Shown here in pieces: positions 1 to 64,000 of a stretch of DNA of 64,000 nt; positions within the stretch are counted from its first letter, which is position 1; each line of letters opens with the position of its first letter. A program made the position numbers and the translations under genes. Source of the DNA: Brachycybe producta. Lineage: Eukaryota; Arthropoda; Diplopoda; Playtdesmida; Andrognathidae. Location: the NCBI GenBank assembly GCA_036925085.1, contig JAUPFP010000001.1, forward strand, positions 12,545,354-12,609,353. Reading direction: 5' to 3'. The notes beneath the pieces are model-generated. The model was not told the DNA's origin, ran no database searches, and was given only the letters and a program-made list of their open reading frames with translations.

Positions 1-99
1 CCCTACACTACCCCTAATAAAATCATTTCTGATCCTCCCACTCATAAACCTTAGCATTCTCATCTCGGCTACCTGCATTCTATCCTCATGCACCTTCTT

Positions 100-1287
100 G
101 ATTGCCCAACATTCTGATCCATACAACATAGCTGGTCTGACTACTGTCCTATAAAAGTTTTCCTTCAATTTTATAGGTAACTTCCTGTCACATAATACCC
201 CACTAGCCTGCCTCCACCTATGCCAACCTGCTTTTATCCGGTTTGTGATGTCTAAGTCAAAGCTCCCATCATCTTGCAGCACAAATCCTAAATAGTTGAA
301 GTCATGCACCTGCTGCATTAAACTGTCCCCAAGTCTAATCCCCTCATTCAACTGTTCTTTCCCATCCCACTGAAATTTCATGTACTCCATTTTTGCCCTA
401 CTTATTTTCAACCCCTTTGATTCCAAGGCATTCCTAGTCTCCTCTAACCTTATCTTGAGTTCCATTTTGGATTTCCCAACTAAGACTATGTCATCTGCAA
501 ACAGCATACACCAGGGGACCTCCTGCCTCACCCCTGCCAGTAACTCATCCAGGACCAAAATGAATAGATATGGACTAAGTGCTGAGCCCTGGTGCACACC
601 AATCCTAACACGAAAACTATCAGAGAACCCCCAGGCAGTCTTAATGCTTGTCCGTGCATCCCTATACATGTCCCTCACCATATCCATATAACTCTCACCC
701 ACCCCTTCTTCTGTAAGACCTCCCACAATAACTTTCGTGGTACTCTGTCATAGGCTTTCTCTAGATCTATAAATACTATGTGTAACTTTCTTGGCAGCCC
801 TAAACTTCTCAATAACTCACCTTATGGCAAAAATAGGGTGCATTGTAGATTTTCCTGGCATAAACCCAAACTGACTTCCCACAATTGCAGTTTTACCCCA
901 TAGTCGAGCTTCAATTACTCTCTCCCACAGCTTCATCATTTGACTCATCAATTTAATACCTCTATAGTTCCCACCTTCCTGAACATCACCCTTCCCTTTG
1001 AAAATAAGCACTAACCAGCTGTCCCGCCATGCTTCTGGCATTCTATCCCCCATAGCCAATCTATTGAATAACTTTGTGAGCCAGGAAATGGCAACATTCC
1101 CCAAGACCTTCCACACCTCTACTGGTATCCCATCTGGCCCTAAAGCCTTCCCTAGCATCATTTTTTGCAATACCTGAACAATTTCCTCAGCCCTAACCTG
1201 CTCCACTCCTTCTCCATCATTATTTCTTCCAGTGGAAGGCTCATGCTCTACCCCCTCATTCATAAGCTTACTAAAATATTCCCCCAC
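100..1287 (-). pseudogene. Reverse transcriptase domain of the RTE-like LINE
   Basis: Reading 1287 down to 817 gives the RT fingers (blocks 0-2), ending QFGFMPGKSTMHPIFAIR before a stop. The palm continues in another frame from about 790 to 100, with FIDLEKAYDRVPR (first catalytic Asp) and FADDIVLV (the YADD-equivalent box). The thumb region reads NYLGFVLQDDGS and WAIKKVHEDRMQVAEMRML, a hallmark of this LINE group. Catalytic residues are still readable but frames are broken, so the copy is inactive. Confidence 0.82.
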
Positions 1288-1984
1288 CTGTTCTGTACTG
1301 GCTACCTACCTCACAATACTTTGCCCCCATTATCCTTGACACTCAACACCTTTTCAATATCCCTGCCTTTCCTCTCCCGAGCCCTAGCTATTTTATAAAC
1401 TGCCATTTCTCCTGCTCTGGTACATAACTCGGCATACATGTCCGCATATTTCTTATGCTTTGTTAAGGCTACCCGCTGTTTGGCCTCTATCTTGGCATGC
1501 TTGTATTCTATCTTGGCCTCCCAGCTTCTATTGTGCCACCAAGTCTTGAAAGCATCTTTCTTCTTTTTAACTGCCATCTGTACCTCCTCATCCCACCACC
1601 AACTTTCTCTGTCTAACCGATACACCTTACACATACTGTCCCTAGTACCTCGTTTCCACAATCACGTATCTGTTGTGCTACGCTTGTCCACAGCTCTCCT
1701 GCAGTGCCATCTAAATCCCATGCTATCTTACCTGCCATTTTCTTAAACTCTTCCACCTTGTCTGGTAATGCCCACCACCTAATTGCTGTCTCTCCTCTAT
1801 GTCTGACCACCTGTTTTGCACCCCTAGGTTTTAGGTCTAACACTACTAGCCTATGTTGTCCCGCTAAGTTTTCACTCGGTATCACTTTACAATCCTTGCA
1901 CTCGTTTCTATCCTCACTCCGAATCATGAAGAGATCAATCTGGGATTCTCCTGCCCTGCTCTTAAAAGTAATCAAATGTTCCTC

Positions 1985-2715
1985 TCACTTCTGGAATAGT
2001 GTGTTTGCTAAAATTAACTTATGTGCCACTGCCACCTCCAGGATACTCTCCCCTGCTTTATTTCGCTCTCCATAGCCCCACCCAACATGTAACTCTTCAT
2101 ACCCTTCCCTACCTCTACCTACATGTCCATTAAAGTCCCCACCAATTATGACCCATTCCTTCCTACTCAGGCCCAATATCAGGTCATCAAACTGTTCCCA
2201 GAATGCTTGTTTCCTGGCTGTACCTAATGCAACCTGGGGGCCATATGCACTAACTACATTTATAACAATGCCACCCCAAACAACCTTTACTACTAACAGC
2301 CTACTATTTATCCGCCTAACCTCAACCACACTATATGTCTGAGTTCCTGATCTAAGATAATTCCCACTCCATTTCTACCCTCCTCACTACTTGCATAAAT
2401 TAGTTTATACCCATCCCCAATGTCCCTGGATTTATCACCTTTCCATCTTGTCTCCTGCAGACATGCAACATTTACCCTCCTAGCCTTTAGCACACCAGAT
2501 AACTCCCTAGTCTTCCCTGTCAAACTCCCTATATTCCAGGTGCCAAACCTAAGTTTAGTACCTCCACTTCTACCACTACTTCCAAGACCTTGTTGTTGAT
2601 GCTGGACTCGCTTCTTTAGCCCCACCCATCCACTGTGGGGTAGCCCTCGCCAATTTATCACAGCCACCGGGCATTGCAGCTGTGCGTTGCTTATGGTGGG
2701 GGACGCCCTAGCCAT
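1985..2715 (-). pseudogene. EEP endonuclease domain of the RTE-like LINE
   Basis: Two overlapping reading frames (2715-2308 and 2329-1985) together cover most of an APE-like endonuclease domain, the enzyme that nicks target DNA for target-primed reverse transcription. The first carries the WNIGSL start and the QETRW motif holding a catalytic Glu. The second carries VSAYGPQ and GGDFNGHVG with the catalytic Asp/Asn pair. A small indel near 2310-2330 separates them, so no continuous protein is possible here. The segment before the domain (about residues 1-50) is a Gln/Ser/Gly-rich leader. Confidence 0.8.
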
Positions 2716-2829
2716 ATTCGGAATACTATTTAGAACCTCATCATATGTTTTGGCAAATCTTTACAACCGGCTGCCAACCTGATGTCGACCCTCCACTTTT
2801 GCACCCGGGCTGGCCTTTAAAAGACATAC

Positions 2830-4100
2830 GTGTCTTTTAAATGTGCCTATTATCTTCACTCTTCATTTTAATTTTCCAAGCAAGTTTTCGTCCTAGCTCC
2901 GTATCAGTGCTAGGAGCTTACGAGCTTAAAACACTTTTTTCTAGCCACGTGGGACTCTCTTGTCCCCTCTTCTCTTTGTTCTTTTGTTCATCCATTATGC
3001 TTCCCTTGGGACCCTCTATGTCCCAAGTCATCATCTTCAAACTCACCATCATCACCTCAATACTACTTCACATGAACTATCTCCATTGGACACCATTGAA
3101 GTACCGGCCGCCATCTTGGATCGACCGGAAACACTTCAAAAAGCGCCAATGGAGCGTTTTTTTGCTCCATGTGAGTGTTTTGTTGTATCTCCTCTTCTCT
3201 TCTTGTTCTTTTCTTCTTTCTACTCTTCCAAAGGGCATGCACTTGCGCGCCCCTGGTGGACTTTCTCTTTTTATAGAAAAGTTCTCTTCTCTTTTGAACT
3301 TTTCTCTCTTTTAAGTGTTCTTCCTTCTGGTGACCATCAAGCGCCACCTGGTGGAACCCATCATTTCTGAACAATTTCGGACATTGCAATAAACCATCCA
3401 ACCGGATGTGGCCACCACAGCGCCACCTACAGACCTCTTCTCTCTACTCAACGTAGTTCCTCACTACCAGTGACTCTGCCCTTTTCATCCAGAGCCAGCC
3501 AGCAGTGAGGATCACCAAAATTATCATCCTGAACTTTTCTTCTTGTTCAATAAGCCTTTTGCTTTGTTGAACAATCATCATTTCTTCATTTCTACACTGA
3601 TTTGCTCCTTTTAATAAAAAAGATTCTTTGGCGTGTGGTCACCACATCAGAATCCTCTACTCTTTGAGCAATTCAGCTTTCTTCACTCTTTTCTATAAAA
3701 GCCCAGCCATCTTGGACTTTTATTCTTTTCATTCTTCTTGTGAAAGTTCAGCCATCTTGAACTTTCATCAAACCAATCCTTCTTTCTGCTAAACAAGTGA
3801 ATCTAAGTGTGCGGGCGCCGTATTTTAGTTCACGTTTGCAGTCATTTCCAACTTTCTTGCAGTGCAATATTTGATTGGGTGGTGTACCACGCTCAAATTT
3901 GCACTGCATCTGCTGTTCTTTATTGAGAATTCTAAAAATCTCATACTCTCCACATGATCACCAAAATATCACGTGTTGAGCGAGAGATCCTTCCAAGAAG
4001 ACTCAATAAAGAATCCACAACGATACACCAGTTGGAAGCCATTATGCCCAACTGAGGACATTACAACAAACCACGCTACTACACGTGCGAAGCGAAGGTA
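2830..4100 (+). repeat. Probable LTR / 5' region of a plus-strand LTR retrotransposon
   Basis: There is no coding here but the stretch is promoter-like. A TATA box (TATAAAA, 3694-3700) is followed about 310 bp later by AATAAA at 4005-4010, the U3-R order expected of an LTR. The motif CAGCCATCTTGGA/CAGCCATCTTGAA is repeated near 3705-3760. A stem pairs GCAGTGCAA near 3859 with its complement near 3900. A gag-like reading frame begins just downstream. No matching second LTR lies in the window, so boundaries are guesses. Confidence 0.4.
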
Positions 4101-4133
4101 ATCCATCGTTACTCATGGTATAAGAGTACGAGG

Positions 4134-4925
4134 GTGTCGGTTACCGACAGAAACACCAATTACCAGCACACAAGAACGCACATTGACTTACAGAACCACG
4201 ACAGCGTGTTGAGTGAGTCACCTCATACTGGACCCCGATCCGGAACCAACATGTATCGCTCAGAGTGTGCTCGAGAACCCTTGAAGCTGCACACACCGCA
4301 TCGGACGTCGCAGGACTCGTTCTTCACCACAGATCCGCACCACTTACACTCTACATGCCGCATCATCAATAATGGCCACCTGAAACGAATCTTCGGACCT
4401 CCTGCCTGATCACCAGGGCTCTCACGAGAATTCGCAAGATAACCCCATCATTGTCAATGATGCGACACCACCGCCGCAGCCAACTGAGCCTAGCCTTCTG
4501 GAGCTATCACAACAGGTGGCCATGCTTACTGAACGCATGGATCGGCTCATAAACGATCAGTTCACACCAAACCGACCAACAATACCGCGGGGGACAACAC
4601 GCACACGTCATCGTGACGATGATTCTGACCTGTCGGCAACCTCCTATTATGGCTATAGAGAGCCATATGTTCCGCATCATAATCGTCACGACCACCACCA
4701 TACACCACGTCATCTACCATGCCACCCTGACTGGCAGTACACCCCACAATGGCGTCGAGGCCAGTGAGACTTTCAGCAAAGTAGAGACGAGTGCACGGAG
4801 CAACTGCACGCACTACCGTCTATGACCCGTGCTGATTCTCCACGTACCACACATCAGCAGAGTCGGGCTCCAAACTCAGGCCCAACGCAAGAGGGGTGTC
4901 TCCAGTTGTTGGAACATTGTGTCCA
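4134..4925 (+). pseudogene. Gag-like N-terminal fragment of a plus-strand LTR element
   Basis: A frame open from about 4384 to 4766 reads a Pro/Gln-rich segment, then LLELSQQVAMLTERMDRLI (a short coiled-coil-like stretch), then an Arg/Asp/His-rich tail. This is the composition of the N-terminal part of some LTR-retrotransposon Gag proteins. An upstream frame (4134-4409, 91 codons) is probably leader. No zinc knuckle or protease is present because the sequence is interrupted at about 4926 by the end of the minus-strand gypsy element. The assignment rests on composition and context only. The minus strand is also partly open here but reads as nothing I recognise. Confidence 0.35.
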
Positions 4926-4927
4926 TC

Positions 4928-6736
4928 TTATTGGTAAGTCTCATATAGTGGTCTCATGTTAACAACATTCACAGAGTCTTCCACTAATCTTCCAGCTCGA
5001 TTTTCGTACGATAATCGGTATACGGTGTCTGATACTTTCGAGACAATCGTAAATCCCTGTCTCCATTTCGTAAAGAATTTCTTATTCTGTCCAGGCCTGA
5101 TTCGCATGTCTCGTACAAGTACTTTCTGTCCAATTTTATACTTGTAAGGCGCTTTATGCCTTTGGTCGTAGTACTTCTTTCGATGATCATGTGCTGCTTT
5201 CAGGTTTGCTCTGGCTGTCCATAGTTCTTCTTCCTGGCTGTTGTTGAACATCCACGAGGTTTCCTGCCTCGTTATTCACAATAACTGGTCGTTCTGGAAC
5301 TAAGGTGTCCACTTTGATTCTAGGCTCCCTTCCAAACATGAGTCGATACGGCATAAACTTCGTGGATGAATGTACAGATGAGTTGTACGATTCCAAAACT
5401 TCATCCAGTTTTGTTGCCCAATCAGTTTGGCTCTTTCCAGGAGTCAGATACTTTTTCATAGTCTGAATAATGCTGTTATTCGTTCTTTCGGCAAGACCAT
5501 TACTTTGAGAATGGTACGCTGTCATAGTTTCGTGCTCAATCTCGTTTTCCTCTAAGAAGTTTTCCTCTAAGAGTGTTCTTAGCAACGAATGGCGTTCCTC
5601 GATCCGAAATGAGTTTCTTGGGTCTCCTAAAGATTTTTCTTACATCTTTTGCTAGGAAGTTCATCACAATGCGGTTGTGGTTTTGACTGCTTTAGCAACG
5701 CAATATCGAGTGGTGTAATCAACTGCCAAGAAGATGTGATTGTTTCCTCCAACCGATGATACTAATGGTCCGATAAAATTCATTCCCCAGCATTCACAAG
5801 GTTTTCCAATGGGCATCTCTTGAAGGAAACCTTCAGGTTTCTCCGTACCCAACTTGTGTAGCTGACAAATCTCACATGATCTGACATAATCAAAAATGTC
5901 GTGTTTCTTGTTATTCCAGTAAAATCTTTGCCTGGTTCGATCCCAGGTCTTGGTTTGTCCTTCATGACCAGCATCTGGCTCGCCATGGCATAGTCTCATT
6001 ACTTCAGGGATCAGGTGCTTTGGAACCACGTTCACAAATGTGGGCACGGAGCTTCCGTGGAACACACAAGCGAACAAAATGTTGTAATCGCAGAACAACT
6101 TATGAAGAGGTGACTCTGGCTGGTTACGCAGCCCCTCACGAATCTTCACGATCTCTTGGTCCAGGTCCAGGTCTTGGTCTCTTTGCTCTACCCTCCAATC
6201 CCATTGTAAGGTTATATTAAAGATCACGCTGTCATCTAGATCCTCAGCTTCGGGAATTGCCTTCCAGTTAACAGGCACTCCTGCTGGATATCTCGAGAGG
6301 CAATCAGCTTCGACGTGAAATTTCCCCTGCTTGTAGATGGTTTTGTAGTCATACTCTTGCATCAGAAGTTGCCAGCGTCCAAGTCTTCCTTCAAGACGTT
6401 CTGCAGTCTTCATGTAGCATAATGTGTGGTGATCAGTCACGACTGTAAAGGGTTTCTGAACAGGTACGGAAGGAACTTGGTGACTCCATAGATCACTGCT
6501 AGGCACTCTTTATCAGTCGTACTGTAGTTTCTCTCAGCATCCCTTAATACTCTGGAGACACCTCCGATGATCTCCTTTCTTCGTTTGTCTTCTGACTTTT
6601 GATACAGCATGGCTCCAATTCCGTATCCACAAGCATCAGTGTGCATAAATATTGCAGCCTTGGGATCATAAACGGCAACTAATGGAGCTTTTGACAACAT
6701 ATTCTTCAATGTGCAGAATGCATTCTCGCAGTCCAC
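4928..6736 (-). pseudogene. RNase H and integrase of gypsy element 1
   Basis: 6736-6437 has RNase H (FMHTDACGYGIGAML, YSTTDKECLAVIY). The frame 6506-5664 continues with VVTDHHTLCYM, then the integrase HHCC zinc domain (HGEPDAGHEG ... RSCEICQLHK near 6000-5870) and the start of the catalytic core. 5585-5187 carries YHSQSNGLAERTNNSI, with the Glu of the D,D-35-E triad. 5251-4928 is the C-terminal DNA-binding segment, ending NMRPLYETYQ. Frame changes near 6500, 5600 and 5220 split it. There is no long extension after the integrase, unlike elements 2 and 3. Confidence 0.85.
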
Positions 6737-6739
6737 TGA

Positions 6740-7526
6740 CTATTCAAATGGTATATCTTTACCCGTAACGTCTGACATTGGTTTAGCTATGTTGGCAAAT
6801 CCAGGTACATGCTTCCGATAATAACCTGCCAATCCAAGGAAACTCCTGATTGCAGTTACATTGTCAGGAACTGGGAAGTTCTTAATGGCGACAACCTTAT
6901 CTGGATCTCGCCGAATTCCATCAGGCAAGATCAGGTGTCCCAAATACTTCACTTCTTGGAAACCAAAGAAGCATTTTACTGGATGCAACTTTAGGTTTGC
7001 TGTCGTCAGCAGGTCCAAGATAGTTCTCAATCTTTCCAAAAAATTCTTCGAAAGTCCTTCCAAACACTATGATGTCATCAAGATAGACAAGGCACGTTTC
7101 TCATTTGTGCCCGGCGAGTAGGATGTCCAATGCAAGTTGCATAGTGGCAGGAGCGTTTCGGAGTCCGAAAGGCATTCTTACGAACTCGAACAATCCTCGA
7201 TGAGATGTAAATGCAGTCTTCTCGATGTCGCTTTCTTCCATCTCAAATTGCCAGTATCCACTCTTCATATCCAACGTTGCAAAGTAGCATGCTCCTCTCA
7301 TGGAGTCTAATGCATCATCAATTCTTGGCAATGGATAAGTGTCTGCCTTCGTAATCGCGTTCAACTTTCGATAATCCACACAGAAACGATAGGAGCCATC
7401 CTTCTTCTTTACAAGAACGATGGGCGATGCATATGGCGATTTCGATGGCCTTACAACCCCAGATTTCTTCATCTCCTCTAGCGTCTCATCAATTATGATG
7501 CGTTCTCCTGGTCCGCATCTTTGCAA
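6740..7526 (-). pseudogene. Reverse transcriptase of gypsy element 1
   Basis: 7526-7101 carries the RT fingers and palm: VVRPSKSPYASPIVLVKKKD, RFCVDYRKLN, PLPRIDDALD, FATLDMKSGYWQ (first catalytic Asp) and RMPFGLRNAPATMQ. A stop follows GHK at 7101, where elements 2 and 3 have Trp, consistent with TGG to TGA. The catalytic VYLDD box lies just past the stop, near 7070. 7063-6740 is the RT connection region (VKYLGHLI, FLGLAGYYRKHVPGFANIAKP). Apart from the stop and a nearby frame change the domain is well preserved. Confidence 0.85.
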
Positions 7527-7554
7527 TGTGTCTCTAATTCGATCTTGTGTTTAG

Positions 7555-8927
7555 TCAAATTTGTCGCTCCCAGGTCAGAAAGGCGAAGATCGGTTGGAAT
7601 TCCTTCAGTAGGGTCATCAACTCTTCTCTTTGATCATCTGTTAGCTCAGAACCAAGTTGAATTTCTTTCTCGAAATGAATGGGTGCTTCTCCGATGTCTC
7701 TAAAGTCTTCTTCCTCAGAGACTTTGCAGGCTTGCTCTACTTCTGTTTCCTCCAGAAGTTCGAAGTGTCCAATAGTCTCGCGGTTTCCAATTCCCACGGA
7801 CTCCAGTGTGGTATTCAGGAGTTGGATTTCTAGTTGTGATGTCCCATCCCCTTGTAGCACACTGCTGGCCACAATGCCTTTTTCGTTTCGATCATGAATA
7901 CTTCATTTTTCTCAATGATATGCCCTGCAGCCACCTTGAGGTTCAAAGATTGGCCCAGATTCAACGTGATCTTGCCTTGAGCTCTTACACAGCTATCCTG
8001 TTTGGCTTTTATGGCATAGGAGTTCTCCAGATGGCTGTTCCGAGCACATCTTCCCTCCTCTATATCTCTGAAGAAATTCCAGGAAAGGCTACTATGCGCA
8101 CTTCCTTTCTTCAACAATTCTCTTGTTCTTTCGTAGAACATTTTGTTAGCGAAGTAAATCTTGGAGGTCTTCATGGAAATGATGAGGTCAAACGCTGCTC
8201 CCAGGTCTTTTCCCAGCAGTGCTTCTCGTTTTCCATCTATGATGAGCATCCTTGCAGTTACTTGCTTTCCATTTAACTCGAACATGGGCCACATCTGACC
8301 AAGTACTTTAATCGGTATCCATCCCACTGCTCCTAGGGCAGGAGGTGATCGAATGGGCTCTTATCGGAGTCCGTACTCTCTGGCCATTGTGCCCAACAAA
8401 ATAGTGTACCCAGTACCACTACCTGCCAAAAATCTCACTGGTGTGCCATCAACCCGAATGGTGATCTTGGCAACATTCTCATCAGGCTTAGTATCTCCTA
8501 CCTTGATGAGTTCACAAGAGGTGATTATGTTGTCCACAGTGATTTCAACACTCTTCCGACAACATGCTCTACTCCTCAACAAATCGCTTACTTCAACAGA
8601 TTCAATAATCTCGCTGTTTGCAGGAATCCTGCTGGTATCATCTCTCATACTTGTAGCTGTCTTTACAATAGTTTTTTTGGATTCTCCGGCAATAGATTTA
8701 GCCTTGCTCCGAGCAATAACATTGGCAGTTACATCTTGAGCGGAGCAGCGAGTTACGTCACTCTCCCCCGGTAAACACACAGCAGAATTCTGTTGGATTT
8801 CTTTCTCAATTCTGTCTTGATGAACTCCTGTTTCCATGGCTTCCACAATCTTTTTTGCTTCCTCCAAACTATTCGCGTAAACTGACATAGCTTTCGTAGT
8901 TGACCAGATGATGGGATTCGGAAACAA
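7555..8927 (-). pseudogene. Aspartic protease / linker region of gypsy element 1
   Basis: The frame 8927-8361 ends in a retropepsin-like segment, TIRVDGTPVRFLAGSGTGYTI, where the usual catalytic D-[ST]-G is replaced by G-S-G, so the active-site Asp is lost in this copy. The next frame, 8327-7830, contains MLIIDGKREALLGKDLGAAF, the protease C-terminal region also seen in elements 2 and 3. 7872-7555 is an acidic linker leading into RT. Frame changes near 8330 and 7850 break it. Family assignment is by position and the parallel with elements 2 and 3. Confidence 0.6.
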
Positions 8928-9347
8928 CTCCTCGATGGTTTCTCCTCTTCGACCAGTATCCTTTTTCAGCTTCTTCGCAGATTTTCTTGAATTCCATTGT
9001 CGTTTATTCTATGTAACGGCGACTATCAACTCCGACGATTGCTCAAGGAGTCCTTGAGTGTCCAAATCACATGGTCTCTTCGGTGCTCCTACAGTTGGTC
9101 TAATTGTAGCATCATTAATTGCTTTGCTCACGCCCATACCCCAGAACAAAGTTTTGTCTACGCTGTTTTGGGAATGGCCGATCACTGTTTCGTTGCGATT
9201 TTGTCGTTTTCCAGAGGGTTTTCCGTCATTAAAGGGCGGTAGGCCCCTCTTTACTGCCACCCTTTTTAGTTTAAATCAGCCGGGTTTTCTTCTCGAAGAT
9301 ACTTCTTCTCCCCTTTTTCGCTGACAATAAAATACTTCTGACCATTT

Positions 9348-10097
9348 TTACCAGTGGTCACTCCATGATGAACAAGTCTGACGGTTCCATCCGCTGCAAC
9401 CTTCTTTGGGCAGTTTTTTGGCAAAATGACCTTTCTCGTGACAGTGGAAACATTCTACTGTGCTGAGATCTCTGGGAGGTCTATTTCTATTTTGCTTTTG
9501 CTGGCCATTGAAGTTCTTCTTCTGCGAATATCCTTGGTTCCGATTTTGACTTTGTTGATTCTGGTTTTGATTTTGGTACTGTGGTGCCTGGTTGTTTGGA
9601 GTTGATGGAGTCGAATTATTTGGTGGGGTCGCTTGATCCTGAGCAACAACCGCGTAAGAATGTTCTCCGTCCATTACGGCTTGTGTCTGTTTGGCATTCC
9701 GATTCTGGTTATTTTTCTGGGATGCACGGGAGACCTGGGTCGTCGTTTGACCCGTAGTTCCTTCTGGTACCCATAACCCATCAGTTATTAAAACTTAATC
9801 AGTATCCTTGATATAGGTTGTGTACAATTTCAGATCTGCACTTGGCACATTCTGTGTAGCACTACGTATAATCGGATGAAGTTTCTGCCGAAATTCCACA
9901 ATTCGGTACTTGTCGGTTACCCCTGGTAACACTTTCCTGCTCACATCAAGGTAGCGACCCACAAACAGACTGGTGGTCTCCTCTCCTTTCCTTTGGAGCA
10001 TGGTGTCCAGCTTCAGCTTCAGTTGCACTAACTTATCTCGACGTCCAAATCATTCAATCAACTCGCTTCGGATGAAGTCCCACGTGGTCTTTCCTCT
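9348..10097 (-). pseudogene. Gag of gypsy element 1, fragmentary
   Basis: Gag forms the particle that packages element RNA. The frame opening at 10097 starts abruptly inside the protein ([14 protein letters not shown]) and continues through a capsid-like helical segment to 9795. A second open stretch, 9674-9348, is Asn/Gln-rich and holds a CCHC-type knuckle, CFHCHEKGH, in which the expected fourth ligand is not Cys (KKLPK follows), so the finger is probably broken. The N-terminus is missing where the (TA)n tract starts. Downstream (9350-9009) the frame is disrupted. Confidence 0.7.
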
Positions 10098-10124
10098 TTT
10101 CTTTATATATATATATGTATATAT
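10098..10124. repeat. (TA)n tract between element 1 gag and element 2 LTR
   Basis: This is a short TATATA tract with one TG interruption. It separates the truncated 5' end of element 1 gag from the first LTR base of element 2. The same gag segment plus TA tract recurs at 46372-46570. Confidence 0.85.
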
Positions 10125-10439
10125 TGAGACGTTTGGGGCCCGCCGCTATTTTCGCGGTGTAGCGTTTTTCGTTTTTGGGGTTTTCTTTGCATCGCCCTGT
10201 ACTTTGTGTAGCTTCTGGGCCACTCGGTACTTTTGGTACCAAGTGACCCAGATATCATATGTGATGAGATAACAATCTGACCTTTTCGTTCCCCCCTCAT
10301 TTTATTCGTTTTGAGTTTGATTTTGTTTTCGTTTCTCCTGTTGTCACCTGTGTGTGATAACAGGGGATGAATCCTGATTTTGGGACAAATGGATCAATCT
10401 CTTGATTGGTCCATTTGGTCCAAAATATTGTTTTAACCA
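10125..10439 (+). repeat. 5' LTR of gypsy element 2, 3'-truncated
   Basis: It matches the first third of the 3' LTR at 30417-31332 (shared starts GAGACGTTTGGGGCCCGCC). The match stops at TTTTAACCA (10439), where sequence equivalent to internal gag of element 3 (near 32893) begins. The TATA box, poly(A) signal, primer-binding site and gag start are therefore deleted. The stem GTACTTTTGGTACC is present with one change in its arm. Confidence 0.85.
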
Positions 10440-11461
10440 CCGACAGAATCCGGGCGCAAGCTCAGGCCTGAAGCTCCTGAATGGACTCCAAACCTGGGAC
10501 CTACGCCGTATTCTGAAAAGAATTCGCTACATCCACTCCAGGGTTTTCCGAAGTATACTGGATCTGAAAACATCCTTCTATATATCGAAGAGTTCGAAGA
10601 TATTGCGATTGCGCACCAGTGGAACTCCCTGCAGCGATGCAGCCACTTTACACAAATGGCTTGCTCGTTTCCGCTTGGAATATGTCGAGATCAATTGGAT
10701 CATGATGAGAAATGGAATAATTAATGAATTCCTATTGCCAGACCAGAAAGTAAGAATGAAAAACGAGCTGTCCGCAAGGACTCAGAAGGACAACGAAACC
10801 TTCAAAGTCTATGCGGAAGAGTATGCAGAGATGTATCGAAGGATACATCCCAATGATGACGACTCTTTGTTGATCTCAAGCCTGAGGAAGAGCCTGCTAC
10901 CATCTCTCAAACAGTATCTATTTGGGGCACCTAAAGACAATTTATATGACTTTGTTAAATTTGCAGCCCAAACAGAAGGAGAACTAATAGAGGAGAAGAT
11001 GCTAGTGTACAGGACGTCTACTGGTAACCAACCAGCCCAGCAGCAGAAGCCTCAGCAGCAGAAGCAACAACAGCAGCAACAACAAAGGAAGCAGACGTGG
11101 ACTCCTAAGAATCCGGCCACGTCTGAAAAGATGCAGGATTCACAACCAAATCGAGATGGTGGTGAGACCCCAGCAGAGAAGGAAGTCTACTGGGCCACTC
11201 ATCTGTTATCAATGTCAGGAGCCTGGACATCGAGCGTTAAAGTGCCCCAACGAACCGAAACCGAAGAAGGAGGAGAACAAGACGACTCCACCAACTCCAG
11301 TTAATAGAGTTGATGAACCGTCGGAAACGACGGCGCCGAAAGTTATCCGCGCCGACGAAATCCATGTTCTACCCAATGGAATGAAGATGGTGCCTGTCCT
11401 AATAAATAATCGAACGCATTATTTCCATTTTGACAACCATCTGACAGCTTTAAACTACTAA
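10440..11461 (+). pseudogene. Gag of gypsy element 2, 5'-deleted
   Basis: After a short out-of-frame start, the frame from about 10690 reads a capsid-like segment (RMKNELSARTQKDNETFKVY, MYRRIHPNDDDSLLISSLRK). A Gln-rich linker at 11035-11090 follows. A frame change near 11160 leads to a canonical CCHC knuckle, CYQCQEPGHRALKC (11207-11250). The knuckle would bind element RNA during packaging. Compared with element 3, the first about 140 codons are missing because of the LTR-gag deletion. Non-functional. Confidence 0.78.
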
Positions 11462-11484
11462 GGGCGCCACTCGCACCCAAAGTA

Positions 11485-12474
11485 GTGACGCCCGAAAAAG
11501 AAGATGTCAACGAGAGCCCGAAAGAAGAGGAGTCAACGAAACCTGCAAAGGTTGACGTCACGGTCCGACAGGACCAGATAACGAGAGGATCTATTGGTTT
11601 GGCTGCGGTCAACCATGCTGGGATGCCTCCAGGTCTGGGTAGCCTGTGCCAAAACGACAACAGAGAAGAGGAATCAACGACTCCTAAGCAGAGCTGTGCT
11701 GCGGTGCAGCTAGAGGACTCTCCACGACATAAAGCAGACTTTGGAGATGGGATCCACATCCGTACCATTCACGAAGATGGGAGCCGGCGGAACCCACTGC
11801 AAAGTGGGGCCTCTACGTCGTTTGTGAAGACGAACGACGCCAAGATGTCCAATCGAGCAGAACAGATAGTAGTCTCAAAAGGAGCTACTTCTGTTAACAA
11901 TCAAGCAGAACAGCGTGTGGCGAAAAAGAAAGTAACCACACCTGTTAAAACTCAAGCAGAACAGTGTGTGGCGAAAAAGAAAGTAACCACACCTGTTAAA
12001 ACTCAAGCAGAACAGTGTGTGGCGAAAAAGAAAGTAACCACACCTGTTAAGACTAAAGAAGAGCAAGTAGTTGTCTCAAAAGGAGCTACTCTTGCTGAAA
12101 ACCAAGCAGAACAGGTAGTAGTCTCAAAAGGAGCTACTCCTGTTGAAACCAAAGCAGAACATGGAGTGGCGAAAAAGAAAGTAGCCACACCTGTTAATTC
12201 GACTGCAGAGTCTAGTCTTCTCTGTCGGTTGAAAAACCAGTGTTGTTCGAAGACAATACAAGATGTTTGGACCAAGTTGACTGAGACAGTCACGCCTCGT
12301 GAACTTCAAGTCCAACAACAAGATGAGCAGACGGCTCCCAAAGTTCGTGTGAACTTCGGAGGTCGTGAGTTAGTGATGACTACCGACAGTGGTGCCGAAG
12401 CTTCTGTCATAAGTGAGTCACTAGTCAAAGAGATGAAGTTGGTAATGCTCCGCTACCTTTTCCGCCGAATTTGA
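11485..12474 (+). pseudogene. Gag-pol linker and protease of gypsy element 2
   Basis: The frame begins with an acidic Lys/Glu region. Residues about 120-235 are a tandem repeat: a 19-20-residue unit alternating forms of QAEQCVAKKKVTTPVKT and QAEQVVVSKGATPV, about six copies, encoded by near-identical 57-60-bp DNA repeats at 11850-12195. The protease follows, with MTTDSGAEASVISESLV near 12375-12420, a retropepsin D-S-G active site that is intact here but mutated to A-S-G in element 3. The frame ends early by an indel near 12447. Confidence 0.75.
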
Positions 12475-12587
12475 CTGGCGCCGGAGGAAATCCATTAAAC
12501 ATCATGGGACAAGTCATCGTGCCGATTCGAGTCGCCGAAAAACTTGTCAAAGGAAAGCTGATTGTCATCAAAGGATGACGTGAGGCT

Positions 12588-15085
12588 TTGCTGGGAAACG
12601 ATCTCGGTAAAGACCTCAATCTTTGCCGTGACATGAACAAAAAGAAAGTGTATTTTGGAGAGGAACTGTTGCCGGACACTCTCCAAAAGAACCAAAAAGT
12701 AGAAGATTTTATTGAAAATCTTAAGAATAAAGAAGAGGAAGATCTGCAAGAGAAACTCCTGAATAAGGGGCCAGCTAAGCTACGTCTGATCCAGAATCTC
12801 GTGCTGGATCCGAAAAAAGTTGCAATCGTCGAGGTCAATGCTCCTGATGATCTACAAGAAGGTAGTCTTCAATTCATCGACTCGTGCGAAAGCACGTTCC
12901 AGCAGAGAGGAGTCAAAGTTTCTCCTGGGATCATTGAAGGAAGAGGAAAGTATATCCTTCAAATTCAAATCTTCAATCCGTCTGGAGAGGTTATTCACCT
13001 CGGAGCCAAAGAAACGATCGCAGAGATCGAGGACGCCATTACAGCTCTCGATGTGCCTGTGGGCCCCTCGATTTATAAAATTGAAGCACAGAGTGACGAA
13101 GTGACAGTACAAGACTATGTCAAATTTCAAGACAGTCTGAATGTCAATCCGAATCGTTCAAGAGAAGAACAAATGGCGATTCGGAAACTTCTCGGAGAAT
13201 TTAGAGATATTTTTGCCTTCAAGACCTCCGACTTGAAAAACACAAATTTGGCAAAACACGTGATTGACACGGGTGAAAACCCGCCGGTTCGAGAACCGCT
13301 CCGGCGTACTTCACCTGCTCAGAGAGAGATCATCAAGTCGACACTATGTGATATGTTGGACGCCGGCATTGTTAGCCCATCCAAGAGTCCGTACGCAAGT
13401 CCGGTGGTGATTGTCAAGAAGAATAATGGTCAGCATCGATTTTGCGTCGATTATCGCAAATTAAATGCTCAAACCAAATCTGACCAATATCCGTTACCAC
13501 GGATAGATGACACTTTCGACTCTCTGTCTGGAGCCACGATCTTTGCAACCTTGGATTTAATATCAGGTTATTGGCAATTTCCAGTGGAAGAAAGAGATCG
13601 AGAAAAAACGGCTTTCGTATGCACCAATGGCCTCTACGAATTTAATAGAATGCCGTTTGGTTTGATGAATGCACCTGCGACGATGCAGCGTGCTTTGGAT
13701 TTGTTGCTGGCAGGTCACAAATGGGAGACCTGCCTGGTTTATTTAGATGACATTGTCATCTTTGCGAAGAACTTCGAAGAGTTCATGAAAAGATTGAGAG
13801 ATATCTTGGTGCTCATCAGGAACGCCAATTTAAGTCTTCAACCCAGCAAATGTTTCTTCGGAGAAGACGAGATCAACTACCTTGGACACAAGTCTAGTGC
13901 CCTTGGTATTCGACCTGATGAAGAGAAAGTGCAGACGATTCAAGGATTTCCTGCACCAAAAAACGTGACTGACGTCAGAAGCTTCATTGGAATGACCGGC
14001 TACTACAACCGTTTCATTGAGAACTACTCCAAGATCGCCAAACCAATGCAAGCCCTAGTCAAGAAGGACCTGGACTTCAAGTGGAATGACGACTGCGAGG
14101 TCGCTTTTGATGGTTTAAAGAAGGCTCTTTGCTCCGCTCCGATTCTAACTTTGTATGATCCGGAGGCAGAAATTGCCTTGCACACTGATGCTTGTGATTA
14201 CCAGATTGGTGTCATAATTTATCAGTATGCGAAAAACGAAAAGAAACCTGGAGTTCTAGGCTACTACAGCCGAAAACTCCAAGGAGCAGAACGAAATTAC
14301 GGAACGACTGAAAAAGAATGTCTTGCAATCGTTTATGGCATAGAAAAAGCCAGACCGTATGTTTTCAACCGGAAATTCAAGATATTTACCGATCATAAGG
14401 CCCTGTGCTATTTAAAAACAGCACAGAATTTAGATGGCCGATTAGGTAAATGGCAGATGAAACTACAGCCATATGGCTATGAGGTAGTTTACAAGAAGGG
14501 TAAAACGCACGTGGATGCCGATTGTGTTTCACGTTACGAGAGCAACGTTCCTGCTAATTGGAAGCAGAAGAATGGGGAGATGGAAGCTCTCGAGGACCTT
14601 CACATCTTTCCTGTCTACAACGATTTCCAGTGGGAACGGGAGCAATCCCTTAATGAAGAACTTCTCCTCATCAAAGAATCACTCCAGCAAGATCGACTGC
14701 ATCCCTATCACAAGAAGTTTGCGATAGTGGATGGCGTTTTATACCACATGAAGTATGAAGACACCGTGCCAGTACTAACGTGTACTGTGCCCCGACAGTT
14801 GAGAATTGGGATTCTCGAGATGCTCCATGATGTGCCTGAGGCCGGGCATTTCGGATTCACCAAAACGATGAAGAGAATCCAGAAGAGATTCTATTGGAAA
14901 ACAATGAAAACAGACGTCGCCGACTATGTCAGGTCGTGCCACATCTGTCAGAGAACCAAACTGTCGCACCAAAAAGTACCTGGATTGTTACAACCAATCA
15001 TTGTGGGAAAACCGACAGAGTGTTGGGGGATGGATTATGTTGGTCCTCTTCCGAAGTCAGTCGGAGGAGTTCAACATATTTTGAT
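12588..15085 (+). pseudogene. Pol of gypsy element 2, left part (RT, RNase H, start of integrase)
   Basis: An uninterrupted frame of about 830 codons carries the protease tail (LGNDLGKDLNLCRDM), a long linker, then RT with RFCVDYRKLN, FATLDLISGYWQ and VYLDDIVIFAK. The connection is FIGMTGYYNRFIENYSKIAKP. RNase H follows with LHTDACDYQIGVII, NYGTTEKECLAIVYG and FTDHKALCYL. The integrase zinc domain is HDVPEAGHFG ... RSCHICQRTK (about 14825-14960), and the core starts with GMDYVGPLPK. At 15085 the DNA transposon interrupts the integrase between its first two core strands. Upstream, a TGA at 12576-12578 (CGA in element 3) separates the protease frame. Confidence 0.92.
15077..15085 (+). repeat. 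Target site duplication, left copy (TATTTTGAT)
   Basis: The 9-bp sequence TATTTTGAT directly precedes the transposon and recurs directly after it (27114-27122). The uninterrupted homologous site in element 3 (near 37543-37551) has a single copy. This proves insertion and fixes both ends. Nine bases is the size typical of Mutator-like elements. Confidence 0.95.
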
Positions 15086-15150
15086 ACGTTACGTCCATGA
15101 AGTTAGAACCAAATAACGCCCTCTAGCGGCCGCTGCGGTATTTGCTTAGC
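15086..15150 (+). repeat. Left terminal inverted repeat of the MULE-like element
   Basis: The core TGAAGTTAGAAC, AAATA, CGCC, CTAGCG and GCGGTAT appears in the same order as in the reverse complement of 27050-27113. The outermost about 10 bases do not match between ends. The repeat contains the palindrome AGCGGCCGCT. Confidence 0.8.
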
Positions 15151-15212
15151 AGAGAAGTATCTTCCAGGCAAACACCCATATACATAACATGAAGATATAA
15201 ATTAAATTAAAA

Positions 15213-18200
15213 TAAATTCTGTTTCGGTCAACAGAATTTAATAAAAATAGGCAGGCCAACTGCCTAAAGTGTGCTAAATACGTGGGTGTTCTCCATTTCT
15301 TTCCGATTTGCACGTGTCGAATTTCAGAAAATATTTTTTGAACGTGCACAAAATTATAATAGGCTAAGCTAAGAGCATATGTAAAACGCCACAAAAAAAA
15401 GTTATAAATTCTGTTTCGGTCAACAGAATTTAATAAAAATAGGCAGGCCAACTGCCTAAAGTGTGCTAAATACGTGGGTGTTCTCCATTTCTTTCCGATT
15501 TGCACGTGTCAAATTTCAGAAAATATTTTTTGAACGTGCACAAAATTATAATAGGCTAAGCTAAGAGCATATGTAAAACGCCACAAAAAAAAGTTATAAA
15601 TTCTGTTTCGGTCAACAGAATTTAATAAAAATAGGCAGGCCAACAGCCTAAAGTGTGCTAAACACGTGGGTGTTCTCCATTTCTTTCCGATTTGCACGTG
15701 TCGAATTTCAGAAAATATTTTTTGAACGTGCACAAAATTATAATAGGCTAAGCTAAGAGCATATGTAAAACGCCACAAAAAAAAGTTATAAATTCTGTTT
15801 CGGTCAACAGAATTTAATAAAAATAGGCAGGACAACTGCCTAAAGTGTGCTAAACACGTGGGTGTTCTCCATTTTTTTCCGATTTGCACGTGTCAAATTT
15901 CAGAAAATATTTTTTGAACGTGCACAAAATTATAATAGGCTAAGCTAAGAGCATATGTAAAACGCCACAAAAAAAAGTTATAAATTCTGTTTCGGTCAAC
16001 AGAATTTAATAAAAATAGGCAGGCCAACTGCCTAAAGTGTGCTAAACACGTGGGTGTTCTCCATTTCTTTCCGATTTGCACGTGTCGAATTTCAGAAAAT
16101 ATTTTTTGAACGTGCACAAAATTATAATAGGCTAAGCTAAGAGCATATGTAAAACGCCACAAAAAAAGTTATAAATTCTGTTTCGGTCAACAGAATTTAA
16201 TAAAAATAGGCAGGCCAACTGCCTAAAGTGTGCTAAATACGTGGGTGTTCTCCATTTCTTTCCGATTTGCACGTGTCGAATTTCAGAAAATATTTTTTGA
16301 ACGTGCACAAAATTATAATAGGCTAAGCTAAGAGCATATGTAAAACGCCACAAAAAAAAAGTTATAAATTCTGTTTCGGTCAACAGAATTTAATAAAAAC
16401 AGGCAGGCCAACTGCCTAAAGTGTGCTAAATACGTCGGTGTTCTCCATTTCTTTCCGATTTGCACGTGTCGAATTTCAGAAAATATTTTTTGAACGTGCA
16501 CAAAATTATAATAGGCTAAGCTAAGAGCATATGTAAAACGCCACAAAAAAAAGTTATAAATTCTGTTTCGGTCAACAGAATTTAATAAAAATAGGCAGGC
16601 CAACTGCCTAAAGTGTGCTAAACACGTGGGTGTTCTCCATTTCTTTCCGATTTGCACGTGTCGAATTTCAGAAAATATTTTTTGAACGTGCACAAAATTA
16701 TAATAGGCTAAGCTAAGAGCATATGTAAAACGCCACAAAAAAAAGTTATAAATTCTGTTTCGGTCAACAGAATTTAATAAAAATAGGCAGGCCAACTGCC
16801 TAAAGTGTGCTAAATACGTGGGTGTTCTCCATTTCTTTCCGATTTGCACGTGTCGAATTTCAGAAAATATTTTTTGAACGTGCACAAAATTATAATAGGC
16901 TAAGCTAAGAGCATATGTAAAACGCCACAAAAAAAAGTTATAAATTCTGTTTCGGTCAACAGAATTTAATAAAAATAGGCAGGCCAACTGCCTAAAGTGT
17001 GCTAAACACGTGGGTGTTCTCCATTTTTTTCCGATTTGCACGTGTCAAATTTCAGAAAATATTTTTTGAACGTGCACAAAATTATAATAGGCTAAGCTAA
17101 GAGCATATGTAAAACGCCACAAAAAAAAGTTATAAATTCTGTTTCGGTCAACAGAATTTAATAAAAATAGGCAGGCCAACTGCCTAAAGTGTGCTAAACA
17201 CGTGGGTGTTCTCCATTTCTTTCCGATTTGCACGTGTCGAATTTCAGAAAATATTTTTTGAACGTGCACAAAATTATAATAGGCTAAGCTAAGAGCATAT
17301 GTAAAACGCCACAAAAAAAAGTTATAAATTCTGTTTCGGTCAACAGAATTTAATAAAAATAGGCAGGCCAACTGCCTAAAGTGTGCTAAATACGTGGGTG
17401 TTCTCCATTTCTTTCCGATTTGCACGTGTCGAATTTCAGAAAATATTTTTTGAACGTGCACAAAATTATAATAGGCTAAGCTAAGAGCATATGTAAAACG
17501 CCACAAAAAAAAGTTATAAATTCTGTTTCGGTCAACAGAATTTAATAAAAACAGGCAGGCCAACTGCCTAAAGTGTGCCAAATACGTGGGTGTTCTCCAT
17601 TTCTTTCCGATTTGCACGTGTCGAATTTCAGAAAATATTTTTTGAACGTGCACAAAATTATAATAGGCTAAGCTAAGAGCATATGTAAAACGCCACAAAA
17701 AAAAGTTATAAATTCTGTTTCGGTCAACAGAATTTAATAAAAATAGGCAGGCCAACTGCCTAAAGTGTGCTAAACACGTGGGTGTTCTCCATTTCTTTCC
17801 GATTTGCACGTGTCGAATTTCAGAAAATATTTTTTGAACGTGCACAAAATTATAATAGGCTAAGCTAAGAGCATATGTAAAACGCCACAAAAAAAGTTAT
17901 AAATTCTGTTTCGGTCAACAGAATTTAATAAAAATAGGCAGGCCAACTGCCTAAAGTGTGCTAAATACGTGGGTGTTCTCCATTTCTTTCCGATTTGCAC
18001 GTGTCGAATTTCAGAAAATATTTTTTGAACGTGCACAAAATTATAATAGGCTAAGCTAAGAGCATATGTAAAACGCCACAAAAAAAAGTTATAAATTCTG
18101 TTTCGGTCAACAGAATTTAATAAAAATAGGCAGGCCAACTGCCTAAAGTGTGCTAAACACGTGGGTGTTCTCCATTTCTTTCCGATTTGCACGTGTCGAA

Positions 18201-19212
18201 TTTCATAAAATATTTTTTGAACGTGCACAAAATTATAATAGGCTAAGCTAAGAGCATATGTAAAACGCCACAAAAAAAAGTTATAAATTCTGTTTCGGTC
18301 AACAGAATTTAATAAAAATAGGCAGGCCAACTGCCTAAAGTGTGCTAAACACGTGGGTGTTCTCCATTTCTTTACGATTTGCACGTGTCAAATTTCAGAA
18401 AATATTTTTTGAACGTGCACAAAATTCTAATAGGCTAAGCTAAGAGCATATGTAAAACGCCACAAAAAAAAGTTATAAATTCTGTTTCGGTCAACAGAAT
18501 TTAATAAAAATAGGCAGGCCAACTGCCTAAAGTGTGCTAAACACGTGGGTGTTCTCCATTTCTTTCCGATTTGCACGTGTCGAATTTCAGAAAATATTTT
18601 TTGAACGTGCACAAAATTCTAATAGGCTAATCTAAGAGCATATGTAAAACGCCACAAAAAAAAGTTATAAATTCTGTTTCGGTCAACAGAATTTAATAAA
18701 AATAGGCAGGCCAACTGCCTAAAGTGTGCTAAACACGTGGGTGTTCTCCATTTTTTTCCGATTTGCACGTGTCAAATTTCAGAAAATATTTTTTGAACGT
18801 GCACAAAATTCTAATAGGCTAAGCTAAGAGCATATCTAAAACGCCACAAAAAAAAGTTATAAATTCTGTTTCGGTCAACAGAATTTAATAAAAATAGGCA
18901 AGCCAACTGCCTAAAGTGTGCTAAACACGTGGGTGTTCTCCATTTCTTTCCGATTTGCACGTGTCAAATTTCAGAAAATATTTTTTGAACGTGCACAAAA
19001 TTCTAATAGGCTAAGCTAAGAGCATATGTAAAACGCCACAAAAAAAAGTTATAAATTCTGTTTCGGTCAACAGAATTTAATAAAAATAGGCAGGCCAACT
19101 GCCTAAAGTGTGCTAAAGACGTGGGTATTCTCCATTTTTTTCCGATTTGTACTTGTCAAATTTTACAAAATATTTTTTGAACGTGCACAAAATTTTAATA
19201 GACCATAAGCTA
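15213..19212 (+). repeat. 192-bp satellite array, left arm, about 20.8 copies
   Basis: The unit starts ATTCTGTTTCGGTCAACAGA and repeats at 15221, 15413, 15605 and so on every 192 bp (191-193 where an A-run varies from 7 to 9). Units are very similar, differing by diagnostic variants: TAAATACG versus TAAACACG, GTCGAAT versus GTCAAAT, AAAATAGG versus AAAACAGG. Each unit has short stems such as ATTCTGTT/AACAGAAT and AGGCAG/CTGCCT. Units 17-20 (inner end) carry TTCTAAT instead of TTATAAT. The innermost unit (19059-19212) is diverged. Because 192 is divisible by 3, the minus strand stays open through many units, but this is a by-product. Confidence 0.97.
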
Positions 19213-19759
19213 AAATCTGTTCCAGGCTGACATCAATAATAAATGAATCAAGAATGTCCAATTGTCTTAAAAATGTTTACAAATATTTTATTACATTATT
19301 ATTCTAATACAATTTGTTGTTTGTTACACTAAAAGTACATTATTTATATAATATTAGTCCTGGTGGAATGAAACCAAAGCAGATTATGCCATTATTATAA
19401 AGACAAGTTTTTTCATAGGTGAAATTTGAATAGGTTATTTGTTGCAGAAGAAAATCTAAAAACATTTAACATTAAAGTAATATGATTACCATTCAATAAT
19501 GGAATGAAAAACTTTGCCTTTCTTACACAATATCCATGATAATGTTAAAATAAACATTTTTCACATCGTTACCATTCGTGAAAACAAGATCTAAAATATA
19601 AAAAAAATAATTAAACTGATGTGCACATTTAAATGTTACTGAAGTTGTTAATTACAACAAATGTGAGGATTTATCCACATAAACTAGCAGAAACAAGAAC
19701 ATATACTGTATAGTTATTACACCTTATTAATCCTCCAGTGTTGTATATTATGCTTACCT
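19213..19759. other. AT-rich non-coding DNA, 3' side of the MULE gene
   Basis: It lies between the left satellite arm and the stop codon of the OTU-encoding exon. I see no reading frame or repeat. It probably contains the 3' untranslated region. Confidence 0.5.
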
Positions 19760-20455
19760 CTAGACTACACTAACCACTGCCTGAAAGTGGCCACCTCTAA
19801 GTTGGAGGTATATGTTATTGCCACTTATACCTCCTGGTTGATCTGTTGGGTAATAATGCCATTTACCCAATTTCTTTTTATCAGGAATGTCATAGACACA
19901 AATTGGCACATTGAATAAATGTGTAGCACTAATCAGGCTGTCTGAATCACCCCACTCAGTAAGTTGTCGCATTTTTGCAACAGAGGTTGTCCCAAATGTG
20001 ATGAGTTGGGGGTTATAGTCCAGGAAGTCACATGTCAGTTTCCTTATAAGAGCATGATGTGCAACATCTCCAGAAATAATCCATGATATTGCCCTAAATA
20101 AACAATTACCATCTCCAGCAACATTGTACAATGTTTTGGGTAGTGACAAGCTTTGTTGATGCTGAAAAGTTCTATCCTGAGCCACGAATGGGATGCCGAG
20201 TTTTGTACACATCTCAATGCACCATGAACCTGAAACTGGATAAAATTTGCCATAATCAGGAAGGTTAGAAAATTGAAAACCACGATTTGGCCCATTGACT
20301 GTTTGCATTAGTGAACTTGGAGTCTCCTTATGTTCCTGTGTAGTATTAGGACACAGTGTCCTTGTTTCTTTTTTTGATTTCTTCCATTGCTCTTCGGCCA
20401 GTTGAGGGTTTTCATATTTTTTTTTACCCAATTTTATTCGATCTCCAATTGAATT
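19760..20455 (-). pseudogene. MULE gene, 3' exon: OTU-type cysteine protease domain
   Basis: This frame has the OTU catalytic Asp-Gly-Asn-Cys box in NVAGDGNCLFRAISW (near 20115) and the C-terminal His in LRGGHFQAVV (near 19785). Both are spaced as in OTU deubiquitinases, which cut ubiquitin or ubiquitin-like chains. It connects upstream in phase 0 to the transposase: the donor GTAATA (20516) and acceptor TTATTTTAG (ends 20456) define a 61-nt intron joining SSK to NSIGDRIK. There is no Met start of its own at the expected place, supporting fusion to the transposase. The domain itself has no stop or frameshift. Confidence 0.8.
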
Positions 20456-20516
20456 CTAAAATAAATGTGTTTTAATCTTATGTATAATTTCATAAATCAT
20501 TCAATTAATGTATTAC

Positions 20517-22497
20517 TTTTGATGAAGTTCTCTGTTTAGTGCTCTTAATCCACTGTAATGCAAACTTCTTGCATAAACCAAATATGTACGGCTGGTACAA
20601 CCTAACAAAATCACTGCCAAAAACATTACTCTCTTTATAGACTTGATTTTTTACACGCCCAGCTGCATTCGTCAATTGCTGAAAATTTTGATGTCCAAGT
20701 GCAATTGGCAATGCTGCAGACCATAATGGATAAACTGGAAAATATGTTTTTCCTATTACTTCCATGACGACAGGGCAGTAATACTCATTCAAGGTAGTTT
20801 CTTTATCTTTTACTGTTTTGCAAGCTACTTCAATTTCTTTAAAGAAGGAATAAAATTTCGAGCGTTCTCGGATTGTTGGCTTGTCCAGTGAAACATCATA
20901 ATCTTGTTGATTGTCTGTTAAACAGTAATCCTCGACATCATCTAAATTCTCTAGTCTATTATAAATAACATTCAAGAACACCTTTGCTTTGTCCAATTGC
21001 TGTTTAGAGAGCGTCCTCCGATTGAAGATAGTGAATCCAATATCTAAAACACTGCTAGTCACATCAATAGATGTGGCTCTTTGGAGGCAAGCAATGAAAT
21101 GCATTGCCATTCTCTTTACTTTTTTGCAAGATTGGGGAATTTTTGAGGACAGGTTACGTCGAAAGGCTGTTAAAATGTGTGCAGTACATATAAAAACAAT
21201 AGGTGATAAAATAAACAGAGTTTCATTTGTCAACTCCCTATGCAGTGCTTTCCAGCTGGCATTCAAGTACATCTCATCAGGCTTGAAAGACATGCATGAA
21301 TCATGGCATAAGAAAAGTCAACTACCACAATACGAAAGGCTTTGTGGCCTTTATTGAACTGCATCAAGTTGTGGTTTATATCTTTCAGGAAATCTGCTAT
21401 GTCATCACTGCGATGACGATTTGAAATCATATCACCTAAAGAAAAGGATCCAAAGTTTTTTACATGTACAATTAATGAATAGAGAAAAACCCTTTTGGAA
21501 TTAGTCTCGGGCTTGCGAACAAGTTTTCCTGTAGCATCAAGGTGAACTTCGAGGCCACATTCCTGTTTTGAAACATCTGCTGCCAATTGCATCTGAGAAG
21601 CTGAAAACATGTGCACCATAAATGGATCTGGTGAAAGCTTTTGAATAAAACCTGGAAGTTTTGATCCAGACTGGATAGTGCACATTTTATTTTTTAATGT
21701 GATTAAGTCTGCAAAAACATCAGACTTGAAAGTTCTACAAGAAAGAATAGCTTCTGACTTCATTTTATTTAATACAAATAAACTTGGTACTGGTACATTA
21801 CCGTGAAGAAGCCGAGAGCCTTCTGTTGCTTCCAGAAGCTCCATGTGGATACTTTTTGCTGACTGGTGTTTCAGCTTCTCTTTTAGAGTATCTCTTTCGA
21901 CTGAACGAATTTGACGACCTGTTCATTTTGGATGAGATAACATTATGTTTTGATCACATGTAATCAAAACACTCACTTCTTGCAATGGAATTGGTTTGGT
22001 TTCAACTACACAGGTAAATTTTGCAGAACACTTGCAGTGACCATAGCACTTAAAGTAGAAAACATCTGTTTCTCGTTCACCACTTGCCAATGAGTACTGA
22101 GGTCCTTTGTTTGCTGTAAAAGAACAACATCCTTGTGTACTGCTAAGTTTCAAACTGAAATATATAGGCCATTTTCTTAGTAACAACTTGCCAGAGTTAT
22201 AATCATAAAAGTTGCTAAATTCATTGTATGAGAATGTCATCATAAAATTTCTAGGCAGGCTCTTGTTAATATTGTTGATATCTATATCAAAAACTGCTGC
22301 TAGTGTGCTATGTTCAAGATGCTTTTTTCCAATAAGTTCATCATTGTTGGGAAATTCTTCATCACTTGTTAAGGACATAGTTTCTTCGCTATTTGTGGAA
22401 GTAATGTCTATGGATGGAGCTGATGCAATAACAGACACATCCACATCACTGGTTTCATCTGAAAATGATTTATTATCTTGAGATAATGACATGAATA
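20517..22497 (-). pseudogene. MULE gene, middle part: Cys/His cluster and DDE transposase
   Basis: 22492-21923 starts with an acidic Ser-rich stretch and ends with a Cys/His cluster (FKCYGHCKCSAKFTC), probably a DNA-binding zinc finger of the kind found at the N-terminus of MULE transposases. A TGA at 21925-21923 interrupts it, and the same frame continues. 21844-21263 has the RNase H-like core: LEVHLDATGKLV (first Asp) and IVVVDFSYAMIHAC (second Asp). A one-base frameshift near 21290 leads to 21293-20517, which has ICTAHILTAFRR, the C-x-x-H motif typical between the second Asp and the Glu in MULEs. The protein would excise and insert the element by its end repeats. The catalytic Glu was not located with certainty. 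Confidence 0.75.
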
Positions 22498-22528
22498 CTA
22501 TTTGATAATAGTATTAAATAAAACATAC

Positions 22529-23316
22529 TAGTGCCTTTTTCATTGAAAATTGCAGTAACATCAGATGAACATGATGGACAATACCAGTTTTTTTTTGTCT
22601 TTTTATAAATTACACAAGGACGAGACAAGCCAAAGTGGAACCAGTCAAAACAAGCATCACATCTTACCATTGGCTTGTCTTCATCTCCTGCATATGGTTT
22701 TCTGCAAAAACAGAAAACTTTTCCAATAGAGGACTCATCGTGGCATACCCTGCTTTTCCTATCAGTTTTTGTTTCACCAGGAGAGTAACGTATTCATGGC
22801 TTAACTACTCTCTTTTTTGGCAAATCAACAACTGCACAAACATCTTTGTTCATTGTTTCTGTGATTCCAAAGTCATTTATCTTTGGAATTTGAGAAATAT
22901 TCCGTAAATCCTGAAGGATGCCATCTCGTTTTGAAGACTTGCAATATTTTTCTATATAACTTTTTATTTCATCATGTGAGCGACCATTAGATACTGCATA
23001 TTTTAAAACCAAATCTTGTGTTTTGGTACAATCCCTGTGCACACGTGAAAAGTATTTGGCCTTGTCATTAACTTGAGAAACAGAAAAATGCATATATTGA
23101 AACACAATCGGAATAGTTAATTTCAGAAATGCAAAGCTTCCAATGTCACTCAGCTTATTTGTTCCAAGCGCATTTAAAAGTTTAAGTTGAAATTCAGCTA
23201 CTTCGTTATCAGTCTTCTTGAAGTTATAAGTTCTTTTTTTCCCTAATTAATTTAAATTTTAAAAACTTAGTGTAATTGCCTATCAAAATAAACTTAAAAA
23301 TAACTGACGTACCCAT
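22529..23316 (-). pseudogene. MULE gene, 5' part: N-terminal helical region and PHD finger
   Basis: The best start is the ATG at 23316-23314: ATGG is followed at 23312 by a donor GTACGTCA and, 70 nt later, by an acceptor ATTAG (ends 23243), which joins in frame to GKKRTYNFKKTDNEVAEF. About 150 residues of unknown, mostly helical sequence follow. Then comes a PHD finger (22735-22560): VFCFCRKPYAGDEDKP, MVRCDACFDWFHFGL and WYCPSCSS, with all Cys/His ligands visible. PHD fingers usually read histone H3 tails in the nucleus. An in-frame TGA at 22796-22794 splits the frame, possibly CGA decayed to TGA. The frame then meets a possible 31-nt intron (22528-22498, GT...AG) or a frameshift. Confidence 0.7.
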
Positions 23317-23429
23317 TATGAACTAGAAAATGAAGATATCACAAAGATTGTGTTGAACCTGAAATGTGCCAACAGGAAATAATAAATACAATTTATTTTT
23401 ATATTAGGTCAACATTTGCAAGGTTAGGT

Positions 23430-24005
23430 TAGGTTAGGTGTACATGTGTGTACGCATGTGCACAAGTGCATACATGTGCGCGCACAAGTGCATACATGTG
23501 CATACGCATGCACGCAAGTGCGTACATGTGCATACGCATGCACGCAAGTGCGTACATGTGCATACGCATGCACGCAAGTGCATACATGTGCATACACATG
23601 CACGCAAGTGCGTACATGTGCATACGCATGCGCGCAAGTGCGTACATGTGCGTACGCATGTGCGCAAGTGCGTACATGTGCGTACGCATGTGCGCAAGTG
23701 CGTACATGTGCGTACGCATGTGCGCAAGTGCGTACATGTGCGTACGCATGTGCACATGTGCGTACGCATGCGTGCAAGTGCGTACATGTGCGTATGCATG
23801 CGTGCAAGTGCATGCATGTGCATATGCATGCGTGCAAGTCCGAAAAAGTTTGTACGCATGCGTGCACATGTAAATGTGTGTACACATGGATGCACGTGTG
23901 TAAATGTGCACACGTGTGTACATGTGCATACTCATGCACACACGTGTGTTCATGTGCGTACTCATGCATGCACATGTGTTCATGTGCGTACTCATGAGCA
24001 CACAT
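23430..24005. repeat. 30-bp alternating purine-pyrimidine minisatellite
   Basis: The core unit, CGTACATGTGCATACGCATG followed by CACGCAAGTG, repeats exactly every 30 bp from about 23461 to 23850, then degenerates to 24005. Almost every step alternates pyrimidine-purine, and palindromes such as GCATGC, CGTACG and TGCGCA abound. All six frames stay open for 140-200 codons giving Cys/His/Ala-rich nonsense, which is a consequence of the repeat. It is preceded at 23421-23439 by three and a half TTAGG units. Confidence 0.95.
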
Positions 24006-26069
24006 GTAACAATGAAAAATGCTGGTTATTTGTTATATGAAAGCATGTATTAAAGCAATGGAGGTCTATAGGGTTCCTTGAATCCCTTGTTTGTTACTGC
24101 ATTCAGTTTTTTTCATTAAAAATCTACATATTTTACTGAAATCAATTTACAACTTTTTTGGATCTCTTGTATTAAGACCCTTCTTGCCAAATAACAAGAA
24201 TTAAAAAATTAAATTTGTGATTTAATAAAAAGCATAATTTGAGGTCGCTTTATAGATATTCAATTGCTTTTCCCCACCACAACGCCACTAAAGTACCATA
24301 ATGCTATGATATATAAATGTGTTTGCACAATTTGGATGCAAAAATGTCAGGCAAATATTTTTAGAAGCATTATTATGAAAACACTGAAATTGTTTTCAAA
24401 ACTAGAATGGTAATGGATTATGTGCTAAAAGTTTTTTCATGGCAATATCTTCAAAATAAACATTTTATAGTTCAGTTTGAAAATGACCTGTTTCTTAGAT
24501 TTTCCATTGACATGAAAAACTATTTTCATCTTTTTCAAACTGTCATAAAAAGTGTATTTGTAAAGACCTCAGCATGAAAAAAAAAACATGTAGCATTACC
24601 ACCAACTATTCTAGTTTTTAAAACACATTGAATTTGTTTGTAATATTTCTTTCTTAAAATCATGGATGAGACAAAAAGACCTCCACCATCTGTGGGGGCA
24701 AAAACAAAAATATGTATTGAACCACGTTAAACATTTTCCTATTTTGGGTCCATTGTTGATTTTTATGAGTTTGGAAATGACCAAACTGGTTGGTGGTTTT
24801 AAAGTGACGACTATCTTCGAGCTCTGGTTATTTCGCCTAAAGAGCAAAATGAAGAGAAACTTGAATGTATTAAAAACTAGAAGGTAGCTCAGTCACACAG
24901 GAGATATGTTTCATGTTAATATCTTTCAAAATAAGCTTTTTATGTTAGTTTGAAAATGATCAATCTTTATGCTTTCAATATTTTTCATTTTTTGTATAAA
25001 TAAAGTTTATTTTGAGAAATATCCACATAAAAATACCCATAAGTGATTGTGCTAAGCTCTTAGTTTCTAAAACACAGTTTCTAATAATTTTGCTTCAGAA
25101 AGACAGAATAATCACATTATATTTTTTATCTTGTTTATAAAAAGTTTATTTTGAAAGTAATCAACGTGAAAATACTGTTAAGTAATTCAGTTAACATTCT
25201 AGATTCTAATAGTTTCAGTTTCTCTTTAGTAGTTCGAATCAAACTTTCTCAAGTAAATTTTAATCTCCTTTGTGGTTTTTAGCTTTTTCATCTTGTTGAA
25301 TGTAATATTTTTGTTTATTGTTCGATTGCACATACATAATAAATAACATCATAATTAATAAATACCTGTAATTAATAAGGCAGTCTTGGAAGTTTCAGTC
25401 TTGTGAAAATGGTGAAAGTGGCGATTGCACTTTCTGTTGTACAGCAGGGTCACACAAGATACCACTTGGCTCATGACAAAAAACAACTAAAATGTTGTAA
25501 CTTATTTTCAGAAGTATAAATGCTCAAAAATGCTGCTGTAAAAAGACCACAACTAAACAGAAAATAGGATCATTTTCAGGACATTGACCATTTCATGAAA
25601 CACTATAGGGCCTATTGATTTTAATTTGATTTTCTAAGAAAAGAAGAATCTTTTAATGAATAGCATCGGTGACTTTTTCTGCAATGTTCTAGAAGATGTT
25701 CCTTTGATGAATGCCGCCTATACATTTCTCTGTGATGTTGAAGTAAATTACCTTTCAATGAAAAATTAATTTACCTTTGATTTCCCCCTTCTAGATAGAT
25801 ATGGCTAGAGGTGTTCAAGCCTATTTGTTACAATTACTATATAAAAAGTGTAGCCTAGATTTTCAAGAGTTCAATGAAACCTTTAAGAGTGCTAGATAAT
25901 TTAAAATTTAATAGCTATATCCCAAACGAAATTTATAAAAAAATATCAAATACAATATATCATTATATTATCATATACAAGTATATTATATATATATCAT
26001 ATGTCATTTATGCAGTTATCTATTGATCAAAATAAAAAATACAGCATTTTATAGTGACTTTAGTAAAGT
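24006..26069. other. AT-rich non-coding interior of the MULE-like element
   Basis: I see no credible gene. Several degenerate copies of a module (a T-rich run, then TTTGAAAG/TTTCAAAA, then ATATC, then a CATGAAAA-like motif) occur near 24430, 24915, 25005 and 25145. Related sequence is near 57145 and 58835, outside the element. A TATATA stretch lies at 25960-26000. Confidence 0.5.
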
Positions 26070-26793
26070 TATTAGAATTTTGCAAACATTCAAAATATTT
26101 TGTTAAATTTGACACGTGCAAATCGGAAAAAAATGGAGAACACCCACGTGTTTAGCACACTTTAGGCAGTTGGCTTGCCTATTTTTATTAAATTCTGTTG
26201 ACCGAAACAGAATTTATAACTTTTTTTGTGGCGTTTTAGATATGCTCTTAGCTTAGCCTATTAGAATTTTGTGCACGTTCAAAAAATATTTTCTGAAATT
26301 TGACACGTGCAAATCGGAAAAAAATGGAGAACACCCACGTGTTTAGCACACTTTAGGCAGTTGGCCTGCCTATTTTTATTAAATTTTGTTGACCGAAACA
26401 GAATTTATAACTTTTTTTTGTGGCGTTTTAGATATGCTCTTAGCTAGCCTATTAGAATTTTGTGCACGTTCAAAAAATATTTTCTGAAATTTGACACGTG
26501 CAAATCGGAAAAAATGGAGAACGCCCACGTGTTTAGCACACTTTAGGAAGTTGGTCTGCCTATTTTTATTAAATTCTGTTGACCGAAACAGAATTTATAA
26601 CTTTTTTTTGTGGCGTTTTAGATATGCTCTTAGCTTAGCCTATTAGAATTTTGTGCACGTTCAAAAAATATTTTCTGAAATTTGACACGTGCAAATCAGA
26701 AAAAAATGGAGAACACCCACGTGTTTAGCACACTTTATGCAGTTAATCTGCCTATTTTTATTAAATTCTGTTGACCGAAGCAGAATTTATAAC
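26070..26793 (-). repeat. 192-bp satellite array, right arm, about 3.8 copies, inverted
   Basis: This is the same unit in reverse complement. It shares with the innermost left units the variants TTCTAAT, ATATCTAAAA, GTCAAAT and the six-T run, and a similarly altered inner edge (ACAAAATATT in place of CAGAAAATATT). The two arrays are therefore homologous inverted arms rather than independent satellites. Confidence 0.95.
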
Positions 26794-27049
26794 AGTTTTA
26801 AGTGGAATATTATCATTACTCAGTACTAAGTCTGTGGAGACTTCGGATGTACTTAGAAATGTTTTTCCACGTTTTTAAACTACAATAAAAAGTTTTATTT
26901 TAATTACAAGGTTTTTTTATTTTATTTTTAAACACTTCATTACAAAACATTTACTGCAATTCATCATCACAGTATTTAACAATTCACGACATAGTTTAGT
27001 GTTTTACTGGTTTTAAATATCGTGCACTTTGACGTCATAAGGGACACTT
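26794..27049. other. Spacer between right satellite arm and right terminal repeat
   Basis: About 255 bp of AT-rich, non-coding DNA with no counterpart at the left end, where the spacer is only about 60 bp. Confidence 0.5.
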
Positions 27050-27113
27050 AGACCATACCGCACTGGCCAGTAGGGGCGCTAGTGGCGCTATTTAGTTCTA
27101 ACTTCAAGGATCC
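27050..27113 (-). repeat. Right terminal inverted repeat of the MULE-like element
   Basis: The reverse complement begins GGATCCTTGAAGTTAGAACT, then AAATAGCGCC and CTAGCG, matching the left end with scattered mismatches and a few indels. Confidence 0.8.
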
Positions 27114-27122
27114 TATTTTGAT
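27114..27122 (+). repeat. Target site duplication, right copy (TATTTTGAT)
   Basis: It is an exact copy of 15077-15085. Flanking bases differ outside the 9 bp, so the duplication length is exact. Confidence 0.95.
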
Positions 27123-30100
27123 TGCAGTGGACTACGCGACGAAGTATTGCATCGCCAAAGCAGTGGCAAGAGCAACCGCTCAGGCAGCAATTGCCTTCGT
27201 CAAGGATAAAATTGTAAACGAATTTGGAGTTCCTCAGAAGATCATCACTGATCGAGGACCCCAATTTTTGAGTAATGAGACTCAAGCGTTTTTCAAGACC
27301 TACACAATCCAGCATGCTGCCACGACCACCTATCATCCACAAGCTGATGGGTTGGCAGAAAGAACGAATCATACAGTCATGGAAGTGGTGAAACGTCACT
27401 TGGATGTCCTTCAGCAGCAGGCTGACTGGAAAAAGAAATTAGGTGACGCGGTTATGGCCTACAATCTTGTAGAGCATAACTCGACAAAATTTTCGCCATA
27501 TCGATTGATGTTCGGGCGCGAGCCCAGGACCACGTTGGACAACATGATGCCACGCGCTCCTATCGTGCCACCGCCCGTAACAGACGAAGCAGAGCAGTCC
27601 GATCCAGCTTTGGACGCTGCTAAAAAGAATATCGAAGCTGCCCAGGAGGTGCAGAAAAGAAATTACGACGAGAAGCATCGTACGATTCCGGACTATAAAC
27701 CGGGTCAGAAAGTGCTGATAAGAGATCGTGTGCCAAAGCCAGGAATGGCTCAGAAACTCATCTGGCCATACAAGGAACCCTGCCTTGTCACGAAGAAGAT
27801 AACTGATTTAGTCTACGAGATCGAGTACGTTACTCGATCTGGTCTGACTATGAGAGAAACCGTCAATGTTCAGCAAATGAGACCCTATTTCGAGGCCAAT
27901 GACCTGAGGGCTCCTCAAACAAACTTACCTGATGACATTGAAGAAACTACCAGCGCAAAGGAAGAATCCGACGCTGATGAAGAAATTATTGACGAAGCAG
28001 ACGACAACTTACCTGTTGAGAGTACTCCAGAAGTTCATCGTGAAAAAGAAGAAGAAGTTATCCCCGATGCCAGCCAAGAAACTCATCCGGAAACTTCTGA
28101 AAAAGAAGAAGAGAAAGTTCCAGAAATTCCTCTGGAACCACCTAAAAGGAAACGCGGGAGACCAAAGAAAACTGCTCCAAAAGAACCAGTCCAATTGGAT
28201 TCCCGTGTGCAAACACGTGGTGGAGAAAAGAAAAATTATGCAAAAGCTAATTTACCGCCAAGATGGGCGAAATTTGGCGTTAAAACGACCAAATTAGACC
28301 CAGAGAGTCAAGAAAAAGCATCAAGGGATGCAGAAATTCGAATTTGCCGCCTTGCGCAGCGCCGCCTGGTGGGAGAAATCGAGAGAAGAGAAAAAGAAGA
28401 GAAACCGGAAGTAGCTAATAGCTCCGCCTCTTCTGACCCGGAAATTAGACTTGGCAACCCCTTAGAACCACGTGGGGACCCCGCCGCCATTTTGGACGCC
28501 ACTTTTGAATTTCTTTCAACAGGAGACGGACGCGAAGCCAAAGTTTCGCGATTTTCAAGTGTGTCACGCAGCAAAAAGTTTAATTTTAAGAAGAAGATGC
28601 CACGTTCTTTCGGAAAGGAGTCAGCCAGCAGCGAGGATTCCTTCAATTTCACCGCCTTATTTGGAAGTGATCATGACGACAACGTAATGGAAATCGAGGA
28701 CGCCACCCTAGAGACCGGAGCAGCCATCGCGGCTGAAAAGCCTTTAGGCAGCAATGCCTCGACTTCCAGCAAGGATAAGAATGATTCGGGCAACTCTTTG
28801 AAGAAACGGAAGAGCCCCGAATCGGAAGATGACTTGGTAAATCGTTTCGTTCCTCTAATGAGATCTCCGCCTCCTCAGTTAGGTGATCCAGAACCAGACA
28901 TCTACATGGGACCAGCCCGGGACCCGAGACAGCAGTTCCCGCGACCCCCAGAGGAAATAGACACGCCGCCCGGCAGTGATGCCGAAGGGGGAGTACCTGC
29001 CGAGTTGTACTCCTCAAATCGCCGGGGCCGCACCCGAGGAGAGAGGAATGCCGACAAAAGGGCTATGAAAGAGTGGATAGCCCGCCAAAATGAAGAGTGC
29101 GTCAAGAGAGGTCAAAAGCCCATAGAAGTCCCTGAAGTCGGCACCGTGTTGCCGACCACCAGAAAACCCGTTCGCACTACATCTCTGACCAACAGTTGGG
29201 CTACGATCGACCAGCCCATTGTTCGAGGATACCGGCCGGAGTTAACGAAGAAGCTGGTGCTGCCAGGACCAAATTCGGCCCCGACACCACCAAGAGAAGT
29301 ATCGTCTACATCTCTACCGCCCATTATCCCTTTCAGGCCACAATCGACAGTGACTGTCGTCCGAGAGGGAAACAAAAGAAGGGAAGTCCATTTCGACCGA
29401 CCATCGCCGCGAGAAGACCGGCCACGAGAGATTAGACGACCGAAAGGTCAGGGGTCCGCTGCCCGCCGAAAAGCTCGTCGGGACGAACAATTTCAAGGAT
29501 GCCGAGGACACCCTGCCATTCCAGTAGAAGCGCCATCTTAGGGAGCAATCCCTAAGCCAGCAACAAAGCCTAAGTCGCCGTCTCCATCAAAGACGACGCC
29601 AGAAGAGGAACAGGAGCGTCAGTTACGTCTCCTTAATAATGGTTTAGTTTCCTTTTCTAGACGCGGAGGACGACACGCGCTCCGCTACTTAGGAGTGTTC
29701 AACAGTAGAAGGGAGATATCAAACGAACGACCACGACCCAGGAGAGATGTCCTCTGGACCGCTGTCGTTCTAGAAACGCCAGGATATCCCGCCGTCGTCG
29801 CACTTCATGCAAGCGACGAATCAAATGTAATTCAACTGATCCACCCTGAAACCCGGGAGCAATCCCGCACCAGGACTCTGGAGTTAATCGCCGAGACGAT
29901 GTTGGCCACCCTGATTCCCGATCGGAACCAGGATCGACGATTCCGCCACCATTCACCAAGGGCCATTGAGAGGAACTACTCCGCCACCCGGATGTTAGAC
30001 TTCATGGAAGCCACCGTGCTAGCGACGTTGGAGCGGTCGACTGTCGTCCCGCTGGAGACACTGGAGCGACTCTACGAGACGACCACGGAAGGAGAGTTCG

Positions 30101-30141
30101 GGAGGAGGGATCGACGCGGCAACCTATCGCCGGAGCCGTAG
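27114..30141 (+). pseudogene. Pol of gypsy element 2, right part: integrase core, C-terminal domain and long extension
   Basis: After the transposon the frame resumes at the duplicated target site with LIAVDYATKYC, ITDRGPQFL (second Asp) and HPQADGLAERTNHTV (Glu). The integrase C-terminal segment ends RPYFEANDLRAPQ near 27910. The frame continues about 740 more codons: an acidic stretch, an AT-hook-like KRKRGRPKK (28144-28170), a Ser/charged region, a Pro/Arg-rich region, and a final charged domain ending LSPEP at 30141. One in-frame TAG at 29539-29541, absent from element 3, interrupts it. The ATG at 27082 lies in the transposon end and is not a real start. I do not recognise the extension as a known domain beyond the AT-hook. 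Confidence 0.85.
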
Positions 30142-30416
30142 AGAAAGATATTCACCAGGAGCAGAGTCATCGCCGGACCAGTTGACGCGATGATTGGATT
30201 GTAATTTCCTAGTCAATATGTGATCGATTTATTTTTCTGTGTATTGCTGTGATGTAAAAATCAAATATTATTTATATTTTATTTTCCGAAACGTTTTTGT
30301 TTTTTGTTACCTGTGATACCCCTGGGTCTTATTAATTTAGATCCAGTCGGGGGAGGGGGATTTTTAGGAAAATTGTCTTGGGAAGTAGAGTACTTCCCGC
30401 TTAGTCAGGGGGAGTG

Positions 30417-31332
30417 GAGACGTTTGGGGCCCGCCGCTATTCTCGCGGTGTAGCGTTTTTCGTTTTTGGGGGTTTTTTTGCGTCGCCCTGTACTTTGTGT
30501 AGCTTCTGGGCCACTCGGTACTTTTGGTACCGAGTGACCCAGATATCATATGTGATGAGATAACAATCTGACCTTTTCGTTCCCCCCTCATTTTATTCGT
30601 TTTGAGTTTGATTTTGTTTTCGTTTCTCCTGTTGTCACCTATGTGTGATAACAGGGGATGAATCATGATTTTGGGACAAATGGATCAATCTCTTGATTGG
30701 TCCATTTGGTCCAAAATATTGTTTTAACCAATCGTTAAGTATGGCCCTGAGAATCCGACTTTGGGATTCTCAGGGTATATAAAGAGTCATTTTTATGTGC
30801 TCGAAAGCTTCTTTTCATATACCGAACCTATGCCCGATTTTGGCTAGGTTCTCTTTTTTTTCTTTTATTTTCTCAAAGTTATATTTTTATGTGTGTGCAA
30901 AACCAGTTCGCCAACTTTATGTTTATCTACGAAATAAACAGATCTTACTATTTTACTAAACCGGTGGTGTTAATTATTCGAAACTTAAATTCTGTAAGTG
31001 TGAATTCATCATTTGCAGGTCTTCCCCTATTTGGATACATCAAAAAGGTCCCAACAGGTGCAAACCTGCAACGTACAAGTGAGTATATTTTTACACGATT
31101 CTTAGGGCAGATTTACGGACGAAAGTCCGAGAGATACAGAGATTAAAGATCCTCAAGACTGTGAAGTCTTTTGCCAGAGACTAGTGAGGACACAAAATAG
31201 ACGTTATATTGGTCTAGTCCTCCCGGGCCAGTAAAATTAGTGACCTAGCCACTCACTATCAATACGAGTGAAAACTCGCTCGTATTAACCTAAAAGAGCA
31301 GATTCTACTAGTGGAAAAAGGTCCGTCACAAT
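30417..31332 (+). repeat. 3' LTR of gypsy element 2
   Basis: This is about 916 bp, preceded by a purine tract (GGGGGAGTG, with a second GGGGGAGGGGGA at 30352-30363). A TATA box lies at 30775-30783 (TATATAAAG). The end, GTCACAAT, is shared with the LTRs of element 3. A 34-bp TA-rich spacer (31333-31366) follows, then element 3. It shares its stem-loops with the other LTRs. Confidence 0.9.
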
Positions 31333-31366
31333 ATATATATGTATATTATTGTATATACATATATAT
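31333..31366. repeat. TA-rich spacer between gypsy elements 2 and 3
   Basis: The 34 bp of TATATA/TGTATA sequence lies between the end of the element 2 LTR and the start of the element 3 LTR. Confidence 0.85.
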
Positions 31367-32298
31367 ACGTTTGGGCCCGCCGCTTGTTTGCGCTTTTTAG
31401 CGTTTTCATTTTTTTGGTTTTTTTGTAACGTCACCCTGTATTTTATTTGGCTTCTGGGCCACTCGGTACTTTTGGTACCGAGTGACCCAGATATCATATG
31501 TTTCAGATTACGATCTGACCTTTTCGTTCACCCTCATTTTTTTTTCTTCCACATGAATAGATTTATTCGTTTTTAATTTGATTTTGTTTTCGTTTCTCCT
31601 GTTATCACCTATGTGTGATAACAGGAGATGAATCATGATTTTGGCCAAATAGATCAATCTTTTGATTGGTCTATTTGGGCCAAAATAGTAAAGTAACCAA
31701 TTGCAAAGTTGTGCCCTGGGAATCCAACTTCTGGGTTCTCAGGGTATATAAAGAGTTCATTTTATATGTTCGAGAGAGATTTTCTAAACACTGAACCTAT
31801 GCCCGATTTTGGCTAGGTTCTTTTCTTTTTAACTATTATTTTTAGTTTGTTTAAGTGTTGTGTTCAAAACAAGTTCGCTAATTCTTTATTTTTATGTGAA
31901 ATAAATCTTCGATTCTATTTAACTAAACCAGTGGTGTTTTGTTATTTAAAACTTCAATTCCGTGGTTGTGAACTTCATCATTTGCAGGTCTTCCCCTTTC
32001 TTGAATACTTCGAGGTCTCAACAGGTGCAAACCTGCAACACACGAGTAAATATATTTTACACGATTCTTAGGGCAGATTTACGAACTAAAGTCCGAGAGA
32101 TACAGAGATTAAAGATCCTCAAGACTGTGAAGTCTTTTGCCAGAGACTAGTGAGGACATAAAATATACGTTATATTGGTCTAGTCCTCCCGGGCCAGTAG
32201 AATTAGTGACCTAGCCACTCACTATCAATACGAGTGAAAACTCGCTCATATTAACATAAAAGAGCAGATTCTACTTGTGGAAAAAGGTTCGTCACAAT
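31367..32298 (+). repeat. 5' LTR of gypsy element 3
   Basis: It holds a TATA box at 31745-31752 (TATATAAA), AATAAA at 31900-31905, and at least three long stem-loops in U3. The stems pair 31460-31469 with 31475-31484, 31595-31608 with 31615-31628, and 31639-31659 with 31664-31685. It lacks the GAG that begins the other LTRs. TGGTGGAGGTGCGGGG at 32303 is a possible primer-binding site, unverified. Confidence 0.9.
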
Positions 32299-32469
32299 GT
32301 ATGGTGGAGGTGCGGGGTAGTTTATAAAACTTGCTACCTCGTTTTGCCCTAAGAAACGTGTTGAAAAACACGAAACATATCGTAATTCAATTGTGCAAAC
32401 AATTTTGATACAAAAACAAAATTTTTCGAAACATTTTTACGATTTTATTGACACAAATTACAATAAATA

Positions 32470-34374
32470 ATGATGAATACCAACGGAATAACCGCAAGGT
32501 TCTCCCAGCAATTCCAATACAGATGCCGACGTGAACAGCTTGTAAAGGAACGAGCAAAAGCTCGGGAAACACGCCGTGTTGCCCGAGAAACACGGAAGCA
32601 AGAGAAGGAGGACAAGCTGAGGGCCCTTGCAGCAGAGAAGCAACTCCAGGAGAAAGAGAAGCGTGCTGAAGACGAAGAACGACAAGCCGACGCCCGACTC
32701 AAGACTGAAGCAGCATCTTCTGAAGCCTCTCAAAGAAGCAACGAGTAAAAGATGGTAGAACGGTTTGCCGAACTGATGAAAGACGCCACTCCTGAGAGTC
32801 GAGAAGAATTGGTGAGACGGTTATGTGGAGAATCGACTCCACACCGCCTCGAACACACACATGAGAGAAATCTCAGAAATAGAAGTAAATCACCGACAGA
32901 ATCCGGGCGAAAGCTCAGGCCTGAAGCTCCTGAATGGACTCCAAACCTGGGACCCACGCCGTATTCTGAAAAGAATTCGCTACATCCGCTACAGGGGTTC
33001 CCAAAGTATACTGGTTCCGAAAACATACTTCTGTACATTGAAGAGTTTGAAGATATTGCGATTGCGCACCAGTGAAACTCCCTGCAGCGATGCAGCCACT
33101 TTACTGGTCTCCTTCGAAAACGAGCAATCAAATAGCTCTCTCGTTTCCGTTTGGAATACGGCGAGATTAATTGGATCATGATGAGAAATGGAATAATTAA
33201 CAAATTCCTATTGCCAGACCAGAAAGTACGAATGAAAAATGAGCTGTCCGCAAGGACTCAGAAGGACAACGAAACCTTCAAAGTCTACATGGAAGAGTAT
33301 TCAGAGATGTATCGAAGGATACATCCCAATGATGACGACTCTTTGCTGATCTCAAGTCTGAGGAAGAGCCTGCTACCATCTTTAAAACAGTATCTATTTG
33401 GGGCACCCAAAGACAACCTTTATGATTTTGTGAAATTTGCCGCCCAAAGAGAAGGAGAACTGATAGAGGAGAAGATGCTAGTATACAGGATGTCTACTGG
33501 TAACCAACCGGGCCAGCAACAGAAGCCTCAGCAGCAGAAGCAGCAGCAACAGCAACAGCAGAAGAAGCAGATGTGGACTCCCAAGAATCCGGCCACGTCT
33601 GAAAAGACGCAGGATTCACGACCAAGCCAAGATGGTGGATCGAGACCCCAGCAGAGAAGGAAGTCTACTGGACCACTCATCTGCTACCAGTGTCAGGAGC
33701 CTGGACATCGAGCGTTCCAGTGCCCCAACGAACCGAAACCGAAGGAGGAGGAGAACAAGACGACTCCACCAACTCCAGTTAATAGAATTGATGAACCGTC
33801 GGAAACGATGATGCCGAAAGTTATCTGCGCCGACGAAATCCACGTTCTACCCAATGGGATGAAGATGGTACCTGTCTTGATCGGTAATATTATTTCCATA
33901 TTTCCATATTTCCAATTATTTCCATTTCGACAACCATCAAACAGCTTTAAACTACTAGGGGCGCCACTCGCACCCAAAGTAGTGACACCCGAAAAAGATG
34001 TCAAAGAGAGCCCGAAAAAAGAGGAGTCAACGAAACCTGCAAAGGTTGACGCCATGGTCCGACAGGACCAGATAACGAGAGGATCTATTGGGGTGGCTGA
34101 GGTCAACCATGCTGGGATGCCTCCAGGTCTGGGTAGCCTGTGCCAAAACGCCGACAGAAAAGAGGGATCAACGACTCCTAAGCAGAGCTGTGCTGCGGTG
34201 CAGCTAGAGGACTCTCCACGACATAAAGCAGACTTTGGAGATGGGATCCACATCCGTACCATTCACGAAGATGGGAGCCGGCAGAAACCACTGCAAAGTG
34301 GGGCCTCCATGTCGTTTGTAAATGTCCAACAAAGCAGAACAGATAGTAGTCTCAAAAGGAGCTACTTCTGTTAA
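32470..34374 (+). pseudogene. Gag of gypsy element 3
   Basis: The ATG at 32470 opens a Lys/Arg/Glu-rich coiled-coil-like region (about 92 codons) ending at a TAA (32746). The same frame continues from 32752 through a Pro-rich segment to a TGA at 33073 (TGG in element 2). From 33151 the capsid region matches element 2 (RMKNELSARTQKDNETFKVY). A Gln-rich linker follows at 33500-33570, then the knuckle CYQCQEPGHRAFQC (33683-33724). The frame then runs into the Lys/Glu linker before an indel near 34320. It would bind RNA and assemble particles. Confidence 0.82.
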
Positions 34375-34705
34375 AACTCAAGCAGAACAGATAGTAGTCT
34401 CAAAAGGAGCTACTTCTGTTAAAACTCAAGCAGAACAAATAGTAGTCTCGAAAGAAGCTACTCCTGTTAAAAATCAAGCAGAACAGAGTGTGGCGAAAAA
34501 GAAATTAACCACACCTGTTAAGACTAAAGAAGAGCAAGCAGTTGTCTCAAAAGGAGCTACTCTTGCTAAAAACAAAGCAAAACAGGTAGTAGTCTCGAAA
34601 GGAGCTACTTCTGTTGAATCTAAAGCAGAACATGGAGTGGCAAAAAAGAAAGTAGCCACACCTGTTAAGAATTCGACTGCAGAATCTAGTCTTCTCTGTC
34701 GGTAG
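34322..34705 (+). pseudogene. Linker with 57-60-bp coding tandem repeats, gypsy element 3
   Basis: It encodes seven or so imperfect copies of a 19-20-residue unit, QAEQIVVSKGATSVKT, alternating with a VAKKK version. This corresponds to 11850-12195 of element 2 but with different copy composition, showing expansion and homogenisation within the family. It lies between the zinc knuckle and the protease. Its role is unknown. Confidence 0.75.
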
Positions 34706-34750
34706 AAAAACCAGTGTTGTTTGAAGACATGACAAGATGTTTGGACCAAG

Positions 34751-36115
34751 TTGACTGAGACAGTCACGCCTCGTGAACTTCAGGTCCAACAACAAGATGA
34801 GCAGACGGCTCCCAAAGTTCGTGTGAACTTCGGAGGTCGTGAGTTAGTGATGACTACCGCCAGTGGCACCGAAGCTTCTGTCATAAGTGAATCACTAGTC
34901 AAAGAAATGAAGTTGGTAATGGATCCGCTACCTTTTCTGCCGAATTTGACTGGCGCCGGAAGAAATCCATTAAACATCATGGGACAAGTCATCGTGCCGA
35001 TTCGAGTCGCCGAAAAACTTGTCAAAGGAAAGTTAATTGTCATCAAAGGACGACGTGAGGCTTCATTGGGAAACGATCTCGGTAAAGACCTCAACTTTTG
35101 CCTTGACATGAACAAGAAGAAAATTTATTTTGGAGAGGAACTGTTGCCGGACACTCTCCAAAAGAACCAAAGAGCAGAAGATTTTATTCAAAATCTTAAA
35201 AATAAAGAAGAGGAAGATCTACAAGAGAAACTCCTGAATAAGGGGCCAGCTAAGCTATGCCTGGTCCAGAATCTCGTGCTGGATCCGAAGAGAGTTGCAA
35301 TCGTCGAGGTCAATGCTCCTGATGATCTACAAGAAGGTAGTCTTCAATTCATCGACTCGTGCGAAAGCACATTCCAGCAGAGAGGAATCAAAGTTTCTCC
35401 TGGGATCGTAGAAGGAAGAGGAAAGTCTGTCCTTCAAATCCAAATCTTCAATTCGTCTGGGGAGGTTATTCACTTCGGAGTCAGAGAAACGATCGCAGAG
35501 ATCGAGGACGCTATTACAGCTCTTGATGTGCCTGTGGGCCCCTCGATTTACAACATTGAAGCACAGAGTGATGAAGTGACAGTGAAAGACTATGTCAAAT
35601 TTCAAGACAGTCTGAATGTCAACCCGAATCGTTCAAGAGAAGAAGAAATGGCGATTCGGAAGCTTCTCGGAGAATTCAGAGACATTTTTGCCTTCAAGAC
35701 CTCCGACTTGAAAAAGACAAATTTGGCAACACACGTGATTGACACGGGTGAAAACCCGCCGGTTCGAGAACCGCTCCGGCGTAATTCACCTGCTCAGAGA
35801 GAGATCATCAAGTCGACACTACGTGATATGTTGGACGCCGGCATCGTAAGCCCAACCAAAAGTTCGTACGAAAGTCCGGTGGTGATTGTCAAGAAGAAGA
35901 ATGGTCAACATCTATTTTGCGTTGATTATCGCAAACTCAATGCTCAAACCAAATCTGACCAATATCCGTTACCACGGATCGATAACGCTTTCGATTCTCT
36001 TTCTGGAGCCACAATTTTTGCAACCTTGTATCTCATATCAGGTTATTGGCAATTTCCGGTGGAAGAAACAGATCGAGAAAAAACGGCTTTCGTATGCACA
36101 AATGGCCTCTACTAA
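34751..36115 (+). pseudogene. Protease and N-terminal RT of gypsy element 3
   Basis: The frame starts near the protease, with VMTTASGTEASVISESL, where the catalytic Asp seen in element 2 (DSG) is Ala. The linker FQDSLNVNPNRSREEEMAIR leads into RT with HLFCVDYRKLN and FATLYLISGYWQ, where the first catalytic Asp is Tyr (Asp in element 2). It stops at 36113 where element 2 has GAA (TAA here). Three independent losses (protease Asp, RT Asp, nonsense) make this copy inactive. Confidence 0.85.
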
Positions 36116-36124
36116 TTTAATAGA

Positions 36125-37030
36125 ATGCCGTTTGGTTTGATGAATGCAACAATGCAACGTGCTTTGGATTTATTGCTGACAGGATACAAATGGGAAACCT
36201 GCCTGGTTTATTTGGATGACATTGTCATCTTTGCGAAGGACTTCGAAGAATTCATGAAGAGATTGAAAAATATCTTGGTGCTCATCCGGAACGCCAATTT
36301 AAGCCTTCAACCAAGTAAATGTTTCTTTGGAGAAGACGAGATCAACTACCTTGGCCACAAGATTAGTGCCCTTGGTATTCGACCTGATGAAGAGAAAGTG
36401 CACACGATTCAAGGATTTCCTGCACCAAAAAACGTGACTGACGTCAGAAGCTTCCTTGGAATGACCGGCTACTACAACCGTTTCATCGAGAACTACTCCA
36501 AGATTGCCAAACCAATACAAGCCCTAGTCAAGAAGGACCTGGACTTCAAGTGGGATGACGACTGCGAGGTCGCTTTTCATAGTCTCAAGAAGGCTCTTTG
36601 CTCCGCTCCGATTCTAATTTTGTATGATCCGGAGGCAGAAATTGTCTTGCACACTGATGCTTGTGACTACCAGATAGGTGTCATCATTTATCAGTATGCA
36701 AAAAATGAAAAGAAACCTGGAGTTCTAGGTTACTACAGCCGAAAACTCCAGGGAGCAGAACGAAACTACGGAACGACTGAAAAAGAATGTCTTGCAATCG
36801 TTTATGGCATAGAAAAAGCCAAACCGTATGTTTTCAACAGAAAATTCAGAGTGTTTACCGATCATAAGGCCCTGTGTTATTTAAAAACAGCACAGAATCA
36901 TGATGGCCGATTGGGTAAATGGCAGATGAAACTACAGCCATATGATTATGAAGTAGTTTACAAAAATGGTAAAACGCACGTGGATGCCGATTGTGTCTCA
37001 CGTTACGAGAGCAATGTTCCTGCTAGTTAG
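36125..37030 (+). pseudogene. RT palm, connection and RNase H of gypsy element 3
   Basis: It resumes directly after the stop with RMPFGLMNATMQRALDLL; two codons present in element 2 (between NA and TMQ) are deleted. It carries VYLDDIVIFAKD, FLGMTGYYNRFIENYSKIAKP and RNase H motifs LHTDACDYQIGVII, NYGTTEKECLAIVYG and FTDHKALCYL. It ends at a TAG at 37028, where element 2 has TGG. Confidence 0.88.
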
Positions 37031-37048
37031 AAGCAGAAGAATGGAGAG

Positions 37049-38040
37049 ATGGAAGCTCTCGAAGATCTTCACATCTTTACTGTCTACACCGATTTCCAGT
37101 GGGAACGGGAGCAATCCCTTGAGGAAGAACTTCTCCTCATCAAAGAATCACTCCAAAAAGATCGACTGCATCCCTATCACAAGAAGTTTGCGATAGTGGA
37201 TGGCGTTTTATACCACCTGAAGTATGAAGACACCGTGCCAGTACTGACGTGTACTGTGCCCCGACAATTGAGAATTGGAATTCTCGAAATGCTCCATGAT
37301 GTGCCTGAGGCCGGACATTTCGGATTAACCAAAACGATGAAGAGAATCCAGAAGCGATTCTACTGGAAGACAATGAAAGCAGATGTCGCCGGCTATGTCA
37401 GGTCGTGCCCCATCTGTCAGAAAACCAAACTGTCGCACCAAAAAGTACCTGGATTGCTTCAGCCAATCATTGTGGGAAAACCGACAGAGTGTTGGGGAAT
37501 GGACTATGTTGGTCCTCATCCGAAATCAACCGGAGGAGTTCAACATATTTTGATTGCAGTGGACTACGCGACGAAGTATTGCATCGCCAAAGCAGTGGCA
37601 AGAGCAACTGCTCAGGCAGCAATTGCCTTCGTCAAGCACAAAATTGTAAACGAGTTTGGAGTTCCTCAGAAGATCATCACTGATCAAGGACCCCAATACT
37701 TGAGTAACGAAACTCAAGCGTTTTTCAAGACCTATGCAATCCAGCATGCTGCCACAACAGCCTATCATCCACAAGCTGATGGGTTGGCAGAAAGAACGAA
37801 CCATACAGTCATGGAAGTAGTGAAACATCACTTGGATGTCCTTCAGCAGCAAGCTGACTGGAAAAAGAAATTAGGTGACACAGTTATGGCCTACAATCTG
37901 GTAGAGCATAACTCAACAAAATTTTCGCCATATTGATTGATGTTCGGGCGCGAGCCCAGGACCACGTTGGATAACATGATGCCACATGCTCCTATTGTGC
38001 CTCCGCCCGTAACAGACGAAGCAGAGCAGTCCGATCCAGC
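37049..38040 (+). pseudogene. Integrase of gypsy element 3
   Basis: The zinc domain (HDVPEAGHFGLTKT ... CPICQKTK) is followed by the core with GMDYVGPHPK, ITDQGPQYL and HPQADGLAERTNHTV. At 37934 a TGA replaces the CGA of element 2 after KFSPY. A small deletion near 38060 shifts the frame before the C-terminal region. The uninterrupted sequence AACATATTTTGATTGCAG at 37540 is the empty-site reference for the transposon insertion in element 2. Confidence 0.88.
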
Positions 38041-38079
38041 TTTGGATGCTGCTAGAAAAACATAGAAGCTGCCCAGGAG

Positions 38080-40547
38080 GTGCAGAAAAGAAACTACGAC
38101 GAGAAGCATCGTATGATTCCGGACTATAAACCAGGTCAGAAAGTGCTGATAAGAGATCGCGTGCCAAAGCCAGGAATGGCTCAGAAACTCATCTGGCCAT
38201 ACAAGGAACCCTGCATTGTCACCAAGAAGATAACTGATTTAGTCTACGAGATCGAGTACGTTACTCGATCTGGTCTGACTATGAGAGAAACCGTCAATGT
38301 TCAGCAAATGAGACCCTATTTCGAGGCCAATGACCTAAGGGCTCCTCAAATGAACCTACCTGATGACATTGAAGAAGTTGCCAGCGCCAAGGAAGAGTCC
38401 GACGCTGATGAAGAAATTATGTATGAAGCAGACGACGACTTACCTGTCGAGAGTACTCCAGAAGTTCGTCGTAAAGAAGAAGAAGTTATCCCGATGCCAG
38501 CCGAGAAACTCATCCGGAAACTTCTGAAAAAGAAGAAGAGGAAATTCCAGAGATATCACTCGAACCACCTAAAAGAAAACGCGGGAGACCAAAGAAAACT
38601 GCTCCAAAAGAACCAGTCCAATTGGATTCCCGTGTGCAAACACGTGGTGGAGAAAAGAAAGATTATGCAAAGGCTAATCTACCACCAAGATGGGCGAAAT
38701 TTGGAGTTAAAACGGCCAAATTAGACCCAGAAAGTCAAAAAGAAGCATCATCGAATGATGCTGAAATTCGAATTTGCCACCTTGCACAGCGCTGCCTGGT
38801 GGGAGAAATTCAGAAAAGAAAAAAAGAAGAGAAACCGGAAGTCGCTAATAGCTCCGCCTCTTATGACCCGGAAATTAGACTTGGCAACCCCTTAGAACCA
38901 CGTAGGGACGCCTCCGCCATTTTGGATGCCAGATTCAAATTCACTTCTGCAAGAAAAGGACACGAAAGAAAAGTTTCGCGATTTCTAAGTGTGTCAAGTG
39001 CTAAAAAGTTGAATTTTACGAAGAAGATGCCGCGTTCATTTGGAAAGGATTCATCGAGCAGTGAGGATTCACTCAACTTCACGGCCTTATTGGCCTTATT
39101 TGGAGAAGACCACGACGACGATGTCATGGAAATCGAGGATGCCGCCAAGAAGATCGACGCAGCCATCGCGGCTGAAAAGCCTTTAGGCAGCAATGCCTCG
39201 ACTTCCAGCAAGGACAGGAATGATTCGGGCAACTCTTTTAAGAAGCGAAAGAGACCCGAATCGGAAGATGAATTAATCAATCGTTTCGTTCTGTTAATGA
39301 GATCTTCGCCTCCTCAGCTAGGTAATCCCGAACCCGATGTTTATATGAGACCAGCCAGAGATCCAGCCCAACAGTTTCCACGCCCTCCAGAAGAGATGGA
39401 TACGCCGCCTGGCAGTGATGCCGAAAGAGGAGTACCTACGGAATTGTACTCCTCGAATCGCCGGGGCCGCACACGTGGAGAAAGAAACGCAGACAAGAGG
39501 GCCATGAAGGAGTGGATCGCCAAGCAGAACGAAGAATGCGTAAGAAGGGGTCAAAAACCCATCGAGATACCTGCCGTCGGCACCGCCTTGCCGATCATCA
39601 AGAAACCGGTTCGTGACGCATCTCCTGCCAACAGTTGGGCCACAGTGGATGAACCCACCGTGAGGGGATATCGACCAATTTCGGTCCCGGCACCACCAAG
39701 AGAAGTATCGTCTAGAACTCTACCACCCGTTGTTCCGTTTAGGCCACAGTCAACAGTGACTGTCATCAGGGAGGAGAACAAAAGAATAGAGGTCCACTTT
39801 GACCGCCCATCACCGCCAAGAGACCGACTACAAGAAGGAAGACGACCGAAAGGTATAGGAGCCGCTGCCCGCCGGAAAGCTCATCATGACGAGCAATTCA
39901 AGGGATGCAGAGGACACCCTGGATGGCAGGAAGTGGTATCTTCAAAGGGAGCAATCCCTCCAGCTGCCACTAAGACTAAGACTCCGTCTCCGCCAAAGAG
40001 GACACCTGAAGAGGAGCAAGAACGTCAATTGCGCCTCCTTAACAATGGTTTGGTTTCTTTCAGTAGACGCGGAGGACGACACGCACTCCGATATTTGGGA
40101 GTGTTCAACAGTAGAAGAAAGATTTCCAGCGAACGACCCCGACCACGAAGAGATGTCCTCTGGACCGCTGTCGTTCTAGAGACGCCAGAATATCCCGCCG
40201 TCATCGTACTTCATGCTAGCGACGAATCAAACGTCATTCAACTGATTCACTCTGGAACCCGGGAGCAATCCCGCACCAGGACCTTGGAGCTGATCGCCGA
40301 GACGATGTTGGCCACCCAGATTCCCGATCGGAACCAGGACCGAAGATTTCGCCACGTCTCACCGATGGCCATTGAGAGGCACTACTCCGCCACCCGGATG
40401 CTGGACTACGTCGAAGCGGCCATCCTATCAACGTTGGAGCAGTCCACTGTCGTCCCGCTGGAAACCTTGGAGCGGTTGTACGAGACAACTACGGAAGGAG
40501 AGTTCGGGAGGAGGGATAGACGAGGCCACCTATCGCCAGAGCCGTAG
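38080..40547 (+). pseudogene. Integrase C-terminus and long AT-hook extension, gypsy element 3
   Basis: 38080-38495 is the integrase C-terminal segment (YKPGQKVLIRDRVPKPG, NVQQMRPYFEAND). One C is missing near 38493 relative to element 2, after which the extension continues in the frame read by 38622-40547. The AT-hook-like KRKRGRPKK lies at 38571-38597. The remaining about 640 codons are open without a stop and similar to element 2 throughout: a Ser/acidic segment, a Pro/Arg segment, and a terminal part with FSRRGGRHALRYLGVF, DVLWTAVVLETPEYPAVIVL and ETTTEGEFGRRDRRG. An open frame this long in an otherwise broken element suggests selection on it until recently. Function unknown. Confidence 0.8.
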
Positions 40548-40841
40548 AAAGATGTCTACAAGGAGCAGAGTCATCGCCGGACCAGTGGGCGCGATGATTA
40601 TAAATTAAATTTTCTAGTCCTTTAATGTTAATTTAATTATATATTTTTTTTTACCAAAGAAATTGTGTATTTTCTAAAGCTGCATAATCAAATTTTATTT
40701 TCGAAACGTTTTTTTTTTATATTATTGTATACCTGTGATACCCCTGGGTCTGGTATTTAGATCTAGTCGGGGGAGGGGGGATTTTTAAGAAAATTGTCTT
40801 GAGAAGTAAGGGAACTTCCCGCTTAGGTGGGGGGGAGTGAG

Positions 40842-41777
40842 ACGTTTGGGCCCGCCGCTTGTTTGCGCTTTTTAGCGTTTTCATTTTTTTGGTTTTTTTG
40901 TAACGTCACCCTGTATTTTATTTGGCTTCTGGGCCACTCGGTACTTTTGGTAACGAGTGACCCAGATATCATATGTTTCAGATTACGATATGACCTTTTC
41001 GTTCCCCTCATTTTTTTTCTTCCACATGAATAGATTTATTCGTTTTTAATTTGATTTTGTTTTCGTTTCTCCTGTTATCACCTATGTGTGATAACAGGGG
41101 CTGAATCATGATTTTGGCCAAATAGACCAATCTTTTGATTGGTCTATTTGGGCCAAAATAGTAAAGAAACCCATTGCAAAGTTGTGCCCTGGGAATCCGA
41201 CTTCTGGATTCTCAGGGAATATAAAGAGTTTATTTTATATGTTCGAGAGAGATTTTCTAAACACTGAACCTATGCCCGATTTTGGCTAGGTTCTTTTCTT
41301 TTTAACTATTATTTTTCGAAGTTATATTTCTAAGTGTTGTGTTCAAAACAAGTTCGCTAATTCTTTATTTTTATGTGAAATAAATCTTCGATTCTATTTA
41401 ACTAAACCAGTGGTGTTTTTTTATTTAAAACTTCAATTCCGTGGTTGTGAACTTCATCATTTGCAGGTCTTCGCCTTTCTTGGATACTTCGAGGTCCCAA
41501 CAGGTGCACACCTGCAACACACGAGTAAGTATATTTTACACGATTCTTAGGGCAGATTTACGGACGAAAGTCTGAGAGATACAGAGATTAAAGATCCTCA
41601 AGACTGTGAAGTCTTTTGCCAGAAACTAGTGAGGACATAAAATAGACGTTATATTGGTCTAGTCCTCCCGGGCCAGTAGAATTAGTGACCTAGCCACTCA
41701 CTATCAATACGAGTGAAAACTCGCTCGTATTAACATAAAAGAGCAGATTCTACTTGTGGAAAAATGTCCGTCACAAT
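40842..41777 (+). repeat. 3' LTR of gypsy element 3
   Basis: It matches the 5' LTR closely, and ends GTCACAAT. Its TATA box is altered (GAATATAAAG near 41217), and one stem arm (GTAACGAGTG) carries a mismatch that the 5' LTR lacks. It is followed directly by a (TA)n/(TATG)n tract. Confidence 0.92.
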
Positions 41778-41786
41778 ACGTATATA

Positions 41787-41879
<93 letters not shown>

Positions 41880-41910
41880 ATGTACATGTATATGTATATG
41901 TTTGTTTTGT
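41778..41910. repeat. (TA)n/(TATATG)n microsatellite
   Basis: Alternating TATATA and GTATAT runs about 125 bp long join the element 3 LTR to the 5' end of a LINE. Confidence 0.95.
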
Positions 41911-42384
41911 ATATGCAGTGTAGAGCTGAAGGACGTTTTTTCTTGTCTCCCGATTTTTTGGCTATTTTACTAATTTAAACTTGTCATCGGAGGGTATAGT
42001 AAGGTGTTTTTAATAGTGTTTTGTCTCCTGAATACAGTGGTGAAATCGGATTCTAATTTGGATAAGTATTTTTTGAGTTAGAGCGATTTTAGTGTAGGAC
42101 GCCACTTCCTTTGTCTCCTTTTTCTTTGTTTCCTTCGTGTGTGAGCGTTTTTTACACAAAACGCAACAAATTCCTTATCCAAACATGGGTATTGTAGATC
42201 TCAGCGTGCCTAACACGCTGGTGAAAGCAGAATCAAAATCGGACTTGTAGTTTCTGAGATATCGCATTTTCAAATCAAAACTCCACTTTAGGCCCAAAAA
42301 GTTTTAAAAAAAGACGCTTAACGTCGACGCTTTTTTCTTCTCTAAAATTATTAGGCTCTTTCTTGCTTTATTATCGTTTTAACT

Positions 42385-43336
42385 ATGCCTCTTAAGACTT
42401 TGACCCCACCTGGTGCTCCTTCCACTCGTTCAGTGCAGGCATCCCGTGATATCGCCTATTTGCGGAAGGAGGTTGCTGAGTTGAAGGAATTGTTCCTTCG
42501 GCATTGCAATGCTCTCCCTACAGTGACTCATGAGATTGCATGCCAGACAAGTGATGTTGTGCCTGGCATTTCATCCAATGTATCTTTAGGGACTGACTTG
42601 GTAGTTAAGAATCAAGCAGCCCAGACAGGAGAGAGATGGATGGTGGTCAAAGGCAAAGGATCTCGGCCACAGAGAAAAAGGTTTGCCAGTGTTGTGGCTA
42701 ATGGTAGTTCTGCTACCATGGGTGGTAACCGATCTGGTGTGTTGTCTGAGGTTAAGGATATTCCTGCCTCAACATCCACTAATTATAGCCCGCAAACTGG
42801 TAAGCCTATCGATGTGCACCACATTGGTGACAGTATCGTTCGAGGTGTTAGGGTCGGCAAAACTGGGAAGTCAACTACGCGGTGCTATCCAGGCACACGT
42901 GTTGAGCATTTAACTACTCGAGTTAAGGCAGTGCTGAACAAAGCTAGCCTTAACCCTGTTGTAGTAGTGCATGCCGGAACTAATAATCTCAAGATGAATG
43001 TGCCAAAGGGGATAGCTGAGAGACTTAAACACTTTTCTAGAGAGGTAAAACGCATCAGACCTCATGCAAGGATTGTGATTTCTACTGTCCTGCCACGGTT
43101 TGAGCGTGATGCTAGGGGTTCTTTTTATCCAAACCCTGCAGTTCAGCAGATTTCACAAGTTATCTCTTCTCTGTTGTAGTGCTGGTTATTCATTTGCGGA
43201 TGCTTCTCGGGAGCTTCTTAAAGCACCTGATAAGTATTATCTGCATGATGGCCTTCATTTGACTGCAGCAGGTAAGGATGTATTGAGCTCTGTTTTCTGG
43301 AAATCTGTTTGTAGTCAAGTCCAGGGAAACTTCTAA
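42385..43336 (+). pseudogene. LINE ORF1 with SGNH/GDSL esterase domain
   Basis: The ATG at 42385 begins a frame with a short coiled-coil-like helix (residues about 25-50: LRKEVAELKELFL) and a linker. The esterase domain starts about residue 145, with block I HIGDSIVRGV and block III VVVHAGTNNL. The frame stops at 43177, but the +1 frame continues with block V, YYLHDGLHLTAAG (near 43235-43275), holding the Asp-x-x-His pair, and ends at 43334. A single frameshift near 43165 thus splits an otherwise complete domain. Such ORF1 proteins are thought to bind RNA or lipids during retrotransposition. Confidence 0.8.
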
Positions 43337-43491
43337 TCTCTAAATGCCCTAATTCTAGGAAGAAATCAAATCTAGTTACTGTACCTAAAATAATTATTCA
43401 AAAAGAAACCCAACTTTCTAACAAAAAAATTTCTTCTAAGACAGTTCCTCTGACCAAAAAAGAAAACAAGCTAATAAATAAATCTTTAAAA

Positions 43492-44190
43492 ATGTTAATA
43501 ATCAATTGCAGAAGTATAAAAAATAAAGTAATTCAGTTTAGAGAAGCTAAAGAAAGCTATAATCCCGACATTATCTTTGGTAGTGAATCATGGCTAACTG
43601 AAGATGTTTCATCCGCGGAGGTTTTCCCCCGACAATTTAACATATTCCGAAAAGATTGGAACTTAATCAAAGGTGGAGGTGTATTTCTTGCTATCAATAA
43701 AAACCTTACATCAAAAAGAGAACCTGATTATGAAGGTGAATGTGAGGTAGTTTGTTGTAGCATTTCACTTCATAATGGGAGAAAAATTTTCTTATTTTCA
43801 TTCTATCGCCCACCAAGGAGGAATTACTCCAATTTAGAAAATGTTTAGATTCCTTATTTTCTACCCACAAACATGCATCAGTTCTCATTGGTGGGGATTT
43901 TAACCTTCCAGAAATAAATTGGAAAAATTATACTGTTGACTCCCAGTGCTCTAGTAATAAATTAACAGATATACTGCTTGATAGTGTATGCACATATTCC
44001 CTGAATCAACTAGTGCAAACCCCTACACGCTGCACCAATACAACAGCTAATATTCTAGATTTAGTTTTTACGAACACCCCAGAAAATGCCAAATTAATTG
44101 AAATTGCTGATGGCATAAGCGATCACAAAATGATTTACTTAGAATTTGCCACCCAATTCGAAAAACTCCAATTAGCTCCCTGAAAAGTCC
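43492..44190 (+). pseudogene. LINE EEP endonuclease domain
   Basis: The first frame (43492-43848) has NCRSIKNK, IIFGSESWLTED (catalytic Glu) and FYRPPR. After a frameshift near 43845 the domain continues with LIGGDFNLPEINW, LVQTPTR, ILDLVFTNTP and SDHKMIYLEF (Ser-Asp-His). All catalytic residues survive. This is the APE-like nicking domain of a jockey/CR1/L2-type LINE. Confidence 0.82.
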
Positions 44191-44639
44191 TACAGTACAA
44201 TAAAGCTGATTGGGCTAATTTTAAGCTCTTTGTAACAAATGAACTGAAAAATAAAAATAAAAGTGGACTATCAAAAGATGTAAATCAACAGTGGTCATTG
44301 TTTGTCAGTGTCATTTCTAATGGCATAAATAAAATCATCCCATTCAAAAATGTAAAATCAAGCTTGGAACCAATTTGGTACACCACTGAGATACGCTGCG
44401 CTCTTCATAAACAACGCAAATTTAGATCTAAAATGAAGATTAAAATGAATGATACTATTAAATTGCAGTTTAATTCCCAGCGATGTCTTGTGAAAAGCTT
44501 GCTTAAAAAAGAACACTTAAACTTTACTAATAATGTCTTAGGGGCATCACTCCATAAAAATCCCAAGTTGTTCTAGAAATATGTAAAAAATCTCAACAAA
44601 ATTCAAAATAATATAACTTCAATTATAACACCACTTGGT

Positions 44640-46283
44640 GATGTCTGTACTGACAAACAGGTTATTGCAAGCACACTTAACGATTATTTCCAAAGTGTCT
44701 TTCATGCTAATGATGGCAATGAGGAACCACAACTTGGCACCTTATCTCAAGTCATGCCTGATATAATCATAAACTCCACTGGATTACAAAATTTGCTTTG
44801 TAATCTAGATGTTAATAAATAAGCTGGTCCAGATGAAATCTCGCCAAGATTGCTAAAGGAGCTGGCCACAGAAGTTAGCCTTTTTTTAAATAAACTTTTC
44901 CAAGATTCCCTTGATAGTGGTATACTGCCTAAGGCATGGAGGCAAGCAAATATCTGCCCAATTCTTAAAACAGGAGATAAAAATTGTCCAAAGAACTATA
45001 GACCCATTTCTCTGACCTCCATTGTTTGTAAAACTCTCGAGCATATAATTTATTCTAATACAATCAAGCATTTAAAAAACCATAAATTAATTCATGAAAA
45101 CCAGCATGGTTTTCGAAAAGGCAGATCATGTGATACCCAGCTAGCACTATTCATCCAAGACATACAATCTGGCTTGGATAGTAAGGGCGAATTTGACTTG
45201 GTATTTTTAGATTTTGCAAAAGCATTTGATACAGTGAAGCATTCACTACTAATTAAAAGAATGATGACTTTTAACTTAAATAAACAAGTAATTTCGTGGA
45301 CATCATCATTCTTATCAAATAGACAACAGCGAGTCCAAATTGATGGTGCTGTGTCAGACTGGGCTAAAGTAACATCTGGTGTACCTCAGGGTAGTATTCT
45401 TGGACCACTGCTTTTCCTTCTGTTCATAAACAATCTGGCAGACAGATGCAACAGTACGATGCGTTTGTTTGCAGATGATGCTGTTGTTTACAGGAGGATT
45501 AGGGATAATGAGGATAGTGAAGTCCTCCAAAGAGATCTAGGCAGTGTTGAAGAGTGGTGCTCTGAGTGGCATTTACAACTGAATAGGAGTAAATGCAATG
45601 TTATGCGAGTTTCCCGAAAGCGAGAATCGTTCATGGCAGATTACACAATGGGAGATGTTCAGCTAACCCATGTTGATACCATCAAATATCTTGGCTTAAC
45701 CTTGTCCAAGGACATGCTTTGGAAAGATCATATAACCAAAGCAGTTGCCAAAGCTAATCAAAGGCTGCGGTTTGTCCAACGCACCCTTAAACATTGTAAA
45801 GAAAATGTAAAGAAGGTCTGTTACTTTACCCTAGTTAGACCTATCTTAGAATATTGTTCCCCAATTTGGAACCCATTTAGAAATAATCTAAAACAAGAAA
45901 TAGAAATGGTGCAGCGTAGGGCTGCAAGATTTGTAAAGGGACGGTATGCGTATACTGACAGTGTATCGTCTATGCTCCAAGAGCTAGAATGGGAATCATT
46001 AGCAGGCCGAAGAAATGAGCAAAGCCTCGCTCTTCTGGGACGTTTGCTGTCTTGTGATAACATTACCCTGCTTAATGGTTTACTAACTAGAAATCCTCGT
46101 AAAGGTAGATTTGGGCATTCAAAAACTTTCAAAGAATTAATGGCTAGGACTGATGCATATTTTTGGTCTTTTCTTCCTAATGTTATTAGACTATGGAATT
46201 CTCTTCCTGTGAATAGTTCTTTGTTAGGACGATTTCAATTTCATGATGATGTCTTATTTTTAAATAATGACAATCAGTCGTGA
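44640..46283 (+). pseudogene. LINE reverse transcriptase
   Basis: Weak N-terminal RT sequence precedes a stop near 44820 (after LDVNK). A long frame from 44850 follows, with PILKTGDKNCPKNYRPISLT, LVFLDFAKAFDTVKH (Asp), SGVPQGSILGPLLFLLFINN and MRLFADDAVVYRR (catalytic FADD). The thumb region has HVDTIKYLGLTLSKDM, and the C-terminus has QRRAARFVKGRY. About 477 codons are open to the natural stop at 46281. This is the best preserved part of the LINE. Confidence 0.9.
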
Positions 46284-46359
46284 TTGGGACCAATCCCTCC
46301 CTGCCACATGGCTTTCGAGCTGATTGCAGGTGTATTTAATTGAATTGAATTGAATATAT

Positions 46360-46484
46360 ATGTATATATATCTTTCAATCAACTCGCTCCGGATGAAGTC
46401 CCACGTGGTCTTTCCTCTATGTTCTTTATATATATATATATATATATACATATATGTATATATATATATATGTATATATATACA

Positions 46485-46564
<80 letters not shown>

Positions 46565-46570
46565 TTGTAG
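46360..46570 (-). repeat. Scrap of element 1 gag embedded in (TA)n microsatellite
   Basis: 46372-46425 repeats, with two or three differences, the segment at 10051-10100 of element 1 gag (TCAATCAACTCGCT, GGATGAAGTCCCACGTGG, TCTTTCCTCT), followed by CTTTATATATA. On the minus strand it would read [17 protein letters not shown] tract lies on each side (46346-46371 and 46427-46565). Shared sequence plus shared junction with TA repeat shows common origin with 10051-10124. Confidence 0.8.
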
Positions 46571-48440
46571 AAAATATCAATGCTTATGCTACACCTACTA
46601 CTTCCACTTTATCACCATCACAAAATGTATCTTCCATAACTACTGCAGAAAATACCAAACTTTATCATCCTGCAGACATAAAACAGTCACACAATAATTC
46701 CAGTAATAATTTTCCTACAAAACTTACTGACATTGCTAATTTCGAAACACCATCAGATTCAAAAAACCAACATACATGAAGCATTTATTGGTGATAATGG
46801 TGTTATTGAAGAAACTAGTTTTTTTCTAATTATTTTAACACAATTACAACATCAAGTGAAAGTGATGAAGATGCTGTTTATTCAGGTTTGTATTCTGAAT
46901 CCTTAAAAAACTGGAGTATCAGACATCAAATCACACATGCAGCAATAAAAAATTTATTAATTTTGTGTAGAAAAACAGGGTTTAATTTACCAAAAGATGC
47001 AAGAACCCTTTTAAAAACACAGAGGAATGCTGTTGTGAAAAAACTCACAAATGGTGAATACTATCATTTTGGCTTATTAAGAAGAATTGTGAGTAATCTA
47101 GATGAGCAAAAATTAAAAGAAAAATCCATACATTTATCTATAAATGTAGATCGACTTCCTCAAACCTACAGGCACAGAATTTTGGCCAATTCTTGGAGTT
47201 GTTAAAGAGTCCTAACATGCCACACCATTTGTTATTGGCATCTTTTGTCGCAAGGGAAAACCAAATACATTGTCTACATATATGGAAGATTTTGTAGCAG
47301 AAACTCTAGAGCTTATAAAAAATGGGGTTGACATTAGAGGCAAGCACTATTTGCTAATAATAGGACCAATCATTTGTGATGCCCCAGCACGGTCCTATTT
47401 AAAATTCACTAAGTCACATAATGGTTACTCTGGCTCCGATAAATGTGTGCAACAACGTACTTGGAAAGGACGAATGACATACCCTGAAATGACAGCAGAA
47501 CTTTGCACTTATGAAAACTTCAGAAAAATGACAGATGAAGATTATCATCTTGGTAATTCTCCATTATTAGCTCTGCCAATAGACATGGTAACAGATTTCC
47601 CCTTAGATTACATGCACTTGGTTTGTTTAGGTGTAACTAGAAAGATTGTTATCTTTTGGGTAAAAGGTCCACTTTACACAAAAATAAAGAGGAAAGATGG
47701 GAGAATAAGAATGTCCGGAAAAGAAGTTCATTTATTTTTCTGAAAGGTTATGTGGAATTTCTCATTCTGTCCCTACTGAAATTGCATGGAAACCAAGATC
47801 ATTATCAGAAATGGACCGCTGGAAAGCAACTGGGTGGAGGCAGTTTTTACTTTATACAGGACCAGTTGTTTTATAATACATTTTGCCAGAACAGTTGCTT
47901 AGTAACTTTCTTGTCCTTCATTTTGCAATGCGAATTCTAGTGGATTCAAGGTTTATTGATGAAACTAATTATAAATATGCAGATGATCTATTAAGGCTAT
48001 TTGTTGTAGAATGCTCTAATATTTATGGAGAGGAGTTCATTGTTTACAATGTACACTGTTTAATCCACCTCATGGATGATATAAAAAAATATGGACATCT
48101 TGACAACTTTAGCTTATTATCTTGGAATGATGAAGCGAATACTGAGATCTTCTAACTGCCCCCTTCAGCAGTTAATTCATCGTATGTCTGAATCCGCAGA
48201 TTTATTATCAAATGCAAAAGAAGTAAATTCGAATTTCCCTGTATTGACTAATCCACACAGTGCTGGACCAGTAATGGGACATTATGATAGTTTACAGTTT
48301 CGAAAGATGCATGCAAAATTTGGTTTCCTTACAACTCTTGAGGGACATAATGTTTGCCTTCTAAAGAATAGTTTTGCAATGATAGTAGCAAATATTGTAA
48401 AGTTAAATGGCTGTGTGCATGTAATTGGATAAAAAATTCA
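46571..48440 (+). pseudogene. tnp2-like transposase relic (EnSpm/CACTA type)
   Basis: A Ser/Thr/Asn-rich leader (46571-46779) precedes the conserved core. 46888-47205 has IRHQITHAAIKNLL and FNLPKDARTLLKTQ. 47215-47743 has the hallmark ICDAPARSYLKFTKSHNGYS and DFPLDYMHLVCLGVTRK. 47883-48155 has EFIVYNVHCLIHLMDDIKKY. These are features I associate with animal proteins annotated as tnp2/CACTA transposases. Frame changes near 46780, 47200, 47745, 47900 and 48150 break it. No CACTA terminal repeat was found: the left side is a TA microsatellite and the right side runs into the next gene relic. Confidence 0.65.
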
Positions 48441-48837
48441 TTTAGATCCAGCTGAATCATCAATAATAAATATTAGCTATCTTTCTAGACACTCCTGACC
48501 TGATGTGCATACCGATTGAACAGGTTTACTGTAAATGTGTCACCTTGAATCTAAATGGAAAGACTGCAATGTTCCCATTATTGCATAATTAGTAAATTTT
48601 TACCAACAGCTAGTGGTATTGGTATTCTATGTCTAACAATAGACAACAAACTATTTTCTTCAATATTCACCATTTGCAATTTCATAGCTTTCACTAAATT
48701 CCATGCATTAAAAGGAACACACTTAAATTACAATATATGAAACAAAGTTATAAATATAAAAAATTATAAGGCTTAGAAATTTAAATGGTGTGAAAAATAA
48801 CAATGTGTAGAAATAAATAATTCCATGTTGTCATTTA

Positions 48838-51619
48838 CAGATATTTGCCATCGTTGAATTTGAAAATGAACATTCATTGACAGTGAGTGGTGCCTTTTGT
48901 TTGGCTATCAGATGATAAAAAAAATACTGCTTGGCCTCCGTGTAACAACATTGGTCATTTAGCAAGAAAACAACAATTACCAATGTCAAACTGGAGTCAT
49001 TTCTCTGTGTCTGTTGAAATGAAACAGGTAATTCAATACTTTAAATGTACTTTGTTTTTAGTATACTTGGGTCAGTAGATAAATTACAGTGTGGTTCAAA
49101 ATATGCTTTATTAGAAAACATTGAATTATATACAGTTCATATCTTTAAAAGCACCTATCATTTTCTATGAAGTGAAAATGCTGTACCACACCACACAATA
49201 ATTATAAACAATTATGTTTTAACAATATGTTATACATATAACATTATCTTATATATTTGAGGTATTTCAATCTCGAATCCATAAAATATTTTCAAAACTA
49301 CTTTGATATTTAATTTATATAGATTCAATTGAAAAAGCCAAAGAAAAAATGAAAAAAGCTGAATCTGGAAACAAGTGAGCATTCTGAAAGTGAGGCAGGA
49401 AGACTAAAGAGAAAAAAAGTCGCAAGGAAAAGACTATATGAATCTGATGGCATGGCTGATGAGTCATCTGGCAATGAAGTTGAATTCAATGGAAGTCAGT
49501 ATCCAACTCCACCTAATGCCCCTGATACATTGCAGTTTAACCCATGAGGACAATACCTTACACCTACAGTAAATAATGTGCAGATACAGCATTCAACAGG
49601 TATGTAAGATTCATATTATACTATTTTTATATTTAGTAATTGTTATTAGGTTTTAAATCAAATACTTTGATTTTCTTCTTCACATATTAATAGTGTTTGT
49701 GTGATTCACCAGGTAACAAATAATGTTATATTTTGCTTGCTTTACAAATCTTGCAATAGGCATCATTATAAATAATTTCTGTGTATAGGCATAAAGAATA
49801 AATAAGGAAATTAACAGTTAATTATCACTTTATCCTCTTATTATTAGCTAGGAAACATACAAATGGGCTTAACAACAGAAGCCAAAATTACTTCCAATAA
49901 TTTTATTGGAAATTTTATTGGACACTTGTTAATATAAACTTTTTTTTCGTTTTATAATAAGCACATCTCATCAACCAAGTTATGATTATTCGAATGGTAC
50001 GTTAGCAATTTTGAATCATTTTTTTCGGTTTCTGATATGCAACCATGTGAGGTACTAGTAAGCTGGCACAAAATGACATGCCACTCTTTAGTATTAGCAT
50101 TAGACCTAAAACTTAAATCATTATGCTTGCTAGTGCTGCAGCCTTTTTTAATGTATACAATCTCAAAAAGTATTTCTGTTCTTTCAAACCATATTTCTTA
50201 GAAAGTTTAAGTTTTAATGACACTTTTATGACTCACTTAAATTTTTAACTTTACTCTTGGCACTGTGGAAGATTCGAATTGCTAATTAATTTTGTCATTT
50301 ATATCTCTAGTAGGAAACAACTTTTATAGTGATGGTACAACCCCTCGAGTTAATACAGGTATAAGCATATATTTTATATTTTCATATTTTGACTTATTGT
50401 AATCCTTTGAATTAATGGCACCCAGGTACAGAAAGCATATCAGTTTCCAGCTTTAAGCACTTGGAACTATGGCAGTCCAACAACAGCTCCAAACATAATT
50501 AATGACAGTAAGACCAATTATTATCTACATATTTTTGCATGGTGGGGCTGTTTGTCGCAATTTTCGGATTTCAATTTTTGACTCATTGGGTAAATACAAA
50601 GAAACATTTACAAGCATGGATATTATCATATGTAGGCCCGTCTTGATGTCATTATTATTTCATAACTGCCATTTCCAACTGAAAGGTTAATTTCATCAAT
50701 ATTATATTTAGACCTATCAAAACAAAGTGGATTATGCATAATCAGCTTTGTTTTGTTAGATTCAAATAAAATTACTAATGCCCTACACAAATCACAGTGA
50801 AGGTAACATATTTACAATTATTTTGTATTTGTATGATGACTATGAAATTAAAATGGAAGTTTAATTATATAGTCCAGGTCTCCCTATTAAGCCAGAAGTG
50901 TGTTTTAATTAAGCATATGTTGTGTATTGTAATTTAATGTACTTTTTAAAATCAGACTTAATCCGTCAACTCATAACTGGGCACGAAATCATTTGAAAGC
51001 AGAATGATAATATGCTGGTTATGCTCAAATAGTATGTCGACAATAATGTCAAGTAAACATTCCACTACAGAAGTCCCTTCTGATCTACCCAAACTACCAT
51101 TAGACACAGTAGATTCCTTAAACCAAATGGAGAAATATATTGAGAACAAAGAAAAATTTGGAATTTTGGTATGATAACCCGGTTTTGTTTAAAGTTCTTC
51201 CAAAATTGTTTGACCTAAAAGAACCTTTTTTTTTAAATACAGAAATCCATATTATGCAATGTGGGGGCTCTTCAGCAGATGAGAACACTAGATGTGTGTT
51301 GTCACATTTAATGACAAACTGGCAACAGAAATAAACTGGGCTGGAAGAGGAGGAAAAATTGCCTTTCGACATCTCAAGCTGAACGAAACTGTTTACGGTA
51401 ATTGCTAATTATATATTACTAATAGTATATGGTTTTAGTGTTAACAGGCAGTCTTTTTTATTTTTTTAATATAAATTAGAGAGCATCAGAGCTAACCCTT
51501 TGCTTGAAAATGTCCAAAATAAACAGATTGAGGACATCATCAAAAGCTGGTTGAAGTATTCAGTAGACAAGTGTGGTAAGAGGCAAAAACGGGATCAAGC
51601 ACAACCTCCACCAAAGTAA
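48838..51619 (+). pseudogene. DUF4806-type transposon-associated gene relic, multi-exon
   Basis: A first exon (48838-49027) reads IFAIVEFENEHSLTV, then PFVWLSDDKKNTAWPPCNN and WSHFSVSVEMKQ, ending at a GT donor. An acceptor TATATAG at 49322 opens SIEKAKEKMKKAE and a Lys/Ser-rich segment, with a donor near 49600 (CAGGTATGTAAG). Small exons may lie at 50311-50359 and 50428-50510. 51055-51400 has LPLDTVDSLNQMEKYIENKE and, in other frames, SSADENTRCVLSHLMTN and INWAGRGGKIAFRHLKLNE. 51478-51619 ends with IEDIIKSWLKYSVDKCGKR. The last parts match what I know as DUF4806. It may be the second gene of the same DNA transposon as the tnp2 relic. Confidence 0.6.
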
Positions 51620-52089
51620 TGTGCATGTAATATTGAAATAAAATTAAAGGATAACTAGTTATACTTCTGTATTTTATACCACTACTGTATATTTGTGTTC
51701 CATGTTTTTTAATTTATCGTCTATATTGTGGCCATGCATATGTTTTTTAGTTTCACTTATTTCATGTGTTTTGTTTTTCATTATTAGTAAATTTCAACAC
51801 TTTTGCCAATTTTTAATGTCTTGAAAATAATTTGAAATTATCAATTAATTACAATTTCTTATTTCTTTAGGAACAATTTATTTACATAAACTATAACTCT
51901 TCATTTTTCTGTTTTATGACAACTAAAAAAATAAATTCTTGAAAAAATACTGAATAGTCTTTTTTTCGTTTGCAACTGAATATTATGTCTACCTGTTTGG
52001 GAACGTATACATACCAAGTGACATAAACAAGGGGGTATGAATGGCTAAATGTAAGTGAATATATTCATAACACTTAATTGTTGCCATTT
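51620..52089. other. AT-rich non-coding DNA
   Basis: Probable 3' flank of the DUF4806-type relic; nothing further seen. Confidence 0.5.
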
Positions 52090-52105
52090 TAGATCGTAAA
52101 CGTCG

Positions 52106-52499
52106 CTAACATACCGTAAACGTCAGCCTCCGAGGGTATCGCCATGTGCACCTTCGGCTGCTGTCCGGGTGCGGGACGAACTCCCTGGCCAAATCCCCTA
52201 GGAGATGGCCTGGACACTTCCCCAGAGGTACCAGCCTGGCTTGCACCGGCGGCGCCTCCCTCCGTGCGCCTTCATGCACAGGCGACAGTGAGAACTGAGG
52301 ATTTACCCTTGGTTCAATCACCGACTGGGACAGCCGTCCTTCCAACCGAACGACATCTATCCCATAAGCGATCTCAATGAGCTCCTGCTCGGATAGCCTG
52401 GCCAAAAAGGCCCGACCCAACCGTGCAGTCTCATGTGGGATTTCCACCATGTCCCGAAGGAGTTCACCGCCATGTCCATCCGGACGGGCTGTCAGTCCT
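52106..52499 (-). CDS. Unidentified GC-rich open frame, exon-like
   Basis: The frame is open from just after a possible acceptor (CTATTAG, ends 52498) to a stop at 52106, about 130 codons. It reads ARPDGHGGELLRDMVEIPHE, FLARLSEQELIEIAYGIDVV and later Pro/Arg-rich sequence. Its GC content is far above the AT-rich surroundings, and composition changes sharply at about 52090 and 52500. The plus strand is also open for 78 codons. I do not recognise the protein. It could be an exon of a host gene, a captured cDNA piece or part of a retroelement gag. Confidence 0.3.
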
Positions 52500-52559
52500 A
52501 ATAGTTTCCATTCATTTCAAATTGATTTGTAAGAAATTTTCTGGACTAACATTTAGATT

Positions 52560-52990
52560 ACAATGATATATTTACAGTAGTCACAATGATAGATGTATAC
52601 AAACCATAGAGCATTGGGACATTTCACGTTATATATGCGTCGTTTTATGGCTGTTCTTCTGCGAAGGGCCCGCCCGACAGGGTTTAAAATATTTAGCCTT
52701 TCTCGTATTTTCCACCTTAGCACTCTTAACTGCTGGGCTCGCAAAGCTCCGATTATGTTTCTCCAACATTTGGTGTCACATTGTAGATGGCTAAAATATT
52801 TTCATCAAGAACAGCTGTCATAGGTACTTCATTTTCAACATAATTTAAACGTTGTCGATGTCTGAATCGTGTCCGTCTAGAGACATTCAAAACATTACAA
52901 ATTCTTGACCATGGCATAGAACTATTCCGTAAAAATCTAATTTGATCTGTAGATATGTTGAAGCCAGGTCTTCCTCTTGAGCTGGTATGT
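52560..52990 (-). pseudogene. Integrase-like gene relic (cellular rve type)
   Basis: On the minus strand 52988-52770 reads [20 protein letters not shown] and [19 protein letters not shown], a helix-turn-helix-like N-terminus. After a frameshift near 52765, 52744-52600 reads IIGALRAQQLRVLRWKIRER and RRIYNVKCPNALW. This order matches the region just before the catalytic core in a family of animal integrase-core proteins, where the strand after CPNALW normally carries the first catalytic Asp. Here that is replaced by WFVYIYH, so the core is lost. The upstream end meets a long (TA)n tract. Confidence 0.55.
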
Positions 52991-53007
52991 AATACAGAGC
53001 ATTCAAG

Positions 53008-53325
<318 letters not shown>

Positions 53326-53329
53326 TATA

Positions 53330-56300
53330 TCTCATACACATTATTCCAATAAATATATGAAACATCTGAAAAAGTTCGTTTTGGCCTAAATAAAAATGTG
53401 TATTGGGATTAATTAATCTTTAGTAATTTTTAAATTGTTATCAAACATTTTAATTACTTTTTCTTTTAATTTGTATTAACATTTTCCTTGTTAATGCCTT
53501 AAAAGTGACAAAACAATGTTATAAAATTATAATTTATACTTTATTCTCGCTTAATCAACGTTTTTAAGACAATATTTAGAGAACACCATATGAATAAATT
53601 TAAGTAGGTTACAGTTTCAGTCTACACTTCACTTAAAAGTAACTTCAAATAGAATCAAAAATTTTAAAAAAATTCGTAACATTTAAATTCCCTTGAATAT
53701 AAACTCAGAATATAGAACTCAAGATGAAAAAATTCTCAAATATATCAAAACCAGTTATTTTATAATTAATGAACAATCAATGAAATTGAATATATTCATT
53801 AAAGCATTGCCATTGCTTTAACATTTTTTCTTTTCTAAATTTTCTACATACAATGAAAGTGAAGTTGCCACATCCGTCATCACGGTGGTGGAGAAAAAGT
53901 ATGTTTTTTTACGTACAAAAAAACTTTTTTAAGTTCTTTTCAATAAGATATGGTGGTGGGTTAAGTATTTTGAATTTTTTGTAGTTTTGTGATGTTAGGT
54001 TTATGTAATAAACAAGTCTCCCCCTCTTTTTTATCCCAACAAACATAACAGGACAGTAGAACAAAGATGTCAGAATTAAATAGCCAGACACACATCAAAA
54101 GTGGGACTTTAAAAAGTAAAAGAGAACAAAATAAAAAGTCACACCCTCCAAAATTATTAAAAAAAACACCCAACATGTTCCACTGGTCCCACTTATGAAA
54201 AATGGGACTATAGACCAAAAATACATCTTTTGTTATTGTTAAAATACTGAATATTCAGCTAACACAAACAAAATAAGCCAATCAGCAGTAGAGCAGTGGG
54301 TTCCAATGAAAGTGAAAATGGTACAAATAAGGAAACCACTGAAGCTCTGCTAGGTTGGTATGCCTTAAATTGTGGGTGTTATCTAGTCATTACTACACTA
54401 ACCAAACCGTGGAATACTACAGTGTTTAGTTGTGATGCTTTCAGTGGCTGTAACAGCCTATGTGTTAGTTTACACAGTTCACTGATCTGTAACACAATCT
54501 AACTTGAAACCACTGTGTTCAGTTGTGTTGGAAGGTACTTGGATTATCATTTGCAATTGAAATGTATATTAACTCCAACATGGACATCTTGATGTAAGCT
54601 GTGTAATCTTGTTTTTCTTATTTTCATTTTCACTATTTTATGTATTATTTTGATTGACACTTTTTATTATGCATTAGAAATTTTTAATTTGTATTATATT
54701 CATATCAGGGCTGGGGACCAAACAATGTACAGTATAACATATAACATGATTCCTTAAAACATTTTTATTACATTAATTTGTGAAATCATTGAGTAGATAT
54801 AGATATAGATCTTTCACATTTGATTCAGCATTAGATGGTAGAGAATGACAAAAAAACACTATAAATATAGATGGCATACAATCCAGCTATATAAATCGAA
54901 ATAATGTTCTAGGAGATGCTAAACTTGCATTTGTGGCAAAAAGGTTTCAAGTAACAGTCATTTAAAAGTTATTTTTGTTAGTGAACCTGGAGTTGATTTG
55001 GATGACCTAAGGAAAGTTTTTAAATAGTTTACTGGACACACTGTGAAGATGGACAATTTTCCAAAAAAATTATTCAATTGAATGTTGCAAGTGACATATC
55101 TTCGCTTGTACAAAACTTGCCATATGAAACAGGTGTAGGTGTAGTTTTGATATTGTGCCAGGAATTAATGGCTGTGCCTTTGGTTCTCATCATCTTTGAT
55201 TAACAACAAACGTGCAAGTGAAAATACATGGACTCTAGCTATCAACGAAGATCCAACACTACAAGAAACCAACTCATTAATGAAAAAACTCCACAAGACG
55301 ACGACTCAAGGACATAACGAAAATGAGTACAAAAAGAAAACCTATCTTGTAAAACTTGTAAACTAAAAACACAATTTCTGTAAATGAAATTGCTACACAA
55401 ACTAAGAAAAAAAAATGAATAAAACTTGGCAAAAAGAATCAAAAGACTCAAAGACTTATAATAAGCAAAACAATTGTAACACGAAAAAACAGAAACCAGA
55501 ACATAGTAAAAATTTCTTTACTATTTTCGTTGTCCGCCCGGGGCAGGAGCGGGAAGGCATGACAATATGCATAGTTTGAAGAAGATTAAGCTTGCTAAGC
55601 ATTAATTAGAATAGCTGAGAAATAAGTAAAGACTTTGCAGACAACCAGCACAAAAAAATAAAAATTTACGAATCCAGATTGTGACCCCATAAAGTTGATA
55701 AGTCACTTGGGTTGGTTTAGGTCCAATGAAATAGCAAAAAAATAAAAAAAAAATATATCCAGCAGCAGTAGCTTGTAGCTTTAAGGTTAGATGATGATAT
55801 GATAGGTTTGATTGCCTTCCATAGATTCCATTTCGTTTGATATTTGAAGCAGATTGAATCATTAAAAACAAACTAACCAATCAGATTCGAAAAAAAGTGA
55901 AAAGGTAGGTCAGCTGGTCATTGACATAACAGTTGCATATCACTATTCAGCAGGCTAGTGGTTATATTTTAATGCCAATATGTAGTAGTGACTTGTTATT
56001 GCAAACCAAAATCAAGCTACCTGCAGTTTTACGAGCATATATAAAAACAGAATATGCAGTCTAAGCTTTTTGCTATTTTGTTTGTTTTATATTTATAGAC
56101 AAGAAACTTTTACATTTTATGAACTGATATAATTATGTTAAAATTACATCATTTTTATACATTCATAAACAATATACCGTACATTTCAGCATTGTGGTAT
56201 ATGTATTATATAATGTATATTTACATACACACATGTCAACAGATTTGATTTTATGCAAGTAATGGTGACAAATAAATGCCTTCACATGGACTGGATGTCC

Positions 56301-56342
56301 AGTTAGAGGAAGTAGTTGTGTCACAAACAGAACAGTTTTTTT
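53330..56342. other. AT-rich intergenic DNA without recognisable genes
   Basis: Only short, unsupported open frames are present. Between 54890 and 55170 broken frames read NNVLGDAKLAFVAKRFQ and VIFVSEPGVDLDDLRKVFK, faintly like the start of a HECT-type ligase domain, but with many stops. The 3' flank of the MADF-BESS gene begins near 56342. Confidence 0.45.
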
Positions 56343-59100
56343 TCACTTGGTTACATTTTCGTAGGCATATTGGTGCACTAATTCTTGAATTTTGTTACGA
56401 AATAACATCTTCTTATTTTTAGGTATCAATGACACGTGTGGCAATAAACTATAGAAAAAGCTCATATCCTCACTTTGTAAATCATAACCCGATTTAAATC
56501 GTTTTTCTTTGAGGTACCCATAATCCAGTTTAGGTTTTTCCACATTTAATAAAGCAGTACCAAGTAATTTGTTCAGTCCATTCCTCTTCCTCTTGGAGAT
56601 TATGACCTGTGGTTCAATGTGGAAGTCTTCATCTTCCTGGATTGTTTGGTGTTCGCCTTGACTTGTACGATCATCATCACTGACAACCGATGAAGAATAT
56701 ATGGAAATATTTTTTGGCGAATCTGAAGGTGTGGCTCCGGTTTCATCATTGATTACCCTCGTACACATTGTTAGATTGCTCTTCGATGCCTTATTTCTTA
56801 TCTGGTTTGTGAGAAATAGGAGACTTTCATAGTGTGGCCACGTCCAAGTGACAGGCGTCATATTTCCTTCATCTCCAGATCGAGATGTGGTTATTTTTGA
56901 ATGTTCGGAACGAAAATAATCACGAAGATATTTCCATTTCTTTCGCACTGCAGCCCCTGAAAGTTAAGAACAAAATTGTATAAAGCCTAATGACAACAAT
57001 TTTTGATAAGATGTTCGTATAAGTAGCTGTTGCAAATTATGCAGAAAATGAAAGTAACTATAATAGTTCAAACCACAAATGATTTTTCAACATTATTCTG
57101 AAAATAGCATATTTTATAAACTAGCTGAGTAAATTATGTAATTTTCATGTTAAAATCTTTCAAAGTAATTTTTTACAGGAATTTCAAGCTTCGGCACTCG
57201 ATGATCAAAAGTAGCCTACCAATCATCATATGGTATTTTTATAGCCTCATGCTGTATTAAGAGGCTCTTGGATGCTTGTGTCAAAATGGAAATTTAGTTT
57301 TCAACTTTGCCACAAAGGGCACTTCTACTTTGAAGTAGAAAACGTATGTAAAGCAAAGCACTGTGTAATATGTGTATGAAGTATGGGTGCGTATGTTGAA
57401 AATAAAATGTCTCTCCATGGTCTCAATGCAAGTTTTTTTTAAATAAAACTTAAATTAGTCCTTATTAAATGTTTTCGCATGGGTGAGAGCAGGTTATTAT
57501 TACAAGAAAATGAGTGAGTTTTTTAATTATTGACTTACAAATTTGTTTATTTTCTATGACCAATGAACCATGTTAAAAGCCATAGAATCGGAAAGTGGTG
57601 GGCTACTTAATCCAATCATTTATTTCATTCAGGAGGAATTTTGTTGTTTCATTCTGTATTCTGGTTAGGTTAGACATTTGTTTATCTTCCTAAGAGCAAC
57701 AGCTTGTTTTTACAAGCAAATGGTGGTCAGGAGCAGTGGCGTAGCTGGGCTTGGTTGCGCCCCCCCGGGGCCGCTTAAAACCTTGCGCCCCCTTAATCTC
57801 CCTCTCCACTTAGGTCTCATACTGGAGGGGTGCTATTTTGATTAACGGCGGAACAGTATGAATAGTCGGAAGGTTAGATTTAGTTAAAGGCTGCTTGTTG
57901 CAGAGGGTCGGGGGGGGGGGGGGGGCGCAGCCTCCTATTTCTTAGTTATTAAAATCAAATTTGTATATTTTTCCGACCGTTCCTCCCATTGAACAAATTA
58001 GGAAACTGGCAGAATTAGGGACTAATTTGATTTAATAATTCTTAAAAAAAATCGGTGTCTCCGCCCCCAGACCTCCTGCAACAACTTAATTTCACTAAAC
58101 CAAACCTTCGGACTCTTCCTACTATTTTTCCGACTGTTCATACCGTTGTTCGGACCTTTCCGCCGTTCATCAAAATAGCACCCCCTAAACAAATTTCTAT
58201 GCACAATAATTGCTTAAAATGTCCTTCGATGGCAATGCGTGAATTCATTGTGTTCGCCGTGCCCATTGATCTCTGTAAAGATTTACTGGTGCAACTATGT
58301 AGTTTTTAAAAATAAATATTAAATGAAAGTCGATTTATTAAATTATTTTTGAAAATACATAAACTTTCATTTTGTTTTTTGTGCCCCCAAACCTCCTGCG
58401 CTCCTTCCCCCCCCCCCCGGCAGTTGCAAGTCTTGCGGTTCCGTAGCTACGCCCCTGGTCAGAAGTTTGCAAGTGTTGGACCAGACATTGTGTTCGGATA
58501 AACGACGCTTTATAGTAATGGCATCATCGCATGTACCATGGGATGGTCTCCTTTTTTTCTATTCGAGTTTCTTTCTTCCTTCATTTGTTTTTAAAAACTT
58601 GTTCTGGAACATATTGTTAGGTGTTGAAAAAATAAATAAACCAACACCTAACAATATTGGAAGCGAGGTAACTAACAGGAACAATAAAGAGTTTGAAAAG
58701 CACTAGTCCATAAACCATCTTCGCGTCTCTCTCAAATTCTTGATTATTCTATATTTCCGGTTGTCTCTGCTGTTTAGAAACTAGAAAACAAACGACGCTT
58801 AGCAGACGATGTTCTTTAATTTTGTCTAGAAAAAAGTTTTAATTTGAAAGATATCAACATGAAAACAGTCTTAAATGATTGCTACAACCATATACATAAC
58901 CATTGTTTATGACATTTTTTGTCCCAACAAAGAATATTTGTTTTATTCAAAAACAATTCATACATACGTTGTGAATCCATTTCTATAGCAACTTCATCCC
59001 ATAATTTAATAATAATGAACCGGTTTTGGTGATCAGGATAACTCTGGTCCCATAATATTGGTCGTGAAAAGACGCAAGAAATTAACTTTTCTATATCCAT
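56343..59100 (-). CDS. MADF-BESS domain protein (Adf-1-like), two exons
   Basis: Exon 1 (59100-58968) starts MDIEKLISCVFSRPILWDQS and holds the N-terminal half of a MADF (Myb/SANT-like) DNA-binding domain. The donor GTATGT is at 58967. Exon 2 (56956-56343) follows the acceptor CTTTCAG and completes the domain (AAVRKKWKYLRDYFRSE, TWPHYESLLFL). The join is in phase (CAAC plus GGGCT). Residues about 90-170 are acidic/Ser-rich with a basic KRKRNGLNK. Residues about 205-235 (MSFFYSLLPHVSLIPKNKK) are a BESS protein-interaction motif. The predicted length is 248 residues with no stop or frameshift. Such proteins are usually nuclear transcription regulators, but many are transposon-derived. The start ATG could be further upstream. 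Confidence 0.75.
56957..57733. other. MADF-BESS gene intron, part downstream of the hAT element
   Basis: AT-rich intron DNA with no coding features. A degenerate copy of the CATGTTAAAATCTTTCAAAG module lies near 57145. Confidence 0.5.
57734..58457. mobile_element. Non-autonomous hAT-type element (MITE) in the MADF-BESS intron
   Basis: Its ends are inverted repeats: CAGTGGCGTAGCTGGGC at the left and CGTAGCTACGCCCCTG at the right (reverse complement CAGGGGCGTAGCTACG). An 8-bp direct duplication flanks it, GTCAGGAG (57726-57733) and GTCAGAAG (58458-58465), with one mismatch. The size is 724 bp. It contains G- and C-runs (57911-57926, 58410-58421). No transposase is encoded. CAG(G/T)GGCGTAGC ends with 8-bp duplications fit hAT. 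Confidence 0.85.
58466..58967. other. MADF-BESS gene intron, part upstream of the hAT element
   Basis: It contains another copy of the TTTGAAAGATATCAACATGAAAA-type module (58838-58865) and otherwise nothing I recognise. Confidence 0.5.
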
Positions 59101-59711
59101 CAAACCATTGACAGCACACAGGATCAGAGACGAACTAATGACAAACACGAAATGCGGCACAAAAGAAAGATCGATCAATACAAGAAATTCATCAGAAAAA
59201 TGTGGTCACTACAGTTGTGCGCGCCATCTATGGGAATTTATGCACATCGACTGCGTTATTTTTTGTCTCTCCCCCCCCCCCAATAGCTTCCACAGCCTTA
59301 CATTATAAAGTTATACCTTGTACACACATGAGTCAAATGAATTCAAATTAAATGTGTTTAGGTGAATTATACGGAATCCAGTTAAGCACATGAACCCAAA
59401 TAAAAATTGACTTTATTATTTTAAATTGAAATACTAAATCAATATTTTGTCAATAGTTTCTATAATTTATATTGAGTTACTGTTTGTCCTTCACAGGGCT
59501 CAGTAGAACACGTTTATTATTTAAATGCATTTAAAGTATCAGGTGTGTACTAGGTATTATTAGTATACGTAATTTAAGTAAATTAAACTAATTGATTAAA
59601 GATAGTTTGTAATGTTTTAAAAAACCCTGGTTTGTTAAAGTGGGTGCAATGCAAAAAAAAAAGACTAGTGGGCTTTTTTGGGTTGGACACAGGGTTGCCA
59701 ACCCTGAATCA

Positions 59712-59764
59712 TAGGTCACTAGGTGACCTACACTTCAGAACTGTATGTCACTTAGTGACATACA
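59712..59764. repeat. Tandem pair of palindromes sharing GTCAC-N3-GTGAC
   Basis: TAGGTCAC-TAG-GTGACCTA (59712-59730) and TGTATGTCAC-TTA-GTGACATACA (59742-59764) are perfect inverted repeats with 3-bp centres. The centres are 32 bp apart, about three helical turns. Confidence 0.8.
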
Positions 59765-60510
59765 CATTAGAAATTCCTTTATATCGGTGATTGGGCTGGA
59801 GTTATGTTAAAATAGGCTTGTTGACGAGAAGGCTGGTGGCGCAGCCCCTGGAATGTAAAAGTGTTTTAAAATAATTTTTAAAAAGTATTCCCCCCACCCC
59901 CAACACTGGTTTTTGAACATCTGCCAAACAAGAGAACTGTGGAAAATTATTACAAACAAATTTAACGTGAACTCTCGAATTTTGTTTTATTTGCGGCTTT
60001 AAACACTGAAACCACCTAATGTAAAATTACATTTATTTCCTTTTTCGAGTAAATACATTCAACTCAAAACATAACAAAAAGGTTTTTGTTGCATGACTAA
60101 GCAAATTCTTTTTAATCAATGCTAAACGTGAAAAACATCAAAATTCTTCATTTAAACATATACGTAAAACAAGAGTTAGAAGCAATATTGATCATAAAAA
60201 AGACATTTTGTATGCCTGAAAAATTCATACATTTCTAATTTCATTCATTTAAACACAACTTTTAAAATACATTTTTGCTAAACATGGAAATAACAAAACT
60301 GCAGTAGGCCTAAACTTATCAAAAGAAATTTTTATTAACAAAGGTAACGAATTCCCAGACCAATTAAGACATATCAAGGAAATGGGTCATAAACAGAAGT
60401 CTGCACAGTTAACCACAGTTTCAATGGTTCAGTAAAAATTGGCTTTAAAAGACTCCAAAAAACATCACTGAATAAACATGCATCAGGAATCCAAAACAAG
60501 AAAACAAAGC

Positions 60511-61075
60511 GTCTAGAACGGTTAACCAACTACCAATCTGATAACTATGGTTACAGTTACAGAACGGTTCTGGTTGCTGACCGATTACGAAGCCAAATGG
60601 TCATTGTAAACGAACGGTTATGGTTACCGAATGGTTGCGATCGCCAGTTACAGTTGTAAAAAGGTTGCAGTTGTAGAACGGTTTTTAGTATGTTAAAATG
60701 TGGAAAAATTTCTTCTAAAATGTATCCGATTTTTTCTAAAAAGCTTAAATGCTTGGGGACTAAAACCATTTCCAAAAGTTTCGTAAAATTATAACAGCAT
60801 TGCACATAGTTTTATGAGCTAACAGCATAACACAGGGCTATTCGACACTTATAGCCAAATACTACCTTAATAACACTTAAAATATTTTATAAAATTACAG
60901 TAGCCACAATAGTGTTCCCATAAACACAGTCGTTCAGTAACCATAATTGTTAAATAACCACAACCATTTGAATAACCATAACTGCAGATAACCATAACCA
61001 CGATTATTATAACCGTGTTTACCCTTGTACAAGTTTGTGGTTAACCAGTTGCTATTTTCATAACCGTTCAGATCT
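60511..61075. repeat. Imperfect inverted-repeat region (possible MITE)
   Basis: The left side begins AGAACGGTTAACCAACT and contains repeated GGTTATGGTTAC. The right side ends GGTTAACCAGTTGC ... CATAACCGTTCAG with repeated TAACCATAAC. The arms pair imperfectly around AT-rich DNA. No clear target duplication is seen. Confidence 0.45.
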
Positions 61076-61190
61076 CTTTTCATAAATATTAAGCAAATGA
61101 AACTCTTCTTGACAAAACTTTAAACAAATTCATGTGAAAATATTGTGAACCAACATTTGATATCATATTATAATTTGAATGATGGATGAT

Positions 61191-63832
61191 TTAAAATCTC
61201 CCTTGAAGCATTGTCGGCCATGAAGGTCTTGTGGCTCCATCCATTTCAGTAGCTATAGAATTGGTACTAAGTAACCGATGACTGCCGCCACCAACTGCGG
61301 CACCACACTCATTACAACGTCCCTCTTCCATTGCTCCTCCACATTCTGTTATGACATAAATGTGTCCGTTTGGACACTTGAACCAATGTCCCTGTCCCAT
61401 TCCCAAGGCAGTCAATATCTCTCTTTTTTCAACTTCTGATATTCCGAGGCCTGACTGAAGTTGCCGTAACTCATTTAACTTTCGACGGACCTCTTCTTCC
61501 AGTATTTCCGTGAATGGAGTCAAGTCCGTCAAGTACAAGACGATATTATCATAGCACGGCTTCGCACGATCATTCATTGTATTGCGTTCAGCACCCTGTA
61601 GCAGGCTAGACAGCATTAAAACTCGTTGAAATTCACGAGAAAAATCATTGACCTGGTTGTGACTGGAGTGCTTATTCAGTTCCAAAAACCAATCCTTTAA
61701 TTCCATTAGTTTTTCACGGGCAGAACTGCAGCTCACATGCCCTAAAATTGTATTCCACTGTTTCGCCATGTCTTCCAGGAGTGTTACTAAATTATCGACG
61801 GTTGTGAGTTCTGTCAGGCTGTGGCAGTCCTTGGTTTCATGAGCCAATTTAACGGTACAGTCTCGTAACTTAGAGGGATATTTTTCGTAAGACTTAACGA
61901 TATTTCGAACACGTTGTTTTACAGTCTGCAGCTTATTTTTAGTATCTCGAATATCGCCAAAAATCCTACTTTTGATGGCTATCACATCTCCTAGAACCTG
62001 GTTTACCTGAGTAGAGTAACGGAAAGTCTTTCGTATGATCGTTGTACACTTTGGACACTTCTTCATCTCGATGACCGCATGTTGGGTGCCACCTGCAGCA
62101 CAAGTATCTTGCTTCATGTAGTAATCCATCGCCCCAGATTCGATAACGTGACCACAATCTTCTAGTAAGACGAAACGAGCATCCTCTTCGTCTTCGGTTC
62201 CAAATATAAGCTCGCAAACCTCCTCTCTGTTGCACTCTCGGCACTGTTTTGGGCACGGTTCACCACAGAACCCGATACAAGAATGACCACAAGGCAACAT
62301 CATGGTGCAAGGCTCATTGCAGGGATCACGATCACATGGCTCATGGCAGAGCTTTGTGCACGCCAAATGCTCGCATCTCCAGGCACACGGTTCCATACAA
62401 GGCTTGCAAGGGAATCCACATTTCAATTTGCATTTACTGTGGATACATCTGTTCTCACAGGGCCGGATACAAGGCGGACAATTCTGTGCACATGGAACAT
62501 TGCACGGATGCCCGCAAACAATTCGTCGACCACAGTTCTCATTGCAACGAACGTGCATTCGTCCTTGATGGCAGTCTCTGCAATTTCCAGAGCAGAGATG
62601 ACCACATGATAAAGGCTGGTAACAAGGGCTAGTGCACGCCTCCAAAAGAGATTTCTCTAACTTTGACTGCGAACATGAAACTCTGACAGTGTGCCCACAA
62701 ATTGCTACCCTCTCTATTTTGACGTGGCAACTTTCATTGTTGCATAATTCGCCACAATACTTCTGACAAAGATGTCCACAAGAGAGAAATTTATTGCATG
62801 GATTTCTGCACGACATGCTTTCAGGATGTTTGTGGCAAGCCACATTGTTAAAATGGCCACAAATGGGATTCCTCTTTAGTACAATCACCAAACAGGGGCC
62901 ACATTCAACGTTGCACCGACGATTGCATTTGTGTTGAAATTCGCATAATTTTTCGCAAGGCTTCATACACACTACTTTCGTGTGTTCGGCGTCATAAAAA
63001 TGGCAAACCTTCGGACATTTATGTCCACAAGAAAGTCTGTAATCACAAGGTAGACCACACCCACCTTCTGGTGACAAGTGAAAGTCTGCATGAGAACCGA
63101 CTTCGGTTATTACGTTCGGATGGTTTTCGCATTTAAGTTCGAGTCGTGCACCGATAAGTTTGTCCCTTTTCAGAGAATCGACGATCGGTTTCCAAATCGT
63201 AGCATTTTCGGAAAGAAAATCAAAATTTCCGATACAGAATAGTCCCATCTTAGCTCTCGAGAGAGCAACACAAACACGATTATCGACCTTCAAGAAGCCA
63301 ACGTGGCCTTCCGCATTACTACGGACCAACGACAACAATATGATGTCATTTTCTTCTCCTTGAAAATTGTCCACAACCGTACAGCGGACATCCTTGCCAA
63401 TGGTGGCTTTGATGAGTTTCTTTATGAGAAACACTTGACCCAGATATGTGGAAAGAATCGTGATTTGTTCCGGACGATAACCTTGGAGCAAAAGGTGGCG
63501 GCAAAGTGCAATCAGAAATTTAGCCTCAAATTCGTTTGCTCGACTCGAAGTATCGGAGACCGTAGACTCGACTTGGTGATGATTTACAAAGAACACACTC
63601 GAAACCGTACCCTTGACGAATTCGTACTTCTCCACCGAAGGATGGTTCAGCAAGGTCTCATAGATGTGAGGAACGAGAAGTTCAGCAATCCGTGGCCTCA
63701 TTCTGTGTTGCGTCTGCAATCTCTCGTATGGCATTCCGTTTCGAATGAGTCTCTCGAAAAGAGAAACGTCCAATTTGTAATCCTTGGCCAAACGATACAC
63801 CGTCGGGTTCGGTCGCAACTGTTGCTGGTCAC
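61191..63832 (-). CDS. ZNFX1: ZNFX1-like RNA helicase, last exon (partial gene)
   Basis: The exon begins after the acceptor TTTCATAG (ends 63833) and runs 880 codons to the stop at 61191. Earlier exons with helicase motifs I-II lie past the window. Numbered from the exon start, SF1 helicase motifs are GDQQQLRP (1-8), QHRMRP (42-47), VVDNFQGEENDIILLSLVRS (about 155-180) and VALSRAKMG (about 190). Then come repeated NF-X1-type zinc fingers (CGHKCPKVCH, CGHLCSGNCRDC, CGHPCNVPCAQNC), about residues 260-560. A helical region follows. A C-terminal RZ-type finger has GHWFKCPNGHIYVITECGG and CNECGAAVGG (about 815-850). ZNFX1 proteins bind RNA and act in antiviral sensing in vertebrates and small-RNA inheritance in nematodes. 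The frame is intact. Confidence 0.9.
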
Positions 63833-64000
63833 CTATGAAATTTAAAGGAACAAAAAGTGATGCATGAAAACGAAATTTCACACACACCACGGGGTTGGCA
63901 TTGTTTTTCCTAAGGTTAGGTTACACTTTTTCCTAGTTTTGTGTACCTTCATTATTAACACAATATAAATTGTATTCAAACATTAATGTAGCTTCATTTT
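63833..64000 (-). other. Intron of the ZNFX1-like gene (partial)
   Basis: The non-coding sequence upstream of the acceptor includes AAGGTTAGGTTA near 63910. The next exon is outside the window. Confidence 0.7.

Follow-up and report, generated by a model that had tools for sequence, protein, structure and literature searches.

A probable Rehavkus-type transposon with arrayed inverted ends and a broken gene for PHD, transposase core and OTU domains

Introduction

Rehavkus elements are characterized in Table 1 and section 8 of PMC6446971 by a PHD finger, a 9-bp target-site duplication and a minisatellite, and section 8 states that in 2019 they were very few and were described in Repbase only. 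In the passages that describe Rehavkus-1_TC of Tribolium castaneum, the element is 9.5 kb long and has 164-bp units in inverted termini, mostly with five and eight monomers (PMC10218199). Repbase has merged Rehavkus into MuDR on the basis of a weak but significant similarity, according to the part of PMC4455052 that deals with the group, and Rehavkus has also been taken as an outgroup to MULEs (PMC13359780). The Phantom elements listed in Table 1 of PMC6446971 have no zinc finger or one of the FLYWCH or SWIM type, their target-site duplications are 8-10 bp where indicated, and the aphid Phantoms carry a minisatellite after the ORF. A link between transposases and proteases was drawn for Ginger1, whose authors proposed that OTU and Ulp1 domains may act on repair factors in transposition; a figure legend in the same paper refers to an alignment in which the Ulp1 and PHD domains come from transposases of Ginger1 and Mutator (PMC2836005).

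In this report, we describe a transposon in a stretch of 64,000 nucleotides (the window) from Brachycybe producta. The element is probably a Rehavkus-type (Foldback-like) DNA transposon whose transposase carried a PHD finger, a core and an OTU domain; this copy can no longer supply transposase. On three features of its anatomy we classify it as a new Rehavkus family, and probably as an OTU-bearing variant.

Insertion and Ends of the Element

The transposon occupies positions 15086 to 27113 (~12 kb), lies within a gypsy element and is flanked by exact 9-bp duplications of TATTTTGAT at 15077-15085 and 27114-27122. When the insert is left out, the joined flanks match one unbroken 563-bp stretch of a sister gypsy element at 93% identity, in which TATTTTGAT occurs once, at 37546-37554, as the empty site. 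The left end domain (15091-15201, plus strand) begins with an imperfect terminal inverted repeat in its first ~40 bp, and the right end domain (26813-27113, minus strand) finishes in the inverted repeat at 27074-27110. The two ends align over 38 bp with a score of 25, and the maximum among 1000 shuffles was 14. The target duplication, the imperfect inverted repeats and the empty site had all been reported in a preliminary description of this DNA, and each of them was confirmed.

Five extra bases (15086-15090) separate the left target duplication from the usual left end. The target duplications of two other copies in the genome, C16 and C7, directly abut ACGTCCATGAAG, so the element proper starts with ACGTCC at 15091, and the five bases before it are an addition at the left junction of the window copy.

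Inside the end domains are two arrays of a 192-bp unit that the preliminary description did not include. The left array (15202-19213, plus strand) consists of ~21 tandem copies, most of them 96-100% alike; identity drops only where the units change register and toward the inside end of the array. The right array (26070-26812, minus strand) consists of ~4 copies in the opposite orientation, which match the left unit at 93-97%. Together the inverted arrays make up about 4.7 kb of the 12-kb element, and their position inside each end domain gives the element a Foldback-like structure. If the units served as secondary binding sites, similarity to the end domains might be predicted; in four of four comparisons the similarity between end domains and unit was no greater than that of shuffled sequences. 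Two CACGTG sites are present in the unit at 16546-16737, as is a hairpin whose 9-bp stem (AATTCTGTT...AACAGAATT) closes a 6-base loop. A search of the window against Rfam gave no match at the gathering threshold.

The Gene and Its Domains

A minus-strand gene running from 23246 to 19763 begins with an N-terminal domain, which is followed by a PHD finger, a cysteine-rich region, a transposase core in two halves and an OTU domain. The gene is broken, as it is present in six stop-to-stop pieces separated by two in-frame stops and three frame changes. The first piece (22797-23246, 150 aa) is the N-terminal domain and is without a Pfam match. The second piece (22476-22793) contains the PHD finger, which matches PF00628 with 29.1 bits against a cut-off of 24 (E 1e-6) and has all eight of the C4HC3 ligands. 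PHD fingers usually have an H-x2-C spacing, and the spacing here is H-x6-C instead. The closest solved structures are those of Spp1 of COMPASS, a reader of methylated histone H3 tails, and the tryptophan of a DWFH motif in the piece is presumably part of a methyl-lysine cage. The region between the PHD finger and the core (21926-22513) contains conserved QGCCSF and GHCKC...F.C motifs.

The first half of the core (21266-21922, 219 aa) has D codons at 21536 and 21317, and the second half (20508-21317, 270 aa) has a CxxH at 21177-21188 and a candidate catalytic E at 20835. The last piece (19763-20455, 231 aa) is a candidate OTU cysteine protease, predicted from its sequence, that exceeds the Pfam cut-off (PF02338, E 2.7e-8). 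Its D, C and H codons are at 20111, 20102 and 19787, and the DGNC and GGH motifs are present both in the window and in a second long copy, C86. In a more distant relative (C5) the first motif reads DSNC and the match does not reach its His. The OTU piece is similar to OTUD5 and OTUD1 chains, and when it was modeled alone with AlphaFold the pLDDT was 34, and the model was set aside. Nothing beyond PHD and OTU was found at the cut-offs in the Pfam scan of the gene pieces. The earlier reading of PHD ligands and of an OTU DGNC...GGH pair on this strand is thereby upheld by the complete set of eight ligands and by both Pfam matches.

Other Copies in the Genome

The genome (295 Mb) was searched for other copies. 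It contains a bantam microRNA, which marks protostomes, and a search for mir-250 (RF00836) gave no match. The left end has at least eight matches, seven of which reach the outer bases, and the right end has at least four. A 9-bp target duplication could be demonstrated at three of the eight left-end matches, namely the window, C16:563300-565163 (AACAAATTT) and C7:508292-509159 (CTTTTCATG). The latter two are short derivatives with hardly anything besides ends and array units, their ends are 99% identical to those of the window copy, and they have been mobilized. An intact right end was not found for the other five left-end matches. Among these, C86:164219-182038 is a second long copy that has lost its last right-hand bases, so that no duplication can be read, and no right end was found for C74, C1:6180091, C3:5333419 or a 35-base piece at C10:2302669. 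The number of left-array units varies between copies, being ~21 in the window, ~4 in C86, 3 in C16 and 2 in C7. The C86 copy (G000:C86) is in a palindromic setting, as its flanks are inverted versions of each other.

In C86, the sole other long copy with both ends, the OTU, core and PHD sequences all lie between the left end near 164219 and the right end near 182038. The preliminary description had placed the PHD and OTU parts inside the terminal repeats, and the second long copy agrees. It had also proposed that intact copies be sought with the terminal repeats; this search recovered C16, C7 and C86, but the two long copies, C86 and the window, are both broken. The first half of the core has 12 genome-wide matches and the second half has 11, and in both cases stop-free cover from end to end was seen only for the window itself.

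That chance or assembly joined a gypsy element to unrelated repeats is scarcely conceivable: long tandem arrays can be assembled with the wrong copy number, but C16 and C7, which share the ends and have 9-bp duplications of their own, and C86, which shares 4.4 kb of internal sequence (96%), are independent copies that refute an artefact for everything except the exact number of array units.

Constraint and Domain Order

The gene regions of the window and C86 are 98.1% identical over 3576 aligned bases (96.3% over 4421 by BLAST). Across the pieces, 27 changes fall on 725 synonymous sites and 39 on 2755 non-synonymous sites, giving a dN/dS of 0.38 (Fisher P 1.8e-4) with short overlaps of the pieces counted twice. 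Four of the changes create stops in C86. By piece, dN/dS is 0.21-0.34 for the N-terminal domain, the PHD finger, the cysteine-rich region and the second core half, 0.72 for the OTU piece (18 changes) and 1.66 for the first core half (7 changes altogether). The overall value indicates that the lineage was constrained before both long copies decayed.

Six distant relatives were fetched, and in these the pieces occur in the same order on one strand with identities to the window of 30-67%. The relative at C5 extends from PHD to OTU, that at C3:5311k from the N-terminal domain to the second core half, and that at C10 from the N-terminal domain to the first core half. The cysteine-rich region is present with both core halves at C3:6867k, with part of the core at C1:5956k and with the PHD finger at C1:7615k. 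The PHD finger is at the same position in the relatives. In an alignment of C86, C5, C3:5311k and C3:6867k, the second D and the CxxH are conserved in all four sequences, the candidate E in three and the first D in two, being missing in C5 and C3:5311k as aligned. The presence of the first D in only two of four aligned relatives slightly lowers our confidence in a Rehavkus-type transposon.

Most likely the transposase was a single protein in which the N-terminal domain and PHD finger were followed by the cysteine-rich region, the D-D-E core with CxxH and, at the C terminus, the OTU domain. The N-terminal domain and PHD finger share a single open frame in two relatives, C1:7615k and C24. An OTU domain follows the core in two of the four fetched relatives with a second core half (C86 and C5), and the genome-wide list of OTU matches has none near C10:2619k or C3:6867k. 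It is improbable that the element is a composite in which the transposase and the OTU protein were two separate genes, the OTU acting in trans. In the window the OTU piece is 52 bp from the core piece and in a different frame, OTU clusters without PHD or core between them exist in the same genome, and two of the four relatives have a second core half without a detected OTU, all of which would suit two genes. Against this, an open frame at C5 covers both the tail of the core and the leader of the OTU domain, although the core half of this match is weak (43 against a shuffle maximum of 40; 60 against 48 for the OTU leader), and the close spacing of core and OTU is the same in C86 as in the window.

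OTU Clusters and Nested Repeats

Genome-wide, the OTU piece is matched at 44 places, 7 of them in copies of the family, 1 in C5, 27 at C1:22.09-22.20 Mb and 9 on C63. The last two groups form tandem clusters (G000:C1:22090301-22196862 and G000:C63:31000-65170) whose best members are 36-41% identical to the transposon OTU, and seven of the OTU matches in the C1 cluster are stop-free over 168-207 residues. In one cluster stretch that was read (L057), an OTU frame of 204 aa has an upstream neighbor in an overlapping frame, with no PHD or core between the two. This N-terminal-like frame is similar to the N-terminal domain of the relative at C10, with a score of 71 where shuffles reach at most 49; its score with that of the window is not significant (42 against 49). 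The clusters may consist of host genes derived from a transposon of this kind or of what deleted copies have left behind in tandem, and domesticated or satellite-like gene arrays are possible.

Upstream of the gene is a minisatellite with a ~30-bp period (23424-24040) that is open on both strands and has a shared flank to about 24092. It also occurs at C10:2620.9-2621.4 kb and C16:578.3-578.7 kb, and is therefore perhaps a nested repeat in its own right. Just past the minisatellite at C10 is a 50-bp sequence that resembles the right end of the element (84%). Diverged inverted repeat pieces (76-83%) at 24841-25227 of the window have counterparts to either side of the C7 insertion and are probably a nested short inverted-repeat element.

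Classification

The 9-bp duplication, the PHD finger and the tandem repeats in inverted termini are three features of anatomy that are all found here and support an assignment to Rehavkus. The preliminary description had called the element Mutator-like. This name fits in so far as the PHD, transposase and OTU domains lie inside the ends and Repbase places Rehavkus in its Mutator group in the part of PMC4455052 concerned; it is not borne out by the MULE profile. The core had likewise been described as MULE-like, and it does have the D...D...CxxH residues, but PF10551 matched neither core half. Thus, of the three protein families proposed for a search, PHD and OTU are above their cut-offs and MULE is unmatched.

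A genome-wide scan with the MULE profile gave 31 places at E up to 10, with 21 over the cut-off, and this element is not among the 31. The places have open frames of up to 1088 aa and exist beside the decayed Rehavkus family. When a shallow profile of the core was compared with a shallow profile built from four MULE proteins of this genome, one setting aligned the first-D block (P 0.21) and the second an unrelated stretch (P 0.38), and neither was significant. A pattern of core spacing was matched by the window, by 1 of 20000 shuffles and by none of the four MULE proteins tested; it carries no weight, since it was devised after the sequence had been seen and none of these MULE proteins fits it. 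Scans of viral contigs found no relative; 18 and 10 stretches fitted a search pattern, and none of them was confirmed. Searches of protein databases with the core piece and the OTU piece gave no relative at E 1e-3 among 121 and 85 candidates, respectively, and were poorly designed because such pieces do not find full-length proteins. A read-through of 1155 residues, of which residues 244-1155 were scored, gave no relative at E 1e-3 among 5538 candidates.

It is quite improbable that the element is a Phantom or another ordinary animal MULE that has captured fragments of PHD and OTU domains from host genes in the manner of a Pack-MULE. The 8-10-bp duplications where indicated for Phantom and the minisatellite after the ORF in aphids (PMC6446971, Table 1) would agree with such an origin, as would the D, D and CxxH residues of the core. 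However, the domain order is common to relatives that are only 30-67% identical and the gene evolved under constraint, which argues that PHD and OTU are no fresh capture. In addition, no FLYWCH, SWIM or MULE match was found in the gene pieces scanned, the MULE scan of the genome did not include the element, and a PHD finger is a mark of Rehavkus. Mosaic capture by a Phantom was rejected on these grounds. The comparison with Phantom that the preliminary description had recommended is likewise not supported by domain content, as the Phantoms of that Table 1 are without PHD and this element has PHD and, in the pieces scanned, no FLYWCH or SWIM match.

Proposed Mechanism

For the Rehavkus-type transposon that we favor, we infer cut-and-paste transposition by the encoded protein. 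An earlier, working transposase would have used the inverted ends to excise the element and inserted it at a staggered cut of 9 bp within the gypsy element, giving rise to the duplication. The inverted 192-bp arrays are part of the mobilized ends and most likely provide extra binding sites for the transposase. With ~21 units, the left array of the window is longer than those of C7, C16 and C86, which have about 2-4, and it has probably expanded. The PHD finger might steer the transposase to chromatin that carries a mark, and the OTU domain might take ubiquitin off the transposase or a chromatin partner.

A more elaborate proposal, which we regard as doubtful, is that in this branch of Rehavkus the PHD finger as a reader of histone marks picks the target and the OTU domain as an eraser removes ubiquitin from the transposase or at the target site, which would let strand transfer or repair go ahead. 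The OTU and N-terminal module would later have left the transposon and given the tandem host clusters at C1:22.09-22.20 Mb and C63.

Comparison with Known Systems

The closest described element is Rehavkus-1_TC, which shares the 9-bp duplication, a PHD finger with the transposase, a length of ~10 kb and, in both inverted ends, tandem repeats with units of 100-200 bp (PMC6446971, PMC10218199). It differs in that the units here are 192 bp and not 164 bp, and the left array has ~21 of them where mostly five and eight are given. By description, the two also differ in that a candidate OTU protease is present here and none is mentioned for Rehavkus-1_TC. A PHD finger with a transposase and arrayed ends is thus already known for Rehavkus, and the earlier remark that an architecture of PHD, transposase and OTU is not known to be well described narrows to the OTU domain, for which no description in Rehavkus was found. 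The papers searched that name Rehavkus make no mention of OTU in their main texts, and a wider literature search for OTU with Rehavkus gave no description among the matches listed. A Repbase record may already show OTU in Rehavkus.

Tetris of Drosophila virilis is of the Foldback type and has long inverted ends of tandem units (TIR-220), an end domain outside the array, 8-10-bp duplications and a variable array length (PMC4079207). That study found no Tetris copy that encodes a transposase, whereas here the gene is present, although broken. The Phantom MULEs share duplications of 8-10 bp where indicated and, in aphid members, a minisatellite, but they are without a listed PHD (PMC6446971, Table 1), and here no MULE, FLYWCH or SWIM match was obtained in the pieces scanned.

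Ginger1 transposases resemble the protein described here in carrying a C-terminal OTU or Ulp1 domain, and Ginger1-9_HM has both Ulp1 and PHD (PMC2836005, Table 1). Their transposase is of the Gypsy-integrase type, in contrast to the core pieces here, which have no integrase match, and OTU and PHD occur together in no Ginger1 among the rows of that table that were covered. The Mutators of hydra, lancelet and plants that bear Ulp1 are similar in combining a transposon of the Mutator group with a cysteine protease of the ubiquitin/SUMO pathway (PMC2836005). By description, the domain is Ulp1 there and OTU here. Because transposases already occur together with OTU in Ginger1 and with Ulp1 in some Mutators (PMC2836005), the combination in this element is less surprising.

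A family with short mobile derivatives, variable arrays and divergent relatives provides material for placing Rehavkus with respect to MULEs, and the variation of array length in one genome offers a view of how arrayed ends become longer. Should the OTU fusion prove general, Rehavkus would stand alongside Ginger1 and animal Helitrons as a case of OTU traveling with a transposition enzyme (in the parts of PMC2836005 and PMC6431247 that treat them). The Mutators that bear Ulp1 would then be a parallel case, and a role of ubiquitin in transposition would become testable.
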